Shown here piece by piece: positions 1-64,000 of a stretch of 64,000 nucleotides of DNA; position 1 is the first letter of the stretch, and the number at the start of each line of letters is the position of its first letter. Both the position numbers and the translations under genes were made by a program. This stretch comes from Sterolibacterium sp. (GTDB lineage Bacteria > Pseudomonadota > Gammaproteobacteria > Burkholderiales > Rhodocyclaceae), in contig JAHRWT010000017.1 in assembly GCA_019105045.1 (NCBI GenBank), positions 1-64,000 of the forward strand, in the 5' to 3' direction. The notes beneath the pieces were generated by a model. The model was not told the origin of the DNA. It did no database searches and was given only the letters and a program-made list of their open reading frames with translations.

Positions 1-2
1 CC

Positions 3-257
3 GAAGAAATTGCCCTGCGGATCGTCAACACCCTCGACCAGCCTTTCCAGCTGGAACAGGGCCGCGCCAAGATTTCCGGCAGTGTCGGCATTGCCATCTA
101 TCCGCAACATGGCAACAACGCCGATGAGCTGAAGAAAAATGCCGACCACGCCCTGTATGCCGTCAAAAAAGCGTCGCGCAACGCCTATCTGATCTATCAT
201 CCGGAAGCGGAAGCGGCAGCGGAAGTGGCAGCGGAAACACAGAACGCTGCGCAATGA
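3..257 (+). CDS. GGDEF-domain (diguanylate cyclase-like) protein, C-terminal fragment
   Basis: The open frame enters from the left edge and ends at TGA 255-257, so only the last 84 codons are present. The residues include SVGIAIYPQHG, followed by a helix with ADHALYAVKKASRN. This is the typical end of a GGDEF domain, the cyclic-di-GMP synthase fold (family knowledge). The catalytic GGDEF loop itself lies outside the window, so activity cannot be judged. The tail is low-complexity EAEAAAEVAAE, encoded by imperfect 6-base GGAAGC/GGCAGC repeats at about 202-237. The gene converges on moeA with only 6 bases between the stop codons. Confidence 0.8.
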   Translation, partial: EEIALRIVNTLDQPFQLEQGRAKISGSVGIAIYPQHGNNADELKKNADHALYAVKKASRNAYLIYHPEAEAAAEVAAETQNAAQ

Positions 258-263
258 GAAAGC

Positions 264-1574
264 TCACACCAGCCCATCCATCAGCTGCACGTTGACCAGT
301 TCGCCGGCCGCCGCGCCGGTGCTCTCCGTATCCAGCACGATGAAACAATTGGCCTGACTCATCGAGCGCAGGATGCCTGAACCCTGGGCGCCTGTCGCCT
401 TGACGCGCCATTCGCCATTTTCCTGATACAGGGTGCCGCGCTGGAATTCAGTGCGCCCACGACCTTTCCGAATGGGCATGGCACAAGGCACACGCATGGT
501 CGGCAACATCGTCTGCGCATCGGGCACGCCCATCATCTTGAGCAGGGCCGGCCGCACGAATTGATAGAAAGACGCCATCACCGCCACCGGATTGCCCGGC
601 AGGCCGAACAGCCAGGCGCTCTCTGTGGTCGGCTTGCCCGCCCCTGCGCCACCATGCCCCGGCCGGCGGATCTTGCCAAAGGCCATGGGCCGCCCCGGCT
701 TCATGGCGATTTTCCAGAAAGCCACTTCGCCCAGACGCGCCATCAGTTCGCGGATGAAATCGGCATCACCCACCGACACGCCACCGCTGGTGACGATGGC
801 ATCCGCGTGCTGCGCCGCCTCGACCAGGGCGGCTTCCAGCGCAGCCGGATCATCGCGCACCACGCCCATGTCAATGACTTCACAGCCCAGCCGGGTCAAC
901 ATGCCCCACATCGAGTAGCGATTGCTGTCATAGATCTCGCCCGTCTGCAGCACTTCACCCAGTGAAGCCAGCTCATCGCCGGTGGAAAACATCGCCACCC
1001 GCAGCCGTCGATGCACACTGACTTCCGCCTGCCCGAGTGAGGCCAGCAGACCGATTTCCGCCGGGCGCAACAGCTTGCCGGCAGGCAGGGCCACTTCGCC
1101 GGCGCGCAGATCCTCGCCCGCGTGGCGCACGTTCTGCCCCTGGCGCTGGCCAGCGGGAACGATGACCTGCCCATCTGCCAGACGCACCACTTCCTGGATG
1201 ACGATGGTATCCGCACCGGCCGGCACGACCGCGCCGGTCATGATGCGCACGGCCTCGCCCGGCCCCAGCGTCGCCGCGAAAGGATGGCCGGCAAAGGCTG
1301 TGCCCACCTGTTTCAGCGTCGTCTCACCCGCCGGATTCAAATCGGCGGCACGCACGGCATAGCCATCCATGGCCGAGTTGTCGTGCGCCGGCACCGACAG
1401 TGGTGCAATCACATCCTGCGCCAGAATGCGATCCAGCGCCTGACGTACGAACAGGCGCTCCTCGCCGGGCACTGGTGCTAGCAGCGAAAGAATCAACTGC
1501 CGCGCGCGTTCAACCGGCAGGGAATCGGGATCGTAATCATCCGCACAGGACAGCGCATCCAGCAAAGAACTCAT
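264..1574 (-). CDS. moeA: molybdopterin molybdotransferase MoeA
   Basis: The 436-residue product has the usual MoeA length. It inserts molybdate into adenylylated molybdopterin to make the molybdenum cofactor in the cytosol (family knowledge). Visible signatures are HDNSAMDGYAVR near residue 65, MTGAVVPAGADTIV near 110, the TSGGVSVGDADF molybdopterin-binding loop near 265, and GLPGNPVAVM near 325. The start codon overlaps the mobA stop by 4 bases (ATGA), so moeA is translationally coupled as the last gene of a moaA-mobA-moeA operon. The function is firmly supported; I see nothing unusual in it. Confidence 0.96.
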   Translation of the reverse strand: MSSLLDALSCADDYDPDSLPVERARQLILSLLAPVPGEERLFVRQALDRILAQDVIAPLSVPAHDNSAMDGYAVRAADLNPAGETTLKQVGTAFAGHPFAATLGPGEAVRIMTGAVVPAGADTIVIQEVVRLADGQVIVPAGQRQGQNVRHAGEDLRAGEVALPAGKLLRPAEIGLLASLGQAEVSVHRRLRVAMFSTGDELASLGEVLQTGEIYDSNRYSMWGMLTRLGCEVIDMGVVRDDPAALEAALVEAAQHADAIVTSGGVSVGDADFIRELMARLGEVAFWKIAMKPGRPMAFGKIRRPGHGGAGAGKPTTESAWLFGLPGNPVAVMASFYQFVRPALLKMMGVPDAQTMLPTMRVPCAMPIRKGRGRTEFQRGTLYQENGEWRVKATGAQGSGILRSMSQANCFIVLDTESTGAAAGELVNVQLMDGLV

Positions 1575-2158
1575 GGTTTCTCCAGAATCTGCAATTCATC
1601 GAAGGTGTTGATATTGGCAAAAGCCGCCGCATCCGCAAAGTCCACCTCGGCCACATTCAAGCTGGCCAGCCAGGCACCCACCTTGCGTTCGCCGGTATTC
1701 AGAAAATCGGTCAGACCACTCAACACCTCGCGCCGACACAACATGCAAGCCGCCTGCTGCCGCCCACCGGCCAGCGCGACAGCCACATCGGCACGGGCTG
1801 CGACCAGGCCCGCCCACAAGCGGCTGACCAGATCCGTCGGCAGCAGCGGCACATCGCAGGGCACGCAGGCCAGCAAGGGTGTCGTGCAGGCCTGCAAGCC
1901 CGCCTGCACACCGGCCAGCGGCCCGGCATAGCCGGGTGTGGCATCGCCGACCACGGGCAAGCCGAATGCCGCATAGGCCGCAGTGTGGTGATTGACATTC
2001 AGCAGCAAGGCATCGACCTGGGGCGCGAAGCGCTCGATGACGTGCGCCAGCAGCGGCCGGCCAGCCAGCAACTGCAAGCCCTTATCCGCGCCCCCCATGC
2101 GCCGGGCCAGCCCGCCGGCAATGATCAGACCGGTAATCGCAGGCGTTGTCGGGGTCAT
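1571..2158 (-). CDS. mobA: molybdenum cofactor guanylyltransferase MobA
   Basis: The 195-residue product attaches GMP to Mo-molybdopterin to make the guanine-dinucleotide cofactor used by DMSO-reductase-family enzymes such as nitrate reductase (family knowledge). The N-terminal LIIAGGLARRMGGADKGLQ is the nucleotide-binding LxxGxxxRMGxxK signature, and CDVPLLPTDLV follows mid-protein. The frame is open further upstream, but the ATG at 2158 puts the first strand in register with the family and leaves 14 bases to the moaA stop. It overlaps moeA by 4 bases. Presence of mobA predicts at least one bis-MGD enzyme in the organism. Confidence 0.94.
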   Translation of the reverse strand: MTPTTPAITGLIIAGGLARRMGGADKGLQLLAGRPLLAHVIERFAPQVDALLLNVNHHTAAYAAFGLPVVGDATPGYAGPLAGVQAGLQACTTPLLACVPCDVPLLPTDLVSRLWAGLVAARADVAVALAGGRQQAACMLCRREVLSGLTDFLNTGERKVGAWLASLNVAEVDFADAAAFANINTFDELQILEKP

Positions 2159-2172
2159 CGAACAGAGCCCGC

Positions 2173-3327
2173 TCAACCGCCGATATAGGACATTTCGATT
2201 TTCTGCAGTCCGGGCGTATTGGCATTGCGGCGTTCGGAATAATTGTCGCTGCGCACACGCCACATGGCCTGCAGCGAAGCGATGATCGCCTCATCGCTGC
2301 AGTCGCTGCGCAGCATGGCGCGCAGGTCATGACCCTGCTGGGCAAACAGGCAGGTATACAGCGAACCATCGGTAGACAGGCGCACCCGCGTGCAGGTCGA
2401 ACAGAATGCCTGGGTCACCGAGGAAATCACGCCGATCTCGCCTCCGCCATCGCGATAGCGCCAGCGTTCGGCCACTTCGCCCACATAGTTCGGATCAATC
2501 GCCTGCAATGGCAATTCGCTGGCTATGCGCCGCACCACTTCTGCCGAAGGCACGACTTCATCCAGCTTCCAGCCATTGCTGGAGCCCACATCCATGTATT
2601 CGATGAAGCGCAGGATATGGCCACTGCCGTGAAAATACCGGGCCATGGGCACGATGGCATGGTCATTGGTGCCGCCCTTGACCACCATGTTCACCTTGAC
2701 CGGCAAACCGACCGTAGCCGCCACGTCGATGCCGCGCAGCACTTCTGCCACGGGAAAATCGACATCATTCATCTTGCGGAAAGTGCTGTCGTCGAGCGCA
2801 TCGAGACTCACCGTCACCCGTTGCAGACCGGCATCGCGCAGACTCTGCGCTTTCTTGGCCAGCAACGAACCATTGGTGGTCAGCGTCAGTTCCAGCCCGG
2901 GAATGGCCGCCAGCATCTCGATCAGATGCTCGATATTGCGCCGCAACAAGGGCTCGCCGCCGGTCAGCCGGATCTTGCGCACACCCAGCTGGCTGAAAAT
3001 TTTCGCCACCCGCACGATTTCATCGAACGCCAGGATTTCCGCCCTGGGCAGAAACGGATAATCGCGCCCGAACACCGTTTTCGGCATACAGTAGGTGCAA
3101 CGGAAATTGCAGCGATCCGTCACCGAAATACGCAAATCATGCAGCATGCGCCCACGCACATCGCGCGGCGCCATGTTGGCGACATGCGTCATGTTCGCTG
3201 CACTCGCCTCTGCCATGTCCGGGGCCCTGACGGCGCCCGCAGGCAAGGACTGCACACTCGTCCCCGTGCCGCCGGTATCGACCGTACCCACACCCGCCTG
3301 TACCAATGGAATGACCCGGTAAGTCAT
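2173..3327 (-). CDS. moaA: GTP 3',8-cyclase MoaA (radical SAM)
   Basis: MoaA catalyses the first step of molybdopterin synthesis, rearranging GTP with MoaC (family knowledge). The radical-SAM cluster cysteines are C73, C77 and C80 in [10 protein letters not shown]. The second cluster lies in [20 protein letters not shown], and the protein ends in the conserved GG tail. At 384 residues it is longer than the usual 330-370 because about 55 poorly conserved residues precede the LRISVTDRC strand. Internal Met46 or Met52 could be the true start. It heads the moaA-mobA-moeA run, and a possible promoter lies in the 3' end of the upstream phosphatase gene. Confidence 0.95.
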
Positions 3328-3357
3328 GTCTGTCTCGATTGCAACCAGTCAGCGCCC

Positions 3358-3399
3358 GGCATAATGCCTGAGCAAATCGTTCGGGAATTATTCATTATA
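3358..3399 (-). promoter_or_regulatory. possible moaA promoter with an 11-bp palindrome
   Basis: On the minus strand a perfect TATAAT occupies 3399-3394, just inside the end of the phosphatase gene. The palindrome GGCATAATGCC (3358-3368) lies between it and the moaA start. No convincing -35 box is visible, so this is only a candidate promoter/operator for the moa genes. Confidence 0.3.
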
Positions 3400-3982
3400 C
3401 TGCTTCCGCTTCTGCCCAGACCGGCCTTTCCAGCCACAGACATTCCCCATTTCCAGGCTTTGTGCCAAGCAAGGCTTCGGTCGACAGACCACGTTGCTGG
3501 CGTGCCGCGACATCCAGCACCCAACCATGACTGACGACCAGTAACGGCCCGGGCTGCGCGGCGATTTCGGCCAGCGTGGCCAGCACGCGCCCAGCGAACA
3601 TGTGCATGTTTTCACCGCCGGTGAATTCCGCTGCCGGATTGCGCTGGCTGATGTGCGCCAGCAAGGCCGGATGCGACTGGGCCAGGGCGTCCTTGGTCAT
3701 GCCCTGAAAGATGCCGAAATGGCGCTCCTTGAGGCCCTCATGCAGACGTGGTGCGGGCAAGCCCAGTTGCTCGACGATGATCTCGGCCGTCTGCCGGGCG
3801 CGTTGCAGGGGACTGCTCCAGACGGCCAGAAAGCCCGTGTCGGCCAATTGCCGCGCCAGCTGTGCTGCCTGCTCCCGCCCGGTGTGGTTCAGGGACACAT
3901 CACACCAGCCCTGCAATCTGCCCGTCGCATTCCAGTCCGTCTGACCGTGGCGGGCAAGGCAAATAGGTGTGCGATGGCTCAT
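3395..3982 (-). CDS. histidine phosphatase family protein
   Basis: This 195-residue protein belongs to the phosphoglycerate-mutase-like histidine phosphatase family. The phosphohistidine motif is ARHGQTDWN with His12, and the second catalytic histidine is His152 in VVSHGWVLD. LQGWCDVSLNHTGREQA is the usual phosphate-pocket segment. Members include alpha-ribazole phosphatase (CobC) and broad-specificity phosphatases; no cobalamin genes are nearby, so the substrate is not assigned. It lies 13 bases downstream of hpt and probably belongs to the galU-hpt transcription unit. No signal peptide is visible. Confidence 0.85.
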   Translation of the reverse strand: MSHRTPICLARHGQTDWNATGRLQGWCDVSLNHTGREQAAQLARQLADTGFLAVWSSPLQRARQTAEIIVEQLGLPAPRLHEGLKERHFGIFQGMTKDALAQSHPALLAHISQRNPAAEFTGGENMHMFAGRVLATLAEIAAQPGPLLVVSHGWVLDVAARQQRGLSTEALLGTKPGNGECLWLERPVWAEAEAV

Positions 3983-3995
3983 GCGGCGGCCAATG

Positions 3996-4545
3996 TCAAG
4001 GCTTCAGGGCATAAATCGCCGGCAGGTTGCGCCACAGCCCCGCCACATCCATGCCGCAGCCGAAGACATAGCGATCGGGCAGCGTCAGGCCAATGAAATC
4101 GGCCACCAGCGGCTTGTCACAGCCGATCTGCTTGTCGGCCAGCACGGCGGTATAGACCGCTGCGGCACCCTGTGCCAACAAGCGGGCCTTGATGGCCGCC
4201 AGGGTGATGCCTTCATCGAGAATGTCATCGAGCACCAGCACGCTGCGGCCACTGACCGGCTGGTGCGTCTCGCGCACCCATTGCAACTCGCTGCCGCGCG
4301 TGGCGTTGTTGTAGCGCGAAACATGCACATAATCGCATTGCAACGGAAAAGTCAGACGCGTCAACAGTTGCCCGGCGAAAACCACGGCCCCGCCCATGAC
4401 GGTCAGCACCAGTGGAAAAGCCTCGGCCAGCTGCGTGGTGATCGCCGCACCGAGCCGGTCCATTGCGGCAGCCACTTCATCCGCCGCACAGATCAGCTCG
4501 GCCTCGTTGAGAATGCGCTGAGCTTCGGTGATCTGCATCGGGAAA

Positions 4546-4553
<8 letters not shown>
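3996..4553 (-). CDS. hpt: hypoxanthine-guanine phosphoribosyltransferase
   Basis: The 185-residue enzyme salvages hypoxanthine or guanine with PRPP to give IMP or GMP (family knowledge). The PRPP-binding loop [13 protein letters not shown] is clear at about residues 103-115, with RYNNATRG upstream. The chosen ATG at 4553 overlaps the galU stop by 8 bases; a second Met five codons later (MQITEAQ) is possible. The frame stays open upstream into galU but that part is not conserved. It is translated from the same minus-strand message as galU and the phosphatase. Confidence 0.9.
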
Positions 4554-7505
<2,952 letters not shown>

Positions 7506-7590
7506 TCAGGCAGCGCTGCACTGCACACGCACACGCCACCAAGTCGAAATACCGCGCACGCCGCCCGAGGACGCCCTGACCGGCCATCGC

Positions 7591-8925
7591 TCAAGCATAC
7601 AGGCGCAGGGCGCGGCGACTGCCGGGGGGAATCTGCTGGGCGATCATTTTTTGCTGGAACTCGGCAATCTTGGCGCGGATCATGGCCAATGTCTCGACAG
7701 ACAGCGCACGACGCTGATCATCCACCAGCACGGTTCCCAGGCGATGATTGATGAGTTCGGCCACCTGGGTCATGCGGTCAAAGGCGGCCGGGCCATCACT
7801 GACGCGCGGCACATCGATGGTCAGCACTGCGCCGGCAGTTGAAGACGAGGCCATGGTCGATGCCGCATCAAAGCCTTGACCATCGAGCAGCCCCAGCGTG
7901 AATGCTGTCATCCCCTGGGCGTTCAGGCCATGCAGCAGACCATCCATTTTCTGGGTCTTGTCGCAAGGCCGCAAACCCGCGATATCGGCCAGCCGACGGA
8001 TCTCGTCCACTGCCAAGGCCTGCCCCTCGGCATGAACCAGATTGAGTGACAGACGCCAATCCACACTGGCGCAGAAATCATCCAGCGTCCGCGCCCGCGT
8101 CAGCACATCGGCAACCACGGGCACCAGCACCTGCGCATGGTAATGAACAGCCAACTGGCGCACGCCGTCACAATAAAGCGCCAGATCATCCGCCGCCGCA
8201 GGCCCGTTGCGATCCGCCAGCTGCAAGGCAGCCACCAGGTGACGATAGCTGCTGGCATCGTTGGCATGCAGGCGCTGCCAGCAACCGCTGTTTTCCTCGA
8301 AACCGCTCCACACCACGCGATTGACCAATCGATTGAGAATCTGCCGCTGGGCAGCCCAGAACAGCGGCGCAGCAATCAACTCGGCCGCATCCAGATGCAC
8401 AACACAATCGATCAGCGGATCTGCCAGTTCTTCCGACAAATCACTGTCTTCGGCAGTCACTTCTTCTGGCGGCTGATCGGCCACAGAATCTTCGTCAATA
8501 TTGCCATCCATCAATCCAGACTGACTGGCCGTCGGCGCATTGGCCGTTGTTTCATTGTCGTCTGGCGCTGCGGCTGCTGCAGCGGTTTCTTCAGCGGTGC
8601 CGGCGGGTACGCTGGCCACATCGGCAACATCAACCACATCGACAACAGCGTCATCAACCAACGGCGTGAAACGCGGCTCGATGCGTTCATGCAGTATCGG
8701 TGATGCGGCAGGCACGGCAAACGGAGAGACCGGCACAGCCGCTGTCGATTCCTCGGCAGGCGCTGCCTGCATCAACACATCGCGCTGTTCGCCGCGAAAG
8801 ACTTTCTGCGCCAGCTGGCGATGCTTGCGCTCCTGCCAGAGGTTGTAGCCCCAGACCGCAGCCACTGACAACACCCCGATCACGATCAGGCTCAACTGCA
8901 GTTCAGAAATTCCGTGCGCCATCAA
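7591..8925 (-). CDS. zipA: ZipA-like cell division protein (FtsZ-binding domain)
   Basis: The 444-residue protein begins with a single membrane helix (about residues 9-27, LSLIVIGVLSVAAVWGYNLW), then has a long Ala/Asp/Val/Glu-rich region containing VVDVVDVADVASV. The last ~135 residues match the ZipA FtsZ-binding fold (LVHAEGQALAVDEIRRLADIAGL, then MDGLLHGLN). ZipA anchors the FtsZ ring to the membrane (family knowledge). Position between smc (11 bases away) and ligA is the classic context. The C-terminal domain is divergent, so the name rests on topology plus synteny. The second Met is an equally possible start. Confidence 0.82.
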   Translation of the reverse strand: MMAHGISELQLSLIVIGVLSVAAVWGYNLWQERKHRQLAQKVFRGEQRDVLMQAAPAEESTAAVPVSPFAVPAASPILHERIEPRFTPLVDDAVVDVVDVADVASVPAGTAEETAAAAAAPDDNETTANAPTASQSGLMDGNIDEDSVADQPPEEVTAEDSDLSEELADPLIDCVVHLDAAELIAAPLFWAAQRQILNRLVNRVVWSGFEENSGCWQRLHANDASSYRHLVAALQLADRNGPAAADDLALYCDGVRQLAVHYHAQVLVPVVADVLTRARTLDDFCASVDWRLSLNLVHAEGQALAVDEIRRLADIAGLRPCDKTQKMDGLLHGLNAQGMTAFTLGLLDGQGFDAASTMASSSTAGAVLTIDVPRVSDGPAAFDRMTQVAELINHRLGTVLVDDQRRALSVETLAMIRAKIAEFQQKMIAQQIPPGSRRALRLYA

Positions 8926-8936
8926 TCACTCCCAGA

Positions 8937-11900
8937 CTAGGCTTCAGCACCATCGGTGATGCGCAGCGCCTCTTCCATATCGACCTCAACCACGCGCGAG
9001 ACGCCCTGTTCCTGCATGGTCACACCGACCAGCTGCTCGGCCATTTCCATGGCGATCTTGTTGTGACTGATGAAGAGGAACTGGGTCTGCGCCGACATGC
9101 GCTTGACCATGTTGCAGAAACGCTCGGTATTGGTGTCATCCAGCGGCGCATCGACCTCATCGAGCAGGCAGAACGGCGCGGGATTCAGCTGGAACATGGC
9201 AAACACCAGCGCCGTCGCCGTCAATGCCTTTTCACCACCGGACAGCAGATGAATGCTGCTGTTCTTCTTGCCGGGCGGCTGCGCCATGACCTGCACACCG
9301 GCATCGAGAATTTCCTCACCCGTCATGATCAGGCGCGCTTCGCCACCGCCAAACAACTGCGGGAAGAGCGTGCCGAAATAATGATTGACGGTATCGTAAG
9401 TCTGTTGCAACTGTTCGCGCGTCTCGCCGTCGATGCGACGGATCGCACTTTCCAGAGTGTCGATCGCCTGACTGAGATCAGCCGACTGGGCATCGAGAAA
9501 ACCCTTGCGCTCACTGGCGGTTGCCAGCTCTTCCAGGGCGGCCAGATTGACCGGCCCCAGCGCCTCGATATCCTGCTGCAGGCGGTTGATCTCGGCCACC
9601 ATGAGGTTTTCGCGCAGCTGCGGCGTGGCGGCCAGCTCGGCCAGCAAGGGCGCTTCAGCCGCCTCATCCAGCACATTGGCTTCGAGCAGGCGCTGGCTGT
9701 ATTGCTCTTCGTTGAGCTGTGCTGCCTGGGCCTTGAGACGCAGTTCGTTGATGCGGTTGCGCAAGGGATCCATGCCCTGTTCGATGCGCAGGCGCTGCTC
9801 GTCATGTTCGCGCAGGAACGCAGCGGCAGACTCCAGCAGGTCGCGCTTTTCCGCCAACCGGGATTCAAATGCTCGACGCCCTGCCAGAGCAGCCTGCAAG
9901 CGTTCCTGCAAATCCGCATCGTTGATGCTGCTGCGCTCCTCTTCGGTCAGCAAACGCTGTTCGGCGATGCGTTCCAACTGCTGTTGTGCGGTTTCCCGAG
10001 CACGCGCGTTGTCTTCCAGTTTGCCGGCGCATTCGCGCTCGGTAAAAGCCACTTCCTGCGCCTCGCGTGCCAGCGTCTGTTCCTGACCACGCACTTCGCG
10101 CAAGGCCGCTTCATGCCGGGCCTGTTCGGCCATGCTTTCTTCGAGGCGGGCGCGCGCCAGATCCATCTGTTCACGACTGTTTGCGCCCTCCTCCTCGGCG
10201 CGCATCATGCCCATGCGCTCGTGATCTTCACCACTGTTGATTTCCGCCAGATCACGCTCGATCTGCCCGGCGCGTTCCTCGAAGCGTGCCTGTGCCTGAC
10301 TCAACTTGAGCGCATCGACCTGGGCGGCGTGGGCGCGATGCTGCGCATCCTGCACATCGCGACGCAAACCCGCCAGCTGGCCCTGCGCATCACTCAGTAC
10401 CTGCTCGGCAAGCGATTGCGCTTCACGCGCCAGCATCTCCTCCTCGCCGCGCTGTTCGAGCAGAACCACCAACTCTTCCAGCTCGCGCTGGCGTTCGATG
10501 ACGCCATGCGTGCGCGCATCCGGCACATACAGCACCAGGCCGTGGCGCGACAGCAGATGGCCCTCGCGATTGACCTGATATTGAGCGCTGCCCAGCGCAG
10601 CGGCGGCCTGCGCATCCAGTTGCTCGACCGCGCTGACACCAGCCAGCCATTCGTCCAGCACGGTGCTCCAGTGCGAATCGCTGCAACGCACCTTGGCGCG
10701 CAGACTGTTGGCCGCCGCAGCCTGCGGAGCCGCACTGCCGCCGGGCAACCCCAGGGCGAACAGGGTCGGCGGCGGATCAAGCAAAACCTGCGCGGCCACT
10801 TCCGGCGTGGCAGTCAGTGCGGCCAGGCGTTCGCGCAGCACCGCCTCGACGGCGGTTTCCCAGCCGGCTTCCACGTCCATCTGCCGCCACAGTGGCGCAA
10901 TCTCATCCAAGCCATGACGCGCCAACCATTCGGTGAGCTTTGCAGCGCCGCCATTTTTCTCCACACGTTCCTGCAACTGTCGCAAGGCGTCGTGTCGGGC
11001 TTGGGTTTCTGCCTGGGCGCGATGCGCCTGCTGCAGTCGTTCGCGCGCGATGCGCTGCTGCTGCTCCAGCTCGGGCAGGCGCGCCTGCAATTCAGTCAGC
11101 TGGGCCTGACAAAGCTGCAAAGCGTCCTCGGCCTCAGCCTGGACTGCCTGGGTTGCGGCCAGTTGGGCTGGGTCAGGCTGCACCAGCTGCATACGTTCGA
11201 TATCCAGCCGGGCGCGACGCTGGGCGTAATTTTCCAGCGCCCGCAAGGCATGGCTGCGATTGGCCTCGCCCAGGCGCACACCCTGTTCGGCTTCATGCAC
11301 CGTGCGGCGGGCCGCAGCCACCGCATCACCGGCATGGCGCACGGCATCTTCGGCCTGCGGCAGACGGGCGGCGGCTTCCTCGTGGCGAGCCTGGCTGGTT
11401 TCGGCGCGCAAACGGGCGTTTTCCAGCAAGGACTGCCAACGCTCGGCTTCGGTATCCAGGCCGGTGATCTGGGTTTTCCAGTGTGCGTCTTCCGTTGCCA
11501 GCTGGATCAGCCGGTTTTCAAGTTTCTGGCGCAGATCACGGCCATGCGTGATTTCCGTTTCCAGACGGCTGATTTCGGCATTGGCGGTATACATCTCGCC
11601 CTGCGCTGCATGAAGAGCATCGCTGGCCGCAAAATGTTCGACTCGGGCAGCTTCGACGCGGGCTTCCAGCTCACGCAGCTGGCTGGTCTGCGCCTCCAGA
11701 CGCAGACTGCTCTCGTCGGCCTCGCGATGCAGGCGTTGATGATCGCCCCGGGCATCATTGCGCTTCTTCAGCCAGAGCAGTTGCTGCTGACGGTCATGGC
11801 GCACTTTCAGTTCATGAAAGCGGCGGGCCACTTCGGCCTGCGCTTCCAGCTTGACCACCTGGGTGTCCAGCTCGCTGCGGATGTCGTCCACACGCAGCAG

Positions 11901-12470
11901 GTTTTCACGCGCATCCGACAGGCGGTTTTCGGTTTCGCGGCGGCGCTCCTTGTACTTGGTGACCCCGGCCGCCTCTTCGAGAAACATGCGCAACTCTTCC
12001 GGCTTGGCTTCGATGATGCGCGAAATCATGCCCTGTTCGATGATGGCGTAAGCGCGCGGTCCCAGGCCAGTACCAAGAAAAACATCGATGACATCACGCC
12101 GGCGTACCTGCAGATTGTTCAGGTAATAGCTGGATGTGCCATTGCGATCGAGCACGCGCTTGACGGCAATTTCAGCGTATTGCGACCACTGCCCGGCAGC
12201 GCGGCCCAGTGAATTGTCGAACACCAGCTCGACGCTGGCCCGGCCTACCGGCTTGCGGGCAACCGAACCATTGAAAATCACGTCCTGCATGGATTCGCCG
12301 CGCAGCGCCGTAGCCTTGGATTCGCCCAGCACCCAGCGCACGGCATCGATGATGTTCGACTTGCCACAGCCGTTCGGCCCCACCACGCCCACCAGTTGGC
12401 CGGGAACCAGCACGGTGGTCGGATCGACGAAGGATTTGAAACCCGCGAGTTTGAGTTTGGTAAGACGCAC
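8937..12470 (-). CDS. smc: chromosome segregation protein SMC
   Basis: The SMC ATPase organises and segregates chromosomes with ScpA/B (family knowledge). The Walker A is GPNGCGKSNIIDAVRW near the N terminus. Two long Glu/Gln/Ala-rich coiled coils flank a hinge near the middle. The C terminus has the signature LSGGEKALTATALVFA and the Walker B FCLLDEVDAPLDD. I start at the GTG at 12470, where VRLTKLKLAGFKSF aligns with the family start, giving 1177 residues; an in-frame ATG 39 bases upstream is less likely. It is divergent from queF across a spacer with a shared palindromic -10 element. Confidence 0.95.
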   Translation of the reverse strand: MRLTKLKLAGFKSFVDPTTVLVPGQLVGVVGPNGCGKSNIIDAVRWVLGESKATALRGESMQDVIFNGSVARKPVGRASVELVFDNSLGRAAGQWSQYAEIAVKRVLDRNGTSSYYLNNLQVRRRDVIDVFLGTGLGPRAYAIIEQGMISRIIEAKPEELRMFLEEAAGVTKYKERRRETENRLSDARENLLRVDDIRSELDTQVVKLEAQAEVARRFHELKVRHDRQQQLLWLKKRNDARGDHQRLHREADESSLRLEAQTSQLRELEARVEAARVEHFAASDALHAAQGEMYTANAEISRLETEITHGRDLRQKLENRLIQLATEDAHWKTQITGLDTEAERWQSLLENARLRAETSQARHEEAAARLPQAEDAVRHAGDAVAAARRTVHEAEQGVRLGEANRSHALRALENYAQRRARLDIERMQLVQPDPAQLAATQAVQAEAEDALQLCQAQLTELQARLPELEQQQRIARERLQQAHRAQAETQARHDALRQLQERVEKNGGAAKLTEWLARHGLDEIAPLWRQMDVEAGWETAVEAVLRERLAALTATPEVAAQVLLDPPPTLFALGLPGGSAAPQAAAANSLRAKVRCSDSHWSTVLDEWLAGVSAVEQLDAQAAAALGSAQYQVNREGHLLSRHGLVLYVPDARTHGVIERQRELEELVVLLEQRGEEEMLAREAQSLAEQVLSDAQGQLAGLRRDVQDAQHRAHAAQVDALKLSQAQARFEERAGQIERDLAEINSGEDHERMGMMRAEEEGANSREQMDLARARLEESMAEQARHEAALREVRGQEQTLAREAQEVAFTERECAGKLEDNARARETAQQQLERIAEQRLLTEEERSSINDADLQERLQAALAGRRAFESRLAEKRDLLESAAAFLREHDEQRLRIEQGMDPLRNRINELRLKAQAAQLNEEQYSQRLLEANVLDEAAEAPLLAELAATPQLRENLMVAEINRLQQDIEALGPVNLAALEELATASERKGFLDAQSADLSQAIDTLESAIRRIDGETREQLQQTYDTVNHYFGTLFPQLFGGGEARLIMTGEEILDAGVQVMAQPPGKKNSSIHLLSGGEKALTATALVFAMFQLNPAPFCLLDEVDAPLDDTNTERFCNMVKRMSAQTQFLFISHNKIAMEMAEQLVGVTMQEQGVSRVVEVDMEEALRITDGAEA

Positions 12471-12540
12471 GGTGTCGTTCTTGAGCAGCGGGCGCAAGCC
12501 AAGCAACAACTGCTCAGCGTCCGCCCGAATGGAATCCGCA

Positions 12541-12550
12541 CATTATAATG
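12541..12550. promoter_or_regulatory. palindromic -10 element between smc and queF
   Basis: CATTATAATG is its own reverse complement, so it presents a perfect TATAAT on both strands (12544-12549 on plus, 12547-12542 on minus). It lies 70 bases from the smc start and 95 from the queF start. No good -35 is visible on either side. Confidence 0.35.
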
Positions 12551-12644
12551 AAAACCCTGCTGCCGACAGATTCCGGCACGCATTCCTGACCCTCACCCCC
12601 ATTGCAGCCTCATTGCTGCCTCATTGCCACCTCATTCCATCGCC

Positions 12645-13064
12645 ATGCCCAGCCAACCTGCCAAAACCCTGGAAACCTTCGACAATCCGGCCCACCATCG
12701 GGATTACCACATCCACATGGAAATCCCCGAGTTCACCTGTCTGTGCCCAAAAACCGGCCAGCCGGACTTTGCCACGTTGATTCTGGATTACATCCCGGAT
12801 CAACGATGCGTCGAGCTGAAAAGTCTCAAACTGTACGTCTGGAGCTTTCGCGAAGAAGGTCATTTTCATGAGGATGTCACCAATCGCATCCTCGATGATC
12901 TGGTCAACGCGACCCAGCCGCGCTACATGCGCCTGACAGCCAAATTCTTCGTGCGTGGCGGCATTTTTACCAATGTCGTCGCCGAACACCGCCAGCCCGG
13001 CTGGCAGCCCGCGCCGCGCGTCGATCTGACGCAGTTTGAAAGCCAGTCGAACACGCGGGGCTGA
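12645..13064 (+). CDS. queF: NADPH-dependent 7-cyano-7-deazaguanine reductase QueF
   Basis: This 139-residue short-type QueF reduces preQ0 to preQ1 in queuosine biosynthesis (family knowledge). The catalytic pair is Cys34 and Asp41 in [11 protein letters not shown], seven residues apart as in the family. [21 protein letters not shown] carries the preQ0- and NADPH-binding elements. The ATG at 12645 is chosen over one 21 bases upstream because the upstream codons are not conserved. No preQ1 riboswitch is evident upstream; the leader instead holds imperfect CTCATTGC repeats at 12600-12635. It converges on lplT. Confidence 0.95.
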
Positions 13065-13076
13065 CGCATCGCCGAT

Positions 13077-13103
13077 GCCGGGTTGATGGCACGACAACCC
13101 GGC
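13077..13103. terminator. bidirectional hairpin between queF and lplT
   Basis: A perfect 9-bp stem, GCCGGGTTG (13077-13085) and CAACCCGGC (13095-13103), encloses a 9-base loop in the 69-base space between the two convergent genes. There is no strong T tract, so it may act weakly or with Rho. Confidence 0.5.
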
Positions 13104-13133
13104 GGCGTCCATCAAACACCCATCACGCCGCCG

Positions 13134-14378
13134 TCAAACATCTTCAAGCTGGGCAGCCACATTGAAGCGTCGCTGGTTGTACAAATGATGTTGCCAGATG
13201 AAGAACATGCTGACGATGATCATCACCGCAAACAGCACAATGATCAGATTGATCGGTAGCTGCAGCATCATCAGCAGGGCATAGATGCCGGTCATCAGCA
13301 ATATCGACAGGTTCTCGTTGAAATTCTGCACGGCGATCGAGTGGCCTGCACCCATCAGGATATGGCCCCGATGCTGCAACAGGGCATTCATCGGCACCAC
13401 AAAAAAGCCGGAAATCACGCCCAGCAGAATCAGCAGGATCACCGCCACCGCCACATGATGCACAAACACCATGGACAGCAGCACCACGCCCATGGCCACC
13501 CCCAGCGGAATCACTTTCAGCGAGCCACGCAGGGAAATCATCCGCGCGGCCAGCACGGCGCCAACGGCCACCCCCAGCGCCACCGCGCCTTGCAGCAGGG
13601 TCGCCGCCGTCAGGTCCAACCCCAGCGCTTCTGCCGCCCAGGCGATGACGATGAATTGCGTCGTCGCCCCCACGCCCCAGAACAGGGTTGTGACGGCCAG
13701 CGAAATCTGTCCCAGTTTGTCGCGCCACAACAAGCGCAGACAATGATTGAAATCATGCAGCAAATACAATGGGTTGCGCTTCAACATACGATGCGCCACG
13801 CCGGTATTGGGCACATACAGATTGAAGATTGCCGCAATCAGATACAGCACACCGATCACCAGCAGACTCATTTCCGCCGCCGTCTCGACATGAGGCAGAT
13901 CGATGGTCAGCAACCATTCGGCGATTTCCGGTTTCACCAGCAGCCCGCCCAGCGCCGTGCCAAGAATGATGGCCAATACGGTCAAGCCTTCGATCCAGCC
14001 ATTGGCCACCACCAGCAACCGGTGGGGCAGCAACTCGGTGAGGATGCCGTACTTGGCCGGCGAATAAGCCGCCGCCCCCAGGCCGACCACGGCATAAGCC
14101 AGCAGCGGATGCACATCGGCAAACATCAGCAGACAGCCAAAAATCTTGATGGCGTTACTGATGAACATCACCCGACCCTTGGGCATGGAGTCGGCATAGG
14201 CGCCGACAAAGGCTGCCAGCAACACATAGGAAGCCGTGAAGAAGGTTTTCAGCAAAGGCTCATAACCTTCGGGCGCCTGCATGTCGCGCAGCGCAGCGAT
14301 GGCGGCAATCAGCAGCGCGTTATCGGCCAGCGCAGAAAAGAACTGCGCCGCCATGATGATGTAAAAACCGAGATTCAT
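13134..14378 (-). CDS. lplT: lysophospholipid transporter LplT (MFS)
   Basis: A 414-residue polytopic inner-membrane protein with about 12 hydrophobic segments. The N-terminal MNLGFYIIMAAQFFSALADNALLIAA and the AYSPAKYGILTELLPHRLLVVANGWIEG segment are characteristic of LplT. LplT flips lysophospholipids inward for reacylation (family knowledge). In many genomes it is fused or adjacent to the acyltransferase aas; no such gene is next to it here. It is transcribed alone, convergent with queF, with a 459-base spacer upstream. Confidence 0.88.
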   Translation of the reverse strand: MNLGFYIIMAAQFFSALADNALLIAAIAALRDMQAPEGYEPLLKTFFTASYVLLAAFVGAYADSMPKGRVMFISNAIKIFGCLLMFADVHPLLAYAVVGLGAAAYSPAKYGILTELLPHRLLVVANGWIEGLTVLAIILGTALGGLLVKPEIAEWLLTIDLPHVETAAEMSLLVIGVLYLIAAIFNLYVPNTGVAHRMLKRNPLYLLHDFNHCLRLLWRDKLGQISLAVTTLFWGVGATTQFIVIAWAAEALGLDLTAATLLQGAVALGVAVGAVLAARMISLRGSLKVIPLGVAMGVVLLSMVFVHHVAVAVILLILLGVISGFFVVPMNALLQHRGHILMGAGHSIAVQNFNENLSILLMTGIYALLMMLQLPINLIIVLFAVMIIVSMFFIWQHHLYNQRRFNVAAQLEDV

Positions 14379-14837
14379 TGTGCGTCAGGATGCGGCTGCC
14401 CGGCAACCGTCCCGACCCTTCGTCTTCATAGTGATATTGCCGGATGCAGCAATCGACAAGGTGGCGAACGTACATCCAGCACACATTGCAGAACCTGCGA
14501 CGGCGTGCTTTATACCACGAACCCGGCCACCCTGGCCGGAGCGAATGCACTGACCATGTGCAACGCTGTTTGTAACGGCAAGCAGACGCTGCGGATGGGC
14601 GCTGGATACAGGGCACAGCCTCATACCGTTGATCCACTCACAAACACCTACACCTCGACGTCTTCTCTCCATGATTCTCTCCATGCAAGCAGACTTTACT
14701 CACTGCAGACTGGCACGGAAATCGGGGAGCAGATCATCATCTCCTGTATCATTGATACCCTTTCAGCACATTGAACCACATGAGCCGAAGCTGCGACCTG
14801 CCCCTTTCAGTTCGATGCTCATCCGCCACCACCACTC
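14379..14837. other. 459-base divergent spacer between lplT and pcnB
   Basis: No gene or tRNA is recognised. The clearest element is a palindrome, GTATCA-T-TGATAC (14746-14758), about 80 bases before the pcnB start, a possible operator. No convincing promoter boxes were found for either gene. Confidence 0.4.
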
Positions 14838-16217
14838 ATGATTCGCAAACTGTTGCACCGCGCAGCCAAGGTATTCCGGCCAGCCTCTGCCAGGCCATCC
14901 AGCAGCAACACCGTGGCCACCATTCCGCAATCTCGCCACGGCATACGCCGCGAGCTCATTTCTCCGGGGGCGATACGCACCTGTGAAGCGCTGCAGCGCG
15001 CGGGGCACAAGGCTTATGTGGTGGGCGGCGCGGTGCGCGACCTGATTGCCGGACTGCATCCCAAGGATTTCGACATCGCCACCGATGCCACGCCCGAAGA
15101 AGTGCGCGCCCTGTTTCGTCGTTCGCGCATCATTGGCCGGCGCTTTCAGATCGTGCATGTGATGCAGGGTGGCGAGACGCTGGAAGTGTCCACTTTTCGC
15201 GCCGCGCACGATACCGATACGCAGAAGGACGAACATGGCCGCGTACTGCGCGACAACGTCTGGGGCAGCCAGGCCGAGGACGCCGCCCGCCGTGATTTCA
15301 CGGTGAATGCGCTGTATTACGATCCCAGCAACGAAACCGTGCTGGATTATCACCATGGCGTGGCCGACATCCAGCAGAAGACGCTGCGCATGATCGGTGA
15401 GCCGCGCACTCGTTATCGTGAAGACCCGGTGCGCATGCTGCGGGCAGTGCGCCTGGCGGCCAAGCTGGGGCTGGAAATCGAACCCGCCGCACGCACGCCG
15501 ATCCGTGAAATGGCCAGTCTGCTGGAAAACATTCCGGCGGCACGCATCTTCGATGAAATGCTCAAGCTGCTGTTTTCCGGCCAGGCCATCAAATGTCTGG
15601 AACGCCTGCGCGCGGAGGGCCTGCATCATGGCCTGCTGCCGCTGCTCGACGTCATTCTCGAACAACCCGACGGCGCGCGTTTCATCACTTTGGCGCTGGC
15701 AAACACCGACCAACGGATACATGCCGGCAAGCCGACTTCACCGGGTTTTCTGTTTGCCACCTTGCTCTGGAAGGAAGTGCTGACCGCCTGGGAGCGCGAC
15801 AAGACAGGCGACGCACTGCCGATTCCCGCCCTGTATGACGCCATGGACAAGGTGCTGGAGCAGCAGGCCGACACGCTGGCCATCACCCGCCGCATCACGG
15901 GGGATATCAAGGAAATCTGGGCCTTGCAGCCGCGCTTTGAAAAACGCACGGGCAAATCCGCCCTGCGCCTGCTCGAACAACCCCGCTTTCGCGCGGCTTA
16001 CGATTTCCTCCTGCTGCGCGCGCAAAGTGGCGAAATCCCCATGGAACTGGCCGACTGGTGGACCACCTTCCAGGACGTTGATACCGAGCAGCGCCTGGCC
16101 ATGCTGTTGCCCGACACCCACAAGAAAAAGAAACGGCGGCGCAGCAGCCGCTCGCGCGGCAGCAAGGCAGACGAGACGAAACTGGCGCAAGCGGCCCCCG
16201 CGGAGCCCGATCAGTGA
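14838..16217 (+). CDS. pcnB: poly(A) polymerase PcnB
   Basis: The 459-residue enzyme adds poly(A) tails to RNA 3' ends and so promotes decay (family knowledge). The nucleotidyltransferase core shows VVGGAVRDLIAGLHPKDFDIATDATPEEV with the DxD metal ligands, then RRFQIVHV and RRDFTVNALYYD. The C terminus is strongly basic (KKKKRRRSSRSRGSK), as in PcnB but not in CCA-adding enzymes. The gene opens a plus-strand cluster pcnB-folK-DUF486-panBCD, and its stop overlaps folK by 4 bases. Confidence 0.94.
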   Translation: MIRKLLHRAAKVFRPASARPSSSNTVATIPQSRHGIRRELISPGAIRTCEALQRAGHKAYVVGGAVRDLIAGLHPKDFDIATDATPEEVRALFRRSRIIGRRFQIVHVMQGGETLEVSTFRAAHDTDTQKDEHGRVLRDNVWGSQAEDAARRDFTVNALYYDPSNETVLDYHHGVADIQQKTLRMIGEPRTRYREDPVRMLRAVRLAAKLGLEIEPAARTPIREMASLLENIPAARIFDEMLKLLFSGQAIKCLERLRAEGLHHGLLPLLDVILEQPDGARFITLALANTDQRIHAGKPTSPGFLFATLLWKEVLTAWERDKTGDALPIPALYDAMDKVLEQQADTLAITRRITGDIKEIWALQPRFEKRTGKSALRLLEQPRFRAAYDFLLLRAQSGEIPMELADWWTTFQDVDTEQRLAMLLPDTHKKKKRRRSSRSRGSKADETKLAQAAPAEPDQ

Positions 16218-16750
16218 GCTGCGCGGATACCGGCAAGCCGCCGCCCGTCAGGCAGCTGGCCTATGTTGCATTGGGTGCCAATCTGGGCCAACCCATCGCC
16301 ACCCTGCAGGCCGCCTTGCAGGCATTGAGCCACTTGCCAGCCGCCCGCCTGACGGCACGCTCTTCCCTGTATCGCACAGCGCCGGTCGGGCTGACGCAAC
16401 AGCCTGATTTCATCAATGCCGTGATTCAGCTGGAAATCGACGACAGCGCCCAGTTATCACCGCATACATTGCTGGCCAATCTCTTTGCCATCGAAGCGCA
16501 TTTTGGGCGACGACGCAGCATTCCCAATGCGCCGCGCACGCTCGATCTCGATCTGCTGCTGTATGGCAACCAGCAATTGCACACCGCACAGCTGGATTTG
16601 CCTCACCCGCGCATGCACCAGCGCGCATTCGTGCTCGCCCCCCTGCTCGAAATCGCCCCGGACTGCCACATTCCCGGCCACGGCCCGGCCGTCGCGCTAT
16701 TGGCCAATTGCCAGGATCAAGCCATCACCAGAATCACTGCAAGCAGCTGA
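16214..16750 (+). CDS. folK: 2-amino-4-hydroxy-6-hydroxymethyldihydropteridine pyrophosphokinase FolK
   Basis: FolK transfers pyrophosphate to the folate pterin precursor (family knowledge). The 178-residue sequence contains VALGANLGQP, the LYRTAPVGLTQQPDFINAV strand, and RTLDLDLLLYG followed by LPHPRMHQRAFVLAPLLEI, the full FolK signature. It overlaps the pcnB stop by 4 bases (ATGA), so is translationally coupled, and leads directly to a DUF486 gene and the pantothenate genes. Confidence 0.95.
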   Translation: MSCADTGKPPPVRQLAYVALGANLGQPIATLQAALQALSHLPAARLTARSSLYRTAPVGLTQQPDFINAVIQLEIDDSAQLSPHTLLANLFAIEAHFGRRRSIPNAPRTLDLDLLLYGNQQLHTAQLDLPHPRMHQRAFVLAPLLEIAPDCHIPGHGPAVALLANCQDQAITRITASS

Positions 16751-16751
16751 A

Positions 16752-17108
16752 ATGCCGGCCATGCAGAATTTCCCGCTGGCCTTGCAGGCCGTGTTGCTGC
16801 TGACAGCTTCGAATGTCTTTATGACTTTCGCCTGGTATGCCCACCTGAAGAATCTCAATGACAAACCCTGGTGGTTCGCCGCGCTGGCCTCCTGGGGCAT
16901 TGCCTTGTTCGAATACCTGCTGCAGGTGCCGGCCAATCGTATCGGCTATCAAAGCCTAGATCTGGCGCAGCTGAAAATGATCCAGGAAGTCATCACCTTG
17001 ATGGTTTTCATTCCTTTTGCGATTTTTTACATGCAGCAGCCCGTCAAGCTCGACTATCTATGGGCCACGCTGTGCATGTTGGCTGCGGTATATTTCATCT
17101 TTCGCTGA
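16752..17108 (+). CDS. DUF486 small membrane protein
   Basis: A 118-residue protein with four predicted membrane helices, beginning LALQAVLLLTASNVFMTFAWYAHLK and ending LDYLWATLCMLAAVYFIFR. It matches the DUF486 family, small drug/metabolite-exporter-like proteins of unknown substrate. The ATG at 16752 follows the folK stop by one base; a second ATG at 16761 is possible. It lies 66 bases before panB in a plus-strand cluster, which does not reveal a role. Confidence 0.82.
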   Translation: MPAMQNFPLALQAVLLLTASNVFMTFAWYAHLKNLNDKPWWFAALASWGIALFEYLLQVPANRIGYQSLDLAQLKMIQEVITLMVFIPFAIFYMQQPVKLDYLWATLCMLAAVYFIFR

Positions 17109-17174
17109 TTTTTACACTCTTTCTGCCTCTTTCGGCCCCGCCTCTGGCTTCAGCTTTGACCAAAGGATGTCCTC

Positions 17175-17987
17175 ATGAGCTATCTCGCTTCCGACAAACC
17201 CATCACCTTGCATGAACTGGGCAAGAAATACGCCGCCGGCGAAAAAATCGCCACGCTGACGGCCTATGACGCCAGTTTCGCCGCCCTGCTTGACCGCAAC
17301 GGCATCGACGTGATGCTGGTGGGTGATTCACTGGGCAACGTGCTGCAAGGCCACAGCACCACCTTGCCGGTAACCATGGAACACATGATTTATCACACCG
17401 AAGCCGTGGTGCGCGGCAGCCAGCGGGCTTTCGTGGCCACCGACCTGCCCTGGGGCAGCTATCAGGAAAGCCCACAGCAAGCCTTGCGCAATGCCAGTCG
17501 CTTGATGGCAGCCGGCGCACAGATGGTCAAGCTGGTAGGCGGTTTGGTGATGGCGGAAACCGTGCGTTACCTGACCGAACGCGGGGTGCCGGTCTGGGCG
17601 CATATTGGTCTGACGCCGCAATCAGTCCATGCCCTGGGCGGCTATCGCGTGCAGGGCAAGGATGAAGCCGCTGCCCAGCGCATGAAGGATGAAGCCCTCA
17701 GCCTGCAGCAGGCCGGGGCCGCCATGTTGCTGATCGAAATGATCCCCGCCACGCTGGGCGCAGAACTGACACAAATGCTGCAGATCCCCACCATCGGCAT
17801 TGGCGCCGGGCCGGATTGCTCGGGTCAGGTACTGGTGCTGCACGACATGCTGGGCGTGTATCCGGGCAAGACGGCGCGCTTCGTGCGCAACTTCCTGCAA
17901 GGCGCGGCCAGCATCGACGAGGCGGTGCAGGCTTATGTCGAGGCGGTCAAGCAAGGCAGCTTCCCGGCACAAGAACACACTTATTGA
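17175..17987 (+). CDS. panB: 3-methyl-2-oxobutanoate hydroxymethyltransferase PanB
   Basis: PanB makes ketopantoate, the first committed step to pantothenate and CoA (family knowledge). The 270-residue protein shows [31 protein letters not shown], the metal-binding start of the TIM barrel, and [15 protein letters not shown] plus [10 protein letters not shown] near the active site. An AAAGGATG Shine-Dalgarno region precedes the start. It is followed by a tandem-repeat spacer and panC. Confidence 0.96.
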
Positions 17988-17988
17988 T

Positions 17989-18015
17989 GACTGGAAAGAC
18001 TGGAAAGACTGGAAA
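17989..18015 (+). repeat. three perfect 9-bp tandem repeats between panB and panC
   Basis: GACTGGAAA occurs three times head to tail right after the panB stop (17985-17987), within the 53-base panB-panC spacer. It is one of several 9-16-base tandem repeats in this window and is a likely slippage site. Confidence 0.95.
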
Positions 18016-18040
18016 TACCTGGACAGGACCATAGCATCCC

Positions 18041-18868
18041 ATGAATATCTGCGAAACCATCAGCGACTTGCGCAATCGGCTGAAAACCGCCGGACGCATC
18101 GCGTTCGTGCCTACCATGGGCAATCTGCACGACGGCCATATCAGCCTGATGCACCAGGCCCGCCAGCAGGGTGATTGCGTGGTAGCCAGCATTTTCGTCA
18201 ATCGCCTGCAGTTTCGTCCCGGCGAGGATTTTGAAAGATACCCGCGCACTTTCGAGGCAGATTGCCAACGCCTGCGTGCCGCAGATGTGGATGTCCTGTT
18301 TTTCCCCGATGAAACGGAAATGTATCCCCAGCCGCAGCGCTACCACGTCGAGCCGCCCGTCGAACATGACCAGATCCTCGAAGGTGAATTTCGCCCCGGT
18401 CATTTCCGGGGCGTGGCCACCGTGGTCACCAAGCTGTTCAACATCGTACAGCCCCAAGTGGCCCTGTTTGGCAGCAAGGATTACCAGCAGTTGATGGTGA
18501 TTCGCAATCTGGTGGCGGATCTGGCCTTGCCCATCACGATCATCGCCGGTGATACCGTGCGCGCGGAGGACGGCCTGGCGCTGTCCTCGCGCAATGGCTA
18601 TCTCACGGCGGCAGAGCGGGCCGAAGCACCGCGCCTGTATCGCCTGCTCAGCGACATGCGCCAGGCCATTCTGCGCGGTGAACGCGACTACGCCAAGCTG
18701 GAACAACACGTCGCAGAGACCTTGCGCGAACACGGCTGGCGGCCCGATTATGTTGCAGTGCGGGAAAAGCTTGGATTACAATTGCCCTCCGCTCACGAAT
18801 CCGGACTGGTGATATTGGCTGCGGCACTCCTGGGGAGCACGCGCCTGATCGACAATCTGGAAGTCTAG
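18041..18868 (+). CDS. panC: pantothenate synthetase PanC
   Basis: PanC condenses pantoate and beta-alanine using ATP (family knowledge). The 275-residue sequence has the HIGH-type motif as [34 protein letters not shown] for pantoate binding, [17 protein letters not shown], and the KMSKS-like LSSRNGYL. Length and motifs are normal. It lies between panB and panD. Confidence 0.96.
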
Positions 18869-18960
18869 GTTGCTGCGATGCGCTCATGCCGGCAGTCACC
18901 AGCAGCGGAAAATGGAAGTGAATGGATGTGGATGAAAAGAGATTGCCCCGCCTGACGACC

Positions 18961-18978
18961 ATCGTCATCGTCATCGTC
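18961..18978 (+). repeat. ATCGTC hexamer repeated three times
   Basis: Three tandem ATCGTC units lie in the 213-base panC-panD spacer, followed by a degenerate ATTGAC. No gene is visible in that spacer. Confidence 0.85.
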
Positions 18979-19081
18979 ATTGACCGGCAGCACCCTCGAC
19001 AACCCAACCTGCACGGCCATCTATCCCGCTCCGTTGATTGATTGATCGCTCTCCCTTTGCATGAGAAAGGAACCCGGCGCT

Positions 19082-19462
19082 ATGCAACGCACCATGCTCA
19101 AATCCAAGCTGCACCGCGTGACCGTGACGCACTCCGAGCTGCACTACGAAGGCTCCTGCGCCATCGACCAAACCTTGCTCGATGCGGCCGACATCCGCGA
19201 ATATCAGCAGATTGAAATCTACAACGTCACCAATGGTGAGCGCTTCAGCACCTATGCCATCGTGGCCGAACGCGACAGCGGCATCATTTCCGTGAATGGC
19301 GCCGCCGCCCGCAAGGCTGCTGCCGGCGATCTGCTGATCATTGCCACCTATGCCAGTTACAACGAAGTCGAACTGGCCGATTTCCAGCCCGATCTGGTTT
19401 ATGTCGATGCGCGCAACCGCATCATGAAACAAAGCAGCAAGATTCCGGTACAGGCTGCCTGA
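19082..19462 (+). CDS. panD: aspartate 1-decarboxylase PanD
   Basis: PanD makes beta-alanine from aspartate for pantothenate (family knowledge). The proenzyme cleaves itself between Gly24 and Ser25 in HYEGS to form the pyruvoyl group; both residues are present. The 126-residue length with [18 protein letters not shown] and [14 protein letters not shown] is typical. I start at the ATG at 19082 (MQRTMLKSK), the conserved family start, not at the one 21 bases upstream. It completes panBCD. Confidence 0.96.
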
Positions 19463-19468
19463 ACCGTT

Positions 19469-19537
19469 CCCTCCGCCCATTCTGCCCACTCGCCCGCGCC
19501 GTGCTGACACCATGGACAGGGCAACAGGGCGGGAGGG
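19469..19537 (+). terminator. possible hairpin after panD
   Basis: CCCTCCGCCC (19469-19478) can pair with GGGCGGGAGGG (19527-19537) with one bulged G, across a 48-base loop. The large loop makes terminator function uncertain. Confidence 0.3.
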
Positions 19538-19627
19538 GGCAGTCGGTTTGTCGATTGCATTAAAATCAACCGCTTGTTTCGGAAACCTGACCACAACATC
19601 ATTCCTGCAAGCGCACCCCATCTGCCG

Positions 19628-20842
19628 ATGACTTTTCTTCCGTCCCGGACCCGGAACCGGAATGCTGCCCGGTTTGCGGCAATTTCCGCCTGCCTGAGCT
19701 GCATGCTGCTGGCCGCCTGCGGCAACAGCGACAAAACGGCAGAACCAGCACCGACACGCCAGACCGAAGCGACCGCTCAAGACACAACGGCCGCCACAGC
19801 AGAAAGCCAGATTGAACTGGCAGACAGCGACCTGATTACCGTCCAGGCCGGAGAAATCGAACAAATGCTGCGCGCCAACGGTACGCTGCGCGCCCGCCAT
19901 GAAACCGTGGTCAGGGCCAAGGTTGCCGGCGAAATTCTCGCCGTCAGCGTACTTGAAGGCGAGCACGTCCACGCCGGACAAGAACTGGCGCGCATCGATC
20001 CACTTGAATACCAGGCCCGTCTCGACGATCGCCAGGCCGCGCTGGAAGCAGGCCGCGCCCAGGCCAGTCTCGCCGAAACAACCCGCCGCAAGAACGAAGA
20101 ACTGCGCCAGAAAAACTTTCTCTCCGAACTGGCTTACGACAACGCCCAGTCCGCAGCCAGCATCGCCAATGCCCAGGTGCAGTCACTGGAAGCCCAGCGG
20201 ATTCTCGCGGAAAAAGCCTTGCGGGATACCGTCGTGCACGCGCCGATCAGCGGCTGGATTGCTGAACGTTCCGTCCAGCGCGGCGACAAGACACCCCCGG
20301 ACGGCAAGCTGTTCACGCTCGTCGATCTTTCCAGCCTGGAACTGGAAGCCCGGGTCGCCGCCAATGAAATCGCCCGGGTCGCCATCGGCCAGCCTTTTGT
20401 TGCCCATGTCGAAGGCTATACCGACAGGGCCTTCAAAGGCCACGTCGCGCGCATCGGCGCGCAAGCCTTGCCCGGCAGCCGGGCAATCACCCTCTACATC
20501 GAAATCCCCAATCCGCAAGCCCTGATCAAGGCGGGCATGTTTGCCTCTGGCACCCTGACGCTGGGCCGGCACAACGCCCAGGCCCTGGTACCGCTGACGG
20601 CACTGCACAGCGCAGCCGGCGTCGATTTTGTCTATGCCCTGATCGACGGGCAGATTCGCCGCACTCCGGTAAAAATCGGTATGCAGAGCGAGGCTGCCGG
20701 ACAGGCCGAAATACTTGACGGGTTGACGGCGGGCACGCGCATCGTTGCCGTCAACCTGGGCCCCCTGAAAGAAAATACCCAGGTCAGACTGGTCGCCACC
20801 CGACCAGCAAACCACGCAGAAAACACCCCGGCAGGCCGCTGA
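19628..20842 (+). CDS. RND efflux periplasmic adaptor (membrane fusion protein, lipoprotein)
   Basis: The 404-residue protein has a signal sequence ending in the lipobox LLAAC-GN, so it should be lipidated and held at the periplasmic face of the inner membrane. The adaptor core is visible as RAKVAGEILAVSVLEGEHVHAGQELARIDP (first lipoyl half), an Ala/Gln-rich coiled-coil hairpin, and VVHAPISGWIAERSVQRGD (second half). The ATG at 19628 is preferred to an earlier in-frame start because it gives a clean signal peptide. It ends 2 bases before the permease gene. Substrates are unknown, and no outer-membrane TolC partner or regulator is adjacent. Confidence 0.9.
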   Translation: MTFLPSRTRNRNAARFAAISACLSCMLLAACGNSDKTAEPAPTRQTEATAQDTTAATAESQIELADSDLITVQAGEIEQMLRANGTLRARHETVVRAKVAGEILAVSVLEGEHVHAGQELARIDPLEYQARLDDRQAALEAGRAQASLAETTRRKNEELRQKNFLSELAYDNAQSAASIANAQVQSLEAQRILAEKALRDTVVHAPISGWIAERSVQRGDKTPPDGKLFTLVDLSSLELEARVAANEIARVAIGQPFVAHVEGYTDRAFKGHVARIGAQALPGSRAITLYIEIPNPQALIKAGMFASGTLTLGRHNAQALVPLTALHSAAGVDFVYALIDGQIRRTPVKIGMQSEAAGQAEILDGLTAGTRIVAVNLGPLKENTQVRLVATRPANHAENTPAGR

Positions 20843-20844
20843 CC

Positions 20845-23800
20845 ATGTGGCTTACCCGCGTCAGCATCCGCAACCCGGTCATGGCGGCCATGCTGATGTT
20901 TGCATTGGTGGTGATGGGCGTGTTTTCCTACAACCGGGTGCCCATCGACCAGTTTCCCGATGTCGAAATCCCAGTGGTTGTGGTCAATACCGAATACCCG
21001 GGCGCAGCACCCGAGTCGGTGGAAAACGACGTCACCCGCAAGATCGAGGAAACCGTCAATACCATCAACGGCGTCAAGCAGATCCATTCGCGTTCGTATG
21101 AAGGCTACTCGGTCATCATCATCGAGTTCGAACTGTCGGTCGATCCGGCACAGGCCGCCCAGGATGTGCGCGAGAAGATTTCCGGCATCCGGGCCAAGCT
21201 GCGCCGCGAAGTCAAGGAATCAAAAATTTCGCGTTTCGATCCGGCCGACCGGCCAGTCATTTCCTATGCCATCACTTCGACTGACGAACAGCGCAGCCTG
21301 CGCGAATTGACCACCCTGGCCGACCAGGTCATCAAAAAACGCATCGAAAATGTGCATGGCGTGGGCGCGGTGAACCTGGTTGGTGGGGTCATGCGCGAAG
21401 TACACATCGAACTCAAGCCTGCCGCCCTGGAAGCCTATGAAGTGAGTGCCGATCAGGTACTGAATGCCGTGCGCAGCGCCAACCAGGAAATACCGGCCGG
21501 CGCCTTGCGTTCAGAAAGCCAGGAACGTACGGTGCAGATCAAGGGCAAACTGACCAGCATCGACAGTTTCAACCGCGTCGTGGTCGGCCAGCGAGGCAAT
21601 CACCCCGTCTTTCTGCACCAGGTTGCCCGCGTCATCGACGGCACCGAGGAACAGGACAATCTGGCGCTGATTGACGGCAAGCGCACGCTGGCGCTCGACA
21701 TTCTCAAGGCGCAGGGGCAGAACACCATCGCAGTCATCAACGATGTCCAGCGCAATATCCGGGAACTGCAGGCCGAACTGCCGCCGGATGTGCAATTGAG
21801 CATTGCCAAGGACGCCTCCCTGTCGATCCGGGCCAGTGTCAGCGATGTCGAAACCACCATGCTCGAAGGCGCCATCCTGACAGTACTGATCGTCTTCCTG
21901 TTCCTGAATTCCTGGCGCAGTACGGTGATTACCGGCCTGACCTTGCCTATCTCGATGATCGGCACGTTCATGTTCATCTTCATGTTCGGCTTCACCATCA
22001 ACCTGCTCACCCTGGTCGCCTTGTCCCTGTGCGTCGGCCTGCTGATCGACGATGCCATCGTGGTGCGTGAAAACATCGTCCGCCACGTTGCCCTGGGCGC
22101 AGACCATCACCGGGCTTCACTCGAAGGCACAGCAGAAATCGGCATGGCGGTCTTCGCCACCACCATGACCATCGTCGCCGTGTTTGCACCGATCGGCTTC
22201 ATGGGCGGCATCATCGGCCGTTTCTTCCATCAGTTTGGCCTGACGGTGGTGGCGGCGGTACTGATCTCGATGTTCGTCGCCTTCTCGCTGGACCCCATGC
22301 TCTCCGCCATCTGGGCTGACCCCAAACCAGAGGACGTCAAGCGCCCCAACCTGCTCGACCGCCTGATGCTGCTGCTGGCCCGCCCCATGCACTGGTTCGA
22401 GCGGCGCATGGAATGGACCACCCATGCCTATGGTGCGATGCTCGGCTGGTCGTTGCGCCATCGCCTGAATACCGTCATCTTGGCGCTTGCCTCGATGCTG
22501 GCCAGTTTCTTTCTGCTGCCCTACGTCGGCACGGAAATGCTGCCCAATGCCGACTTTGCCGAAACCCTGGTCAACTTCACCACGCCGGAAGGCGCTTCGC
22601 TTGAACTGACCGAAACCAAGGCGCGTCAGGTGAATGCCGCCCTGCACGAATTTGCCGAAGTCGAATACACCTATACGACCATCAACACCGGCAATGCCAA
22701 CGGCAAGAATGCAGCTGCACTGTATGTCAAACTCACGCCGCGCAAACAGCGCACACGCAGCCAGGCAGCGCTGACCCAACCCATCCGCGAACGCCTGCAA
22801 CAAATTGGCGGCATCACCGTGACCCACGTCGGCACGGTCAACCCCATCATGCAGGGCAAGCAGCTGGTCTTCAGCCTGCAGGGGCCGGACATGCCGGTGC
22901 TGAGTCGTCTGGCAGTCGATGCCCGGCAGCGGCTTGAACAGATACCAGGCCTGGTCGACCTCGATACCAGCCTCAAGCCCTCAAAACCAACCGTTGCCCT
23001 GAATATCCGCCATGATGTGGCAGCCGATCTGGGTATCGATGTGAGCCGCCTGGGTATGGCCCTGCGGCCTTTCCTCGCCGGCGAAGAAGCCGGCAGCTGG
23101 CTGGCGCCGGACAACCAGAACTACGAGATCAAGATTCGCCTGCCCCCTGAAGACCGCGTCTCTCCGGCCGATCTCGAACGCATCATGCTGCAAACCGCAC
23201 GCATCAATCCTGACGGCAGCCCGAAAATGGTGCCACTCAGCCAGATTGCCAGCATCAGCAGCAGTACCAGCGTGCAGCAGATCAACCGGCGCGCCCTGAC
23301 GCGCGAAATCGAATTCAATGCCAACGCCTATGGCCGCTCGGTGGGTGAAATCAGCAATGACATCAAGGCCGCGCTCGACCAGCTCGACTGGCCGCCTGGC
23401 TACCGTTACAAGATCGGCGGCTCGACACGCGACATGGAAGAAGCCTTCTATTACTCCTCGCAAGCCCTGCTGCTGGCGGTACTGTTCATCTACATGATCC
23501 TCGCCGCCCAGTTCAACAGCTTCATCCAGCCACTGGCGATCATGGCCTCGCTGCCGCTGACCCTGATCGGTGTGGTCCTCTCGCTGCTGATTTTCGGCAG
23601 CACGCTCAACGTCTTTTCCATCATCGGCTTCATCCTGCTGATGGGCCTGGTCACCAAGAACGCCATCCTGCTCGTCGATTTCGCCATCCGCGCCCGCGCC
23701 GACGGCATGTCGCGCGAAGCCGCGCTGATCGAAGCCGCGCGGGTGCGCTTCCGTCCCATCATCATGACCTCCATGGCCATGGTCTTCGGCATGTTGCCGC

Positions 23801-23973
23801 TGGCTTTCGGCAGTACCACCGAAGGCGCCGAACTGCGTATGCCGATGGGTCAGACAGTGATCGGCGGCGTCATCACTTCATCTGTCCTTACCCTGGTGGT
23901 GGTGCCGGTGATCTACACCTATCTCGATGACCTGGAAGCCTGGCTCAGGCGCTTGCTGCAAAAGCCGACCTGA
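20845..23973 (+). CDS. RND superfamily efflux permease
   Basis: A 1042-residue inner-membrane pump of the HAE1/AcrB class with 12 membrane helices in two sets and two large periplasmic loops. Motifs seen are the N-terminal RNPVMAAMLMFALVVMGVFSYNRVPIDQFPDVEIP, LLTLVALSLCVGLLIDDAIVVREN in helix 4 (proton-relay Asp pair), and GLVTKNAILLVDFA in the second half. It is driven by proton motive force (family knowledge). It pairs with the adaptor 2 bases upstream and converges with nagZ 16 bases away. Confidence 0.94.
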   Translation: MWLTRVSIRNPVMAAMLMFALVVMGVFSYNRVPIDQFPDVEIPVVVVNTEYPGAAPESVENDVTRKIEETVNTINGVKQIHSRSYEGYSVIIIEFELSVDPAQAAQDVREKISGIRAKLRREVKESKISRFDPADRPVISYAITSTDEQRSLRELTTLADQVIKKRIENVHGVGAVNLVGGVMREVHIELKPAALEAYEVSADQVLNAVRSANQEIPAGALRSESQERTVQIKGKLTSIDSFNRVVVGQRGNHPVFLHQVARVIDGTEEQDNLALIDGKRTLALDILKAQGQNTIAVINDVQRNIRELQAELPPDVQLSIAKDASLSIRASVSDVETTMLEGAILTVLIVFLFLNSWRSTVITGLTLPISMIGTFMFIFMFGFTINLLTLVALSLCVGLLIDDAIVVRENIVRHVALGADHHRASLEGTAEIGMAVFATTMTIVAVFAPIGFMGGIIGRFFHQFGLTVVAAVLISMFVAFSLDPMLSAIWADPKPEDVKRPNLLDRLMLLLARPMHWFERRMEWTTHAYGAMLGWSLRHRLNTVILALASMLASFFLLPYVGTEMLPNADFAETLVNFTTPEGASLELTETKARQVNAALHEFAEVEYTYTTINTGNANGKNAAALYVKLTPRKQRTRSQAALTQPIRERLQQIGGITVTHVGTVNPIMQGKQLVFSLQGPDMPVLSRLAVDARQRLEQIPGLVDLDTSLKPSKPTVALNIRHDVAADLGIDVSRLGMALRPFLAGEEAGSWLAPDNQNYEIKIRLPPEDRVSPADLERIMLQTARINPDGSPKMVPLSQIASISSSTSVQQINRRALTREIEFNANAYGRSVGEISNDIKAALDQLDWPPGYRYKIGGSTRDMEEAFYYSSQALLLAVLFIYMILAAQFNSFIQPLAIMASLPLTLIGVVLSLLIFGSTLNVFSIIGFILLMGLVTKNAILLVDFAIRARADGMSREAALIEAARVRFRPIIMTSMAMVFGMLPLAFGSTTEGAELRMPMGQTVIGGVITSSVLTLVVVPVIYTYLDDLEAWLRRLLQKPT

Positions 23974-23989
23974 AACACGGACGAACGGA

Positions 23990-25051
23990 CTATGCCAGGC
24001 TGGTCAGGCTGACCAGACTGGCAATCGCCTGTTGCCCGCTGCGATAAGCCGCATTCTCGGCCAGTTGCGTCCAGTCCAATGCCGGGTGCTGCGGCAGCAA
24101 GCGCGCGATACGCTGGCTGCTGCGCCAAAACCGTTGGCTGTCCTGCGCTGGCTGCCAGCGCGCCAGCAGGTCGCCTACGGCATCCGGTGCATTGCAGACC
24201 AGCAGCATGTCGCACCCCGCAGCCCAGGCGGCCTCGGCACGGGCAACGATGTCGCCGGCCACGCTCGCACCTTCCATGGACAGGTCGTCACTGAAAATGA
24301 CACCATCGAAAGCCAGTTCATCGCGGAGAATTTTCAGCCAGCGCGCAGAAAACCCTGCGGGCTGGTGATCAACCGCAGGATAGATGACATGCGCCGGCAT
24401 CACGCCATCGAGCGCCAAGCCACGATAGGGCGCCATGTCTTCGGCCAGCGCATCCAGACTGCGTTCATCGCGCGGAATGGCGACGTGCGAATCGGCCGCA
24501 ACATAACCATGCCCGGGAAAATGCTTGCCACAGGCGATCATGCCCGCCTGGTGCAGACCTTCGATCAGCGCGCCCGCCAGTTCGCGCACGGCTTGCGGCT
24601 GACGGTGAAAGGCACGATTGCCGATGACTTCGCTGCCGCCGTAATCCAGATCCAGCACGGGAGTGAATGACAGATCGACGCCGCGCGCCCGCAATTCGGC
24701 CGCCAGCAGATAACCGATTGCGCGGGTGGCTGCCAGGGCAGCCTGCGGCTCGCTGTCCCACCACTCACCCAGCGCCCGCATCGGCGGCACATGGGTAAAC
24801 CCGGCGCGAAAACGCTGTACCCGGCCCCCTTCGTGATCGACGGCAATCGGCAGCGGCGGCTGGCGCAGGCCGTGGATTTCGGCGCACAGGCTTTCCAGTT
24901 GTTGCGGATCAGCGTAATTGCGCGCAAACAGGATCAGGCCACCCACCAGGGGATGACACAGCCGCTGGCGATCCAGCGCAGTCAGCTCGGTGCCGGCGAT
25001 GTCGATCATCAGCGGGCCCAGCGGCAGATTGATTGCAGCCAAAGTATTCAT
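23990..25051 (-). CDS. nagZ: beta-N-acetylhexosaminidase NagZ
   Basis: NagZ removes N-acetylglucosamine from muropeptides during cytosolic cell-wall recycling (GH3 family knowledge). Signatures are [23 protein letters not shown], the catalytic loop [16 protein letters not shown], and the nucleophile strand [13 protein letters not shown]. The 353 residues have no signal peptide, consistent with a cytosolic enzyme. The extreme C terminus is a repetitive LVSLTSLA. It overlaps acpS by 4 bases at the end of the lepA-to-nagZ run. Confidence 0.94.
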
Positions 25052-25425
25052 CGTTGCTCCAGAATGACGAAAGCGATGACCTGTGCCTGTTCATCGCTGA
25101 GGGACAAGTGGGCCACAAGCCGGCGCGCGTTCATCTGCGCGGCCAATTCGCCGGTGAATTCAAAGCCCGGCTTGCCCAGCGCATCATGCACGATGCGGAT
25201 GGCCGGCAACAGCAGGGGCGCGCGCACACCGCTGCCATAAGCCTTGCCCAACGCCTCCTTGGCCGCAAAGCGTTTGGCCAGGAAACGACCAGGTGCTGGA
25301 CTTTCCCGACAGGCGGCGCGCTCTTCGGGTGCCAGGATACGACGCAAGACGCGCTCCCCGTACCGCTGAAGAAGCCGCTCCAGACGCACCACATCGACGA
25401 TGTCGGTACCGATGCCGTGGATCAT
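25048..25425 (-). CDS. acpS: holo-[acyl-carrier-protein] synthase AcpS
   Basis: AcpS moves 4'-phosphopantetheine from CoA to the acyl carrier protein (family knowledge). The 125-residue sequence has [18 protein letters not shown] with the metal-binding Asp, and [21 protein letters not shown] with the conserved KEA segment. It overlaps nagZ by 4 bases and follows pdxJ by 11, matching the common pdxJ-acpS pairing. Confidence 0.95.
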
Positions 25426-25436
25426 TGCTGCGTGTT

Positions 25437-26216
25437 TCAGACAATGCCGGCACGGGCGGCCAGCATTTGCCGTTTCATTTCGCGGATGGCGTTTTCCCAG
25501 CCCATGAACAGCGCATCGGCGACCAGCGAGTGGCCAATGTTCAGCTCGGCAATCTGTGGAATGGCGGCAATGGCCGCCACATTGTCGAAGCGCAGGCCAT
25601 GGCCGGCATTCACCTTGAGGCCGATTTTGGCCGCATGGGCCGCCGCCGCCACGATGCGCTGCAGCTCCTGTTGTTGGATGGCTGCCGAGGGTGCTGCGGA
25701 ATAACCGCCAGTATGCAATTCAACCACGGTCGCCCCGGCGGCCAGCGCGGCCTCCAGTTGCGCAGGCTGCGGATCGACAAACAGCGAAACCCGACAGCCT
25801 GCCGCACCCAGGCGGGCGCAGGCTGCCTGCACTTCGGCAAGATGACGGCAGACATCCAGGCCCCCTTCGGTGGTCAGTTCCTCGCGTCTTTCCGGCACCA
25901 GACAGACATCCTGCGGCTTGATGCGACAGGCAAAGGCAAGCATTTCCTCGGTTACCGCGCATTCAAGATTCATGCGCGTGGTCAGCCGCTCACGCAGGAT
26001 TTCGACATCTGCCTCCTGAATATGCCGGCGATCCTCTCGCAAATGCAAGGTGATACCATCCGCGCCGCTGGTTTCGGCCAACAAGGCGGCACGCACCGGA
26101 TCGGGATAGCGAGTGCCGCGCGCCTGGCGCAAGGTGGCCACGTGATCGATATTCACGCCCAGCTCGATGGCTGGCCATGTCGTTTTCTGGGTTTTTTCGG
26201 GGGATGTCATGCTCAC
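25437..26216 (-). CDS. pdxJ: pyridoxine 5'-phosphate synthase PdxJ
   Basis: PdxJ closes the pyridoxine ring in the DXP-dependent vitamin B6 route (family knowledge). The 259-residue barrel shows [38 protein letters not shown], and [21 protein letters not shown] 10-residue extension precedes the conserved start. It overlaps recO by 4 bases. Confidence 0.95.
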
Positions 26217-27007
26217 AGCTCCTGCAGTTCCATGAAAACACGCCGTGACTGCAAAGGCTGTCCGGCAAGATGGTGATTGATGAGCAGGCGCATCAGCTGC
26301 TTGCTCTCATTGAGGGTGCGGCTATCGGCATAGTCATCGCGCGCCAGATCAAGCAGGGTCTTGCCACGGATGGCCGGCATAGCGGCCGTGCCATGGAGCG
26401 CATCCAGGCCCGGGGTTTGCGCCCCGGCATCCAGCGCCACCGGACCGCGCTCAAGACGGTAGCAATACCAACCGTCCGTTTCAATCGGCTGGCCGGTTTC
26501 AACTTCATGCTCCAGCGTCAGACCATAGCCCAATTCGGCCAGCAGGCGCTTCTCGAAGCGACGCAGCAAAGGCGTGACTTCGCCATGATTTTCGATTCTG
26601 TGCGGCCCGGTGCGCGCCGCTGTTTCGGCCAGTTGCCGCAAAGCCGCCACATAGCTGTCGAACAGTTGCGGATGAGCATCATCCCTTGGCAGCAGGCGCA
26701 GCAGCAGTTCATTCAGGTAGTAGCCCAGCATCAGCGCGGTGCCCGCCAGCAACGGCTGCCCGCCCTGCCATTCGGCCTTGGCCAGGGTACGCACCTCGCC
26801 CTTGCCGAACCAGCCCAGTTCCAGCGGCTGAAAAGCCAGCAGCACCCCTCGCAGAGCCGAACGCGGTCGCCGCGCGCCCCGCGCAAGCAGCGGCAAACGG
26901 CCATGCTCCCGCGAGAATACGTCGAGAATCAGGCTGGTCTCGCTGTAGGGATAACTGTGCAGGATATAGGCGGATTGACCGTCAATGCGCTGCCTGTTGC
27001 TGCTCAT
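26213..27007 (-). CDS. recO: DNA repair protein RecO
   Basis: RecO loads RecA on SSB-coated DNA with RecR (family knowledge). The 264-residue protein has the N-terminal OB-fold segment [37 protein letters not shown], followed by an all-helical domain. No zinc cysteine cluster is seen, as in Gram-negative members. It sits between era (42 bases away) and pdxJ (4-base overlap), the standard order. Confidence 0.93.
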
Positions 27008-27049
27008 GAACCGCCCCTGTCCTTTGCTGCCGGCATGTGCTGCATGTGC

Positions 27050-27937
27050 TTATTCGTAGCCCAGACTCTTCAGGGCACGCTCATCATCGGCCCAGCCGCT
27101 TTTCACCTTGACCCAGACTTCCAGATAAACCTTGCCACCAAACAGCTTTTCCATGTCACGCCGGGCATCGCTCGACATCGTCTTCAGCTTCGAGCCGCCC
27201 TTGCCGATGACCATCGCCTTGTGTGACGAACGATCGACAATGATGGCGGCAAAGATGCGCCGCAACTGGCCTTCCTGCTCGAAACGCTCGATTTCGACTG
27301 CCATGCCGTAAGGCAGCTCATCCCCCAGACTGCGGAAAAGTTTTTCGCGCAACAGCTCGGAAGCCAGAAAACGTTCGCTGCGATCAGTGATCTCGTCTTC
27401 ATCAAAGAAAGCGGGCTGTTCGGGCAGATAGGGCAAGGCGGCGGCCAGCAGCACATCGGTTCCCTTGCCGCTCATGGCCGACAGCGGCAGGATTTCGGCA
27501 AAATCGAATTCGTCCTTGATCTGGTCGATGAAAGGCAACAACTGGCTCTTGTCGCTCAACTGGTCGATCTTGTTGATGACCAGCAACACCGGCTGATCCT
27601 TGGGCAGCAGTTTGAAAATGGCCCGATCAGCCGGGCCGCAACGGCCGGCTTCAATGACGCAGAGGATGACATCGACCTGGGCCAGCGCCTGGGTCACATT
27701 GCGATTCATGGTGCGGTTCAGGGCGCCGCCATGCTGTGTCTGAAAACCCGGCGTATCGACAAAGACAAACTGGGCGTCTTCTGTTGTCAGAATACCCGTG
27801 ACCTGATGCCGCGTGGTCTGCGGCTTTTTTGAAGTGATGCTGATCTTCTGCCCGACCAGTTGGTTGAGCAGCGTGGATTTGCCGACATTCGGCTGGCCGA
27901 CGATGGCCAGCGTGCCGCACCGGAAATGCTGCGTCAT
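27050..27937 (-). CDS. era: GTPase Era
   Basis: Era is an essential GTPase that helps mature 16S rRNA and assemble the 30S subunit (family knowledge). The 295-residue protein has G1 [10 protein letters not shown]2 near [13 protein letters not shown]3 DTPG and G4 NKID, and a C-terminal KH domain with [10 protein letters not shown]. The ATG at 27937 overlaps the rnc stop by 4 bases; the open frame further upstream is not conserved. Confidence 0.96.
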
Positions 27938-28659
27938 GATTTCTTTCTCCGCAGTGGTCGGGGGCTGGCGCTGGCGCGGGAAGGGTCTTCGAGCAGCCTG
28001 CAGACCTGCTGCGCGGCCTCCTGCTCGGCACTGCGCCGGCTGCTGCCTGTGCCGCGCACGCAGATTGCCAGCGCGGCCACCCGGCACTCGACTTCGAACT
28101 CCTGAGCATGTGCTTCACCACGCGTCTCCAGCAACGCATATTCCGGCAAGGCCAGGCCTTGTCCCTGCAACAGTTCCTGCAGCGCGGTCTTTGGATCCTT
28201 GCCGGCCTGGCGTGGATCTATCGCGCTGAATTGCGATGCGTAAAGCGCCAGAATCACACTGCGCACCGTTTCAAAACCTGCTTCAAGAAAAATCGCGCCA
28301 AACAATGCTTCAAGGGCATCAGCCAATATCGACGGCCGGCGGAAGCCGCCACTTTTCAGCTCGCCTTCGCCAAGACGCAGGTAATCACCCAGCTTGAGCT
28401 GCTGGGCAAGAACAAACAGGGTTTCCTGGCGCACCAGGTTGGCGCGCAAACGTGATAACTCACCTTCGCGCAGGGCAGGAAACAGCTCGAACAAGCGCGC
28501 AGCAATCACGCAGTTGAGTACGCTATCACCCAGAAACTCGATACGTTCGTTGTGGGGCGTACCGTAGCTGCGATGCGTCACTGCCTGCTGGAGCAGGTCA
28601 CGACGCTGAAACACATGTCCGAGCGCTCCCTCCAGTCGCTCCAGCCGCCTGCCGCGCAT
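27934..28659 (-). CDS. rnc: ribonuclease III
   Basis: RNase III cuts double-stranded RNA and processes rRNA precursors (family knowledge). The 241-residue enzyme shows the signature [18 protein letters not shown], the second acidic cluster [16 protein letters not shown], and a C-terminal dsRNA-binding domain ([20 protein letters not shown], ending [14 protein letters not shown]). The tail RPLRRKKS is basic. It follows the DUF4845 gene by 3 bases and is coupled to era. Confidence 0.96.
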
Positions 28660-28662
28660 TCC

Positions 28663-29037
28663 TTACTCGGCGCTGCTGCCGGTAAATTCGAGCAGCAGGC
28701 TGGCATTGCGGAACAGATGAATCTTCTTCTCGTAGGCAAAGGTGATGACGATACTGCCACCTTCCTTGCTGATATCGAGATCATCCGGCCCGACCGAGTC
28801 GATGTTGGCCACCACCATGCGCCGCTGATAGGCCGAACGAACCTGCGCGAGGCCAGCGCCGGACAGCGCATTGTCAGTGGCAGTCGCTTTCACAAGATCA
28901 AGTGTGGTGTAGTACTCGGTAATGGCCGGCACCACTTTCATGCCCAATACAGCCGCCAGCACCAGGCCCACACCGACGAACAACAGCCCGGTCATGGTCA
29001 GACCTTTTTGTTTGTTGCAGGACGATTGCCTCATCAA
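28663..29037 (-). CDS. DUF4845 membrane-anchored protein
   Basis: A 124-residue protein with one N-terminal membrane helix (LTMTGLLFVGVGLVLAAVLGMKVVPA) and a small soluble domain. It matches DUF4845, of unknown function, which in proteobacteria is found between lepB and rnc as here. It is probably co-transcribed with lepB, 41 bases upstream, and ends 3 bases before rnc. An internal Met at residue 15 is an alternative start, but the upstream codons look normal. Confidence 0.85.
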   Translation of the reverse strand: MMRQSSCNKQKGLTMTGLLFVGVGLVLAAVLGMKVVPAITEYYTTLDLVKATATDNALSGAGLAQVRSAYQRRMVVANIDSVGPDDLDISKEGGSIVITFAYEKKIHLFRNASLLLEFTGSSAE

Positions 29038-29078
29038 ACTCTCCTCTGCATTCGATTCGTTTATCGCATCATGCTGCT

Positions 29079-29876
29079 TCAGCGAAAAGCCCCCACTCGC
29101 TGCAGATCGTTGAAATTGAACCAGATGAAGAAAGCCCGGCCAACAATGTTCTCATCCGGCACAAAGCCCCAGAAACGACTGTCTCGCGAGTTGTCGCGGT
29201 TGTCTCCCAGCATGAAGTAATGCCCGGCAGGCACTTCACAGACAACCCCTTCGGCATTGTAAAGACAATTTTCCCGGAACGGAAAGTCCGCCACCTGACG
29301 GATGAACGCAGGCGCTTCCGGACTTTCTGACTCGACCAGGATCTGATGCTCGACGCTGCCGAGGGTTTCGGCATAACGCGGTACATAGGTCAGCCGTTCC
29401 TTGTCGAGAAAATCATCCAGCGGCCTGAGCGGAACTTCGACACCATTGATGTAAAGACGCTTGTTGAGGTAAGCCACCTTGTCACCCGGCAAGCCCGCGA
29501 CACGCTTGATGTAGTCGAGCGCAGGATTTTCAGGATAACGAAAGACCATCACGTCGCCTCGCTGCGGCTGCCCGAGCTCGATGATTTTCTTGTTGATGAC
29601 CGGCAGACGCACACCATAGGCATATTTATTGACAAGAATGAAATCGCCGACATGCAGGGTCGGAATCATCGACCCCGACGGAATCTTGAACGGCTCGATC
29701 AGAAAGGAGCGCAGACCGAAAACCACCAGGATCACCGGAAAAAAACTGGCACCGTATTCCACCCACCAGGGATCCCGGGCATCCGCCGGGCGCAGCTTCT
29801 TCAGCCAGAAGCGGTCCAGACACCAGATGATGCCGGTGACCACAACCAATACGAAGAGTATGAGGGCGAAGTTCAT
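29079..29876 (-). CDS. lepB: signal peptidase I LepB
   Basis: LepB removes signal peptides from exported proteins at the inner membrane (family knowledge). The 265-residue protein has two N-terminal membrane segments, the catalytic Ser69 in IPSGSMIPTL, and the general base Lys124 in DYIKRVAGLPGD. GHYFMLGDNRDNSRDSRFWG is the conserved box E. It lies between lepA (38 bases) and DUF4845. Confidence 0.96.
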   Translation of the reverse strand: MNFALILFVLVVVTGIIWCLDRFWLKKLRPADARDPWWVEYGASFFPVILVVFGLRSFLIEPFKIPSGSMIPTLHVGDFILVNKYAYGVRLPVINKKIIELGQPQRGDVMVFRYPENPALDYIKRVAGLPGDKVAYLNKRLYINGVEVPLRPLDDFLDKERLTYVPRYAETLGSVEHQILVESESPEAPAFIRQVADFPFRENCLYNAEGVVCEVPAGHYFMLGDNRDNSRDSRFWGFVPDENIVGRAFFIWFNFNDLQRVGAFR

Positions 29877-29914
29877 GACTGTTTGACTGTTGCCTGAAGG
29901 AGTCGTCGATAAGC

Positions 29915-31708
29915 TTATTTGTCATTGACACGCAGCACGGCTAGGAAAGCCTCCTGCGGGATTTCCACGCTGCCGACCTGTTTCATGCGCTTTTTGCCGG
30001 CTTTCTGTTTTTCCAGCAGTTTCTTTTTGCGGGTGATATCACCCCCATAGCACTTGGCCAGCACGTTCTTGCGCAGCGCCTTGATGGTTTCACGGGCGAC
30101 GATGTTGGAGCCGATCGCCGCCTGCACCGCCACATCGTACATCTGACGCGGAATCAGCTCGCGCATCTTGGCCGCCAGCGCGCGGCCGCGTGATTGCGCA
30201 TTCAGCCGATGCACAATGGCGGACAGCGCATCCACCTTGTCACCGTTGATCAGCACGTCGAGCTTGACCACATCGGCGCTGCGGTATTCCTTGAACTCAT
30301 AGTCGAGCGAGGCGTAGCCGCGCGATACGGACTTCAGCCGATCGAAGAAATCCATCACCACTTCGGCCATCGGCATTTCGTAGGTCAGTTGCACCTGGCG
30401 GCCACGGTATTGCAGATTGACCTGGTTGCCGCGCTTTTGCTCGCAGAGGGTGATCACCGCGCCGAGATATTCCTCCGGCACGAAGATGGTGGCAGTAATG
30501 ACGGGCTCGCGGGTTTCGGCAATCTTGCCGGCATCCGGCAGCTTGGAGGGGTTCTCGACGAACAGTTCCGTACCATCGCGCAGGATCACCTGGTAGACCA
30601 CAGTCGGCGCAGTGGTGATCAGATCCTGATCAAACTCGCGCTCCAGCCGCTCCTGGATGATATCCATGTGCAGCAAACCGAGAAAACCACAGCGGAAGCC
30701 AAAGCCCAGCGCCTGCGAGACTTCCGGTTCATAGTTCAGCGAAGCATCGTTGAGCTTCAGTTTTTCCAGCGAATCGCGCAGGCTGTCGTACTCATTCGGC
30801 TCAACCGGATACAGGCCGGCAAACACCTGCGACTTGATTTCCTTGAAACCGGCCAGCGGCTGGGCTGCCGGTTGATCGACACGGGTGATGGTATCGCCGA
30901 CCTTGGCCACCTTGATTTCCTTGATACCGGAAATGACGAAACCGACCTCCCCGGCCGACAACTGCTCGCGCGCCTGTGACTTGGGCGTAAATACCCCCAC
31001 CTGTTCACACAGGTGCGTGCTGCCGCCGGCCATCAAGCGAATCTTGTCTTTGGGACGCAGCACGCCATCGACCACCCGCACCAGCATCACCACGCCGACG
31101 TAGCTGTCAAACCAGGAATCAATGATCAAGGCTTTCAATGGCGCCGCAGGGTCGCCCTGAGGCGGCGGCATACGGCTCACCACGGCTTCGAGAATGTCAT
31201 CCACCCCGCGCCCGGTCTTGGCACTGGCGAGGATGGCATCCGTCGCATCGATGCCGATGACGTCTTCGATTTCCTGACGGGCACCATCCGGATTGGCCGC
31301 CGGCAAGTCGATCTTGTTGAGCACCGGCACCACTTCGACACCCAGCTCGATCGCCGTGTAGCAATTGGCCACGGTCTGTGCTTCCACACCTTGCGAGGCA
31401 TCGACCACCAGCAAGGCGCCTTCGCAGGCCGACAGCGAGCGGCTGACTTCGTAGGAGAAATCGACGTGGCCCGGAGTGTCGATCAGGTTCAGGTTGTAGA
31501 TCTTGCCATCACGCGCCTTGTAGCTCAGGGCTGCCGTCTGCGCCTTGATGGTGATGCCACGCTCGCGCTCCAGCGACATGGAATCAAGCACCTGGGCTTC
31601 CATTTCACGATCGGACAGGCCGCCACAAAACTGGATGATGCGATCGGCCAGGGTGGATTTACCGTGATCGATATGGGCAATGATGGAAAAGTTGCGAATA
31701 TGCTGCAT
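29915..31708 (-). CDS. lepA: elongation factor 4 LepA
   Basis: LepA is a translational GTPase that back-translocates or remodels ribosomes under stress (family knowledge). The 597-residue protein has G1 [26 protein letters not shown] (G3) and LNKIDLP (G4), and a C-terminal domain ending [21 protein letters not shown]. The start matches the conserved [17 protein letters not shown]. It heads the lepA-lepB-DUF4845-rnc-era-recO-pdxJ-acpS-nagZ run. Confidence 0.97.
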
Positions 31709-31851
31709 CGGCGGAATCAGTCAATTCATTCAAGCACCCGGCCCTGTTGCCACTTGCCCGCGTGGGCAGGCAACAAGCCGGATACGCTGTTTTCAATCAG
31801 GAATTCGGGTTATCGATAAATCGCGCCAGGACCTGGCGGCGCAAGCGGGGA

Positions 31852-31857
31852 ATTATA
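31852..31857 (-). promoter_or_regulatory. possible -10 element upstream of lepA
   Basis: A perfect TATAAT lies on the minus strand in the 190-base spacer between the rhomboid stop and lepA, but a -35 box is not evident. A hairpin with GTTGCC/GGCAAC (31746-31751, 31769-31774) and an inner TGCCC/GGGCA stem lies between it and lepA and could be a leader structure or a terminator for the rhomboid gene. Confidence 0.35.
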
Positions 31858-31898
31858 GCGTGAAAGACGCCACCACCCCGGCGGCTGTCGGGCTGGCG

Positions 31899-32498
31899 CT
31901 ACCGTCTGCGCCAGCGCCGGATCATCAACCAGGCGCCGAACATACCGCCCAGATGCGCAAAGTGTGCCACCCCGGACTGGCTGGAAAACACGCCCAGCGA
32001 GAGTTCCAGCAGACCGTACAGGGTGACGAACAGCCAGGCCGGCAAGGGAATCGGCGGGAACAGCAATACCAGGGTGCGTCGCGGGAAAAACAGGCCAAAG
32101 GCCAGCAGCAGGCCGAACACTCCCGCCGAGGCACCTATGGTGGGAACCGGCACGCTGGCCGTCTGACTCAGCACCAGCAGCTGGGTCAGCCCGCCGGCAA
32201 CGATGCTGGCGAAATACAAATTGAACAGCCGCCGGCTGCCAAAAACACGCTCCAGCTCGCTGCCGAACATGTACAGCGCAAACATGTTGAACAGCAGATG
32301 CCCCAGACCGCCATGCAGAAAGCCATAGCTCACCAGCTGCCAGGGCAGAAAGGCAGGATAGCCGGCAAAACCGGGCATCGGCAGCGGCCACAGGCCGAAC
32401 CAGACAACCAGCTGGGGGCCGAGCAAGGCCTGGGCGATGAAGACCAGGATATTGGCAATGATCAGCCGTCGTGTCAGCGGGGGAAGATGGGCAAACAT
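31899..32498 (-). CDS. rhomboid family intramembrane serine protease
   Basis: A 199-residue, six-helix membrane protein of the rhomboid family. The catalytic serine is in the GASAGVFGLL motif at the start of helix 4 and the partner histidine is in VAHFAHLGGMFGAW of helix 6. HGGLGHLLFNMFALYMFG is the conserved HxxxxHxxxN helix 2. The set of residues predicts an active protease; its substrate is unknown. It lies 64 bases downstream of gloA. Confidence 0.92.
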   Translation of the reverse strand: MFAHLPPLTRRLIIANILVFIAQALLGPQLVVWFGLWPLPMPGFAGYPAFLPWQLVSYGFLHGGLGHLLFNMFALYMFGSELERVFGSRRLFNLYFASIVAGGLTQLLVLSQTASVPVPTIGASAGVFGLLLAFGLFFPRRTLVLLFPPIPLPAWLFVTLYGLLELSLGVFSSQSGVAHFAHLGGMFGAWLMIRRWRRR

Positions 32499-32562
32499 GG
32501 CATCAGTCAGGAAAACAGATGGAAGCGAATACGGGCACTCAGACAGCGCAGGATGGCATGAC

Positions 32563-32952
32563 TCAGGCCGTCTTGCGGCCGATCAATTCGATCCGGTAGC
32601 CATCCGGATCCTCCACGAAGGCAATCACCGTGGTACCGCCCTGCATCGGCCCGGCTTCGCGCACGATGCGCCCTCCCTTGCGGCGGATGTCCTCGACGGC
32701 CTGATACACATCATCCACTTCGATGGCCAGATGACCGAAGGCCGTGCCCGGCTCGTACCCGGTCACATCCCAGTTGTAGGTCAGTTCGATGGCGGTATGC
32801 GCATCCTCGTCGCCATAGCCGACAAAAGCCAGCGTAAAACGCCCGGCAGGATAGTCCTGGCGGCGCAGCAGACGCATACCCAGCACGTCGGTATAAAAGG
32901 CAATCGAACGCTCAAGATTGCCGGTTCTGATCATCACATGCAGCAGACGCAT
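32563..32952 (-). CDS. gloA: lactoylglutathione lyase (glyoxalase I)
   Basis: Glyoxalase I isomerises the methylglyoxal-glutathione adduct (family knowledge). The 129-residue protein has [26 protein letters not shown] and [15 protein letters not shown]. The metal ligands expected are His5, Glu56, His74 and Glu122, with glutamates in TAIELTYN and YRIELI and a histidine in [10 protein letters not shown]. The ATG at 32952 matches the family start; the frame is open upstream into the spacer but is not conserved. It diverges from earP. Confidence 0.93.
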
Positions 32953-32971
32953 GGCTGTTTTCCTTGCAAAA

Positions 32972-32986
32972 TCTGGATAATCCAGA
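32972..32986. promoter_or_regulatory. 15-bp palindrome between gloA and earP
   Basis: TCTGGA-TAA-TCCAGA is a perfect inverted repeat midway in the 79-base divergent spacer, 20 bases from gloA and 46 from earP. It contains GGATAAT, which could also serve as a -10. It is a candidate operator. Confidence 0.35.
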
Positions 32987-33031
32987 AACTTTGATTTTGG
33001 TCTTTTCCTGCCACCGCTGTCCACTCAAACC

Positions 33032-34204
33032 ATGAAACAACGCCGTTGGGATATTTTCTGCAAGGTGATCGACAACTATGGTGATATCGGCGTGTGCTGG
33101 CGGCTGGCACGACAGCTGGCCGCCGAACACGGCCTGACTGTCCGCCTGTGGGTGGATGATCTGGCCAGCTTCCAACCGCTGTGTCCCGCGCTCGATCCGG
33201 CCCTTTCCTGCCAGTCGCTGCAAGGTGTTGATATCCACCACTGGCCAGCAGATTTTACCGTGCCCCGGCATGACGGCATGGCCGATGTCGTCATCGAAGC
33301 CTTTGCCTGTGATTTGCCGAGTGATTACCTCATCGCCATGGCGGCAACCAGAACCCGCACGGGCAAGCAGCCTGTCTGGATCAATCTCGAATACCTCAGT
33401 GCAGAAGCCTGGACGCAGGGCTGTCATGGCCTGCCTTCCCCTCATCCGCAACTGCCGCTGACCAAATATTTTTTCTTTCCCGGCTTCGATGTCCGCAGCG
33501 GCGGACTGCTGCGTGAGGCACGGCTGCGGATAGAGCGTGACGCCTGGCTGCACACTCGACCGCCGGCCAGCCATCCCGTCAATTTACCGGCCCGCCCGCC
33601 AGCGCCGCTGACCATTTCGCTGTTCTGCTATGAAAACCCCTGCCTGCCGGCATTGCTGCAAGCCTGGGCCGGTGGTGACCGGCCAGTGCACTGCCTGGTC
33701 CCGCAAGGCCGCGCGCTGGTTCAGGCAGCTGCCGCGCTGGGCCAACCCGAGCTGCAACCGCCAGACCGGCTGCACTGCGGATCACTGAGCCTGCAAGCCC
33801 TGCCCTTTGTGCGTCAGGAGGATTACGATCCACTGCTTTGGCGCTGTGATGTGAATTTCGTGCGCGGCGAAGATTCCTTTGTGCGTGCCCTGTGGGCCGG
33901 CCGACCGCTGGTCTGGCAACTCTATCCACAGGAAGGCGATGCGCATCTGCCCAAACTGCAGGCTTTTCTCGACCATTACCTGAGCGCGCCGGAAACCACC
34001 TTGCCTGCGCCGGCTGCCGCTGCCCTGCGCAGATTCTGGCAGCTCTGGAACAGCGCCACTCATGAATCAATTGCCACCGCCTGGCAGGAATATGCCGCTT
34101 GTCTGCCGGACTATGCCGTCCATGCCGGCAACTGGGAAAAACAGCAGGCCAATCAGACGGACCTAGCCAGCAAGCTGGTGTTTTTCTGTGAAAAATTGCT
34201 ATAA
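33032..34204 (+). CDS. earP: EF-P arginine rhamnosyltransferase EarP
   Basis: EarP transfers rhamnose from dTDP-rhamnose to Arg32 of elongation factor P (family knowledge, DUF2331). The 390-residue sequence begins [24 protein letters not shown] with the conserved Asp catalytic region, and ends with the nucleotide-sugar segment [33 protein letters not shown]. efp follows directly and its Arg32 is present, confirming the pair. dTDP-rhamnose synthesis genes are not in the window. Confidence 0.95.
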
Positions 34205-34205
34205 T
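34197..34205 (+). promoter_or_regulatory. extended -10 promoter for efp
   Basis: TGCTATAAT is a perfect extended -10 element that overlaps the last codons of earP, with no clear -35, as expected for extended -10 promoters. It would start a message near 34212 with a ~22-base leader containing the Shine-Dalgarno GAGG at 34221-34224. efp could thus be expressed independently of earP. Confidence 0.6.
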
Positions 34206-34233
34206 TTTCGGCTGTTTTTTGAGGCTAGAAACT

Positions 34234-34791
34234 ATGAAAACCGCACAGGAAATCCGCACAGGCAACGTCATCATGGTTGGCAGTGATGCCATGGTGGTGC
34301 TCAAGAGCGAATACAACAAATCCGGCCGCAATGCAGCCGTGGTCAAGATGAAACTGAAGAACCTGCTCACCGGCACCGGCACCGAAACGGTGTACAAGGC
34401 CGATGACAAGTTCGAGGTGGTCGTCCTTGAGCGCAAGGAAGTCACCTACTCCTACTATGCAGAACCCTCCTATGTCTTCATGGACGCCGACTACAATCAG
34501 TACGAAGTCGATGCCGAAAACATGGGCGATGCGCTCAACTATCTGGAAGACGGCATGGCGTGCGAAGTGGTGTTCTACAACGGCAAGGCCATTTCCACCG
34601 AGTTGCCCACTTCGGTGGTGCGCGAGATAACCTACACCGAGCCCGGCGTCAAGGGCGATACCTCCGGCAAGGTCATGAAACCCGCCAAGATCAGCACCGG
34701 CTACGAGCTTGCCGTGCCGCTGTTCGTCGATATCGGCGACAAGGTTGAAATCGACACCCGCACCGGCGAATATCGCAACCGCGTAAAATAA
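34234..34791 (+). CDS. efp: elongation factor P
   Basis: EF-P rescues ribosomes stalled on polyproline (family knowledge). The 185-residue protein carries Arg32 in [10 protein letters not shown], the residue rhamnosylated by EarP, in place of the lysine used by EpmA organisms. The ATG at 34234 gives [10 protein letters not shown], the family start, with GAGG 9 bases upstream. The three-domain length and the terminal [14 protein letters not shown] are standard. A hairpin terminator follows 70 bases downstream. Confidence 0.97.
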
Positions 34792-34863
34792 TCCACCCGT
34801 TCCCCCAACTCCTCAACTGCAACAACCGGCAATTGCCGAAAAACAGGGGCACCGCAAGACAGA

Positions 34864-34881
34864 GGGCAGCTTTGGCTGCCC
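34864..34881 (+). terminator. Rho-independent terminator after efp
   Basis: GGGCAGC (34864-34870), loop TTTG, GCTGCCC (34875-34881), then TTTGCATTT. A perfect 7-bp GC-rich stem with a T-rich tail, 72 bases after the efp stop. Confidence 0.75.
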
Positions 34882-34977
34882 TTTGCATTTACGGACAGTC
34901 AAACCCACTTCAGGCATACCGCTTGCTGGATCACACGATCACTGGATAGCCCTACCCGCAGACGCGCACACTCTCAC

Positions 34978-36762
34978 ATGCCCGACGACAACCTGCCGCC
35001 AGACGTCCCCCTGCTGTTCGGTGAGTTTCCCGTTGAGGAAGCGACCGGTCTGCTGCTTGCCCACAGTCTGAACATACGTCTGACGACAGCAACCAGCGGG
35101 CAACCGGCCTGGCTGCGGCTGCGCAAGGGGCATCAGCTGACCCGCGAAGATATCGGCCGTCTGCAGGCGGCTGGCCTCAGCCACGTCAGCGGCGCTCGCC
35201 CCGGTCCGGATGACATCACCGAAAACCCGGCTGCTGCCCATGTGGCCGCACTGCTGGCCGGAGCGCACACCGCCCCCCGTCCGGCCACCGGCGGCCGCTG
35301 CAACCTGCACGCCACAGCAGATGGCATCCTGCATCTGGACAGCGAACGTGTGGTGCGCGTCAATCTGCTCGGTGAGGCCATCGCCATCGGCACCCTGCCG
35401 CCCTGGAGCCAGGCGCGCAAAGGACAGGTAATTGCCACAGTCAAGATCATTCCGGCCGCCGTCCCACGCCAGATACTTGACGCCTGCGCCAGCATTCTGG
35501 CCACGCCGGCCGTGCAACTGGCGCCGCTGCAGCCTCATCGGGCAGCGCTGATCATCAGCCGCCTGCCTGAACAACGCAGCGCCTCGCCAGCCACCATGGA
35601 AGAGGTTACCCGGCAGCGACTGGCCGGTCTGCACAGCCGCCTGGCTCTGACACTGCACTGCCCGCACGACAGCGCCGCACTGAGCGCGCGCATCCGTCAG
35701 GCACAAGCCGCCGGTTGCGATCTGATCCTGATCAGCGGTGCGGCGGGCACCAAGGACCGCCAGGATCTCGTGCCGCAAGCCATCATGGCGGCCGGTGGCC
35801 ATATCGAACGCTTTGGCCTGCCGGTTGAACCGGGCAATATGCTGCTGCTCGCCCGCCTCGGCGAAACCCCCCTGCTGGTACTGCCCGGCTGTGCCCGCTC
35901 ACGCCGCCTGAATGGTCTGGACTGGATCTTGCAACGTCTGATCGCCAATCTGCCGCTGGACAGGGAAAGCATCGCCCGCATGGGTATCGGTGGCCTGATC
36001 CGCCAGCAGCCGGGCATATTGCCCGAACCGATGAACAACGCGCCGACTCACGCAAATCAGACAGCAAACGACGCAGCACCCCTGAATGAAGCTGCAGTTC
36101 CGCCAGCCCCCTGCCTGCCGGCAGATATCCGCCGTCCAGACGCTCCCCGGGTGGCTGCACTGATTCTGGCTGCCGGCGCCGCGCAGCGCATGGCCGGACA
36201 GCACAAGCTGCTGACCGAAATCGACGGCATTCCTCTGGTATTGCGCGCCGTCAATGCGGCCCTGGCTTCGCGGGCCAGCTCGGTCAGCCTGATTACCGGC
36301 AAATGCAACGAGGCAATCAGCGCCCTGCTCGCCGCGCAACTGGCGCAACCCACTCGCCTGCGCTGTCTGCACAACGCGGATTACGCATCTGGCATGGCCA
36401 GCTCACTGGCACTGGGTATCCGCCACCTGCCTGCCGACAGCGACGCGGTACTGGTCATGCTGGCCGACATGCCGTTGATCAATGCCAACCATCTGGATCA
36501 ATTGATCGACGCCTACCTCAGCCATCACCACCAGGCGCAGCCACCCGTCATCGTTCCCATGCACAACGGGCAACGCGGCAACCCGGTTCTCTGGCCGCGC
36601 CGCTGTTTTTCGCAAATGCTCGACCTGACAGGCGACCAGGGCGCACGCAGCCTGCTGCACCAACCCGACCAGCACATCCTTGCCTGCAAACTGAACGACG
36701 CAGCCATCCTGACGGATATCGACACGCCACAGGATTTACATAAGCTCATGAAAAACAACTGA
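34978..36762 (+). CDS. MoeA/MogA-like molybdopterin-binding domain fused to MobA/MocA-like nucleotidyltransferase
   Basis: A 594-residue two-domain protein. The first ~345 residues resemble the molybdopterin-binding fold of MoeA/MogA (ADGILHLDSERVVRVNLLGEAIAIGTL, GCDLILISGAAGTKDRQDLV, GLPVEPGNMLLLARLGETPLLVLPGCARS). After a linker, residues ~390-594 form a MocA/MobA-type nucleotidyltransferase (VAALILAAGAAQRMAGQHKLL, VMLADMPLINANHLDQL, HNGQRGNPVLWPRRCF). Relatives accompany xanthine-dehydrogenase/CO-dehydrogenase-type enzymes that use cytidylylated cofactor (family knowledge), so a role in making or inserting molybdopterin cytosine dinucleotide is inferred. No hydroxylase gene is in the window. 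Two Cys-rich genes lie convergent downstream. Confidence 0.82.
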   Translation: MPDDNLPPDVPLLFGEFPVEEATGLLLAHSLNIRLTTATSGQPAWLRLRKGHQLTREDIGRLQAAGLSHVSGARPGPDDITENPAAAHVAALLAGAHTAPRPATGGRCNLHATADGILHLDSERVVRVNLLGEAIAIGTLPPWSQARKGQVIATVKIIPAAVPRQILDACASILATPAVQLAPLQPHRAALIISRLPEQRSASPATMEEVTRQRLAGLHSRLALTLHCPHDSAALSARIRQAQAAGCDLILISGAAGTKDRQDLVPQAIMAAGGHIERFGLPVEPGNMLLLARLGETPLLVLPGCARSRRLNGLDWILQRLIANLPLDRESIARMGIGGLIRQQPGILPEPMNNAPTHANQTANDAAPLNEAAVPPAPCLPADIRRPDAPRVAALILAAGAAQRMAGQHKLLTEIDGIPLVLRAVNAALASRASSVSLITGKCNEAISALLAAQLAQPTRLRCLHNADYASGMASSLALGIRHLPADSDAVLVMLADMPLINANHLDQLIDAYLSHHHQAQPPVIVPMHNGQRGNPVLWPRRCFSQMLDLTGDQGARSLLHQPDQHILACKLNDAAILTDIDTPQDLHKLMKNN

Positions 36763-36785
36763 AAAATATTTTTTGCATTTTTCAG
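36759..36785 (+). terminator. weak hairpin overlapping the fusion gene stop
   Basis: CTGAAAAA (36759-36766) pairs with TTTTTCAG (36778-36785) around an 11-base T-rich loop. The stem is A/T-rich, so termination would be weak. Confidence 0.35.
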
Positions 36786-36969
36786 ATCATTGGCTACAAA
36801 GAAGAGCGTGATCAGCGAAAATTGCCGCGATCACTGCCATATCAACTACGGAGGGGAGAGCTTATCGAAGCGACGATGTTGATGATTCACACCCGTTTGC
36901 GCTTGCCCGCACACTGGCTGTGATACAACTCCAAACCTTGATACCCAAGGCTGCCTGCGGGCAGACCAG

Positions 36970-37002
36970 AACGCCGCGAATCACAACGCTGATCGCGGCG
37001 TT
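36970..37002. terminator. strong orphan hairpin with T-rich tail
   Basis: AACGCCGCGA (36970-36979) and TCGCGGCGTT (36993-37002) form a perfect 10-bp stem with a 13-base loop, followed on the plus strand by TGCATTTA. It lies in the 335-base space between the fusion gene and the convergent Cys-rich genes, with no plus-strand gene just before it. It may end an unannotated plus-strand transcript or the minus-strand message, whose stop is 95 bases away. Confidence 0.55.
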
Positions 37003-37097
37003 TGCATTTACCGCCCGGCCAAACGCACATCCGCATTCACCATTGGCAATGGTATTCACACATGTGGCCAGAAGCGGTCAGGAGCAGCCCAGGTTAT

Positions 37098-37364
37098 TTA
37101 CCGCGCTGCCTTACCAAGAGCTTCGCGAGCCTGCTGCTGCAACATCCGGTAAGCGCGTTCCCATTCACCGTCGCGCGGAGTGATCCGCACCACCTTGCCC
37201 AGCAAGGCTTCCAGCGCCCGCATCCGTTCGACGGCCTGATCGTAATTGGCGGCATCAACCAGTTCCACCGGACGATCCTGGCAGACCCCGATGCACGGCT
37301 GTGGTGCTTCGACCTTGCCACAGCCAATGCACTGCCAGCCCTTGATGCGTGGTGCGTCATTCAT
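37098..37364 (-). CDS. small Cys-containing protein, function unknown
   Basis: Not recognised as a named family. The 88-residue product has an N-terminal cysteine cluster (WQCIGCGKVEAPQPCIGVCQ, two CxxC-like pairs), suggesting a zinc or iron-sulfur site, then a helical C-terminal half (AVERMRALEALLGKVVRITP, YRMLQQQAREALGK). I start at the ATG at 37364, which has GGAG about 9 bases upstream; an ATG at 37373 lacks room for a ribosome site. It overlaps the upstream Cys-rich gene by 8 bases, so the two are coupled. Both converge on the molybdopterin fusion gene. Confidence 0.7.
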   Translation of the reverse strand: MNDAPRIKGWQCIGCGKVEAPQPCIGVCQDRPVELVDAANYDQAVERMRALEALLGKVVRITPRDGEWERAYRMLQQQAREALGKAAR

Positions 37365-37566
37365 CAACGCCATCTCCGACTGATGGCTCTGCCGCCGCCT
37401 CACGCTCCCGCTTGGCGCGCAGACGCTCGTTTTTCTTGTCATCGTTGAAAAAGAAATAACGCCCGGCCAGCACGCAACCTTTCATGCCCGGATCGCACGG
37501 CAAGTTATTGACCTTGCTGCACAGCCCATCGACTTCGTGCGGGCAACTCCATGATCCTCCAGCCAT
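37357..37566 (-). CDS. small Cys-rich protein, function unknown
   Basis: Not recognised as a named family. The 69-residue protein starts MAGGSWSCPHEVDGLCSKV and has four cysteines spaced as C-x7-C-x7-C-x6-C in the first half, a plausible metal or cluster site, then a charged tail (DDKKNERLRAKREREAAAE). The ATG at 37566 is chosen because the conserved-looking Cys region begins there. Overlap with the following gene suggests the two small proteins act together. Context next to a molybdopterin gene is suggestive only. Confidence 0.65.
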   Translation of the reverse strand: MAGGSWSCPHEVDGLCSKVNNLPCDPGMKGCVLAGRYFFFNDDKKNERLRAKREREAAAEPSVGDGVDE

Positions 37567-37657
37567 GACCCTTCTCCTTACCTTCAATCCGCGCACCGGT
37601 CACGACTGCGACGGCTGCAACAACGACGGCAACCGAGGGTTGCCACGGTTGAGGCTG

Positions 37658-38068
37658 TCACTTCAACCAGCCGGGAGCGGCAAACTCTTCACGCAACAAG
37701 CCCAGTTCGTTCTGATGTTGTCTGGCAATATGCTGCACCAGTTTCTCACCCGCTGGCAGCAAGTGCACTTCGACCTGGCGACGATCGGTACGGCTTGCCC
37801 GGCGTTCAACCAGACCCGCTTTCTCACACCGATCGACCAGGGCCACTACGCCATGATGCTTGGCCTGCAACTGCTCGGCCAGCTCACCGATGCTGGCCCA
37901 TTCACGCGCCTGTCCGCCCTTGAGCTGCAGCAACAGCTGATACTGCAATGGCGTCACACCACTTTCCTGACAAATGGATTCGCTGACGCGCAGAAAACAG
38001 CGCAGGCGGTAACGAAAATGCGCCAGCCGCTGGTAATCATCCCGGTTCAAAGTTGCAGTCTTCCTCAT
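37658..38068 (-). CDS. MarR family transcriptional regulator
   Basis: A 136-residue winged-helix protein. The MarR core is visible as ESGVTPLQYQLLLQLKG, the recognition region ASIGELAEQLQAKHHGVVALVDRCEKAGLVERRASRTDRRQVEVHLLPAGE, with the conserved DRR wing. MarR dimers typically bind palindromes near their own promoter and respond to small ligands (family knowledge). A near-palindrome lies 45 bases upstream, before a divergent membrane-protein gene. An ATG 15 bases upstream is an alternative start. Confidence 0.88.
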   Translation of the reverse strand: MRKTATLNRDDYQRLAHFRYRLRCFLRVSESICQESGVTPLQYQLLLQLKGGQAREWASIGELAEQLQAKHHGVVALVDRCEKAGLVERRASRTDRRQVEVHLLPAGEKLVQHIARQHQNELGLLREEFAAPGWLK

Positions 38069-38079
38069 ATCCTGCTTGA

Positions 38080-38108
38080 TCACACGAATTTCACACGAAT
38101 TTCACACG
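38080..38108. repeat. 11-bp tandem repeat upstream of the MarR gene
   Basis: TCACACGAATT occurs twice, followed by a partial TCACACG, with one-helical-turn spacing, within the MarR promoter region. It could be a set of phased regulator sites or a slippage product. Confidence 0.85.
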
Positions 38109-38112
38109 GCAA

Positions 38113-38135
38113 ATTATATCACGTTATGATACAAT
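38113..38135. promoter_or_regulatory. candidate MarR operator
   Basis: ATTATATCA (38113-38121) and TGATACAAT (38127-38135) form 9-bp arms with one mismatch around CGTTA. The position between the divergent MarR gene and a membrane-protein gene suits autoregulation and control of both. Confidence 0.5.
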
Positions 38136-38246
38136 TTTCCCCGGTTGGATGTAAAACGAGTGTATCTAGCCTTTTGCTGCGTGCGGGTTTGCGCCCGTGC
38201 CACTCGATTGCAAGCCCATACGCTTGCCTGAAGACAGGAGAACATC

Positions 38247-38810
38247 ATGAAGTTTACCGCCATTTCCAGAATGCCTTTTTCTGCCAAAGCTGTCTGGCCG
38301 GAACTTGCCCGGGTAGACGCACAGGTCGTCCGACTGTTTTTTCTGCAAGTCGTACCACTATCGCTGCTGCCACCCGCCATGATCTACCTGGCAGGGCATC
38401 ATTACAGCGATACCTTTGTCCAGGGACTGGAAAGCCGCTCCTGGGGCAGCATTGCCAGCATTTTCTTTCTCGGAGAAATTCTCTCGGTCGGCCTGATGGG
38501 CTGGCTGATCCACCAGGCCGCGCGGCATTGGCACGGCAGCATCAGCTATCGCAACGCCTACCTGCTCGCCACCATTGCACCGATTCCGCTCTGGCTCTCT
38601 TCGCTGGGGTTGGTGACTGAAAGCCTGGCACTGAACATCCTGTTCTCGGTCATTGCGCTGTGCCTGTCCTGCGCGCTGGTCTATCAAGGCGTGCGGGCGT
38701 TATGCACCATCAAGGAAGATGTCGAAGCCGCCGCCATCACCCAGCTCGTCTTTGGGGCCGGGATGCTGCTCTGGGGTATGCTGCTTTCCTTGGTACTGCT
38801 GCCGATCTGA
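38247..38810 (+). CDS. Yip1-like integral membrane protein
   Basis: A 187-residue protein with about five membrane helices (VVPLSLLPPAMIYLAG, ASIFFLGEILSVGLMGWLIHQ, AYLLATIAPIPLWLSSLGL, ALNILFSVIALCLSCALVY, LVFGAGMLLWGMLLSLVLLP). It resembles bacterial Yip1-domain proteins of unknown function. The ATG follows AGACAGGAGAAC, a good ribosome site. It is divergent from a MarR gene with a palindrome between them, suggesting it is that regulator's target. Confidence 0.7.
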   Translation: MKFTAISRMPFSAKAVWPELARVDAQVVRLFFLQVVPLSLLPPAMIYLAGHHYSDTFVQGLESRSWGSIASIFFLGEILSVGLMGWLIHQAARHWHGSISYRNAYLLATIAPIPLWLSSLGLVTESLALNILFSVIALCLSCALVYQGVRALCTIKEDVEAAAITQLVFGAGMLLWGMLLSLVLLPI

Positions 38811-38882
38811 CGCGATGAAGCATCCTGCGCCGACCAGCCGTGGCAGAATCGCTTTACCGCTCTTTTCCCGCTGCAGAACATC

Positions 38883-40076
38883 ATGAGTGATTCCAGCAAC
38901 CATGCCTTTTCCACACGCGCCATTCATGCCGGCGAACATGCGTGGCGCGATGCCCATGGTTCTCCCCGCACACCGCTGTATTCGACAACAACATTCAGAT
39001 TCGACAAGACCGCCGACCTGCTGGATGTCGTCGAGGGGCGCAAACCCGGCTGCCTGTACACCCGCTACGGCAGCAACCCGACCATACAGGCGCTCGAAAC
39101 CAGGCTGGCTTCGCTGAACCAGGCCGAAGCCGCGCTGACCTTTGCAGCCGGCATGGCGGCGATTTCGGCACTGTTCCTGGCGCATGGCCGGCGTGGCATC
39201 ATCTGCGTGGGCGACATCTACGGCGGCACCTGGCAACTGCTCAGTGAACAGCTGTCCTTGCTTGGCATACGCAGCGAATCCCTGCTCAGCAGCGAACTTG
39301 CCCGCCTGCCCGGCCTGCTCCAGCAAGGTGCCGGCCTGCTGTATTTTGAAACACCGGGCAACCCAACGCTGGAAATCATCGACATCGCCGCCATGGTCGC
39401 TCAAGCCCGGGCGCATGGCGCGCTGGTTGCCATCGACAACACTTTCGCCTCACCCATCAACCAGCAACCTCACGCACTGGGTGTCGATCTGGTCGTGCAA
39501 AGTGCGACCAAATATCTGGGTGGCCACAGCGATCTGACCGCCGGCGTGGTGAGCGGCAGCGCCGCCCTGCTCGCCCCCATCGCCACCTGGCGCAAGAATC
39601 TTGGCCAGCTCATCGCACCAGAAACAGCCCATCTGCTCACACGCAGCCTGAGCACACTGGAAATCCGCGTCCGCCAGCAAAACCAGCACGCCGCCACCAT
39701 CGCTGCGGCCATGGCGCAACACCCCAGAATCAAACGCGTGCTCTATCCGGGCCTGCCCGATTTTCCCGGCCACGCGCTGGCCAAGCGCCAGATGAGCGGC
39801 TTTGGCGGCATGTTGACGCTCGAAATCGACGGCAACGGCGCCGCTGCAGCGCGCGTCGTCGACCATCTGCAATTGATCTGCCTGGCACCCAGTCTGGGCG
39901 GCGTGGAAACGCTGGCAACCCAGCCCAGCACCACGTCGCACCATGATTTCTCGACTGCAGAACGCCAGCGGCGCGGCATCAGCGATGCCATGATCCGGAT
40001 TTCCGTCGGTCTTGAAGACCCCGCCGACCTGCTGGCCGATCTCGAACAGGCACTGGCCAGCCTGGATCGCCCCTGA
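38883..40076 (+). CDS. Cys/Met metabolism PLP-dependent enzyme (cystathionine gamma-synthase/lyase type)
   Basis: The 397-residue protein belongs to the trans-sulfuration PLP family. The PLP lysine lies in VVQSATKYLGGHSDL, with YTRYGSNPTIQALE and LYFETPGNPTLEIIDI as supporting motifs. The family includes cystathionine gamma-synthase, cystathionine lyases and O-succinylhomoserine sulfhydrylase, and sequence alone does not separate them here. It is followed 7 bases later by the convergent cupin gene. No S-box or SAM riboswitch is visible. Confidence 0.88.
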   Translation: MSDSSNHAFSTRAIHAGEHAWRDAHGSPRTPLYSTTTFRFDKTADLLDVVEGRKPGCLYTRYGSNPTIQALETRLASLNQAEAALTFAAGMAAISALFLAHGRRGIICVGDIYGGTWQLLSEQLSLLGIRSESLLSSELARLPGLLQQGAGLLYFETPGNPTLEIIDIAAMVAQARAHGALVAIDNTFASPINQQPHALGVDLVVQSATKYLGGHSDLTAGVVSGSAALLAPIATWRKNLGQLIAPETAHLLTRSLSTLEIRVRQQNQHAATIAAAMAQHPRIKRVLYPGLPDFPGHALAKRQMSGFGGMLTLEIDGNGAAAARVVDHLQLICLAPSLGGVETLATQPSTTSHHDFSTAERQRRGISDAMIRISVGLEDPADLLADLEQALASLDRP

Positions 40077-40083
40077 AGTTGCC

Positions 40084-40416
40084 TCAAACCCGATGCAGCA
40101 GCACGGTAATCAATAACGTGGCGTTTTCCAGCGCGGTGACGGCATGGGGCACGCTGTCGGCCAGATAGATCAGGCTGCCAGGCCCCATCTGCTGGCGCTT
40201 GCCGTGAGCCTCAAGTTCGATCAGACCTTCGATGCACTGCAAGGTCATCGCGCCGGCCGCCGTATGTTCCTGCAATGTTTTGCCGGCAGGCACCGCCAGC
40301 CGGAAAACCTCCAGGTGCTCGGCTCTCACCAGAGTGACCGAAGCCTTGTCGTGAAAAGCCGAACCCAAAGGACGGACATCCATCAGCTCCCCTGAAGCGG
40401 CATGTGTCATGGCCAT
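40084..40416 (-). CDS. cupin domain protein
   Basis: A 110-residue single-domain cupin. AGKTLQEHTAAGAMTLQCIEGLIELEAHGKRQQMGPGSLIYLADSVPHAV covers both cupin motifs, but the first retains only one His of the usual HxH pair, so metal binding is uncertain. It is the last minus-strand gene of a run with hemerythrin and the flavin reductase, 62 bases after the hemerythrin gene. A role in nitrosative stress is inferred only from this context. Confidence 0.82.
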   Translation of the reverse strand: MAMTHAASGELMDVRPLGSAFHDKASVTLVRAEHLEVFRLAVPAGKTLQEHTAAGAMTLQCIEGLIELEAHGKRQQMGPGSLIYLADSVPHAVTALENATLLITVLLHRV

Positions 40417-40478
40417 GATTTTCTCCTCGAATTCTTTTCACGCATCTGCGCATCAAATGCAAAAACAGGCCAGCCGAC

Positions 40479-40943
40479 TCAGGACGGCAGCATGGAATGG
40501 CAGCCCGCGCCCAGTTGCCGGTGGGCTTCGTCGATGCGCGCCAGGGCTTCGGCGGACAGCAAGGACTCCGCCCGGTTGAACAATTCCCGCTCTTCGAAGC
40601 GGACATGCGCATCGAGCAGCTTGCCAAAATCAGCGACCACAGAAAAATCCTGCGCGCCAATTCGCGTTGCCAGGCGACGCAACTCGGCATGTTCCAGCAA
40701 GGTGCGCTCGACCATGGGAATAACCTCGTCAGCGGGCCGGGCTTCACGCAGCGCCGACAGCAAGGCGATTTCCTCCACCTGGAAATGCGGCTCCAGTTCG
40801 CGGGCAAAAATCTCCGGCAACGTGCTCATGAATTCCCTGGCCTCGGTCTGGGTGCCTGCGGCCAGGCGCTGGGCGCGCTTGGCCAGCACCAAGGCCGTGT
40901 GATGTTCACGGGACAACTGCAACAAATGCGGACTGCGACGCAT
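40479..40943 (-). CDS. hemerythrin HHE-domain protein
   Basis: A 154-residue four-helix protein with the diiron ligands of the HHE family: HH in LSREHHTALVLAKR, HFQVEE in helix 2, EHAELRRLA in helix 3 and HVRFEERELF in helix 4. Such proteins bind O2 or NO or repair iron-sulfur clusters (family knowledge). It lies in the minus-strand run with the reductase and DUF2249 genes, near nsrR, which suggests a function with nitric oxide. No membrane segment is present. Confidence 0.88.
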   Translation of the reverse strand: MRRSPHLLQLSREHHTALVLAKRAQRLAAGTQTEAREFMSTLPEIFARELEPHFQVEEIALLSALREARPADEVIPMVERTLLEHAELRRLATRIGAQDFSVVADFGKLLDAHVRFEERELFNRAESLLSAEALARIDEAHRQLGAGCHSMLPS

Positions 40944-41042
40944 GGGCTGAACCTCCTTGCAAAAGAGGATTACTGAGTTTCTGAAAATCCATGAAATAAA
41001 TATCTGTCGCGACGAATCATCAAACCACCCGAGTCAACAGGA

Positions 41043-41900
41043 TCACCAATAATTCTCGAATGCCAGCTGCCCCGGCTTGCCACGCCGCCCCACCTGCAGG
41101 CCGCGCTCGGTCAGCTGCCTGCGCAGATCAACCGCCATTTGCGGATTGCCGCAGACCATCACCCGCGAATGCGCCGCATCAAGCGACACGCCGACCCTGG
41201 CTTCCAGACGGCCATCCGCCAACACTTCCGTGATGCGCGCAGACAGCGTCCCCGCAACGGATTCACGCGTTACCAACGGCACATAATGCAGGCGCGCCCG
41301 ACTCCCGGCCAGCAGCACATGCTGCGGCAAGCCGGCAATGGTCTTGCTGTAGGCCAGATCCCGCGCTTCGCGCACGCTATAGACCAGCACCAGATTCTCG
41401 TAATCCTGCCAGACTTGCGGGTCATGCAGAATGGACAGAAAAGGCGCGACGCCCGTGCCACTGGCCAGCAGCCACAAATCACGCCCACCGGCAAAGCGGT
41501 CTGTCGTCAGGAAACCAAAGCTGTTCTTTTCGATCCGCAGGCTATCGCCGATTTGCCGTTCAGCCAGGCGAGTAGTGAATTCGCCATCCGGCACGACGAT
41601 GGAAAAAAACTCCAGATGCTCATCGTAACTTGCCGACGCCATGGAATACGCCCGCCACACAACCTCGCCATCAGGCTCGTCACGCCGCAGCGGCAAGCCC
41701 AACCGGGCAAACTGCCCGGGCACGAAGCGGAACCCTGGATGGCGCGTGGTACGCAGGGAAAACAGCTGCGGTGCCCAGCGTTTGATGCCGAGTATGCGTT
41801 CTTCGCTCCATTTTTCACTGCCCGCAGCCTGCGAAGACTGCGAAGAGTGCAAAGACTGCGAAGACTGCGCCAGAAAAACCGTTTCGACAGGTTTGTTCAT
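41043..41900 (-). CDS. ferredoxin-NADP+ reductase-like flavoprotein
   Basis: A 285-residue FNR-family protein. RAYSMASASYDEHLEFFSIVV is the FAD-binding RxYS segment, DLWLLASGTGVAPFLSIL is the NADP loop, RVMVCGNPQM follows, and it ends in the typical FENYW. It moves electrons between NADPH and ferredoxin/flavodoxin (family knowledge). An unusual Ser/Gln-rich linker (SSQSLHSSQSSQ, residues ~12-24), encoded by four 9-bp repeats, separates the start from the flavin domain. Inferred role: reductant supply in the NsrR-associated cluster; the DUF2249 gene is 58 bases upstream. Confidence 0.88.
   Translation of the reverse strand: MNKPVETVFLAQSSQSLHSSQSSQAAGSEKWSEERILGIKRWAPQLFSLRTTRHPGFRFVPGQFARLGLPLRRDEPDGEVVWRAYSMASASYDEHLEFFSIVVPDGEFTTRLAERQIGDSLRIEKNSFGFLTTDRFAGGRDLWLLASGTGVAPFLSILHDPQVWQDYENLVLVYSVREARDLAYSKTIAGLPQHVLLAGSRARLHYVPLVTRESVAGTLSARITEVLADGRLEARVGVSLDAAHSRVMVCGNPQMAVDLRRQLTERGLQVGRRGKPGQLAFENYW
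41829..41864 (-). repeat. four 9-bp tandem repeats inside the FNR gene
   Basis: CTGCGAAGA is repeated four times (the third copy has two changes) followed by CTGCG. Length changes in whole units would keep the reading frame and alter only the Ser/Gln linker. Confidence 0.92.
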
Positions 41901-41958
41901 CTTGCCTCCACGCCACACTCCATTCTCCGCACCATGCCGTCGCCGCCACACCGCTGGC

Positions 41959-42255
41959 TCAATGCACAGCGGCCAGCTTGTCCTTGTCGAGCGACCGTCC
42001 CAACGCCACAGCCGCATGTTTGCGGATGCGGATGCGCCAGCATTGCGGCCCCTGCTCCAGATATTCCCAACTGAAACCGCGTGGTGCTTCGGCCAGCAGC
42101 AAATAGCGCAAAGGCGTCGAATGATGAAAATGCGTCAATTCGAGCGTTTCCCCCGGCTGCAAGCGGCTGAAACGCTCAAAAACCAGCGGCCGCCGCTCTG
42201 CCGCAGCCAGCATGCGCAAGTCAACAGCGATATTCCCTTGATTTTCTTGATCCAT
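41959..42255 (-). CDS. DUF2249 protein (first copy)
   Basis: A 98-residue DUF2249 protein with LVFERFSRLQPGETLELTHFHHSTPLRYLLL and WEYLEQGPQCWRIRIRK. The family has a sulfur-carrier-like fold and accompanies denitrification and NO-response genes, but its biochemical role is unknown. I start at the ATG at 42255. An NsrR-type site lies 30-50 bases upstream. A second DUF2249 gene, 43283-43564, lies on the other side of nsrR. Confidence 0.85.
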   Translation of the reverse strand: MDQENQGNIAVDLRMLAAAERRPLVFERFSRLQPGETLELTHFHHSTPLRYLLLAEAPRGFSWEYLEQGPQCWRIRIRKHAAVALGRSLDKDKLAAVH

Positions 42256-42283
42256 GGTATTGCTCCCTGCCACGCAATGACAT

Positions 42284-42306
42284 AAGGTATATTTCACATA
42301 CAACTT
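42284..42306. promoter_or_regulatory. NsrR-type operator upstream of DUF2249/FNR genes
   Basis: The plus strand reads AAGGTATATTT then, after three bases, ATACAACTT: a 23-base inverted repeat with ends AAG...CTT. The first 11 bases match the known NsrR half-site AAGATGYATTT at 9 positions. It lies 29 bases before the DUF2249 start and 62 before nsrR, so could repress both. Confidence 0.6.
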
Positions 42307-42367
42307 AATATTAGCAACTCAGTCTGCTGAAAGCAATATTTGAACTACATCTTTAACGGATTCTGCC

Positions 42368-42811
42368 ATGCGTCTGACCACCTTTTCTGACTACACCTTG
42401 CGCGTCCTGATGTACCTGGCGCTCGATCCGGATCGCCTGGCGACCATTCCGGAAATCGCCGCCGCCTATGACATCTCCGAAAATCATCTGATGAAAGTGG
42501 TGCACCAGCTCGCCCGCACCGGCGTCATCGACTCCATCCGCGGCAAGGGTGGCGGCATTCGCCTGGCACGGCCGGCAGACGAAATCCGTCTGGGTGCCGT
42601 GGTCCGCGCCAGCGAAGGCGAAAGCGCCATTGTCGAGTGCATGGATCCGGAAAAAAACACCTGCTGCATCACCCCGGCCTGTCAGCTCAACAGCATCTTG
42701 ATCCGCGCTTTCAACGCCCTCTTTGACACACTCGATGAGTACACCCTGGCCGACCTGATGGGCAAGAAGCAGGCCATCATCCGCCTGCTCAATACGGGGA
42801 ACCCGGGCTGA
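42368..42811 (+). CDS. nsrR: Rrf2-family nitric-oxide-sensing repressor NsrR
   Basis: A 147-residue Rrf2 regulator. The N-terminal MRLTTFSDYTLRVLMYLAL and the helix-turn-helix ending GKGGGIRLARP match the family, and cluster cysteines are Cys91, Cys99/Cys100 and Cys105 in VECMDPEKNTCCITPACQL. This spacing and the ECx7-8Cx5C context fit NsrR, whose [4Fe-4S] or [2Fe-2S] cluster is destroyed by NO, releasing repression (family knowledge). NsrR-like sites flank the gene on both sides. It lies between a minus-strand DUF2249-reductase-hemerythrin-cupin run and a plus-strand DUF59-DUF2249-NnrS-like run. Confidence 0.88.
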   Translation: MRLTTFSDYTLRVLMYLALDPDRLATIPEIAAAYDISENHLMKVVHQLARTGVIDSIRGKGGGIRLARPADEIRLGAVVRASEGESAIVECMDPEKNTCCITPACQLNSILIRAFNALFDTLDEYTLADLMGKKQAIIRLLNTGNPG

Positions 42812-42824
42812 AATCGCGCCACAT

Positions 42825-42893
42825 AAGATGTATTTATTTTGTTGCTTAAAAGATTTTCCAATGATAATCTGTACATGTATCGATGATACATCT
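42825..42893 (+). promoter_or_regulatory. promoter region of the DUF59 operon with NsrR-type sites
   Basis: AAGATGTATTT (42825-42835) is a perfect match to the NsrR half-site. Downstream, ATGTATC-GAT-GATACAT (42875-42891), extended by CTT, forms a palindrome sharing the GATACATCTT arm. A possible promoter TTGTTG (42839-42844), 18-base spacer, GATAAT (42863-42868) lies between them, so the palindrome would cover the transcription start. Confidence 0.6.
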
Positions 42894-42901
42894 TTACAGC
42901 C

Positions 42902-43243
42902 ATGACCGAGACGACGACAGCAGCCCCTTCCAACGGCACACTTGATCTTGATGGACTTGTCGAAGCCCTGCGTGCGGTGATCGACCCTGAAGTCGGCATG
43001 AACATTGTCGACCTCGGCCTGATCTACCGCATCGTGGTCACCGATGACGAATCCGCACTGGAAATCGAGATGACCATGACCTCACCGGCTTGCCCGATGA
43101 GCGAATCCATCGTCGAAGATGTCGAGATTGTCCTGCGCGATCAATTGCCGGAAGAAGTGCTCAGGAATGTCAAACTGGTCTGGGATCCCCCCTGGAGCCC
43201 ATCGATGATGAGTCCGGACGCCCGGGCGCATTACGGCTGGTAA
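42902..43243 (+). CDS. DUF59/MIP18-type iron-sulfur assembly protein
   Basis: A 113-residue protein of the MIP18/PaaD-like (DUF59) family: AVIDPEVGMNIVDLGLIYRI, then TMTSPACPMSESIVEDVE with the conserved cysteine, and VWDPPWSPSMMSPDAR. Relatives help insert iron-sulfur clusters (family knowledge). It opens the plus-strand run that also holds a DUF2249 gene, an NnrS-like gene and an FmdE-like gene, directly behind an NsrR-type palindrome. Repair of NO-damaged clusters is a reasonable inferred role. Confidence 0.88.
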   Translation: MTETTTAAPSNGTLDLDGLVEALRAVIDPEVGMNIVDLGLIYRIVVTDDESALEIEMTMTSPACPMSESIVEDVEIVLRDQLPEEVLRNVKLVWDPPWSPSMMSPDARAHYGW

Positions 43244-43282
43244 GACCCACCCGTTTCTTCCTTTCTTTCACTGGAGCCTCTC

Positions 43283-43564
43283 ATGAGCAATGCAGAAAAC
43301 ATCAAGACCACCATCGATGTCCGCACCATTCCGCCGCGTGAACGCCATCCGCTGATTTTCAATACCTATGACAGCCTGGCTGCCGGTGAAGGCTTGTTGC
43401 TGGTCAATGACCACGACCCGAAACCGCTCTATTACCAATTCCAGTCCGAATCCAAAGGCGAATTCACCTGGGACTATCTGGAACAGGGTCCGGCCGTCTG
43501 GCGCGTGCGCATCGGCAAGGCCGCCACCGGAGAAGCCGCCAGCACCCGTTGCTGTAGCCACTGA
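43283..43564 (+). CDS. DUF2249 protein (second copy)
   Basis: A 93-residue DUF2249 protein with HPLIFNTYDSLAAGEGLLLVNDHDPKPLYYQF and WDYLEQGPAVWRVRIGK, paralogous to the copy at 41959-42255. Its C terminus ends in STRCCSH, a Cys-Cys pair absent from the other copy. A GGAG ribosome site precedes the ATG. It follows DUF59 by 39 bases and precedes the NnrS-like gene by 49. Confidence 0.87.
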   Translation: MSNAENIKTTIDVRTIPPRERHPLIFNTYDSLAAGEGLLLVNDHDPKPLYYQFQSESKGEFTWDYLEQGPAVWRVRIGKAATGEAASTRCCSH

Positions 43565-43613
43565 ACTGCTGCGCATCGGTAACCGAGCACGCCGTCACAG
43601 AAACCTGATCCTG

Positions 43614-44735
43614 ATGCGCCCGCTGCCACCTGCTGCCCGTCTGCCCCTGCTGGCTTTGGGCGTCATTGCCCTGATTGTCGGCATTCTGGCCGGCCTGGCA
43701 CGGCTGGCAGTCCGCGTTCCGGATGCAGCAGCCAGCCAGGCGGGGGTACATGGGGCACTGATGATTGCTGCCTTTCTGGGCACGGTCATCAGTCTGGAAC
43801 GCGCCGTCGCCCTGATGCGCAACTGGGCCTATCTGGCCCCCCTGGGTGCCGGATTGGGCGGCCTGGCCTTACTGGCAGGGTTGCCCATTGCCCTTGCCCA
43901 GTGGCTGTTCTGCCTGGCCGGCGCGACCTTGACTTTCGGCAGCGCCCTGCTGTTTTTCCGCCAGCCCGCACTGTATCTGGCCACGCTGGCGCTCGGCGCC
44001 CTGAGCTGGCTGATTGGCAATCTGGCCTGGTGGCTCAGCGACCACATTTTCATCGCCATCCCCTGGTGGATGGCCTTCCTGATCCTGACCATCGCTGGCG
44101 AGCGGCTGGAACTGACGCGTTTTCTGCCAACCACGCTGACGGTACAACGAATTTTTGCAGCCATCGTCGCCTTCATGTTGCTGGGTCTGTTGCTCACCTT
44201 CTGGTCAGAAAACATGGGCCTGCGGATTTTTGCCGCCAGCATCCTGGTACTTTCCTTCTGGTTGTTGCGCAATGACATTGCCCGGCGTACCGTCAAGCAG
44301 GCCGGCCTGACCCGTTTCATTGCCCTGTGCCTGCTGGGAGGCTATCTCTGGCTCATCGTCGGTGGCCTGCTCGGTATGCAGGGTAACTTCGCAAGCGTCG
44401 CCGCCGGCAGCCCTCTGCGCGATGCGGCTTTGCACAGCATCTTTCTTGGCTTTGTCTTTTCGATGATCTTTGGCCACGCGCCGGTCATCTTTCCAGCCGT
44501 CGCCAAGGTCAGAATCGACTACCATCCGGTTTTCTATCTTCCCTGGCTGCTGCTGCACCTGTCCCTGCTGTTGCGCATCATTGCCGACCTGCTACCTGCC
44601 GCCCACGCGCTGCGTGGTCCGGCTGGCATCAGCAATGCCATCGCTCTGGCGCTGTTCATCATCACCATGCTGCTGGCGGTGGTGAAAACCGCGCAACGCC
44701 GGCGTCACGTGCAGGCCCGGGGACAGGACAACTGA
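43614..44735 (+). CDS. NnrS-like polytopic membrane protein
   Basis: A 373-residue protein with about 12 membrane helices. HSIFLGFVFSMIFGHAPVIFPAV resembles the heme/copper-ligand-bearing segment of NnrS, a membrane protein that protects against nitrosative stress (family knowledge). HGALMIAAFLGTVISLERAVAL near the N terminus is also NnrS-like. The ATG at 43614 begins just before the first helix; the frame is open further upstream over the DUF2249 gene but is not conserved there. Context supports an NO role. The family assignment is moderate because full NnrS is usually longer. Confidence 0.72.
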   Translation: MRPLPPAARLPLLALGVIALIVGILAGLARLAVRVPDAAASQAGVHGALMIAAFLGTVISLERAVALMRNWAYLAPLGAGLGGLALLAGLPIALAQWLFCLAGATLTFGSALLFFRQPALYLATLALGALSWLIGNLAWWLSDHIFIAIPWWMAFLILTIAGERLELTRFLPTTLTVQRIFAAIVAFMLLGLLLTFWSENMGLRIFAASILVLSFWLLRNDIARRTVKQAGLTRFIALCLLGGYLWLIVGGLLGMQGNFASVAAGSPLRDAALHSIFLGFVFSMIFGHAPVIFPAVAKVRIDYHPVFYLPWLLLHLSLLLRIIADLLPAAHALRGPAGISNAIALALFIITMLLAVVKTAQRRRHVQARGQDN

Positions 44736-44748
44736 TACAGGACACCTC

Positions 44749-45369
44749 ATGCACACACCCGATTTCTTTACTGCGGTTCCCACCTTGAAACTGCACGATC
44801 CACTGGCGAATTTTCTGGGTACCAGCCAGGATGGCATCATCGAATACACTTATCTTGATGTCGTCAAACTGGCCGGCCATTCCTGCCCCACTGTGGCTTG
44901 CGCTTACTGGCTGACGCGCCAGGCGCTGCACGCACTGTATGGCGCGGAGCTGCCCGAACGCGGCGCCATTCGTGTCGAATTCCGTGAGGATCTGCTGGAA
45001 GGGGTGACCGGCGTCATCGCCAATGTCGTGTCCATGCTGACTGGAGCCACCGTCGATAGCGGCTTCAAAGGACTGGCTGGACGCTTCGACCGCCGTCAAT
45101 TGCTGAGTTTCAACGCCGAAATACCGCTGGAAATACGTTATACCCGCCTGCACGACGGCAAGCCGCTCAATCATGTCGATGCTGCAGCCAACCCGCGCCT
45201 GGTGGCCGCAGACCCCGCAACGTTCCAGCTCATGCAGCGTGGTCTGCAGGATCGCGCCAGCCCGGAAGAAAAACAACAGTTTGCCCAGCTCTGGCAGCAG
45301 CGTGTGCGCTGCATCCTGCTCGAACATGGCGATGATCCAGCGGTATTCCAGCTGCAACCGGGCAGGTAA
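44749..45369 (+). CDS. FmdE-like domain protein
   Basis: A 206-residue protein whose VVKLAGHSCPTVACAYWLTRQAL resembles the GHxCPG signature of the FmdE family (named after formylmethanofuran dehydrogenase subunit E). The Cys and His could bind a metal or heme. The function of FmdE-like proteins in bacteria without methanofuran is unknown. It follows the NnrS-like gene by 13 bases and is likely the last gene of the NsrR-controlled run. Confidence 0.65.
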   Translation: MHTPDFFTAVPTLKLHDPLANFLGTSQDGIIEYTYLDVVKLAGHSCPTVACAYWLTRQALHALYGAELPERGAIRVEFREDLLEGVTGVIANVVSMLTGATVDSGFKGLAGRFDRRQLLSFNAEIPLEIRYTRLHDGKPLNHVDAAANPRLVAADPATFQLMQRGLQDRASPEEKQQFAQLWQQRVRCILLEHGDDPAVFQLQPGR

Positions 45370-45420
45370 AACAAAACATCCGGAGCAAGACAGCACGCAG
45401 CCTCTGCCACACCCCGGGTG

Positions 45421-45447
45421 TTTCGTCAGTTTCGTCAGTTTCGCCGC
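45421..45447. repeat. 9-bp TTTCGTCAG tandem repeat
   Basis: TTTCGTCAG occurs at 45421-45429 and 45430-45438, then a degenerate TTTCGCCGCAG. It lies in the 123-base space between two convergent genes, which otherwise holds no recognised element. Confidence 0.85.
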
Positions 45448-45492
45448 AGTTTCATCTTATGGCGCGCAGCAGCCCGGCAAGCGGGTCAAGTC

Positions 45493-45963
45493 TCAGGCCA
45501 GTTGCTGCGCCTCGGCGGCCAGCGTGCCATGACCGCCATGAATGTAATCCACCAGCTGGTCATTGGAAAATTCCAGCTCGGCGATGATGTCCTTTACCAG
45601 ATCGCCAATTGAAACGATGCCGACCAGTTCGCCATCATCGAGCACCGGCAAATGACGCAGACGATTGCGGGTCATGATGGCCATGCACTCATGGCTACTT
45701 TGGCTGGATGAAACAGAAATCACCGGCGAAGACATGATCTTGCTGACCGGAGTATCGCGCGAAGACAGATCGAACAAAGCAATCTTGCGTGCATAGTCAC
45801 GCTCGGAAAAAATTCCCACGATTTCCTTGCCGCGCATCACCAGCAAAGCACCGAGATTCTTGTCCGCCATCACACGCAATGCCTCGAACACAGTCGCTTC
45901 CGGCGCAGTCGCATACACCGTCGAACTGGTCCTGGCTTTCAGAATATTCGAAATGGGTCTCAT
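45493..45963 (-). CDS. tandem CBS-domain protein
   Basis: A 156-residue protein made of two CBS domains: TVFEALRVMADKNLGALLVMRGKEIVGIFSERDYARKI and SSHECMAIMTRNRLRHLPVLDDGELVGIVSIGDLVK. CBS pairs bind adenine nucleotides and act as energy or redox sensors (family knowledge). The ATG at 45963 is preferred to one 24 bases upstream because AAGGAGGAG lies just before it. It stands alone, convergent with the FmdE-like gene. Confidence 0.9.
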   Translation of the reverse strand: MRPISNILKARTSSTVYATAPEATVFEALRVMADKNLGALLVMRGKEIVGIFSERDYARKIALFDLSSRDTPVSKIMSSPVISVSSSQSSHECMAIMTRNRLRHLPVLDDGELVGIVSIGDLVKDIIAELEFSNDQLVDYIHGGHGTLAAEAQQLA

Positions 45964-46324
45964 CTGTCGCTCCTCCTTGTTGTCCATGTTGCCCTGCAGA
46001 CAATTGCGGACTGCGCCGGCACACGGTATCGCGTTTTATATGAACACATGAGGTCAGCGGATTTCGCTACCACACTGGCACTCACGGTCTTGATTGTAGC
46101 CCACGGCAACGGAAGGTAAAGAAAGCGCTGCACGAATCGGCACGCAAGCGGACGCTGCGGGCTGCCTGGGATGCCAGACGCAAACCTGCGGCAATGACCT
46201 CCCCCTTGCAAAGACGCGCCAGGCTGCAGAGTATGCGGCGCGCCAAATCCGCTGCCGGATGCGTCGGAACACTTTGTGCAGCGCCTCCTGAACACCCACC
46301 TGCGGAATCTCCATCCAGACAGCA
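45964..46324. other. 361-base spacer, no gene recognised
   Basis: Open frames exist on both strands, but none has a recognisable family, a good ribosome site or neighbours' conservation cues. One plus-strand frame reads CLGCQTQTCGND, which may be chance or a decayed Cys-rich gene. Confidence 0.3.
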
Positions 46325-47146
46325 TCACGCCGGCAAGGGCTTGAGCAGCACCAGTTTCAGATGCTCCTGGCCTACCGGCGACAGAGTGAATTGCCGGTAA
46401 TGGATCAATCCCTGGTGCGGATGCCTGAAGCTGCGTTCGCCGCCCTGACGCTCCAGCACATCATGCAGCTTCCAATAGCGGGCAAACTCCACGCTGCCCT
46501 GTTGCAATTCATCAATCAACCGCTGCAGACCGGGTTCTTCCAGTCGACTGCGGCAATCAGCACGAAATTCCGCACAGATGCGACGGGCGCGGTTCTCCCA
46601 ATCCACCACCAATTGCCGAGCCTGCGCTTCGAGAAACACAAAGCGCAGCAAATTGGGGGAAGTCGCTTCCTCCACGGCGTCATTCGCCCAGGACTGATCC
46701 AGCCAACCGGCAAACAGATGCATTGCCGCCCGGTTCCAGGCCAGTATGTCCCAATAGCGACCAAGAATGTAGGCTGGCATATGGAAATCTTCCAGCAGTT
46801 CGCTCAAGGCATCCGGCGCGTGCTCCGCTCCGCTCAGCAGGCCGGCCAGCCCTTGCGCATCGCTGCCACTGCGCCCGGCCACATCAAACAGATAGCTGCG
46901 CTGCGGTCCGGTCAGGCGCAGCGCCTGGGCGATGCGTTCCAGCACTTCATGCGAAACCTGCACATCGCGCCCTTGCTCGATCCAGGTGTACCAGGTCGGG
47001 CTGATCCCTGCCAACTGCGCCACTTCCTCACGACGCAGGCCGGGCGTGCGCCGCCGGCTGCCCTGTGGAAAACCAAAAGCTTCCGGCGCACAACGCTGGC
47101 GCAGCACGCGCAGAAAATCACCCAGTTCCTTACGCCGTGTATCCAT
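46325..47146 (-). CDS. XRE-family regulator with MmyB-like ligand-binding domain
   Basis: A 273-residue regulator. The N-terminal helix-turn-helix is FLRVLRQRCAPEAFGFPQGSRRRTPGLRREEVAQLAGISPTWYTWIEQGRD, and the C-terminal PAS-like MmyB domain follows (YILGRYWDILAWNRAAMHLFAGW, then FRHPHQGLIHYRQFTLSP). MmyB-type proteins often regulate an adjacent oxidoreductase gene and bind fatty acids (family knowledge); here the divergent neighbour is leuC, 332 bases away. A palindrome lies 65 bases upstream. Confidence 0.88.
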   Translation of the reverse strand: MDTRRKELGDFLRVLRQRCAPEAFGFPQGSRRRTPGLRREEVAQLAGISPTWYTWIEQGRDVQVSHEVLERIAQALRLTGPQRSYLFDVAGRSGSDAQGLAGLLSGAEHAPDALSELLEDFHMPAYILGRYWDILAWNRAAMHLFAGWLDQSWANDAVEEATSPNLLRFVFLEAQARQLVVDWENRARRICAEFRADCRSRLEEPGLQRLIDELQQGSVEFARYWKLHDVLERQGGERSFRHPHQGLIHYRQFTLSPVGQEHLKLVLLKPLPA

Positions 47147-47210
47147 TACATTCCGCCCATTTCATCAAACCCATCAAACCTGTTTCATCAGGTATTTTCC
47201 TGTTATTGGC

Positions 47211-47222
47211 TATACCAGTATA
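47211..47222. promoter_or_regulatory. palindrome upstream of the XRE/MmyB gene
   Basis: TATAC-CA-GTATA is a perfect inverted repeat, flanked more widely by GGC and GCC, about 65 bases before the regulator start. It is a candidate autoregulatory operator. Confidence 0.4.
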
Positions 47223-47334
47223 AACAATAGCCTTGTTCCGGTATCAAACACTGCATAAGATGCCGTTACTCGGTGATGCCTTTGCTTGGTGTGTGGCGTG
47301 GGCGTGTAGCGCAAGGTGCAAGGTACAGGGTATG

Positions 47335-47369
47335 TACCATCCTGTTTTTTTACCATCCTGTTTTTTTTT
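47335..47369 (+). repeat. 16-bp tandem repeat with T tracts in the leuC leader
   Basis: TACCATCCTGTTTTTT is present twice in tandem, the second copy with a longer T run. The preceding GGTAC (47322-47326) can pair with GTACC (47334-47338), giving a small hairpin before a T run that might act as a weak terminator or attenuator. The rest of the 332-base spacer holds no recognised gene. Confidence 0.6.
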
Positions 47370-47478
47370 GCGCACAGGTCTGCACAACGCTGCACCGTTT
47401 CTACATGTTTTTGTCACTCACTGCTGCGACTGCAGCTCCGCCCCAGCATTTCAACCCACTTCAAGCAAGGAGCCCGCC

Positions 47479-48909
47479 ATGGCCGGCAAAACCCTTTATG
47501 ACAAACTCTGGGACAGTCACGTCGTGCATAGCGAAGACGATGGCACCAGCCTGCTTTATATCGACCGCCACTTGATTCATGAAGTCACCAGCCCGCAGGC
47601 TTTTGAAGGGCTGCGCCTGAGCGGTCGCACGCCTTGGCGCAATCACTCCATCGTCGCCAATCCCGATCACAACACGCCGACCGACCACTGGGATCGCGGT
47701 ATCGAAGACCCGATCGCCCGCTTACAAGTAGAAACCCTGGATGCCAATATCAAGGAATTCGGCGCCCTGATTTACTATCCTTTCAAACACCAGAACCAAG
47801 GCATTCTGCACGTTGTCGGCCCGGAAAACGGCGCCACTTTGCCGGGCATGACCATTGTTTGTGGCGACAGCCACACTTCCACCCACGGCGCATTTGCGGC
47901 CTTGGCGCATGGCATCGGCACTTCTGAAGTCGAACATGTGCTGGCCACGCAAACCCTGGTGGCGAAAAAATCCAAGAGCATGTTGGTCAAGGTTGATGGC
48001 CAGCTGGGCCGGGGCGTGACCGCCAAGGATGTGGCGCTGGCCATCATCGGCAAGATCGGCACGGCCGGCGGCACGGGCTATGTCATCGAATACGGCGGCG
48101 AGGTGATTCGCAATCTGTCCGTCGAAGGACGCATGACCATCTGCAACATGACCATCGAAGGAGGCGCTCGCGCTGGCATCGTGGCGGCAGATGAGAAAAC
48201 CATCGCCTATATGCAAGGCAAGCCTTTTGCTCCCAAGGGAGCGGAATGGGATCAGGCCGTGGCTTACTGGCAAACGCTGCGCAGCGATGCCGATGCTCAG
48301 TTTGATGCCGTCGTGAAACTCAATGGTGCAGACATCGTGCCGCAAGTCACCTGGGGCACTTCGCCCGAGCAGGTGTTGCCGGTCAGCGGTCTGGTGCCCA
48401 ATCCAGCCAATGAAGCCGATCCAGTGAAGCGGGCAGGCATCGAGCGCGCCTTGCAATACATGGGGCTGGAGGCCGATACGCCGATTGAAGCCATCCACAT
48501 CGACAAGGTGTTCATTGGCTCTTGCACCAACTCGCGCATCGAAGATTTGCGGGCGGCTGCCAAGATCATCAAGGACCAGGGCGGCAAGGTGGCCAGCAAC
48601 ATCACCCTGGCCATGGTCGTGCCCGGTTCCGGCCAGGTCAAGCGCCAGGCCGAAGCCGAGGGACTGGATAAAATTTTCATCGACGCCGGTTTTGAATGGC
48701 GCGAGCCGGGCTGCTCCATGTGTCTGGCCATGAACAACGACCGCCTCCAGCCGGGCGAGCGCTGCGCTTCAACCTCCAACCGCAACTTCGAAGGCCGCCA
48801 GGGCCCCGGTGGCCGGACCCATCTGGTCAGCCCGGAAATGGCTGCCGCCGCCGCGCTGGCCGGCCATTTTGTCGATGTGCGCAAGCAAATGGCCGCCCAC
48901 GCCGCCTGA
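47479..48909 (+). CDS. leuC: 3-isopropylmalate dehydratase large subunit LeuC
   Basis: LeuC with LeuD isomerises 2- to 3-isopropylmalate in leucine synthesis, using a [4Fe-4S] cluster (family knowledge). Cluster cysteines are in IGSCTNSR and CSMC, and the start is [16 protein letters not shown]. The 476-residue length is normal. The ATG at 47479 has AAGGAG 7 bases upstream; the open frame before it is not conserved. No classical leucine-rich leader peptide was found. Confidence 0.96.
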
Positions 48910-48951
48910 GCCCAGCCAGAACCCCTCGCCCGGACTTCAAGGAGAACCTTC

Positions 48952-49590
48952 ATGCAAGCTTTTCAACATCTCAACGGCCTGGTGGCCCCGCTCGATCGCG
49001 CCAATATCGACACCGATGCCATCATCCCCAAGCAGTTTCTGAAATCCATCAAACGCTCTGGATTCGGCCCATTCCTGTTCGACGAATGGCGTTACCTGGA
49101 TCACGGCGAAATCGGCATGGACTGCAGCCAGCGGCCATTGAACCAGGATTTCAGCCTCAACCAACCACGCTATCAAGGCGCACAGATTCTGCTTACTCGC
49201 GACAACTTTGGTTGCGGTTCCAGCCGCGAACACGCGCCCTGGGCCATTGAAGACTACGGTTTCAAAGTCATCATCGCCCCCTCCTTTGCCGATATTTTCT
49301 TCAACAATTGCTTCAAGAATGGCTTGCTGCCCATCGTCGCCAGCAGTGAAATCGTCGACAAACTGTTTCAGGAAACCGCAGTCAACGAAGGCTACAAGCT
49401 CGAAGTCGATCTGGAAAAACAGACCGTGATCAGTCCGCAAGGCTGGTCTTTCGAATTCGACATCACGCCCCACCGCAAGCATTGCCTGCTCAATGGCCTG
49501 GATGAAATCGGCCTGACCTTGCAGCAGGCAGAAAAAATCCGTGCTTTCGAAACCAGGCACAAGGCCGCCCAGCCCTGGCTGTTCGCCTGA
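48952..49590 (+). CDS. leuD: 3-isopropylmalate dehydratase small subunit LeuD
   Basis: The 212-residue small subunit carries the conserved [31 protein letters not shown] and [20 protein letters not shown]. It forms a heterodimer with LeuC. An AAGGAG site precedes the ATG, 42 bases after leuC. Confidence 0.96.
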
Positions 49591-49620
49591 ACCGTTCTAA
49601 CCATTCAACCAAGGATCAAC

Positions 49621-50685
49621 ATGAAAATTGCAGTGCTGCCGGGTGATGGCATTGGCCCGGAAATCATCAAACAGGCTTTGCGTGTGCTCGACGTTTTCAA
49701 AGCCGAGGGCATGAAAATCGAGACCGAAACCGCTCAACTGGGCGGGGGTGCGGTGGATGCCACCGGCTCGCCCTATCCCGAAGCCACCCAAAAGCTGGCC
49801 CGGGCGGCCGATGCCGTGCTGCTGGGCGCCGTCGGTGGCCCGCAGTGGGACAATCTGCCTCGCCCGCAGCGCCCCGAACGGGGTCTGCTGGGCATCCGCA
49901 AGGATCTCAACCTGTTCGCCAACCTGCGCCCGGCCATACTTTATGAAGAACTGGCCAACGCCTCCTCGCTCAAGCCCGAAATTGTCGCTGGACTGGACAT
50001 CATGATCGTGCGTGAGCTCACCGGCGATATCTATTTCGGTGAGCCACGCGGCATCAGCGAAGAAAACGGCCAGCGTGTCGGCCGCAACACCATGATCTAC
50101 TCCGAGGCCGAAATCCGTCGTATCGGCCATGTGGCCTTCAAGGCTGCCCAGCGCCGCAACAAGAAACTGTGTTCGGTGGACAAGATGAACGTGCTCGAAA
50201 CCACGCAGCTGTGGCGCGATGTCATGAACGAGCTCGCCCCCGAATATCCCGATGTCGAGCTTTCCCACATGCTGGTGGATAACGCCGCCATGCAGCTGGT
50301 GCGCGCGCCCAAACAGTTCGACGTAATGGTCACCGGCAACATTTTCGGCGACATCCTGTCGGACGAGGCCTCCATGCTCACCGGCTCCATCGGCATGCTG
50401 CCCTCGGCCTCGCTGGATGAGAACAACAAGGGCATGTACGAACCCTGCCACGGCTCGGCGCCGGATATTGCCGGCAAGAACCTGGCCAACCCGCTGGCCA
50501 CCATCCTTTCCGCCGCCATGATGCTGCGTTACAGCTTCAACGACGAAGCCTCCGCCGTGCGTATCGAAACTGCCGTGAAAAAAGTGCTGGCTGCCGGCTA
50601 CCGCACCGGCGATATTTTCGAGCCGGGCACGCAGAAAGTCTCCTGCTCTGAAATGGGCGATCAGGTCGTCGCCGCGCTGCAATAA
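49621..50685 (+). CDS. leuB: 3-isopropylmalate dehydrogenase LeuB
   Basis: LeuB oxidises 3-isopropylmalate with NAD+ (family knowledge). The 354-residue protein has [31 protein letters not shown], and [26 protein letters not shown] near the metal and NAD sites. It ends leuCDB and is followed by a strong hairpin. Confidence 0.97.
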
Positions 50686-50720
50686 AGCCTGCGTCCGCCA
50701 GCCCGGACTTCAGGACGAGG

Positions 50721-50777
50721 TTGCACGGCAACCGGTGGCAGAGGTCTGCCTGACCGGTTGCCCCGGTTGCCGTGCAA
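50721..50777. terminator. long hairpin after leuB
   Basis: TTGCACGGCAACCGG (50721-50735) is exactly complementary to CCGGTTGCCGTGCAA (50763-50777), a 15-bp stem. An inner alternative hairpin pairs ACCGGTGGCAGA with TCTGCC-TG-ACCGGT (50731-50758). There is no T tract. The 292-base space to the convergent ankyrin gene holds nothing else recognised. Confidence 0.6.
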
Positions 50778-50977
50778 GCGCTCCATGGCTGCGTAACGAA
50801 GTTTCCTTGGCAATCTATCAGGACGCTCCACCGCATCCATCTGCAGATTTGGTGCGCGCTGCACCGCACCATTTATCTGACGGCATTGCTCAGTTTCGGC
50901 ATGCCCTCCTTGCGTGGTGTTTTGCGGCGCGCCTTGCATCGCGCAGCAAATCAAACGCCATACAGCATCCGCTGCCG

Positions 50978-52036
50978 CTATTTACGCAGCGATTCGTCAA
51001 GTTCGTAGGAAACCGCCGGCTCGGGGCTTGCAGCAGGCTCATGAGGCGCGTCAGCCGCCGGTTCGATCAACCAATCGTCCGCCTCCGGCGCGTATCCTGA
51101 ATCAAACTCAGGTGCCGCACCGGCAGCCTCAGCCATGCTGTTTCCTGCTGCTTTCTCAGTCTTCGCATCGGCGTCGGCGGCGTTTTCCGTAGCCTTTGCA
51201 GCAGCGTTTGCCGGATATTCCCTCTGCCCATCCCGCTCATCGGTTATTTCTTCCGCCTCTACCTCTACCTCTTCCTCTTCCTCTTCCAACTGGATGAGAA
51301 TACGCGGGCCGCGTATCACAGCGGGATCCACCGCAGCTCCCTCCGCCGGCTTCCTTGCTGTAGCCGGTGCCCGCTGCAGTAGCCGGACAATATCCTGATT
51401 GTTCCTGGCCTTGGCAATCTCCATGGCCGTCTTGCCCTGCGCATCCCGCAGGCCCGTCGCCGCACCTCTTTCCAGCAACAAACGCACCGCATCAGGATGA
51501 CCGTTGCGGCTAGCGATCATCAACGCCGTCGCCCCATTGGCGGCCGGTGCATCAATCGCCGCACCATGGTCGAGCAACACACGCATGACCGCCGCATGGC
51601 CATTGAAGGCGGCATAGGTCAGCGGCGTCCAGCTGTTGCCGGCAGGATTGAGCGCAGCCCCCGCAGCGATCAATCGTTTCACGATCGCCAGGTGCCCATC
51701 CAGCGCAGCCAGCATCAGTGCCGTATCGCCGTAACGATTTCTTTGCAACAGGCTGGCGCGGTTTTGCAACAGATGCTCGACGAGCGCCTCATTGCCATTG
51801 CGTGCCGCCAGCATCAGCAAGGTATTGCCGGAACGATCCGAAGTATTGACATCCATGCCGCGTTGCAGCAACTGAACCACTTCGGCCACATCGTTCTGCT
51901 CCACGGCCTGCAGCAGATCATCATAGACGCCGGCAAACAGCGAAAAAGGGGCAAGCAACAGCGTCATGCCGACCGCAAAAACAGCGGCCAGCCTCGGCAG
52001 CCATGCCTCTTGTCGCGAGAAGACCATCCGCGTCAC
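50978..52036 (-). CDS. exported ankyrin-repeat protein
   Basis: A 352-residue protein. An N-terminal signal segment (LPRLAAVFAVGMTLLLAPFSLFA) predicts export. It is followed by about five ankyrin repeats (for example GNTLLMLAARNGNEALVEHLLQNRASLLQ, GDTALMLAALDGHLAIVKRLIAAGAALN). The C-terminal third is low-complexity and acidic (EEEEEEVEVEAEE, then Ala/Glu/Pro-rich). Ankyrin proteins bind other proteins; the partner is unknown. Its start overlaps the tatD stop by 4 bases, so it is coupled to tatD. Confidence 0.85.
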   Translation of the reverse strand: MTRMVFSRQEAWLPRLAAVFAVGMTLLLAPFSLFAGVYDDLLQAVEQNDVAEVVQLLQRGMDVNTSDRSGNTLLMLAARNGNEALVEHLLQNRASLLQRNRYGDTALMLAALDGHLAIVKRLIAAGAALNPAGNSWTPLTYAAFNGHAAVMRVLLDHGAAIDAPAANGATALMIASRNGHPDAVRLLLERGAATGLRDAQGKTAMEIAKARNNQDIVRLLQRAPATARKPAEGAAVDPAVIRGPRILIQLEEEEEEVEVEAEEITDERDGQREYPANAAAKATENAADADAKTEKAAGNSMAEAAGAAPEFDSGYAPEADDWLIEPAADAPHEPAASPEPAVSYELDESLRK

Positions 52037-52836
52037 GCCGCCTCCCGCTGCGCTGTGACAAACAACCGGAAAAAATTATCTGTTGTCGCCGCCGCAATCG
52101 CCTCGACACTGGTCTCGCGCAGCCGGGCCAGCTCTTCGGCCACATGACGTACATAGGCAGGTTCGTTGAGCTTGCCGCGATGCGGTACGGGCGCCAGATA
52201 CGGCGCATCGGTTTCGATCAGCAAGCGATTCTCCGGCACACTGCGCGCGACGTCCTTCAGCGCCTTGGCATTCTTGAAAGTGACGATGCCCGAAAAGGAA
52301 ATATGAAACCCCAGCGCCAGCGCTTCCTCAGCCACGGTCTGTGATTCGGTAAAGCAATGCATCACCCCGCCCACCTCGCTGGCTTTTTCCTCACGCATCA
52401 GACGCAAGGTGTCGGCAGCGGCAGCGCGGGTGTGGATGATCAACGGCTTGCCGGCGGCGCGCGCGGCCCGGATATGAACACGAAAACGCTCGCGCTGCCA
52501 TTCCAGATCGCCCTGCAGACGGTAATAATCCAGCCCGGTTTCGCCGATGGCCACCACTTTGGGATCAGCCGCCAGTGCGACCAGCTCGGCTACGGTCGGC
52601 TCGCGCGCAGGGGCTTCGGTATCCGGATGCACCCCTACAGCCGCGAACAAATGGGGGCACGGCCTGACCAGCGCCAGCAACTCCGGAAATCGTTCCAGCG
52701 TAACGCCCGCGCAGAGTGCATGACTGACCTGGTTGTCGGCCATGTGCGCCAGCACTTCCGCAAACTGCACAGCCAGTTCCGGAAAATCCAGATGACAGTG
52801 CGAATCCACCAAACCCGAAGTCATCGCTGTATTCAC
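52033..52836 (-). CDS. tatD: TatD family metal-dependent hydrolase
   Basis: The 267-residue TIM-barrel hydrolase has LVDSHCHLDFPELAVQF with the metal-binding HxH, AIGETGLDYYR, IIHTRAA and MHCFTES, and LLIETDAPYLAP. TatD-like proteins are DNases or aminoacyl-ester hydrolases (family knowledge). It lies 49 bases downstream of holB, the order tmk-holB-tatD being common in the group, and is coupled to the ankyrin gene. Confidence 0.93.
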   Translation of the reverse strand: MNTAMTSGLVDSHCHLDFPELAVQFAEVLAHMADNQVSHALCAGVTLERFPELLALVRPCPHLFAAVGVHPDTEAPAREPTVAELVALAADPKVVAIGETGLDYYRLQGDLEWQRERFRVHIRAARAAGKPLIIHTRAAAADTLRLMREEKASEVGGVMHCFTESQTVAEEALALGFHISFSGIVTFKNAKALKDVARSVPENRLLIETDAPYLAPVPHRGKLNEPAYVRHVAEELARLRETSVEAIAAATTDNFFRLFVTAQREAA

Positions 52837-52855
52837 TTTTTAATCCAGGCAATTG

Positions 52856-52888
52856 TTTTCAAATGGTTTTCAAATGGTTTTCAAATTA
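52856..52888. repeat. 11-bp tandem repeat between holB and tatD
   Basis: TTTTCAAATGG occurs twice, then TTTTCAAATTA, in the spacer and reaching the holB stop codon (52886-52888). Three units in one-turn phase. Confidence 0.92.
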
Positions 52889-54001
52889 TCGCGCGACGGT
52901 TGCCCGCAAATAACGCGCTGCCATATCTTCCAGAAACAGCTGTGTGTTCAAGGGATGGCGCGCCACACCGCGAATGCGCCGCAACTCCCTGTCGAAAGCC
53001 AACAGAGCAGCAGCGTTACTGCGTTTCGCCTGTGCCTGTAAAGCCTTCTGCCAAGCCGGATCGCGGTGGTAACGCAGACTGTCGGCAAGCGTCATCTGGA
53101 TCAGATCTGCCAGCCATTTTTGCACGATATCAACCAGTTGCGCCAAATCAAAGGCGCTGTCAGCCTTGAGCAAAGCACTCCATTTCTGCGCCATGGCAAC
53201 TGGGTCATTGCCCGGTTGCAACAAAGGCTCCAGCGCCTTGCGATAAACCGGCAACATATCCTGCTGCGCCCAGTTGCGCGCCAGCAAAGGTGCACCGCCG
53301 GCCAACTGCAGCACGCTTTCAGCCTCCTTGATACCTGCGGCTTTCAACCAGGCCGCAGCCTGTCGCGGGTCGGGCTGACCAAAATTCACGATACGGCAAC
53401 GGCTGCGGATGGTCGGCAAAAGCCTGCGCCATGCATGTGAAATCAATATAAAACAAACAGATGCAGGTGGCTCTTCAAGTACTTTAAGAAGCGCATTGGC
53501 AGCTGCCGGTGTCATCGCCTCGGCGGGTTCCAGCACGACGATGCGCCGCCCCTGTCGATGACTGCCCACAAAAACAAAATCTGTCAGCTCACGAATCTGT
53601 TCAATTCGCAGCGTGCCACTCCCCGTGCCGACCCGGGCCATGGAAGTCGCCACACCCACCGCCTTGCCTTGCCTGGTTTTATTTGTCGTTTTTGTTACTG
53701 CGTCACTGTCGCTTTCTGTCTCTGCGGTTTCTTCTGCCGCATCCGGTTGCACCAGGCGAAAGTCCGGATGATTGCCCGCCGCCAGCCAGCTGCATGAGCA
53801 GCATTCGCCACACGCCGCCGGCCCGCCGGTTGCTGCGGTCTGCGGCGCCTCGCACAACAGGCAGGCCGCCATGGCCAGAGCAAAATCCTGCTTGCCCAGC
53901 CCGGCCGGACCGGTCAACAACAGCGCATGTGGCAGTTTTTCCGGCGCATCCATGAGCTGCTTCCACAGCCCGCCTTGCCAGGGGTGGATATTCATGGACA
54001 A
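52886..54001 (-). CDS. holB: DNA polymerase III subunit delta'
   Basis: HolB is part of the clamp loader that opens the beta sliding clamp (family knowledge). The 371-residue protein has [26 protein letters not shown], cysteine pairs for zinc binding (CLLCE, then CGECCSC), and [16 protein letters not shown]. About 45 residues rich in Glu, Thr and Lys ([20 protein letters not shown]) interrupt the ATPase domain, longer than usual. It overlaps tmk by 10 bases. Confidence 0.92.
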
Positions 54002-54621
54002 AACCCGTCAATGATTTTGCGGAGTGTTTCAGTTATCTCATTCACGGAAGCCGTCGCATCAATCCGTCGGATACGCTGCGGATATTGGGCCGCCCGCTGC
54101 AGATACGCCTGGCGCACGCGTTCGAAGAATTCGCCCTGCTCCCGCTCGAAGCGATCCAGCGCCTCTCCTGTGGCAGCCAGGCGCTGGCGGGAAACCGCGA
54201 TCGGCACATCAAACAACAGCGTCAGATCCGGCTGGAAATCTCCTTGCACCCAGGATTCCAGCGTCGCCAGCCGCGCCTGCGACAAACCGCGCCCGCCGCC
54301 CTGATAGGCGAAACTGGCATCGGTAAAGCGATCGGAAACCACCCAGTCGCCGCGTGACAGCGCCGGCAGGATGACCTTGTCCAGATGTTCACGACGCGCC
54401 GCAAACATCAGCAGCGCCTCGGTTTCCAGATGCATCGGCTCGGCCAGCAGCAGGCTGCGCAGTTTTTCCGCCAGGGGCGTGCCGCCTGGTTCGCGGGTGG
54501 CCACCACCTGCCGGCCCTGCGCCCGCAGATGTTCGACCAACCAAGCGTGATGGGTGCTTTTGCCCGCCCCATCCACCCCTTCCAGAGTGATGAACTTGCC
54601 TCTTGCCACGGTTGCGGTCAC
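53992..54621 (-). CDS. tmk: thymidylate kinase Tmk
   Basis: Tmk phosphorylates dTMP to dTDP (family knowledge). The 209-residue protein has the P-loop [15 protein letters not shown], the DRF in [22 protein letters not shown], and the lid region. It overlaps mltG by 4 bases and holB by 10, so the three are tightly coupled. Confidence 0.95.
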
Positions 54622-55649
54622 GGATTGTTCCTTCCCTTGCCTCTTTGATAGAGATTCACAGCGCGGTTGTGTTCGTTCAGATTGCGTGAGAATTCGCTGC
54701 TGCCATCGCCCCGTGCAACAAAATAAAGCTTGTCGCTGCGCACTGGCTGCAAGGCCGCATCCAGCGCCGCCTGCCCGGGCATGGCGATCGGCGTGGGCGG
54801 CAGGCCCGGCCGACGGTAAGTATTGTAGGGCGTGTCGGTCTGCAGGTCGCGCTTGCGCAGATTGCCGTCAAAGCGTTCCCCCATGCCGTAGATCACTGTC
54901 GGATCGGTCTGCAAGGCCATGCCGATGCGCAGCCGATTGATGAACACCGAAGCCACCAGCGCCCTGTCCTCGGCCCGGCCAGTTTCCTTTTCAACGATGG
55001 AGGCAAGAATCAGTGCATCATACGGCGTGCGCAAGGGCAGACCGTCCGCCCGCTGCGCCCAGGCTTGCGCCAGCCGCTGCTGCATGGCCTGATAGGCCCG
55101 CCTGAGCAACTCGACATCGCTGGAACGCTTGCTGAACAGATAGGTATCGGGAAAGAACAGACCTTCGGCATGGGTTTCTGCCGCACCAATCTGCTGCAGG
55201 ATTTCCTGTTCGCTCAGACCTTGCGTATCGTGCAGCAGATCCGGATGCGCATCCAGAGCGGCCCGCAACTGGCGGAAGTTCATGCCTTCGACAAACAGCA
55301 AAGCGCTCTGGCTGACATCGCCCCGCGTCAGTTTTTTGAGCAACTGCCAGGGCGTGGTGCCTGCAGCGATTTCATAACTGCCCGCCTGGATCGCCCCGGC
55401 CTTGCCCAGCAGGCGCACCATCAGGGTGAATTGCCAAGGCGAAAAATCCATGCCCTCACTGACCAGATGCCGAGAAATTGCCCGCAGGCTATAACCAGCA
55501 GGCACGCTGAAATCCAGTGGCCGGCCAGCACCAGCGGGATTGTTCAACGCCAGCGGCGTCCAGGCAAACCAGGCCAGAGCAGCGACAGCCAAGGTGCTCA
55601 GAACACCCGCCAGAAACAACAGACGTTTGAAAAAACCGGGCATTTTCAT
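54618..55649 (-). CDS. mltG: endolytic murein transglycosylase MltG
   Basis: MltG cuts nascent glycan strands to terminate peptidoglycan polymerisation (family knowledge). The 343-residue protein has one N-terminal membrane helix ([21 protein letters not shown]), a LysM-like segment, and the catalytic Glu in [27 protein letters not shown]. The ATG at 55649 ([11 protein letters not shown]) is preferred; the frame is open 15 codons further upstream. Confidence 0.93.
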
Positions 55650-55812
55650 CAGTGCAAAACCCCACTGCAGACATGCGTCCTGCCTTGCCGGCAAAATCCG
55701 CTCATCCCTCCTGCACGCACAGGGGGCGCAGAGGACTTATGCAGAGCAACACACCGTCGCGCAGAAAGCAGCGGGATATAATGGAACGCTGATTTTAGCG
55801 GAGAACCTCAGC

Positions 55813-56874
55813 ATGAATTCGCAGTGGCAGGATTTTCTGGCCCGGCAGGGTCTGACTGAACAGCAGCTGGACTTCGGCCAGCCTCTGGCCGAGCTGCAAA
55901 GTGCCCAGACGGGGGCCATCATGGTGCCTTTGACGGATCTTGGCCTGATCCGAATCAGCGGCACGGATGCCGATAGCTTCCTGCACAATCTGCTGACCAA
56001 TGATGTTGAGGGATTGCCGGCCAATGGTGCCCATCGCAGCGGCCTATGCACACCCAAAGGGCGGATGCTGGCCAGCTTTCTGGTCTGGCGCGATGCCGAT
56101 GAGCTGCTGCTGGCGCTGGCCGACGACCTGCACACCGGCATATTGAAAAAACTTGCCATGTATGTACTGCGCGCCAAGGTCAAGCTGGCCGATGCCAGCG
56201 ATGAACAGGTCGTACTGGGACTGTCCGGGCCGCAGCTAGCCGACACCTTGGCCCAACTGGAAGGCATGACCACTCTGCCCGACGCCCCTTGGCGCAGCAG
56301 CCGCTTCGCCCAGGGCCAAGTGCTGCGCATCAGCGAACAGCGTTACTGGCTGATCACGACTGCCGCCCAGGCCCCAGCCCTGTGGCAACAATTGAGCAAG
56401 ACGCTGCGCCCGGCGGGCCTGAATGCCTGGCACTGGCTGGAAATTGCCGCCGGCATACCGCAGATCACAGCCGCCACCCGCGAGGAATTCACGCCACAGA
56501 TGATCAACTTTGAGCTGATCGGCGGCGTCAGTTTCAAAAAAGGCTGCTATCCCGGTCAGGAAATCGTCGCCCGTACCCAGTACCTGGGCAAGGTCAAGCG
56601 CCGCATGTATCGCGGCCATGTCGCCAATCTCGACAAACGGCCAGCCATTGGTACGCTCATTTTCGATACCACTGTCGAACCTGTCCCTTGCGGCATGGTG
56701 GTCAAGGTAGCCGCCTCCCCTCAGGGTGGTTTTGATCTGCTGACCGTACTGCAAAGCGCCAGTGCCGAAACGGGCCAGCTGCAGCTGGCCGGCGAGCAAG
56801 ACGCAGGTACCGCCGCCCAGCCCAACCCCGGCGCCCTGCTGCTACTGGCACCGCTGCCCTACGCGGTGACTTGA
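55813..56874 (+). CDS. ygfZ: folate-binding protein YgfZ (GcvT-like)
   Basis: YgfZ is a folate-dependent protein that helps make or repair certain iron-sulfur clusters (family knowledge). The 353-residue protein has the signature KKGCYPGQEIVARTQYLGKVKRRMYR with the conserved Cys, and the GcvT-like start VPLTDLGLIRISGTDADSFLHNLLTNDV. The ATG at 55813 lies after a reasonable ribosome site. The frame runs open further upstream but the extra codons are not conserved. It overlaps or abuts the following gene. Confidence 0.92.
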   Translation: MNSQWQDFLARQGLTEQQLDFGQPLAELQSAQTGAIMVPLTDLGLIRISGTDADSFLHNLLTNDVEGLPANGAHRSGLCTPKGRMLASFLVWRDADELLLALADDLHTGILKKLAMYVLRAKVKLADASDEQVVLGLSGPQLADTLAQLEGMTTLPDAPWRSSRFAQGQVLRISEQRYWLITTAAQAPALWQQLSKTLRPAGLNAWHWLEIAAGIPQITAATREEFTPQMINFELIGGVSFKKGCYPGQEIVARTQYLGKVKRRMYRGHVANLDKRPAIGTLIFDTTVEPVPCGMVVKVAASPQGGFDLLTVLQSASAETGQLQLAGEQDAGTAAQPNPGALLLLAPLPYAVT

Positions 56875-56909
56875 AGCGCTGGCCCGCGCCGGCACAACAC
56901 AAAATTGCC

Positions 56910-57809
56910 ATGTGTCTGATCCTTCTGGCCTGGCAGGTCCATCCCGACTATCCGCTGGTGATGGCGGCGAATCGGGATGAATTCTTCGCCCGCCCCACGG
57001 CGCCGGCTGAATTCTGGCCAGAACATCCCGCCAGCGGCGGACAAGTGCTGGCCGGTCGCGACCTGCAGGCAGGCGGCACCTGGCTGGGAATGACGCGCAG
57101 CGGGCGCTTTGCGGCCTTGACCAATTACCGGGAAGTTCGTGCACCTGCCGCCAGCCCGTCGCCCACGTCACGCTCACGCGGCCACCTGGTCAGTGATTTT
57201 TTGCAGGGCAGTGGCAGCGCGCCGGATTATCTGGCCAACGTGGCGGCCCAGGCGGCCGACTACGAAGCCTTCAATCTGCTGTGCGGCCAGCTCCCTTCAG
57301 CGCATGGCGCAGCCGCTGGCCTCTGGTATTACTCGAACCGCGACATGACTGAACGCAAGGAGCCGCCGGCGGCGAGAGACGCTCCAGCCGCTCCAGCCGC
57401 ACAGGGACCGATACAGGCATTGGCACCGGGTATTTATGGCCTGAGCAATCATCTGCTCGATGCGCCCTGGCCCAAGGTCACCGAAGGCAAATCCGCCCTC
57501 ACCCTGGCGCTGGCGGACCTGCCTGAAAAAGCCCCCCTGTTCGAACTGTTGCGCAACAACAAGACTTACGCCGATAAAGAACTGCCGCGCACCGGCATCA
57601 GCCTGGATTGGGAACGCGCGCTGTCGGCGGCCTTCATCCGCTCGGCACAGATGCCCCATTACGGCACACGCAGTTCAACCGTCCTGCTCTGCGATCGCCA
57701 GCAGCACATTGATTTTGCCGAGCAGACCTATCCGGCAGAAGGCGCGGAAGCCACGGCCACCACTTCCAGCCAGTACCGCCAGTTTCGCTTCCCGCTGCTG
57801 GCCGGCTGA
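56910..57809 (+). CDS. NRDE (TANGO2-like) family protein
   Basis: A 299-residue protein beginning MCLILLAWQVHPDYPLVMAANRDEFFARP, the NRDE/TANGO2 signature with Cys2 at the N terminus. The family is implicated in heme and metabolite homeostasis, with an N-terminal-nucleophile-like fold (family knowledge). The ATG at 56910 puts Cys2 in place; an in-frame TTG at 56871 that overlaps ygfZ would add 13 residues and is less likely. A small Ala/Pro repeat (DAPAAPAAQ) lies mid-protein. It ends 3 bases before the convergent transpeptidase/GNAT gene. Confidence 0.88.
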   Translation: MCLILLAWQVHPDYPLVMAANRDEFFARPTAPAEFWPEHPASGGQVLAGRDLQAGGTWLGMTRSGRFAALTNYREVRAPAASPSPTSRSRGHLVSDFLQGSGSAPDYLANVAAQAADYEAFNLLCGQLPSAHGAAAGLWYYSNRDMTERKEPPAARDAPAAPAAQGPIQALAPGIYGLSNHLLDAPWPKVTEGKSALTLALADLPEKAPLFELLRNNKTYADKELPRTGISLDWERALSAAFIRSAQMPHYGTRSSTVLLCDRQQHIDFAEQTYPAEGAEATATTSSQYRQFRFPLLAG

Positions 57810-57812
57810 AGA

Positions 57813-58706
57813 TCAAAGCGTGCGCCGCATCAACACATGCGGCGAGCCGGTTTCCATGAAAGGCCGGCCTGTGCTCACGAAACCCAAACCCCGGTAGAAC
57901 GCTGCGGAATCCGCCCGGGCGTGCAGATAGACCTGCGGCAACCCCAACTGACGGGCATTTCCGAGCAATCGACGCAACAGATTGACACCGACCCGCAGTC
58001 CGCGCCAGTTTGGCAAAACGGCAATCCGTCCGATTCGGCCATCCGCCAGCAAGCGCCCGGTGCCAATGGGCTGCCCCGCCGCATCGAGCGCGACCACATG
58101 GTGGCTGACGGCATCCAGCGCATCCCATTCCAGCGCGGCCGCAATGCCTTTTTCCCTGATGAACACCGCCTCGCGCACGGGCCGTGCCGCACTCGCCAGC
58201 GCAGCCCAATCGCCACTGACCAGGCGGTACTCGGCGATATCCACCACGGTGGGCACAGCCACCAGATCAAACAGCTCGATGATGTCGCGATTGCGCATAC
58301 GCACGCAACCGATGGAACCGGGCACCCCCATCGGCGCATCATCCGGACAGCCATGCAGATACACATAGCGACGCATGGTATCCACCGCCCCCAGCCGATT
58401 GCGCCCCGGCTCGCATCCTGACAGCCAAAGGATGCGCGCCAGGATCCAGTCACGCCCCGGTGAGGCAGCAGCCAGCTCAGGCGACCACAATTCCCCCGTC
58501 GGTCGCCGTCGAACAAACACGGTCTGTGCCGCACAACCCTGACCGATCTTGGCGCGAATCACATGCCTGCCGCGTGGCGTGCAATGGCTGCCCGTTTGCT
58601 CACCAGCGCCATTTCTGGCTGTCGATACGGCGTAACGCTTGAGTAACATCCCGGCATGATCAAACAGCTCCAGTGTCTGTGCCGGCAGGCTGACAAAAAT
58701 TTCCAT
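57813..58706 (-). CDS. L,D-transpeptidase (YkuD) domain fused to GNAT acetyltransferase
   Basis: The 297-residue protein joins two enzymes. Residues 1-~155 form a YkuD-type L,D-transpeptidase: His118-Gly119 and Ser131-Ile-Gly-Cys134-Val-Arg136 are the catalytic motif. Residues ~165-297 form a GNAT N-acetyltransferase: PVREAVFIREKGI, the acetyl-CoA loop RGLRVG (235-240), and FYRGLGFVSTGRPFMETGSPHVLM. No signal peptide or membrane helix is visible, odd for an enzyme that usually crosslinks periplasmic peptidoglycan. Substrates are unknown. It is transcribed alone, 68 bases downstream of tadA on the same strand. Confidence 0.85.
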   Translation of the reverse strand: MEIFVSLPAQTLELFDHAGMLLKRYAVSTARNGAGEQTGSHCTPRGRHVIRAKIGQGCAAQTVFVRRRPTGELWSPELAAASPGRDWILARILWLSGCEPGRNRLGAVDTMRRYVYLHGCPDDAPMGVPGSIGCVRMRNRDIIELFDLVAVPTVVDIAEYRLVSGDWAALASAARPVREAVFIREKGIAAALEWDALDAVSHHVVALDAAGQPIGTGRLLADGRIGRIAVLPNWRGLRVGVNLLRRLLGNARQLGLPQVYLHARADSAAFYRGLGFVSTGRPFMETGSPHVLMRRTL

Positions 58707-58774
58707 AGGTTTAATTCTTAGCTGTACAGAGATTCAGGCCGATGTCGCAGCTTCAAGGCCGGCGCTTCAGACGC

Positions 58775-59368
<594 letters not shown>

Positions 59369-59407
59369 CTAAAAAACATCCTGACCCAACAAACCATCCC
59401 AAATGTA

Positions 59408-59436
59408 TTGACAAGGAAAAAATATTAAGATAGAAT
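59408..59436 (+). promoter_or_regulatory. sigma-70 promoter for the small lipoprotein gene
   Basis: A perfect -35 TTGACA (59408-59413), a 17-base AT-rich spacer, and -10 TAGAAT (59431-59436, 5 of 6). Transcription should begin near 59443. It is the strongest promoter-like sequence in the window. Confidence 0.8.
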
Positions 59437-59446
59437 AGGGCCGTGA

Positions 59447-59458
59447 CGTGACGTCACG
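59447..59458. promoter_or_regulatory. 12-bp palindrome at the start of the lipoprotein transcript
   Basis: CGTGACGTCACG is a perfect palindrome at about +5 to +16, with CGTGACG repeated just before it (59442-59448). The position suits a repressor operator. Confidence 0.55.
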
Positions 59459-59493
59459 TTAAATCAACAACCACTTTAGCTAAGGGGTAAATT

Positions 59494-59598
59494 ATGTCCA
59501 AGTTCATCACCGCACTGACCCTGGTTGCAACCACGCTGATGGTTACCGCCTGTGGTGTTAACGGTACCTATGCCTTCACCATGGCATTTGGCAAGTAA
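59494..59598 (+). CDS. 34-residue entericidin-like lipoprotein
   Basis: The short frame encodes MSKFITALTLVATTLMVTAC then GVNGTYAFTMAFGK. A Lys-containing start, a hydrophobic stretch and the lipobox VTAC predict a lipoprotein cleaved before Cys20, leaving only 15 residues. It resembles entericidins in size and layout, but I do not see diagnostic identity, so the toxin or antidote role is not assigned. AAGGGG lies 6 bases before the ATG. A strong promoter and a double hairpin bracket it, so it is a real monocistronic gene. Confidence 0.7.
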   Translation: MSKFITALTLVATTLMVTACGVNGTYAFTMAFGK

Positions 59599-59603
59599 AC
59601 ACA

Positions 59604-59620
59604 ACGGGACAACGTCCCGT
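59604..59620 (+). terminator. first hairpin after the lipoprotein gene
   Basis: ACGGGAC (59604-59610), loop AAC, GTCCCGT (59614-59620): a perfect 7-bp stem 5 bases after the stop, without a T tract. It may shield the message end. Confidence 0.5.
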
Positions 59621-59630
59621 ATGTGGTACC

Positions 59631-59664
59631 AAAAAAATGCGGAGCCTCGGCTCCGCATTTTTTT
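59631..59664. terminator. strong Rho-independent terminator
   Basis: AAAAAAATGCGGAGCC (59631-59646), loop TC, GGCTCCGCATTTTTTT (59649-59664): a perfect 16-bp inverted repeat with a T run on the plus strand and, by symmetry, on the minus strand. Confidence 0.92.
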
Positions 59665-59836
59665 GGCTCATACCCCGTGGTTCAGCCTGAACAACCCTGC
59701 GATAACTGAAGCCTTGGCCAACAGTTTTTCGATGTATCAGCTTGAAAATCTGCCGAGTGATCGCGCACCAGTGGTGCGAACATCAGCGAGCAATCTTGCT
59801 CAGGCTACGCGGCATCGGCTCATCATCAATCAGCGC
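59665..59836. other. spacer at the island edge
   Basis: 172 bases with no recognised gene. The one feature is a palindrome CGCACCA-G-TGGTGCG (59764-59778), possibly a weak terminator for the minus-strand abiEii or a boundary relic. Confidence 0.3.
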
Positions 59837-60758
59837 TTAGGATACCGCAGCCAGTCGCGTGGCGAGCAAGTCGACCTGCTCGGAAAACTTCTTCGCATCG
59901 GTCTTCTGCAACTGCGCCAGGTTGTGCAGCTTCCAGCGGATGCCCGGCAGATGTTCGAGGTGCGCGATGTCCAGCAGCGACCACTCCGGCGTGCCAGCAG
60001 CCAACGACAGCAGGAAGCGCCGCTCGTCGTCGTCCAAGCCCTGCTGGATTTCGCGCACCATGCGTTCCCGCGCGGCGAGCAGTGCATCGAGCGGAACATG
60101 CTCGGTCGTCATGCCTTGAAAATTGTGCTCGTAGTCGTACCGGATGTCCCGCAGTGGCGGGAACAGCACCTCATGGATCGGCCGATTGCTGCTGGCCAGG
60201 TAGACCACGAAGGCACGTCGGATGCCGGGCGTGATGCCCTCGTGCGCGAAGAGCTGCATCACGTCGAAGAGATCGCGCGGGTGCTGCCGATCAAGCGCCG
60301 CCACCAGCTTGCCGCCATACACGTCTTCCAGCGACACCACCGGAATCTCCAGATCAGCCATCAGCAGGTCGCGAGCCATCGGCGTCAGCGAAGCGCGGCG
60401 CACCGGCTGCACCGTGCCGCGCATGACGAAGTTGACTTCGACCTTGACCTGAATCGAGCCACGACGCACCAGCAGCTTGGTCTCCCCTGCTGCTGCCGCT
60501 GGTGTGTGCGTCTGGAATCCTCGCTTCTTCAGTCGCTCGGCAGCTTGCCGGACGGCCTCGTTGATGCGAGGCCAACGCCTCGTCACGCGGCAGCGTGTGA
60601 TCGGGAAAGATCAGATCGAGATCAACCGACAGACGCGGCATGTCGCGCACGAACAGATTGATCGCCGTGCCGCCCTTCAGCGCAAAAGTGTCATCCACGA
60701 ACACCAGCGGCGCCACCTGCGTCAGAAGGCGCGCGGTGTCGAGCCAGGTTTGATTCAT
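59837..60758 (-). pseudogene. abiEii: AbiEii-type nucleotidyltransferase toxin, frameshifted
   Basis: Two overlapping frames together encode one AbiEii/AbiGii toxin of about 306 residues. The first runs from ATG 60758 through FALKGGTAINLFVRDMPRLSVDLDLIF, the nucleotidyltransferase core. The frame then breaks near 60569, where one extra A (plus strand) separates PRDEAL from ARINEAVRQAAERLKK; the second frame continues to TAA 59837-59839 with EVNFVMRGTVQPVRR and VYGGKLVAALDRQHPRDLFDV. The total length, 922 bases, is one more than a multiple of three. Type IV toxins of this family transfer nucleotides to tRNA or similar targets (family knowledge). Genuine mutation, programmed frameshift or sequence error cannot be told apart here. 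Confidence 0.82.
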
Positions 60759-61492
60759 GGCTTGAGCACCAGCAGGCCGTCGGCCGACCGAGACACCCAG
60801 GACCGCTCGCTGCCCGTCGGCAGCGTGGCCGGATCGAGCTTGGCCGCCCAAGGCAGTGACATCTCGCGGCCGAGTTGCAGACACAGCCGCACGGTCTTGA
60901 CGTTCGTGCAACGTTGCAACAGCTCGCGCAGCACATCCGCGCGCAGGCTGTAAGTGCCTTCGACGAGTTCACGGGCTTCCTGCAAGGGCTGGCGCACGCC
61001 GACTTCGCTCAACAGTTCCAGCAAGGCGCGCTCCGGTGCCGACACCTGCGGCGCCCCGCTGCGCTGCTCGAACGGACCAACGTGCAACAAGGCGGCCGGC
61101 TGCTCGTCGAACAGCCGCTTGCGGTGGTACTCGGCTGGGAATCGTTCGGTGAACCAGTCCGGCAAGCGTGCCGCCTTCCAGCCATACAGATGCAGCATCG
61201 GCTGCTGCGACACGTACTGCCGCATACCGTACCAGTCCAGCGCCGACTTGCCGCCGACGTGCAGGCCGTCGAACCGGCGCTGCAACAGCAGCAGGCTGGG
61301 ATGAAGCGCCGGGGGATCGTTCGGACGGCAAAACACCCCCCGCGCCAAGCGCGTAAGCCAGCCCGCCCGAACGTAGTGAACGGCCAGGTCGGCAGAGATA
61401 CTCAGCGCCGCCAAGTCCTCCGAGGTCAGCGGCGTTCCCGGTGCCAGCCGGGTGTAGAGCGCGTTTAGCTTGCTTGAATTGGTCGTAGCCAT
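60755..61492 (-). CDS. abiEi: AbiEi-type antitoxin/transcriptional repressor
   Basis: The 245-residue protein has an N-terminal winged-helix (LTSEDLAALSISADLAVHYVRAGWLTRLARGVFCRPND) and the AbiEi C-terminal domain (KSALDWYGMRQYVSQQPMLHLYGWK, then APERALLELLSEVG). AbiEi neutralises AbiEii and represses the operon by binding inverted repeats (family knowledge). The ATG at 61492 is chosen because it lies inside a palindrome and just after a plausible promoter; the open frame upstream is not conserved. It overlaps abiEii by 4 bases. Confidence 0.88.
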   Translation of the reverse strand: MATTNSSKLNALYTRLAPGTPLTSEDLAALSISADLAVHYVRAGWLTRLARGVFCRPNDPPALHPSLLLLQRRFDGLHVGGKSALDWYGMRQYVSQQPMLHLYGWKAARLPDWFTERFPAEYHRKRLFDEQPAALLHVGPFEQRSGAPQVSAPERALLELLSEVGVRQPLQEARELVEGTYSLRADVLRELLQRCTNVKTVRLCLQLGREMSLPWAAKLDPATLPTGSERSWVSRSADGLLVLKP

Positions 61493-61500
61493 GCTACGAC
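61482..61500 (-). promoter_or_regulatory. abiE operator 1 over the start codon
   Basis: GTCGTAG-CCATG-CTACGAC is a perfect inverted repeat whose centre is the abiEi ATG. With a promoter TTGACT (61528-61523), 17 bases, TAAAAG (61505-61500), the message would start within a few bases of the ATG, so this site covers the transcription start. Confidence 0.6.
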
Positions 61501-61524
61501 TTTTACAACTTTCCCAAGTGAAAG

Positions 61525-62109
61525 TCAATTTAATATGACCCATCCAGTCGTAGTATGGATACGACAATAACAGCATATCCAAAATCTCATCCCTTCGGCG
61601 CAGCAGCGCAGAAAGACGGTTGCTTGTCGTCCCCTCTGCCCCGCCTGAATCCCCGATCTGCCGCCATGAACGCCTCCAGCATGTGCGGGATCAACGGTCA
61701 GCAAGCGGTTCTGGAAGACCGGCAGGATGTCCCGGTCGATGATGTACTTGCGCATGGCGCGGGTGCTGTCGGCCAGCCTTACGTTGACCAGCCACGTCTC
61801 CATCGCCGCACCGAAGATCTTGATGGCGACCACCCGGCGTTTCTCACGCTGCTTTTCCAGCGCGGGCGAGACACCTTTGAGAATGGTTTTGCGCGCGTCC
61901 AGCAGCAGTTCGCGCGCCATTGCCAGCGAGATGCCACCAGGGCCATAGCGTCCGAGGGTCAGCGTCTCGCGGCGGCCGTGGAGCCGGTAATCGTAGCGGA
62001 ACGTGATCGTTCCGCCAGGCGATACCGTCACGTACATCCCGTCTCGGTCAGAAGTCTTATAAATCTTTGGCTTAGGTTTGAAATTGCGTAGTGCAACGTC
62101 GGTCAGCAT
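61525..62109 (-). pseudogene. truncated P4-type tyrosine integrase
   Basis: The frame starts with the Arm-type DNA-binding domain typical of P4-like integrases (MLTDVALRNFKPKPKIYKTSDRDGMYVTVSPGGTITFRYDYRLHGRRETLTLGRYGP), continues through MARELLLDARKTILKGVSPALEKQREKR and the core-binding LADSTRAMRKYIIDRDILPVFQNRLLT, then loses homology near 61700. The catalytic domain with its tyrosine is missing, and the residual tail is unrelated. The gene is therefore dead. A start 18 bases earlier (MPEETS) is possible. It marks this as a former integrative element. Confidence 0.85.
61547..61565 (-). promoter_or_regulatory. abiE operator 2 upstream of the promoter
   Basis: GTCGTA (61547-61552) and TACGAC (61560-61565) repeat the arms of operator 1 with a 7-base spacer, 65 bases upstream, before the putative -35. 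Paired operators are known for AbiEi. The site lies inside the integrase remnant. Confidence 0.6.
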
Positions 62110-62220
62110 CGAGGTTTCCTCCGGCATGTGACGGATTTACCGTCAGGTTTTACCGTCAGGGACCCCCCTGGAGACCTGCTGATGCCCGGAAAGCCCCATG
62201 AAACAAGCTTTCCCGAGAAG

Positions 62221-62247
62221 GCTTTTACCGTCAAAGACGGTAAAAGC
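62221..62247. repeat. 12-bp perfect inverted repeat built on the TACCGTC motif
   Basis: GCTTTTACCGTC (62221-62232) and GACGGTAAAAGC (62236-62247) flank AAA. The motif is present in both arms, so a dimeric protein could bind here, or an RNA hairpin could form. Confidence 0.9.
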
Positions 62248-62454
62248 CTGAATAGTGAACGAGAGTGTCTTAATCCGGCCTCGATTTTTACCGTCAGCTC
62301 TACCGTCAACCTTTTCTGTTGGCCGGCGCTAGCTACCGATAGCCGCCGTGACGTATTTTTTTCAATATCAACACGTTACGTTGGTTTCTCGATAGCTGGC
62401 GATAGTCCTCGAAGGACGTAAATTCACTCCCACTCAATTATCAACGAGCAATTG

Positions 62455-62549
62455 AAACCCGCATGAATACTGGGTTCCGCTCGTTTCACCCCTGCTGATA
62501 CCGTCACTGATACCGTCAAAAAATGAACGTTTAGTATTCATGCGGGTTT
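62455..62549. repeat. 17-bp inverted repeat flanking a 61-base core
   Basis: AAACCCGCATGAATACT (62455-62471) and AGTATTCATGCGGGTTT (62533-62549) are exact reverse complements. The core between them holds two TACCGTCA copies 12 bases apart. The pattern could be a protein-binding cruciform, an origin element or the ends of a mini-element. Confidence 0.92.
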
Positions 62550-62736
62550 CCGGGCGATTGTGGAAAAACAAGCTTTCGCGGACATTCGCCGACGTTCGGA
62601 AAATCGACGAATTATCCATGTCACGAATGTAGCAGACATCCACCTGTTTTGTGACGGTATCGGTGGCAGATTGGCCAGTTCCTGATACCGTCAAATCGCC
62701 CGAGAACCCTTGCGCTGAGTGGTTCTCGGTAATCCC

Positions 62737-63045
62737 CTACCCCTCCCCCACTCGCACGGCGTATCCCGCCTCGCGCTGGCTGCGAATCGCCAGTACAAAA
62801 ACGATGTCCATTTCCGGCACATAACGATAGAGTGCAAGATAACCTCGGGTACGGCGACCAATGACAAGTTCCCGCTTGCCGTTCGCCACCGGACGACCGA
62901 TCAGCGGGTTCTGCTCCAGGACATCTAAAGCGGCGATGATTTCTCCAATGCGCTGGCCAGGATTTTCGATCTGATAGGTTGCCAGGTGGTCAAGGATGCG
63001 GTCGAAGTCCTCCGCAACCTCTGGGGCCAACTCGATCTTGGCCAT
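62737..63045 (-). CDS. parE: ParE/RelE-family toxin
   Basis: A 102-residue toxin of the ParE/RelE superfamily: APEVAEDFDRILDHLATYQIENPGQRIGEIIAALDVLEQNPLIGRPV, then ELVIGRRTRGYLALYRYVPEMDIVFVLAIRSQREAGY. The length and the central GRxxxGYLALYRY strand fit ParE-like toxins, which inhibit gyrase (family knowledge). It follows the antitoxin gene with a 1-base gap. Confidence 0.9.
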   Translation of the reverse strand: MAKIELAPEVAEDFDRILDHLATYQIENPGQRIGEIIAALDVLEQNPLIGRPVANGKRELVIGRRTRGYLALYRYVPEMDIVFVLAIRSQREAGYAVRVGEG

Positions 63046-63046
63046 T

Positions 63047-63331
63047 TCAGCGTGCGAGTTTTCGGGCTACGGGACGCTTGGCAGATTTTCCGGCGACACG
63101 GGCTTCGAGATACTTGCGCATCTCGGTCCAGGGAATGGTTTTTCCAGAAGAGACGATGTCAGCGTAGCGCTGTTCGGCGACCCCATCAAAATCCGCCCTG
63201 AGTTCTGCCTGCTGGGTCTTTTCGGCAATGGCTTCAAGAATGAAACCATGGGCTGTCGTCCCGGAGCGCTTCGCTGCGGTTGCCACCCGTGCTTTCAGAT
63301 CTTCGGGGAGGCGAATGGTCGTGGTGGTCAT
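63047..63331 (-). CDS. ribbon-helix-helix antitoxin
   Basis: A 94-residue protein starting MTTTTIRLPEDLKARVATAAKRSGTTAHGFILEAI, a CopG/ParD-type ribbon-helix-helix DNA-binding fold, with a charged C-terminal tail for toxin binding. It should repress its own operon with ParE. An ATG 9 bases upstream is an alternative start. It is one base from the toxin. Confidence 0.88.
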   Translation of the reverse strand: MTTTTIRLPEDLKARVATAAKRSGTTAHGFILEAIAEKTQQAELRADFDGVAEQRYADIVSSGKTIPWTEMRKYLEARVAGKSAKRPVARKLAR

Positions 63332-63461
63332 AACAGACACTCCGATTCAGAGATTGGAGCCTTATGGTAGCACTTATGTGCTACAACGGGCAGCCAGATT
63401 TTCTCCGCAATATTTGCGGAGATTGACAGCACTTATCTCCGCACGGTCACCAAACCTACGC

Positions 63462-63710
63462 TTACTCCCCTTCCCCATCTGGCTTTACGGGCAGGTGAAA
63501 GACCACCTCGATCCCGTGCCGACGGCACACCTCCAGTACCTTGCCGATTTGGGCCGTGGGCTTGCCCTGCTCCACTTTGTTCAGGAATGGCAAGCTGACA
63601 TTGCACAGGCCGGCCATGTCCCGTTGCGTCAGCCCCGTCTCTTTGCGCAATAGGCGAAGAATGGCGCCAATATCGTTGGCCGAGGTAATCGAAATGGTAC
63701 GGGAAGTCAT
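63462..63710 (-). CDS. HipB-like XRE transcriptional regulator, orphan
   Basis: An 82-residue helix-turn-helix protein: IGAILRLLRKETGLTQRDMAGLCNVSLPFLNKVEQGKPTAQIGKVLEVCRRHGIEVVF. This is the HipB layout, with the C-terminal VVFHLP strand typical of that family. HipB normally pairs with the HipA kinase toxin encoded directly downstream, but here the next gene downstream is the ribbon-helix-helix antitoxin, and no HipA is present, so it is orphaned or its partner was lost. Paired palindromes precede it. Confidence 0.85.
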   Translation of the reverse strand: MTSRTISITSANDIGAILRLLRKETGLTQRDMAGLCNVSLPFLNKVEQGKPTAQIGKVLEVCRRHGIEVVFHLPVKPDGEGE

Positions 63711-63720
63711 GGTCAGATGA

Positions 63721-63784
63721 TGAACGGTCGTTGATTGTCCGCATCAAAGTAACTCGATTCGGATAAATACTCAACGACCGTTGA
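63721..63784 (-). promoter_or_regulatory. two operators and promoter of the HipB-like gene
   Basis: TCAACG-AC-CGTTGA (63771-63784, perfect) and TGAACG-GT-CGTTGA (63721-63734, one mismatch) lie 50 bases apart centre to centre, about five helical turns. A minus-strand promoter TTGAGT (63774-63769), 17 bases, TACTTT (63751-63746) fits between, so one site overlaps -35 and the other lies just past the start of transcription. Confidence 0.6.
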
Positions 63785-63957
63785 TCCAGTTGTCCAGGTC
63801 AGATCTGGCTGATATCCGACAAGTCATGATGCGATCCTGATCCTTCAATGAGTGACAGGGATGCCGAAACAATTGATGCGGGATCTTCGCAATCCCCGAC
63901 TCACTTGAAAGAGATTGGAGTACGCTAGTTGTGGCTACCACTTTGAAGGAAGGATCA

Positions 63958-64000
63958 ATGAACGTTTGCCATCGATCGTCGGTTGCCAATGAGTGGCCGG
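63958..64000 (+). CDS. possible gene start running off the window
   Basis: An ATG preceded by AAGGAAGGATCA, a strong ribosome site, opens a frame MNVCHRSSVANEWP that continues past the right edge. Too little is present to identify it. Confidence 0.35.
   Translation, partial: MNVCHRSSVANEWP

Follow-up and report, generated by a model that had tools for sequence, protein, structure and literature searches.

FmdE (PF02663) is an archaeal family of metal-binding proteins of which understanding is poor, and its members are under no requirement to be encoded beside the genes for formylmethanofuran dehydrogenase. In the bacterial systems that respond to NO, the published NsrR operator is gATGyAT-N5-ATrCATc and DUF2249 (COG4309) is a member of the NsrR regulon (PMC1274295); NnrS is described as a heme-copper-containing protein (PMC1274295, PMC9409073). 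Our search for literature linking FmdE to NO, NsrR or COG2191, with most subscription journals outside its reach, found nothing relevant. In the window, that is, the whole 64 kb stretch of DNA analysed here, an FmdE-like gene is located among genes of the NO response, and the comparison of this locus with those of its relatives suggests a role for this protein.

The FmdE-like gene (44749-45369, forward strand) encodes 206 residues. Its ATG start is preceded by AGGA and is separated by 13 bases from the stop codon of the upstream ORF (43614-44735), and a GHSCP motif occupies residues 43–47; both of these features had been reported in the preliminary description and are confirmed. Homologues are found in 37 of the 101 genomes searched (a count that includes the window's own genome), and the full-length relatives share 41–74% identity with an open frame; therefore, the ORF is a conserved gene and not a chance frame. 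No phage relatives were found in the search. Two genomes (G026 and G011) each contain two full-length copies in differing contexts.

The window protein scores 12.9 bits (E 0.12) against PF02663, for which the curated cut-off is 22.9 bits; a profile search of its own genome matches nothing because the protein is under this threshold, and direct sequence searches of the PDB return no FmdE match. Across the family, 34 of 40 aligned members match PF02663 (best E 3.6e-6), some relatives exceed the cut-off (up to 27.2 bits), and some are already labelled ‘FmdE family protein’ by annotators. An AlphaFold2 model built on a 40-row alignment has a pLDDT of 97; when it is compared with the PDB using Foldseek, the sole match with E <0.001 is 2gvi (E 9.7e-5, probability 1.00, TM-scores near 0.5), a putative formylmethanofuran dehydrogenase subunit E (FmdE) protein. 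The family-wide profile matches and the fold match therefore identify the window protein as a divergent FmdE; the homology is remote but real. Fourteen positions do not vary among 65 sequences (D17, Y33, D37, G43, H44, C46, P47, L63, R71, G72, G99, G105, F106 and G108). The GHxCP motif (G43, H44, C46 and P47) is thus present in 65/65 sequences, and H44 and C46 are the sole invariant His and the sole invariant Cys.

The FmdE-like gene is the last in a four-gene operon on the forward strand that encodes, in order, a MIP18/SufT-type Fe-S assembly protein (42902-43243; PF01883, E 1.9e-16), a DUF2249 protein (43283-43564; PF10006, E 1.5e-32), a membrane protein with 12 transmembrane (TM) helices (43614-44735) and the FmdE-like protein. 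The next gene, a CBS gene (45493-45987), is on the opposite strand; with the ORF real, the PF02663 match remote and the fold that of 2gvi, the earlier placement of an FmdE-like protein at the end of an operon stands. Before the operon is the gene for an NsrR-like Rrf2 regulator (42368-42811, forward strand) that contains an NsrR-type Cys motif and scores 137 bits with the NsrR model (cut-off 182) and 140 with the RirA model. Divergent from the regulator, on the reverse strand, are genes encoding a second DUF2249 protein (41959-42303; PF10006, E 7.4e-20), a ferredoxin-NADP reductase-like protein (41043-42017, the start listed being that of the longest ORF), a hemerythrin-like protein (40479-40943; PF01814, E 2.6e-6) and a cupin-like protein (40084-40416) whose homologue adjoins FmdE in Ciceribacter. 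Three other genomes of the genus keep this gene order. In two genomes, a different membrane protein is encoded between DUF2249 and FmdE (L033:6847-7983 and L052:2655-3782); the L033 copy has no Pfam match.

The gene at 43614-44735 had been described as NnrS-like, an identity that we reject: neither its protein nor any of nine homologues has a meaningful Pfam match, PF05940 included, an hhalign comparison with NnrS gives a probability of 1%, and the true PF05940 genes are at other places in the source genome. Instead, its AlphaFold model (pLDDT 93) is of the heme-copper oxidase/NO reductase type, with Foldseek matches to ba3 and cbb3 oxidases and NO reductase (NOR; probability 1.00) and the predicted 12-TM heme-copper-oxidase fold. 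Among ten sequences, the invariant His residues are H46 in helix 2 and H274 and H288 in helix 10, and none of the His residues that are CuB ligands in helices VI and VII is conserved; we infer a heme-only relative of the heme-copper oxidases. Of 101 related genomes, 26 encode this membrane protein. The pairing of its gene with FmdE, the lack of which in other genomes would have counted against the preliminary description, is retained within the genus and by some genera outside it but is not universal; in many genomes FmdE is at other places, and in other genomes true NnrS genes adjoin it.

An NsrR-type operator, TACATGTATCGATGATACATCTT (42872-42894; 2 mismatches to the extended consensus), immediately precedes the operon's first gene; the sequence cATGTAT-CGATG-ATACATC within it follows the -10-like TGATAATCT and is conserved in relatives. 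Across the 64 kb, no NsrR-type palindrome is better than this one; with ≤4 mismatches allowed, the extended palindrome has five sites, four of them in the FmdE/NsrR-like cluster. The strict pattern GATGTATTTNNAAATACATC was tried and has no match; the real sites carry an N5 spacer. An upstream element, AAGATGTATTTATTTTGTTGCTT (42825-42847), is located 47 bp before the operator and contains the -35-like TTGCTT; a sigma-70 scan called no promoter-like site by its own rule, and TTGCTT-17-TGATAATCT is nevertheless conserved. A weaker NsrR-type palindrome with 3 mismatches (42284-42306) is located between the regulator and the divergent genes. At both promoters (42284-42353 and 42825-42894) NsrR-type elements form pairs exactly 47 bp apart, the upstream one overlapping the -35-like TTGCTT; a spacing of 47–48 bp recurs in four other loci (L038, L040, L041 and L075).

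The same motif occurs at 10 sites with ≤2 mismatches in the loci of relatives (882 kb), as compared with 0 in 20 Markov shuffles, and 8 of these 10 sites are ahead of a series of NO genes that continues into FmdE. In five other loci (L032, L034-L036 and L044), an FNR/DNR-type box precedes a DUF2249-FmdE pair. Judged from the NsrR-type motifs, the FmdE operon in the window is probably controlled by NsrR.

The occurrence of FmdE across genomes also follows that of NO genes. PF05940 NnrS is present in 36 of 37 genomes with FmdE and in 34 of 64 without it (Fisher p 1e-6; within family p 0.0016), and an NnrS or NnrS-like gene is present in 37/37 and 34/64, respectively (p 4.6e-8; within family p 1.5e-4), in tables that were transcribed by hand and a co-occurrence that is confounded by phylogeny. 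DUF2249 and cytochrome d1 co-occur with FmdE alike, with strong cytochrome d1 matches in 31 of the 37 FmdE genomes. By an eye count, 14 of 39 FmdE loci are within ~6 kb of NnrS, an NnrS-like gene or DUF2249, where ~0.7 would be expected on the assumption of five targets per genome. When 79 members are placed on a tree, there are 12 changes of the NO label, losses counted too, as compared with 22.7 in shuffles, and at least five of the changes are forced by well-supported branches; thus, the association is recurrent and not a single inherited arrangement. At 52 of the 79 loci, the HMMs used identify no NO-linked neighbour within 6.5 kb, and some FmdE loci are in housekeeping operons (glyS-plsC-ygjP-gloA and rsmB-ntrY). 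In six genomes of the family (L053, L064, L066, L067, L069 and L072), the FmdE-like gene ends a run of the glyS-gmhB-plsC-ygjP-gloA type with no NO gene nearby. The link to NO proposed from the sequence of the window is supported by the operon structure, the NsrR-type operator, the recurrent neighbours in other lineages and the co-occurrence with NnrS, and the membership of FmdE in NO-response gene sets has strong support.

The neighbourhoods of named relatives share two themes, NO/nitrite respiration and transition metals. In Azospirillum, nirK, FmdE and hemerythrin genes occur in this order beside norCBQD; in Sulfuricurvum, the FmdE-like gene is behind nap genes and moaA. In Paracoccus (L165 and L172), a single run encodes a TonB receptor, Rrf2, FmdE, DUF1971 (YeaR-like), an NMT1-type ABC importer and NnrS. 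Another locus (L148) is arranged similarly, with genes for a TonB-like outer membrane protein, for a periplasmic binding protein and for a secreted FmdE relative. The FmdE-like gene of Neisseria gonorrhoeae, like that of a relative (L136 and L166), is between the permease and ATPase genes of an iron-siderophore uptake operon that, from its gene order, we take to be Fet. On haloarchaeal plasmids (L169-L171, L173, L175 and L176), a conserved trio encodes an HMA protein, a heavy-metal P-type ATPase and an FmdE-like protein, with an HTH regulator adjoining; the ATPase has a CPG motif (GCPGAL) in place of CPC, and its best scores are with the general heavy-metal and cadmium subfamilies.

These recurrent NO or metal neighbours point to an undescribed helper for metals that are damaged or mobilised by NO. 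We see an even chance that the divergent FmdE-fold protein is a soluble cytoplasmic handler of a transition metal, most likely iron, that was recruited to the NO response; such recruitment would be understandable because NO attacks iron centres. In the pathway that we envisage, NO would inactivate the Fe-S repressor NsrR, thereby allowing transcription of the genes for the Fe-S carrier, DUF2249, the heme-copper-fold membrane protein and the FmdE-like protein. The last of these would have, based on H44 and C46, a binding site for a transition metal, in all likelihood iron, and would hold or pass on metal that is released from NO-damaged centres or is needed for rebuilding them, working alongside the co-encoded Fe-S and di-iron (hemerythrin) proteins. 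Metal binding, as predicted from sequence, would agree with the metal-transport contexts as well as with the invariance of H44/C46; because no more than one His and one Cys are invariant, a complete site would need Asp/Tyr, a dimer or a partner. We infer both which metal is bound and that the protein acts in handling or repair; the partners in the window (the Fe-S carrier, hemerythrin and NsrR) speak for iron, as does the operon for iron uptake.

The foremost alternative metal is copper; the haloarchaeal and nirK contexts would suit it too. A copper-handling protein that serves the NirK/NosZ of nitrogen-oxide respiration, or that protects against copper, agrees with the position of FmdE directly behind nirK in Azospirillum and behind the HMA protein and heavy-metal P-type ATPase in haloarchaea; however, that ATPase lacks CPC and resembles the general heavy-metal and cadmium subfamilies best, the operon in the window has iron partners, and most FmdE genomes encode the iron route, cytochrome d1. 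This explanation is unlikely, while standing foremost among the alternatives. Next after it, and unlikely as well, is that the protein binds heme or NO as a sensor or as a heme-delivery partner of the heme-copper-fold membrane protein. FmdE does adjoin the gene for that protein in the genus and in one further genome (G039), and true NnrS genes are beside it in other genomes; however, FmdE is often found with neither gene nearby, it has no heme motif past the His/Cys pair, and a second invariant His is absent. We found no pointer to heme on the FmdE-like protein itself, the heme candidate being the adjoining membrane protein.

The invariant residues could also be those of an enzyme, with C46 as the catalytic thiol for the removal of NO groups or for a reaction on a small molecule derived from NO. 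D17, Y33, D37 and R71 form a pocket-like invariant polar set that would suit such an enzyme, yet this reading leaves the metal-transport contexts unexplained, and we know of no enzyme activity for the FmdE fold. We regard it as improbable. Coincidence, in which a gene with an unrelated housekeeping function would be beside NO genes by chance, has even less to recommend it; although the majority of the examined loci are without NO neighbours and several belong to unrelated operons, the adjacency to NO genes is far over expectation, two kinds of NO/anaerobic operator precede the gene, and the FmdE genomes are nested near-completely within the NnrS-bearing genomes. Least likely of all, and very doubtful, is a helper of molybdenum/tungsten enzymes (e.g., nitrate reductase), as the FmdE name might suggest; the Sulfuricurvum arrangement is the single case in its favour, and the other annotated neighbourhoods are without Mo genes.

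Returning to the iron-handling protein, we tentatively extend this proposal to the family, as a possibility that we hold with clearly less confidence than the proposal for the window: a deeply branching group with the FmdE fold, found in proteobacteria, Campylobacterota and haloarchaea, may be a general cytoplasmic handler of transition metals that was recruited several times to NO regulons under different regulators and that, in nitrosative stress, salvages or delivers iron alongside a heme-only, so far undescribed relative of the heme-copper oxidases. If true, an uncharacterised family would join the bacterial NO-defence set, the orphan FmdE fold would obtain its first testable bacterial role, and NO stress would be tied to metal handling. 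The operators, the conserved residues and the named hosts make the proposal testable now in common laboratory strains of denitrifiers.

As compared with the FmdE family (PF02663; 2gvi, Thermoplasma acidophilum Ta1109), the window protein shares the fold, and its GHxCP-type motif aligns to the start of the PF02663 profile; it differs in being under the Pfam cut-off, in a TM-score of only ~0.5 and in its motif, GHSCPT. Its relatives have neighbours linked to NO or to metal transport; no formylmethanofuran dehydrogenase gene is among the identified neighbours in the window and in the annotated loci of relatives, and a role in formylmethanofuran metabolism is not expected. The adjacent membrane protein resembles the NnrS family (PF05940) as a membrane protein in NO clusters, although it does not match the profile; with heme-copper oxidases and the NO reductase NorB it shares the predicted 12-TM fold and the His residues in helices 2 and 10, but it has neither the conserved CuB-site His residues nor a Pfam match. 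FmdE is unnamed among the members of the NsrR regulon of beta/gammaproteobacteria in the main text of its description (Rodionov et al., 2005; PMC1274295); with that regulon, the window shares an NsrR-like regulator, the operator motif and DUF2249.
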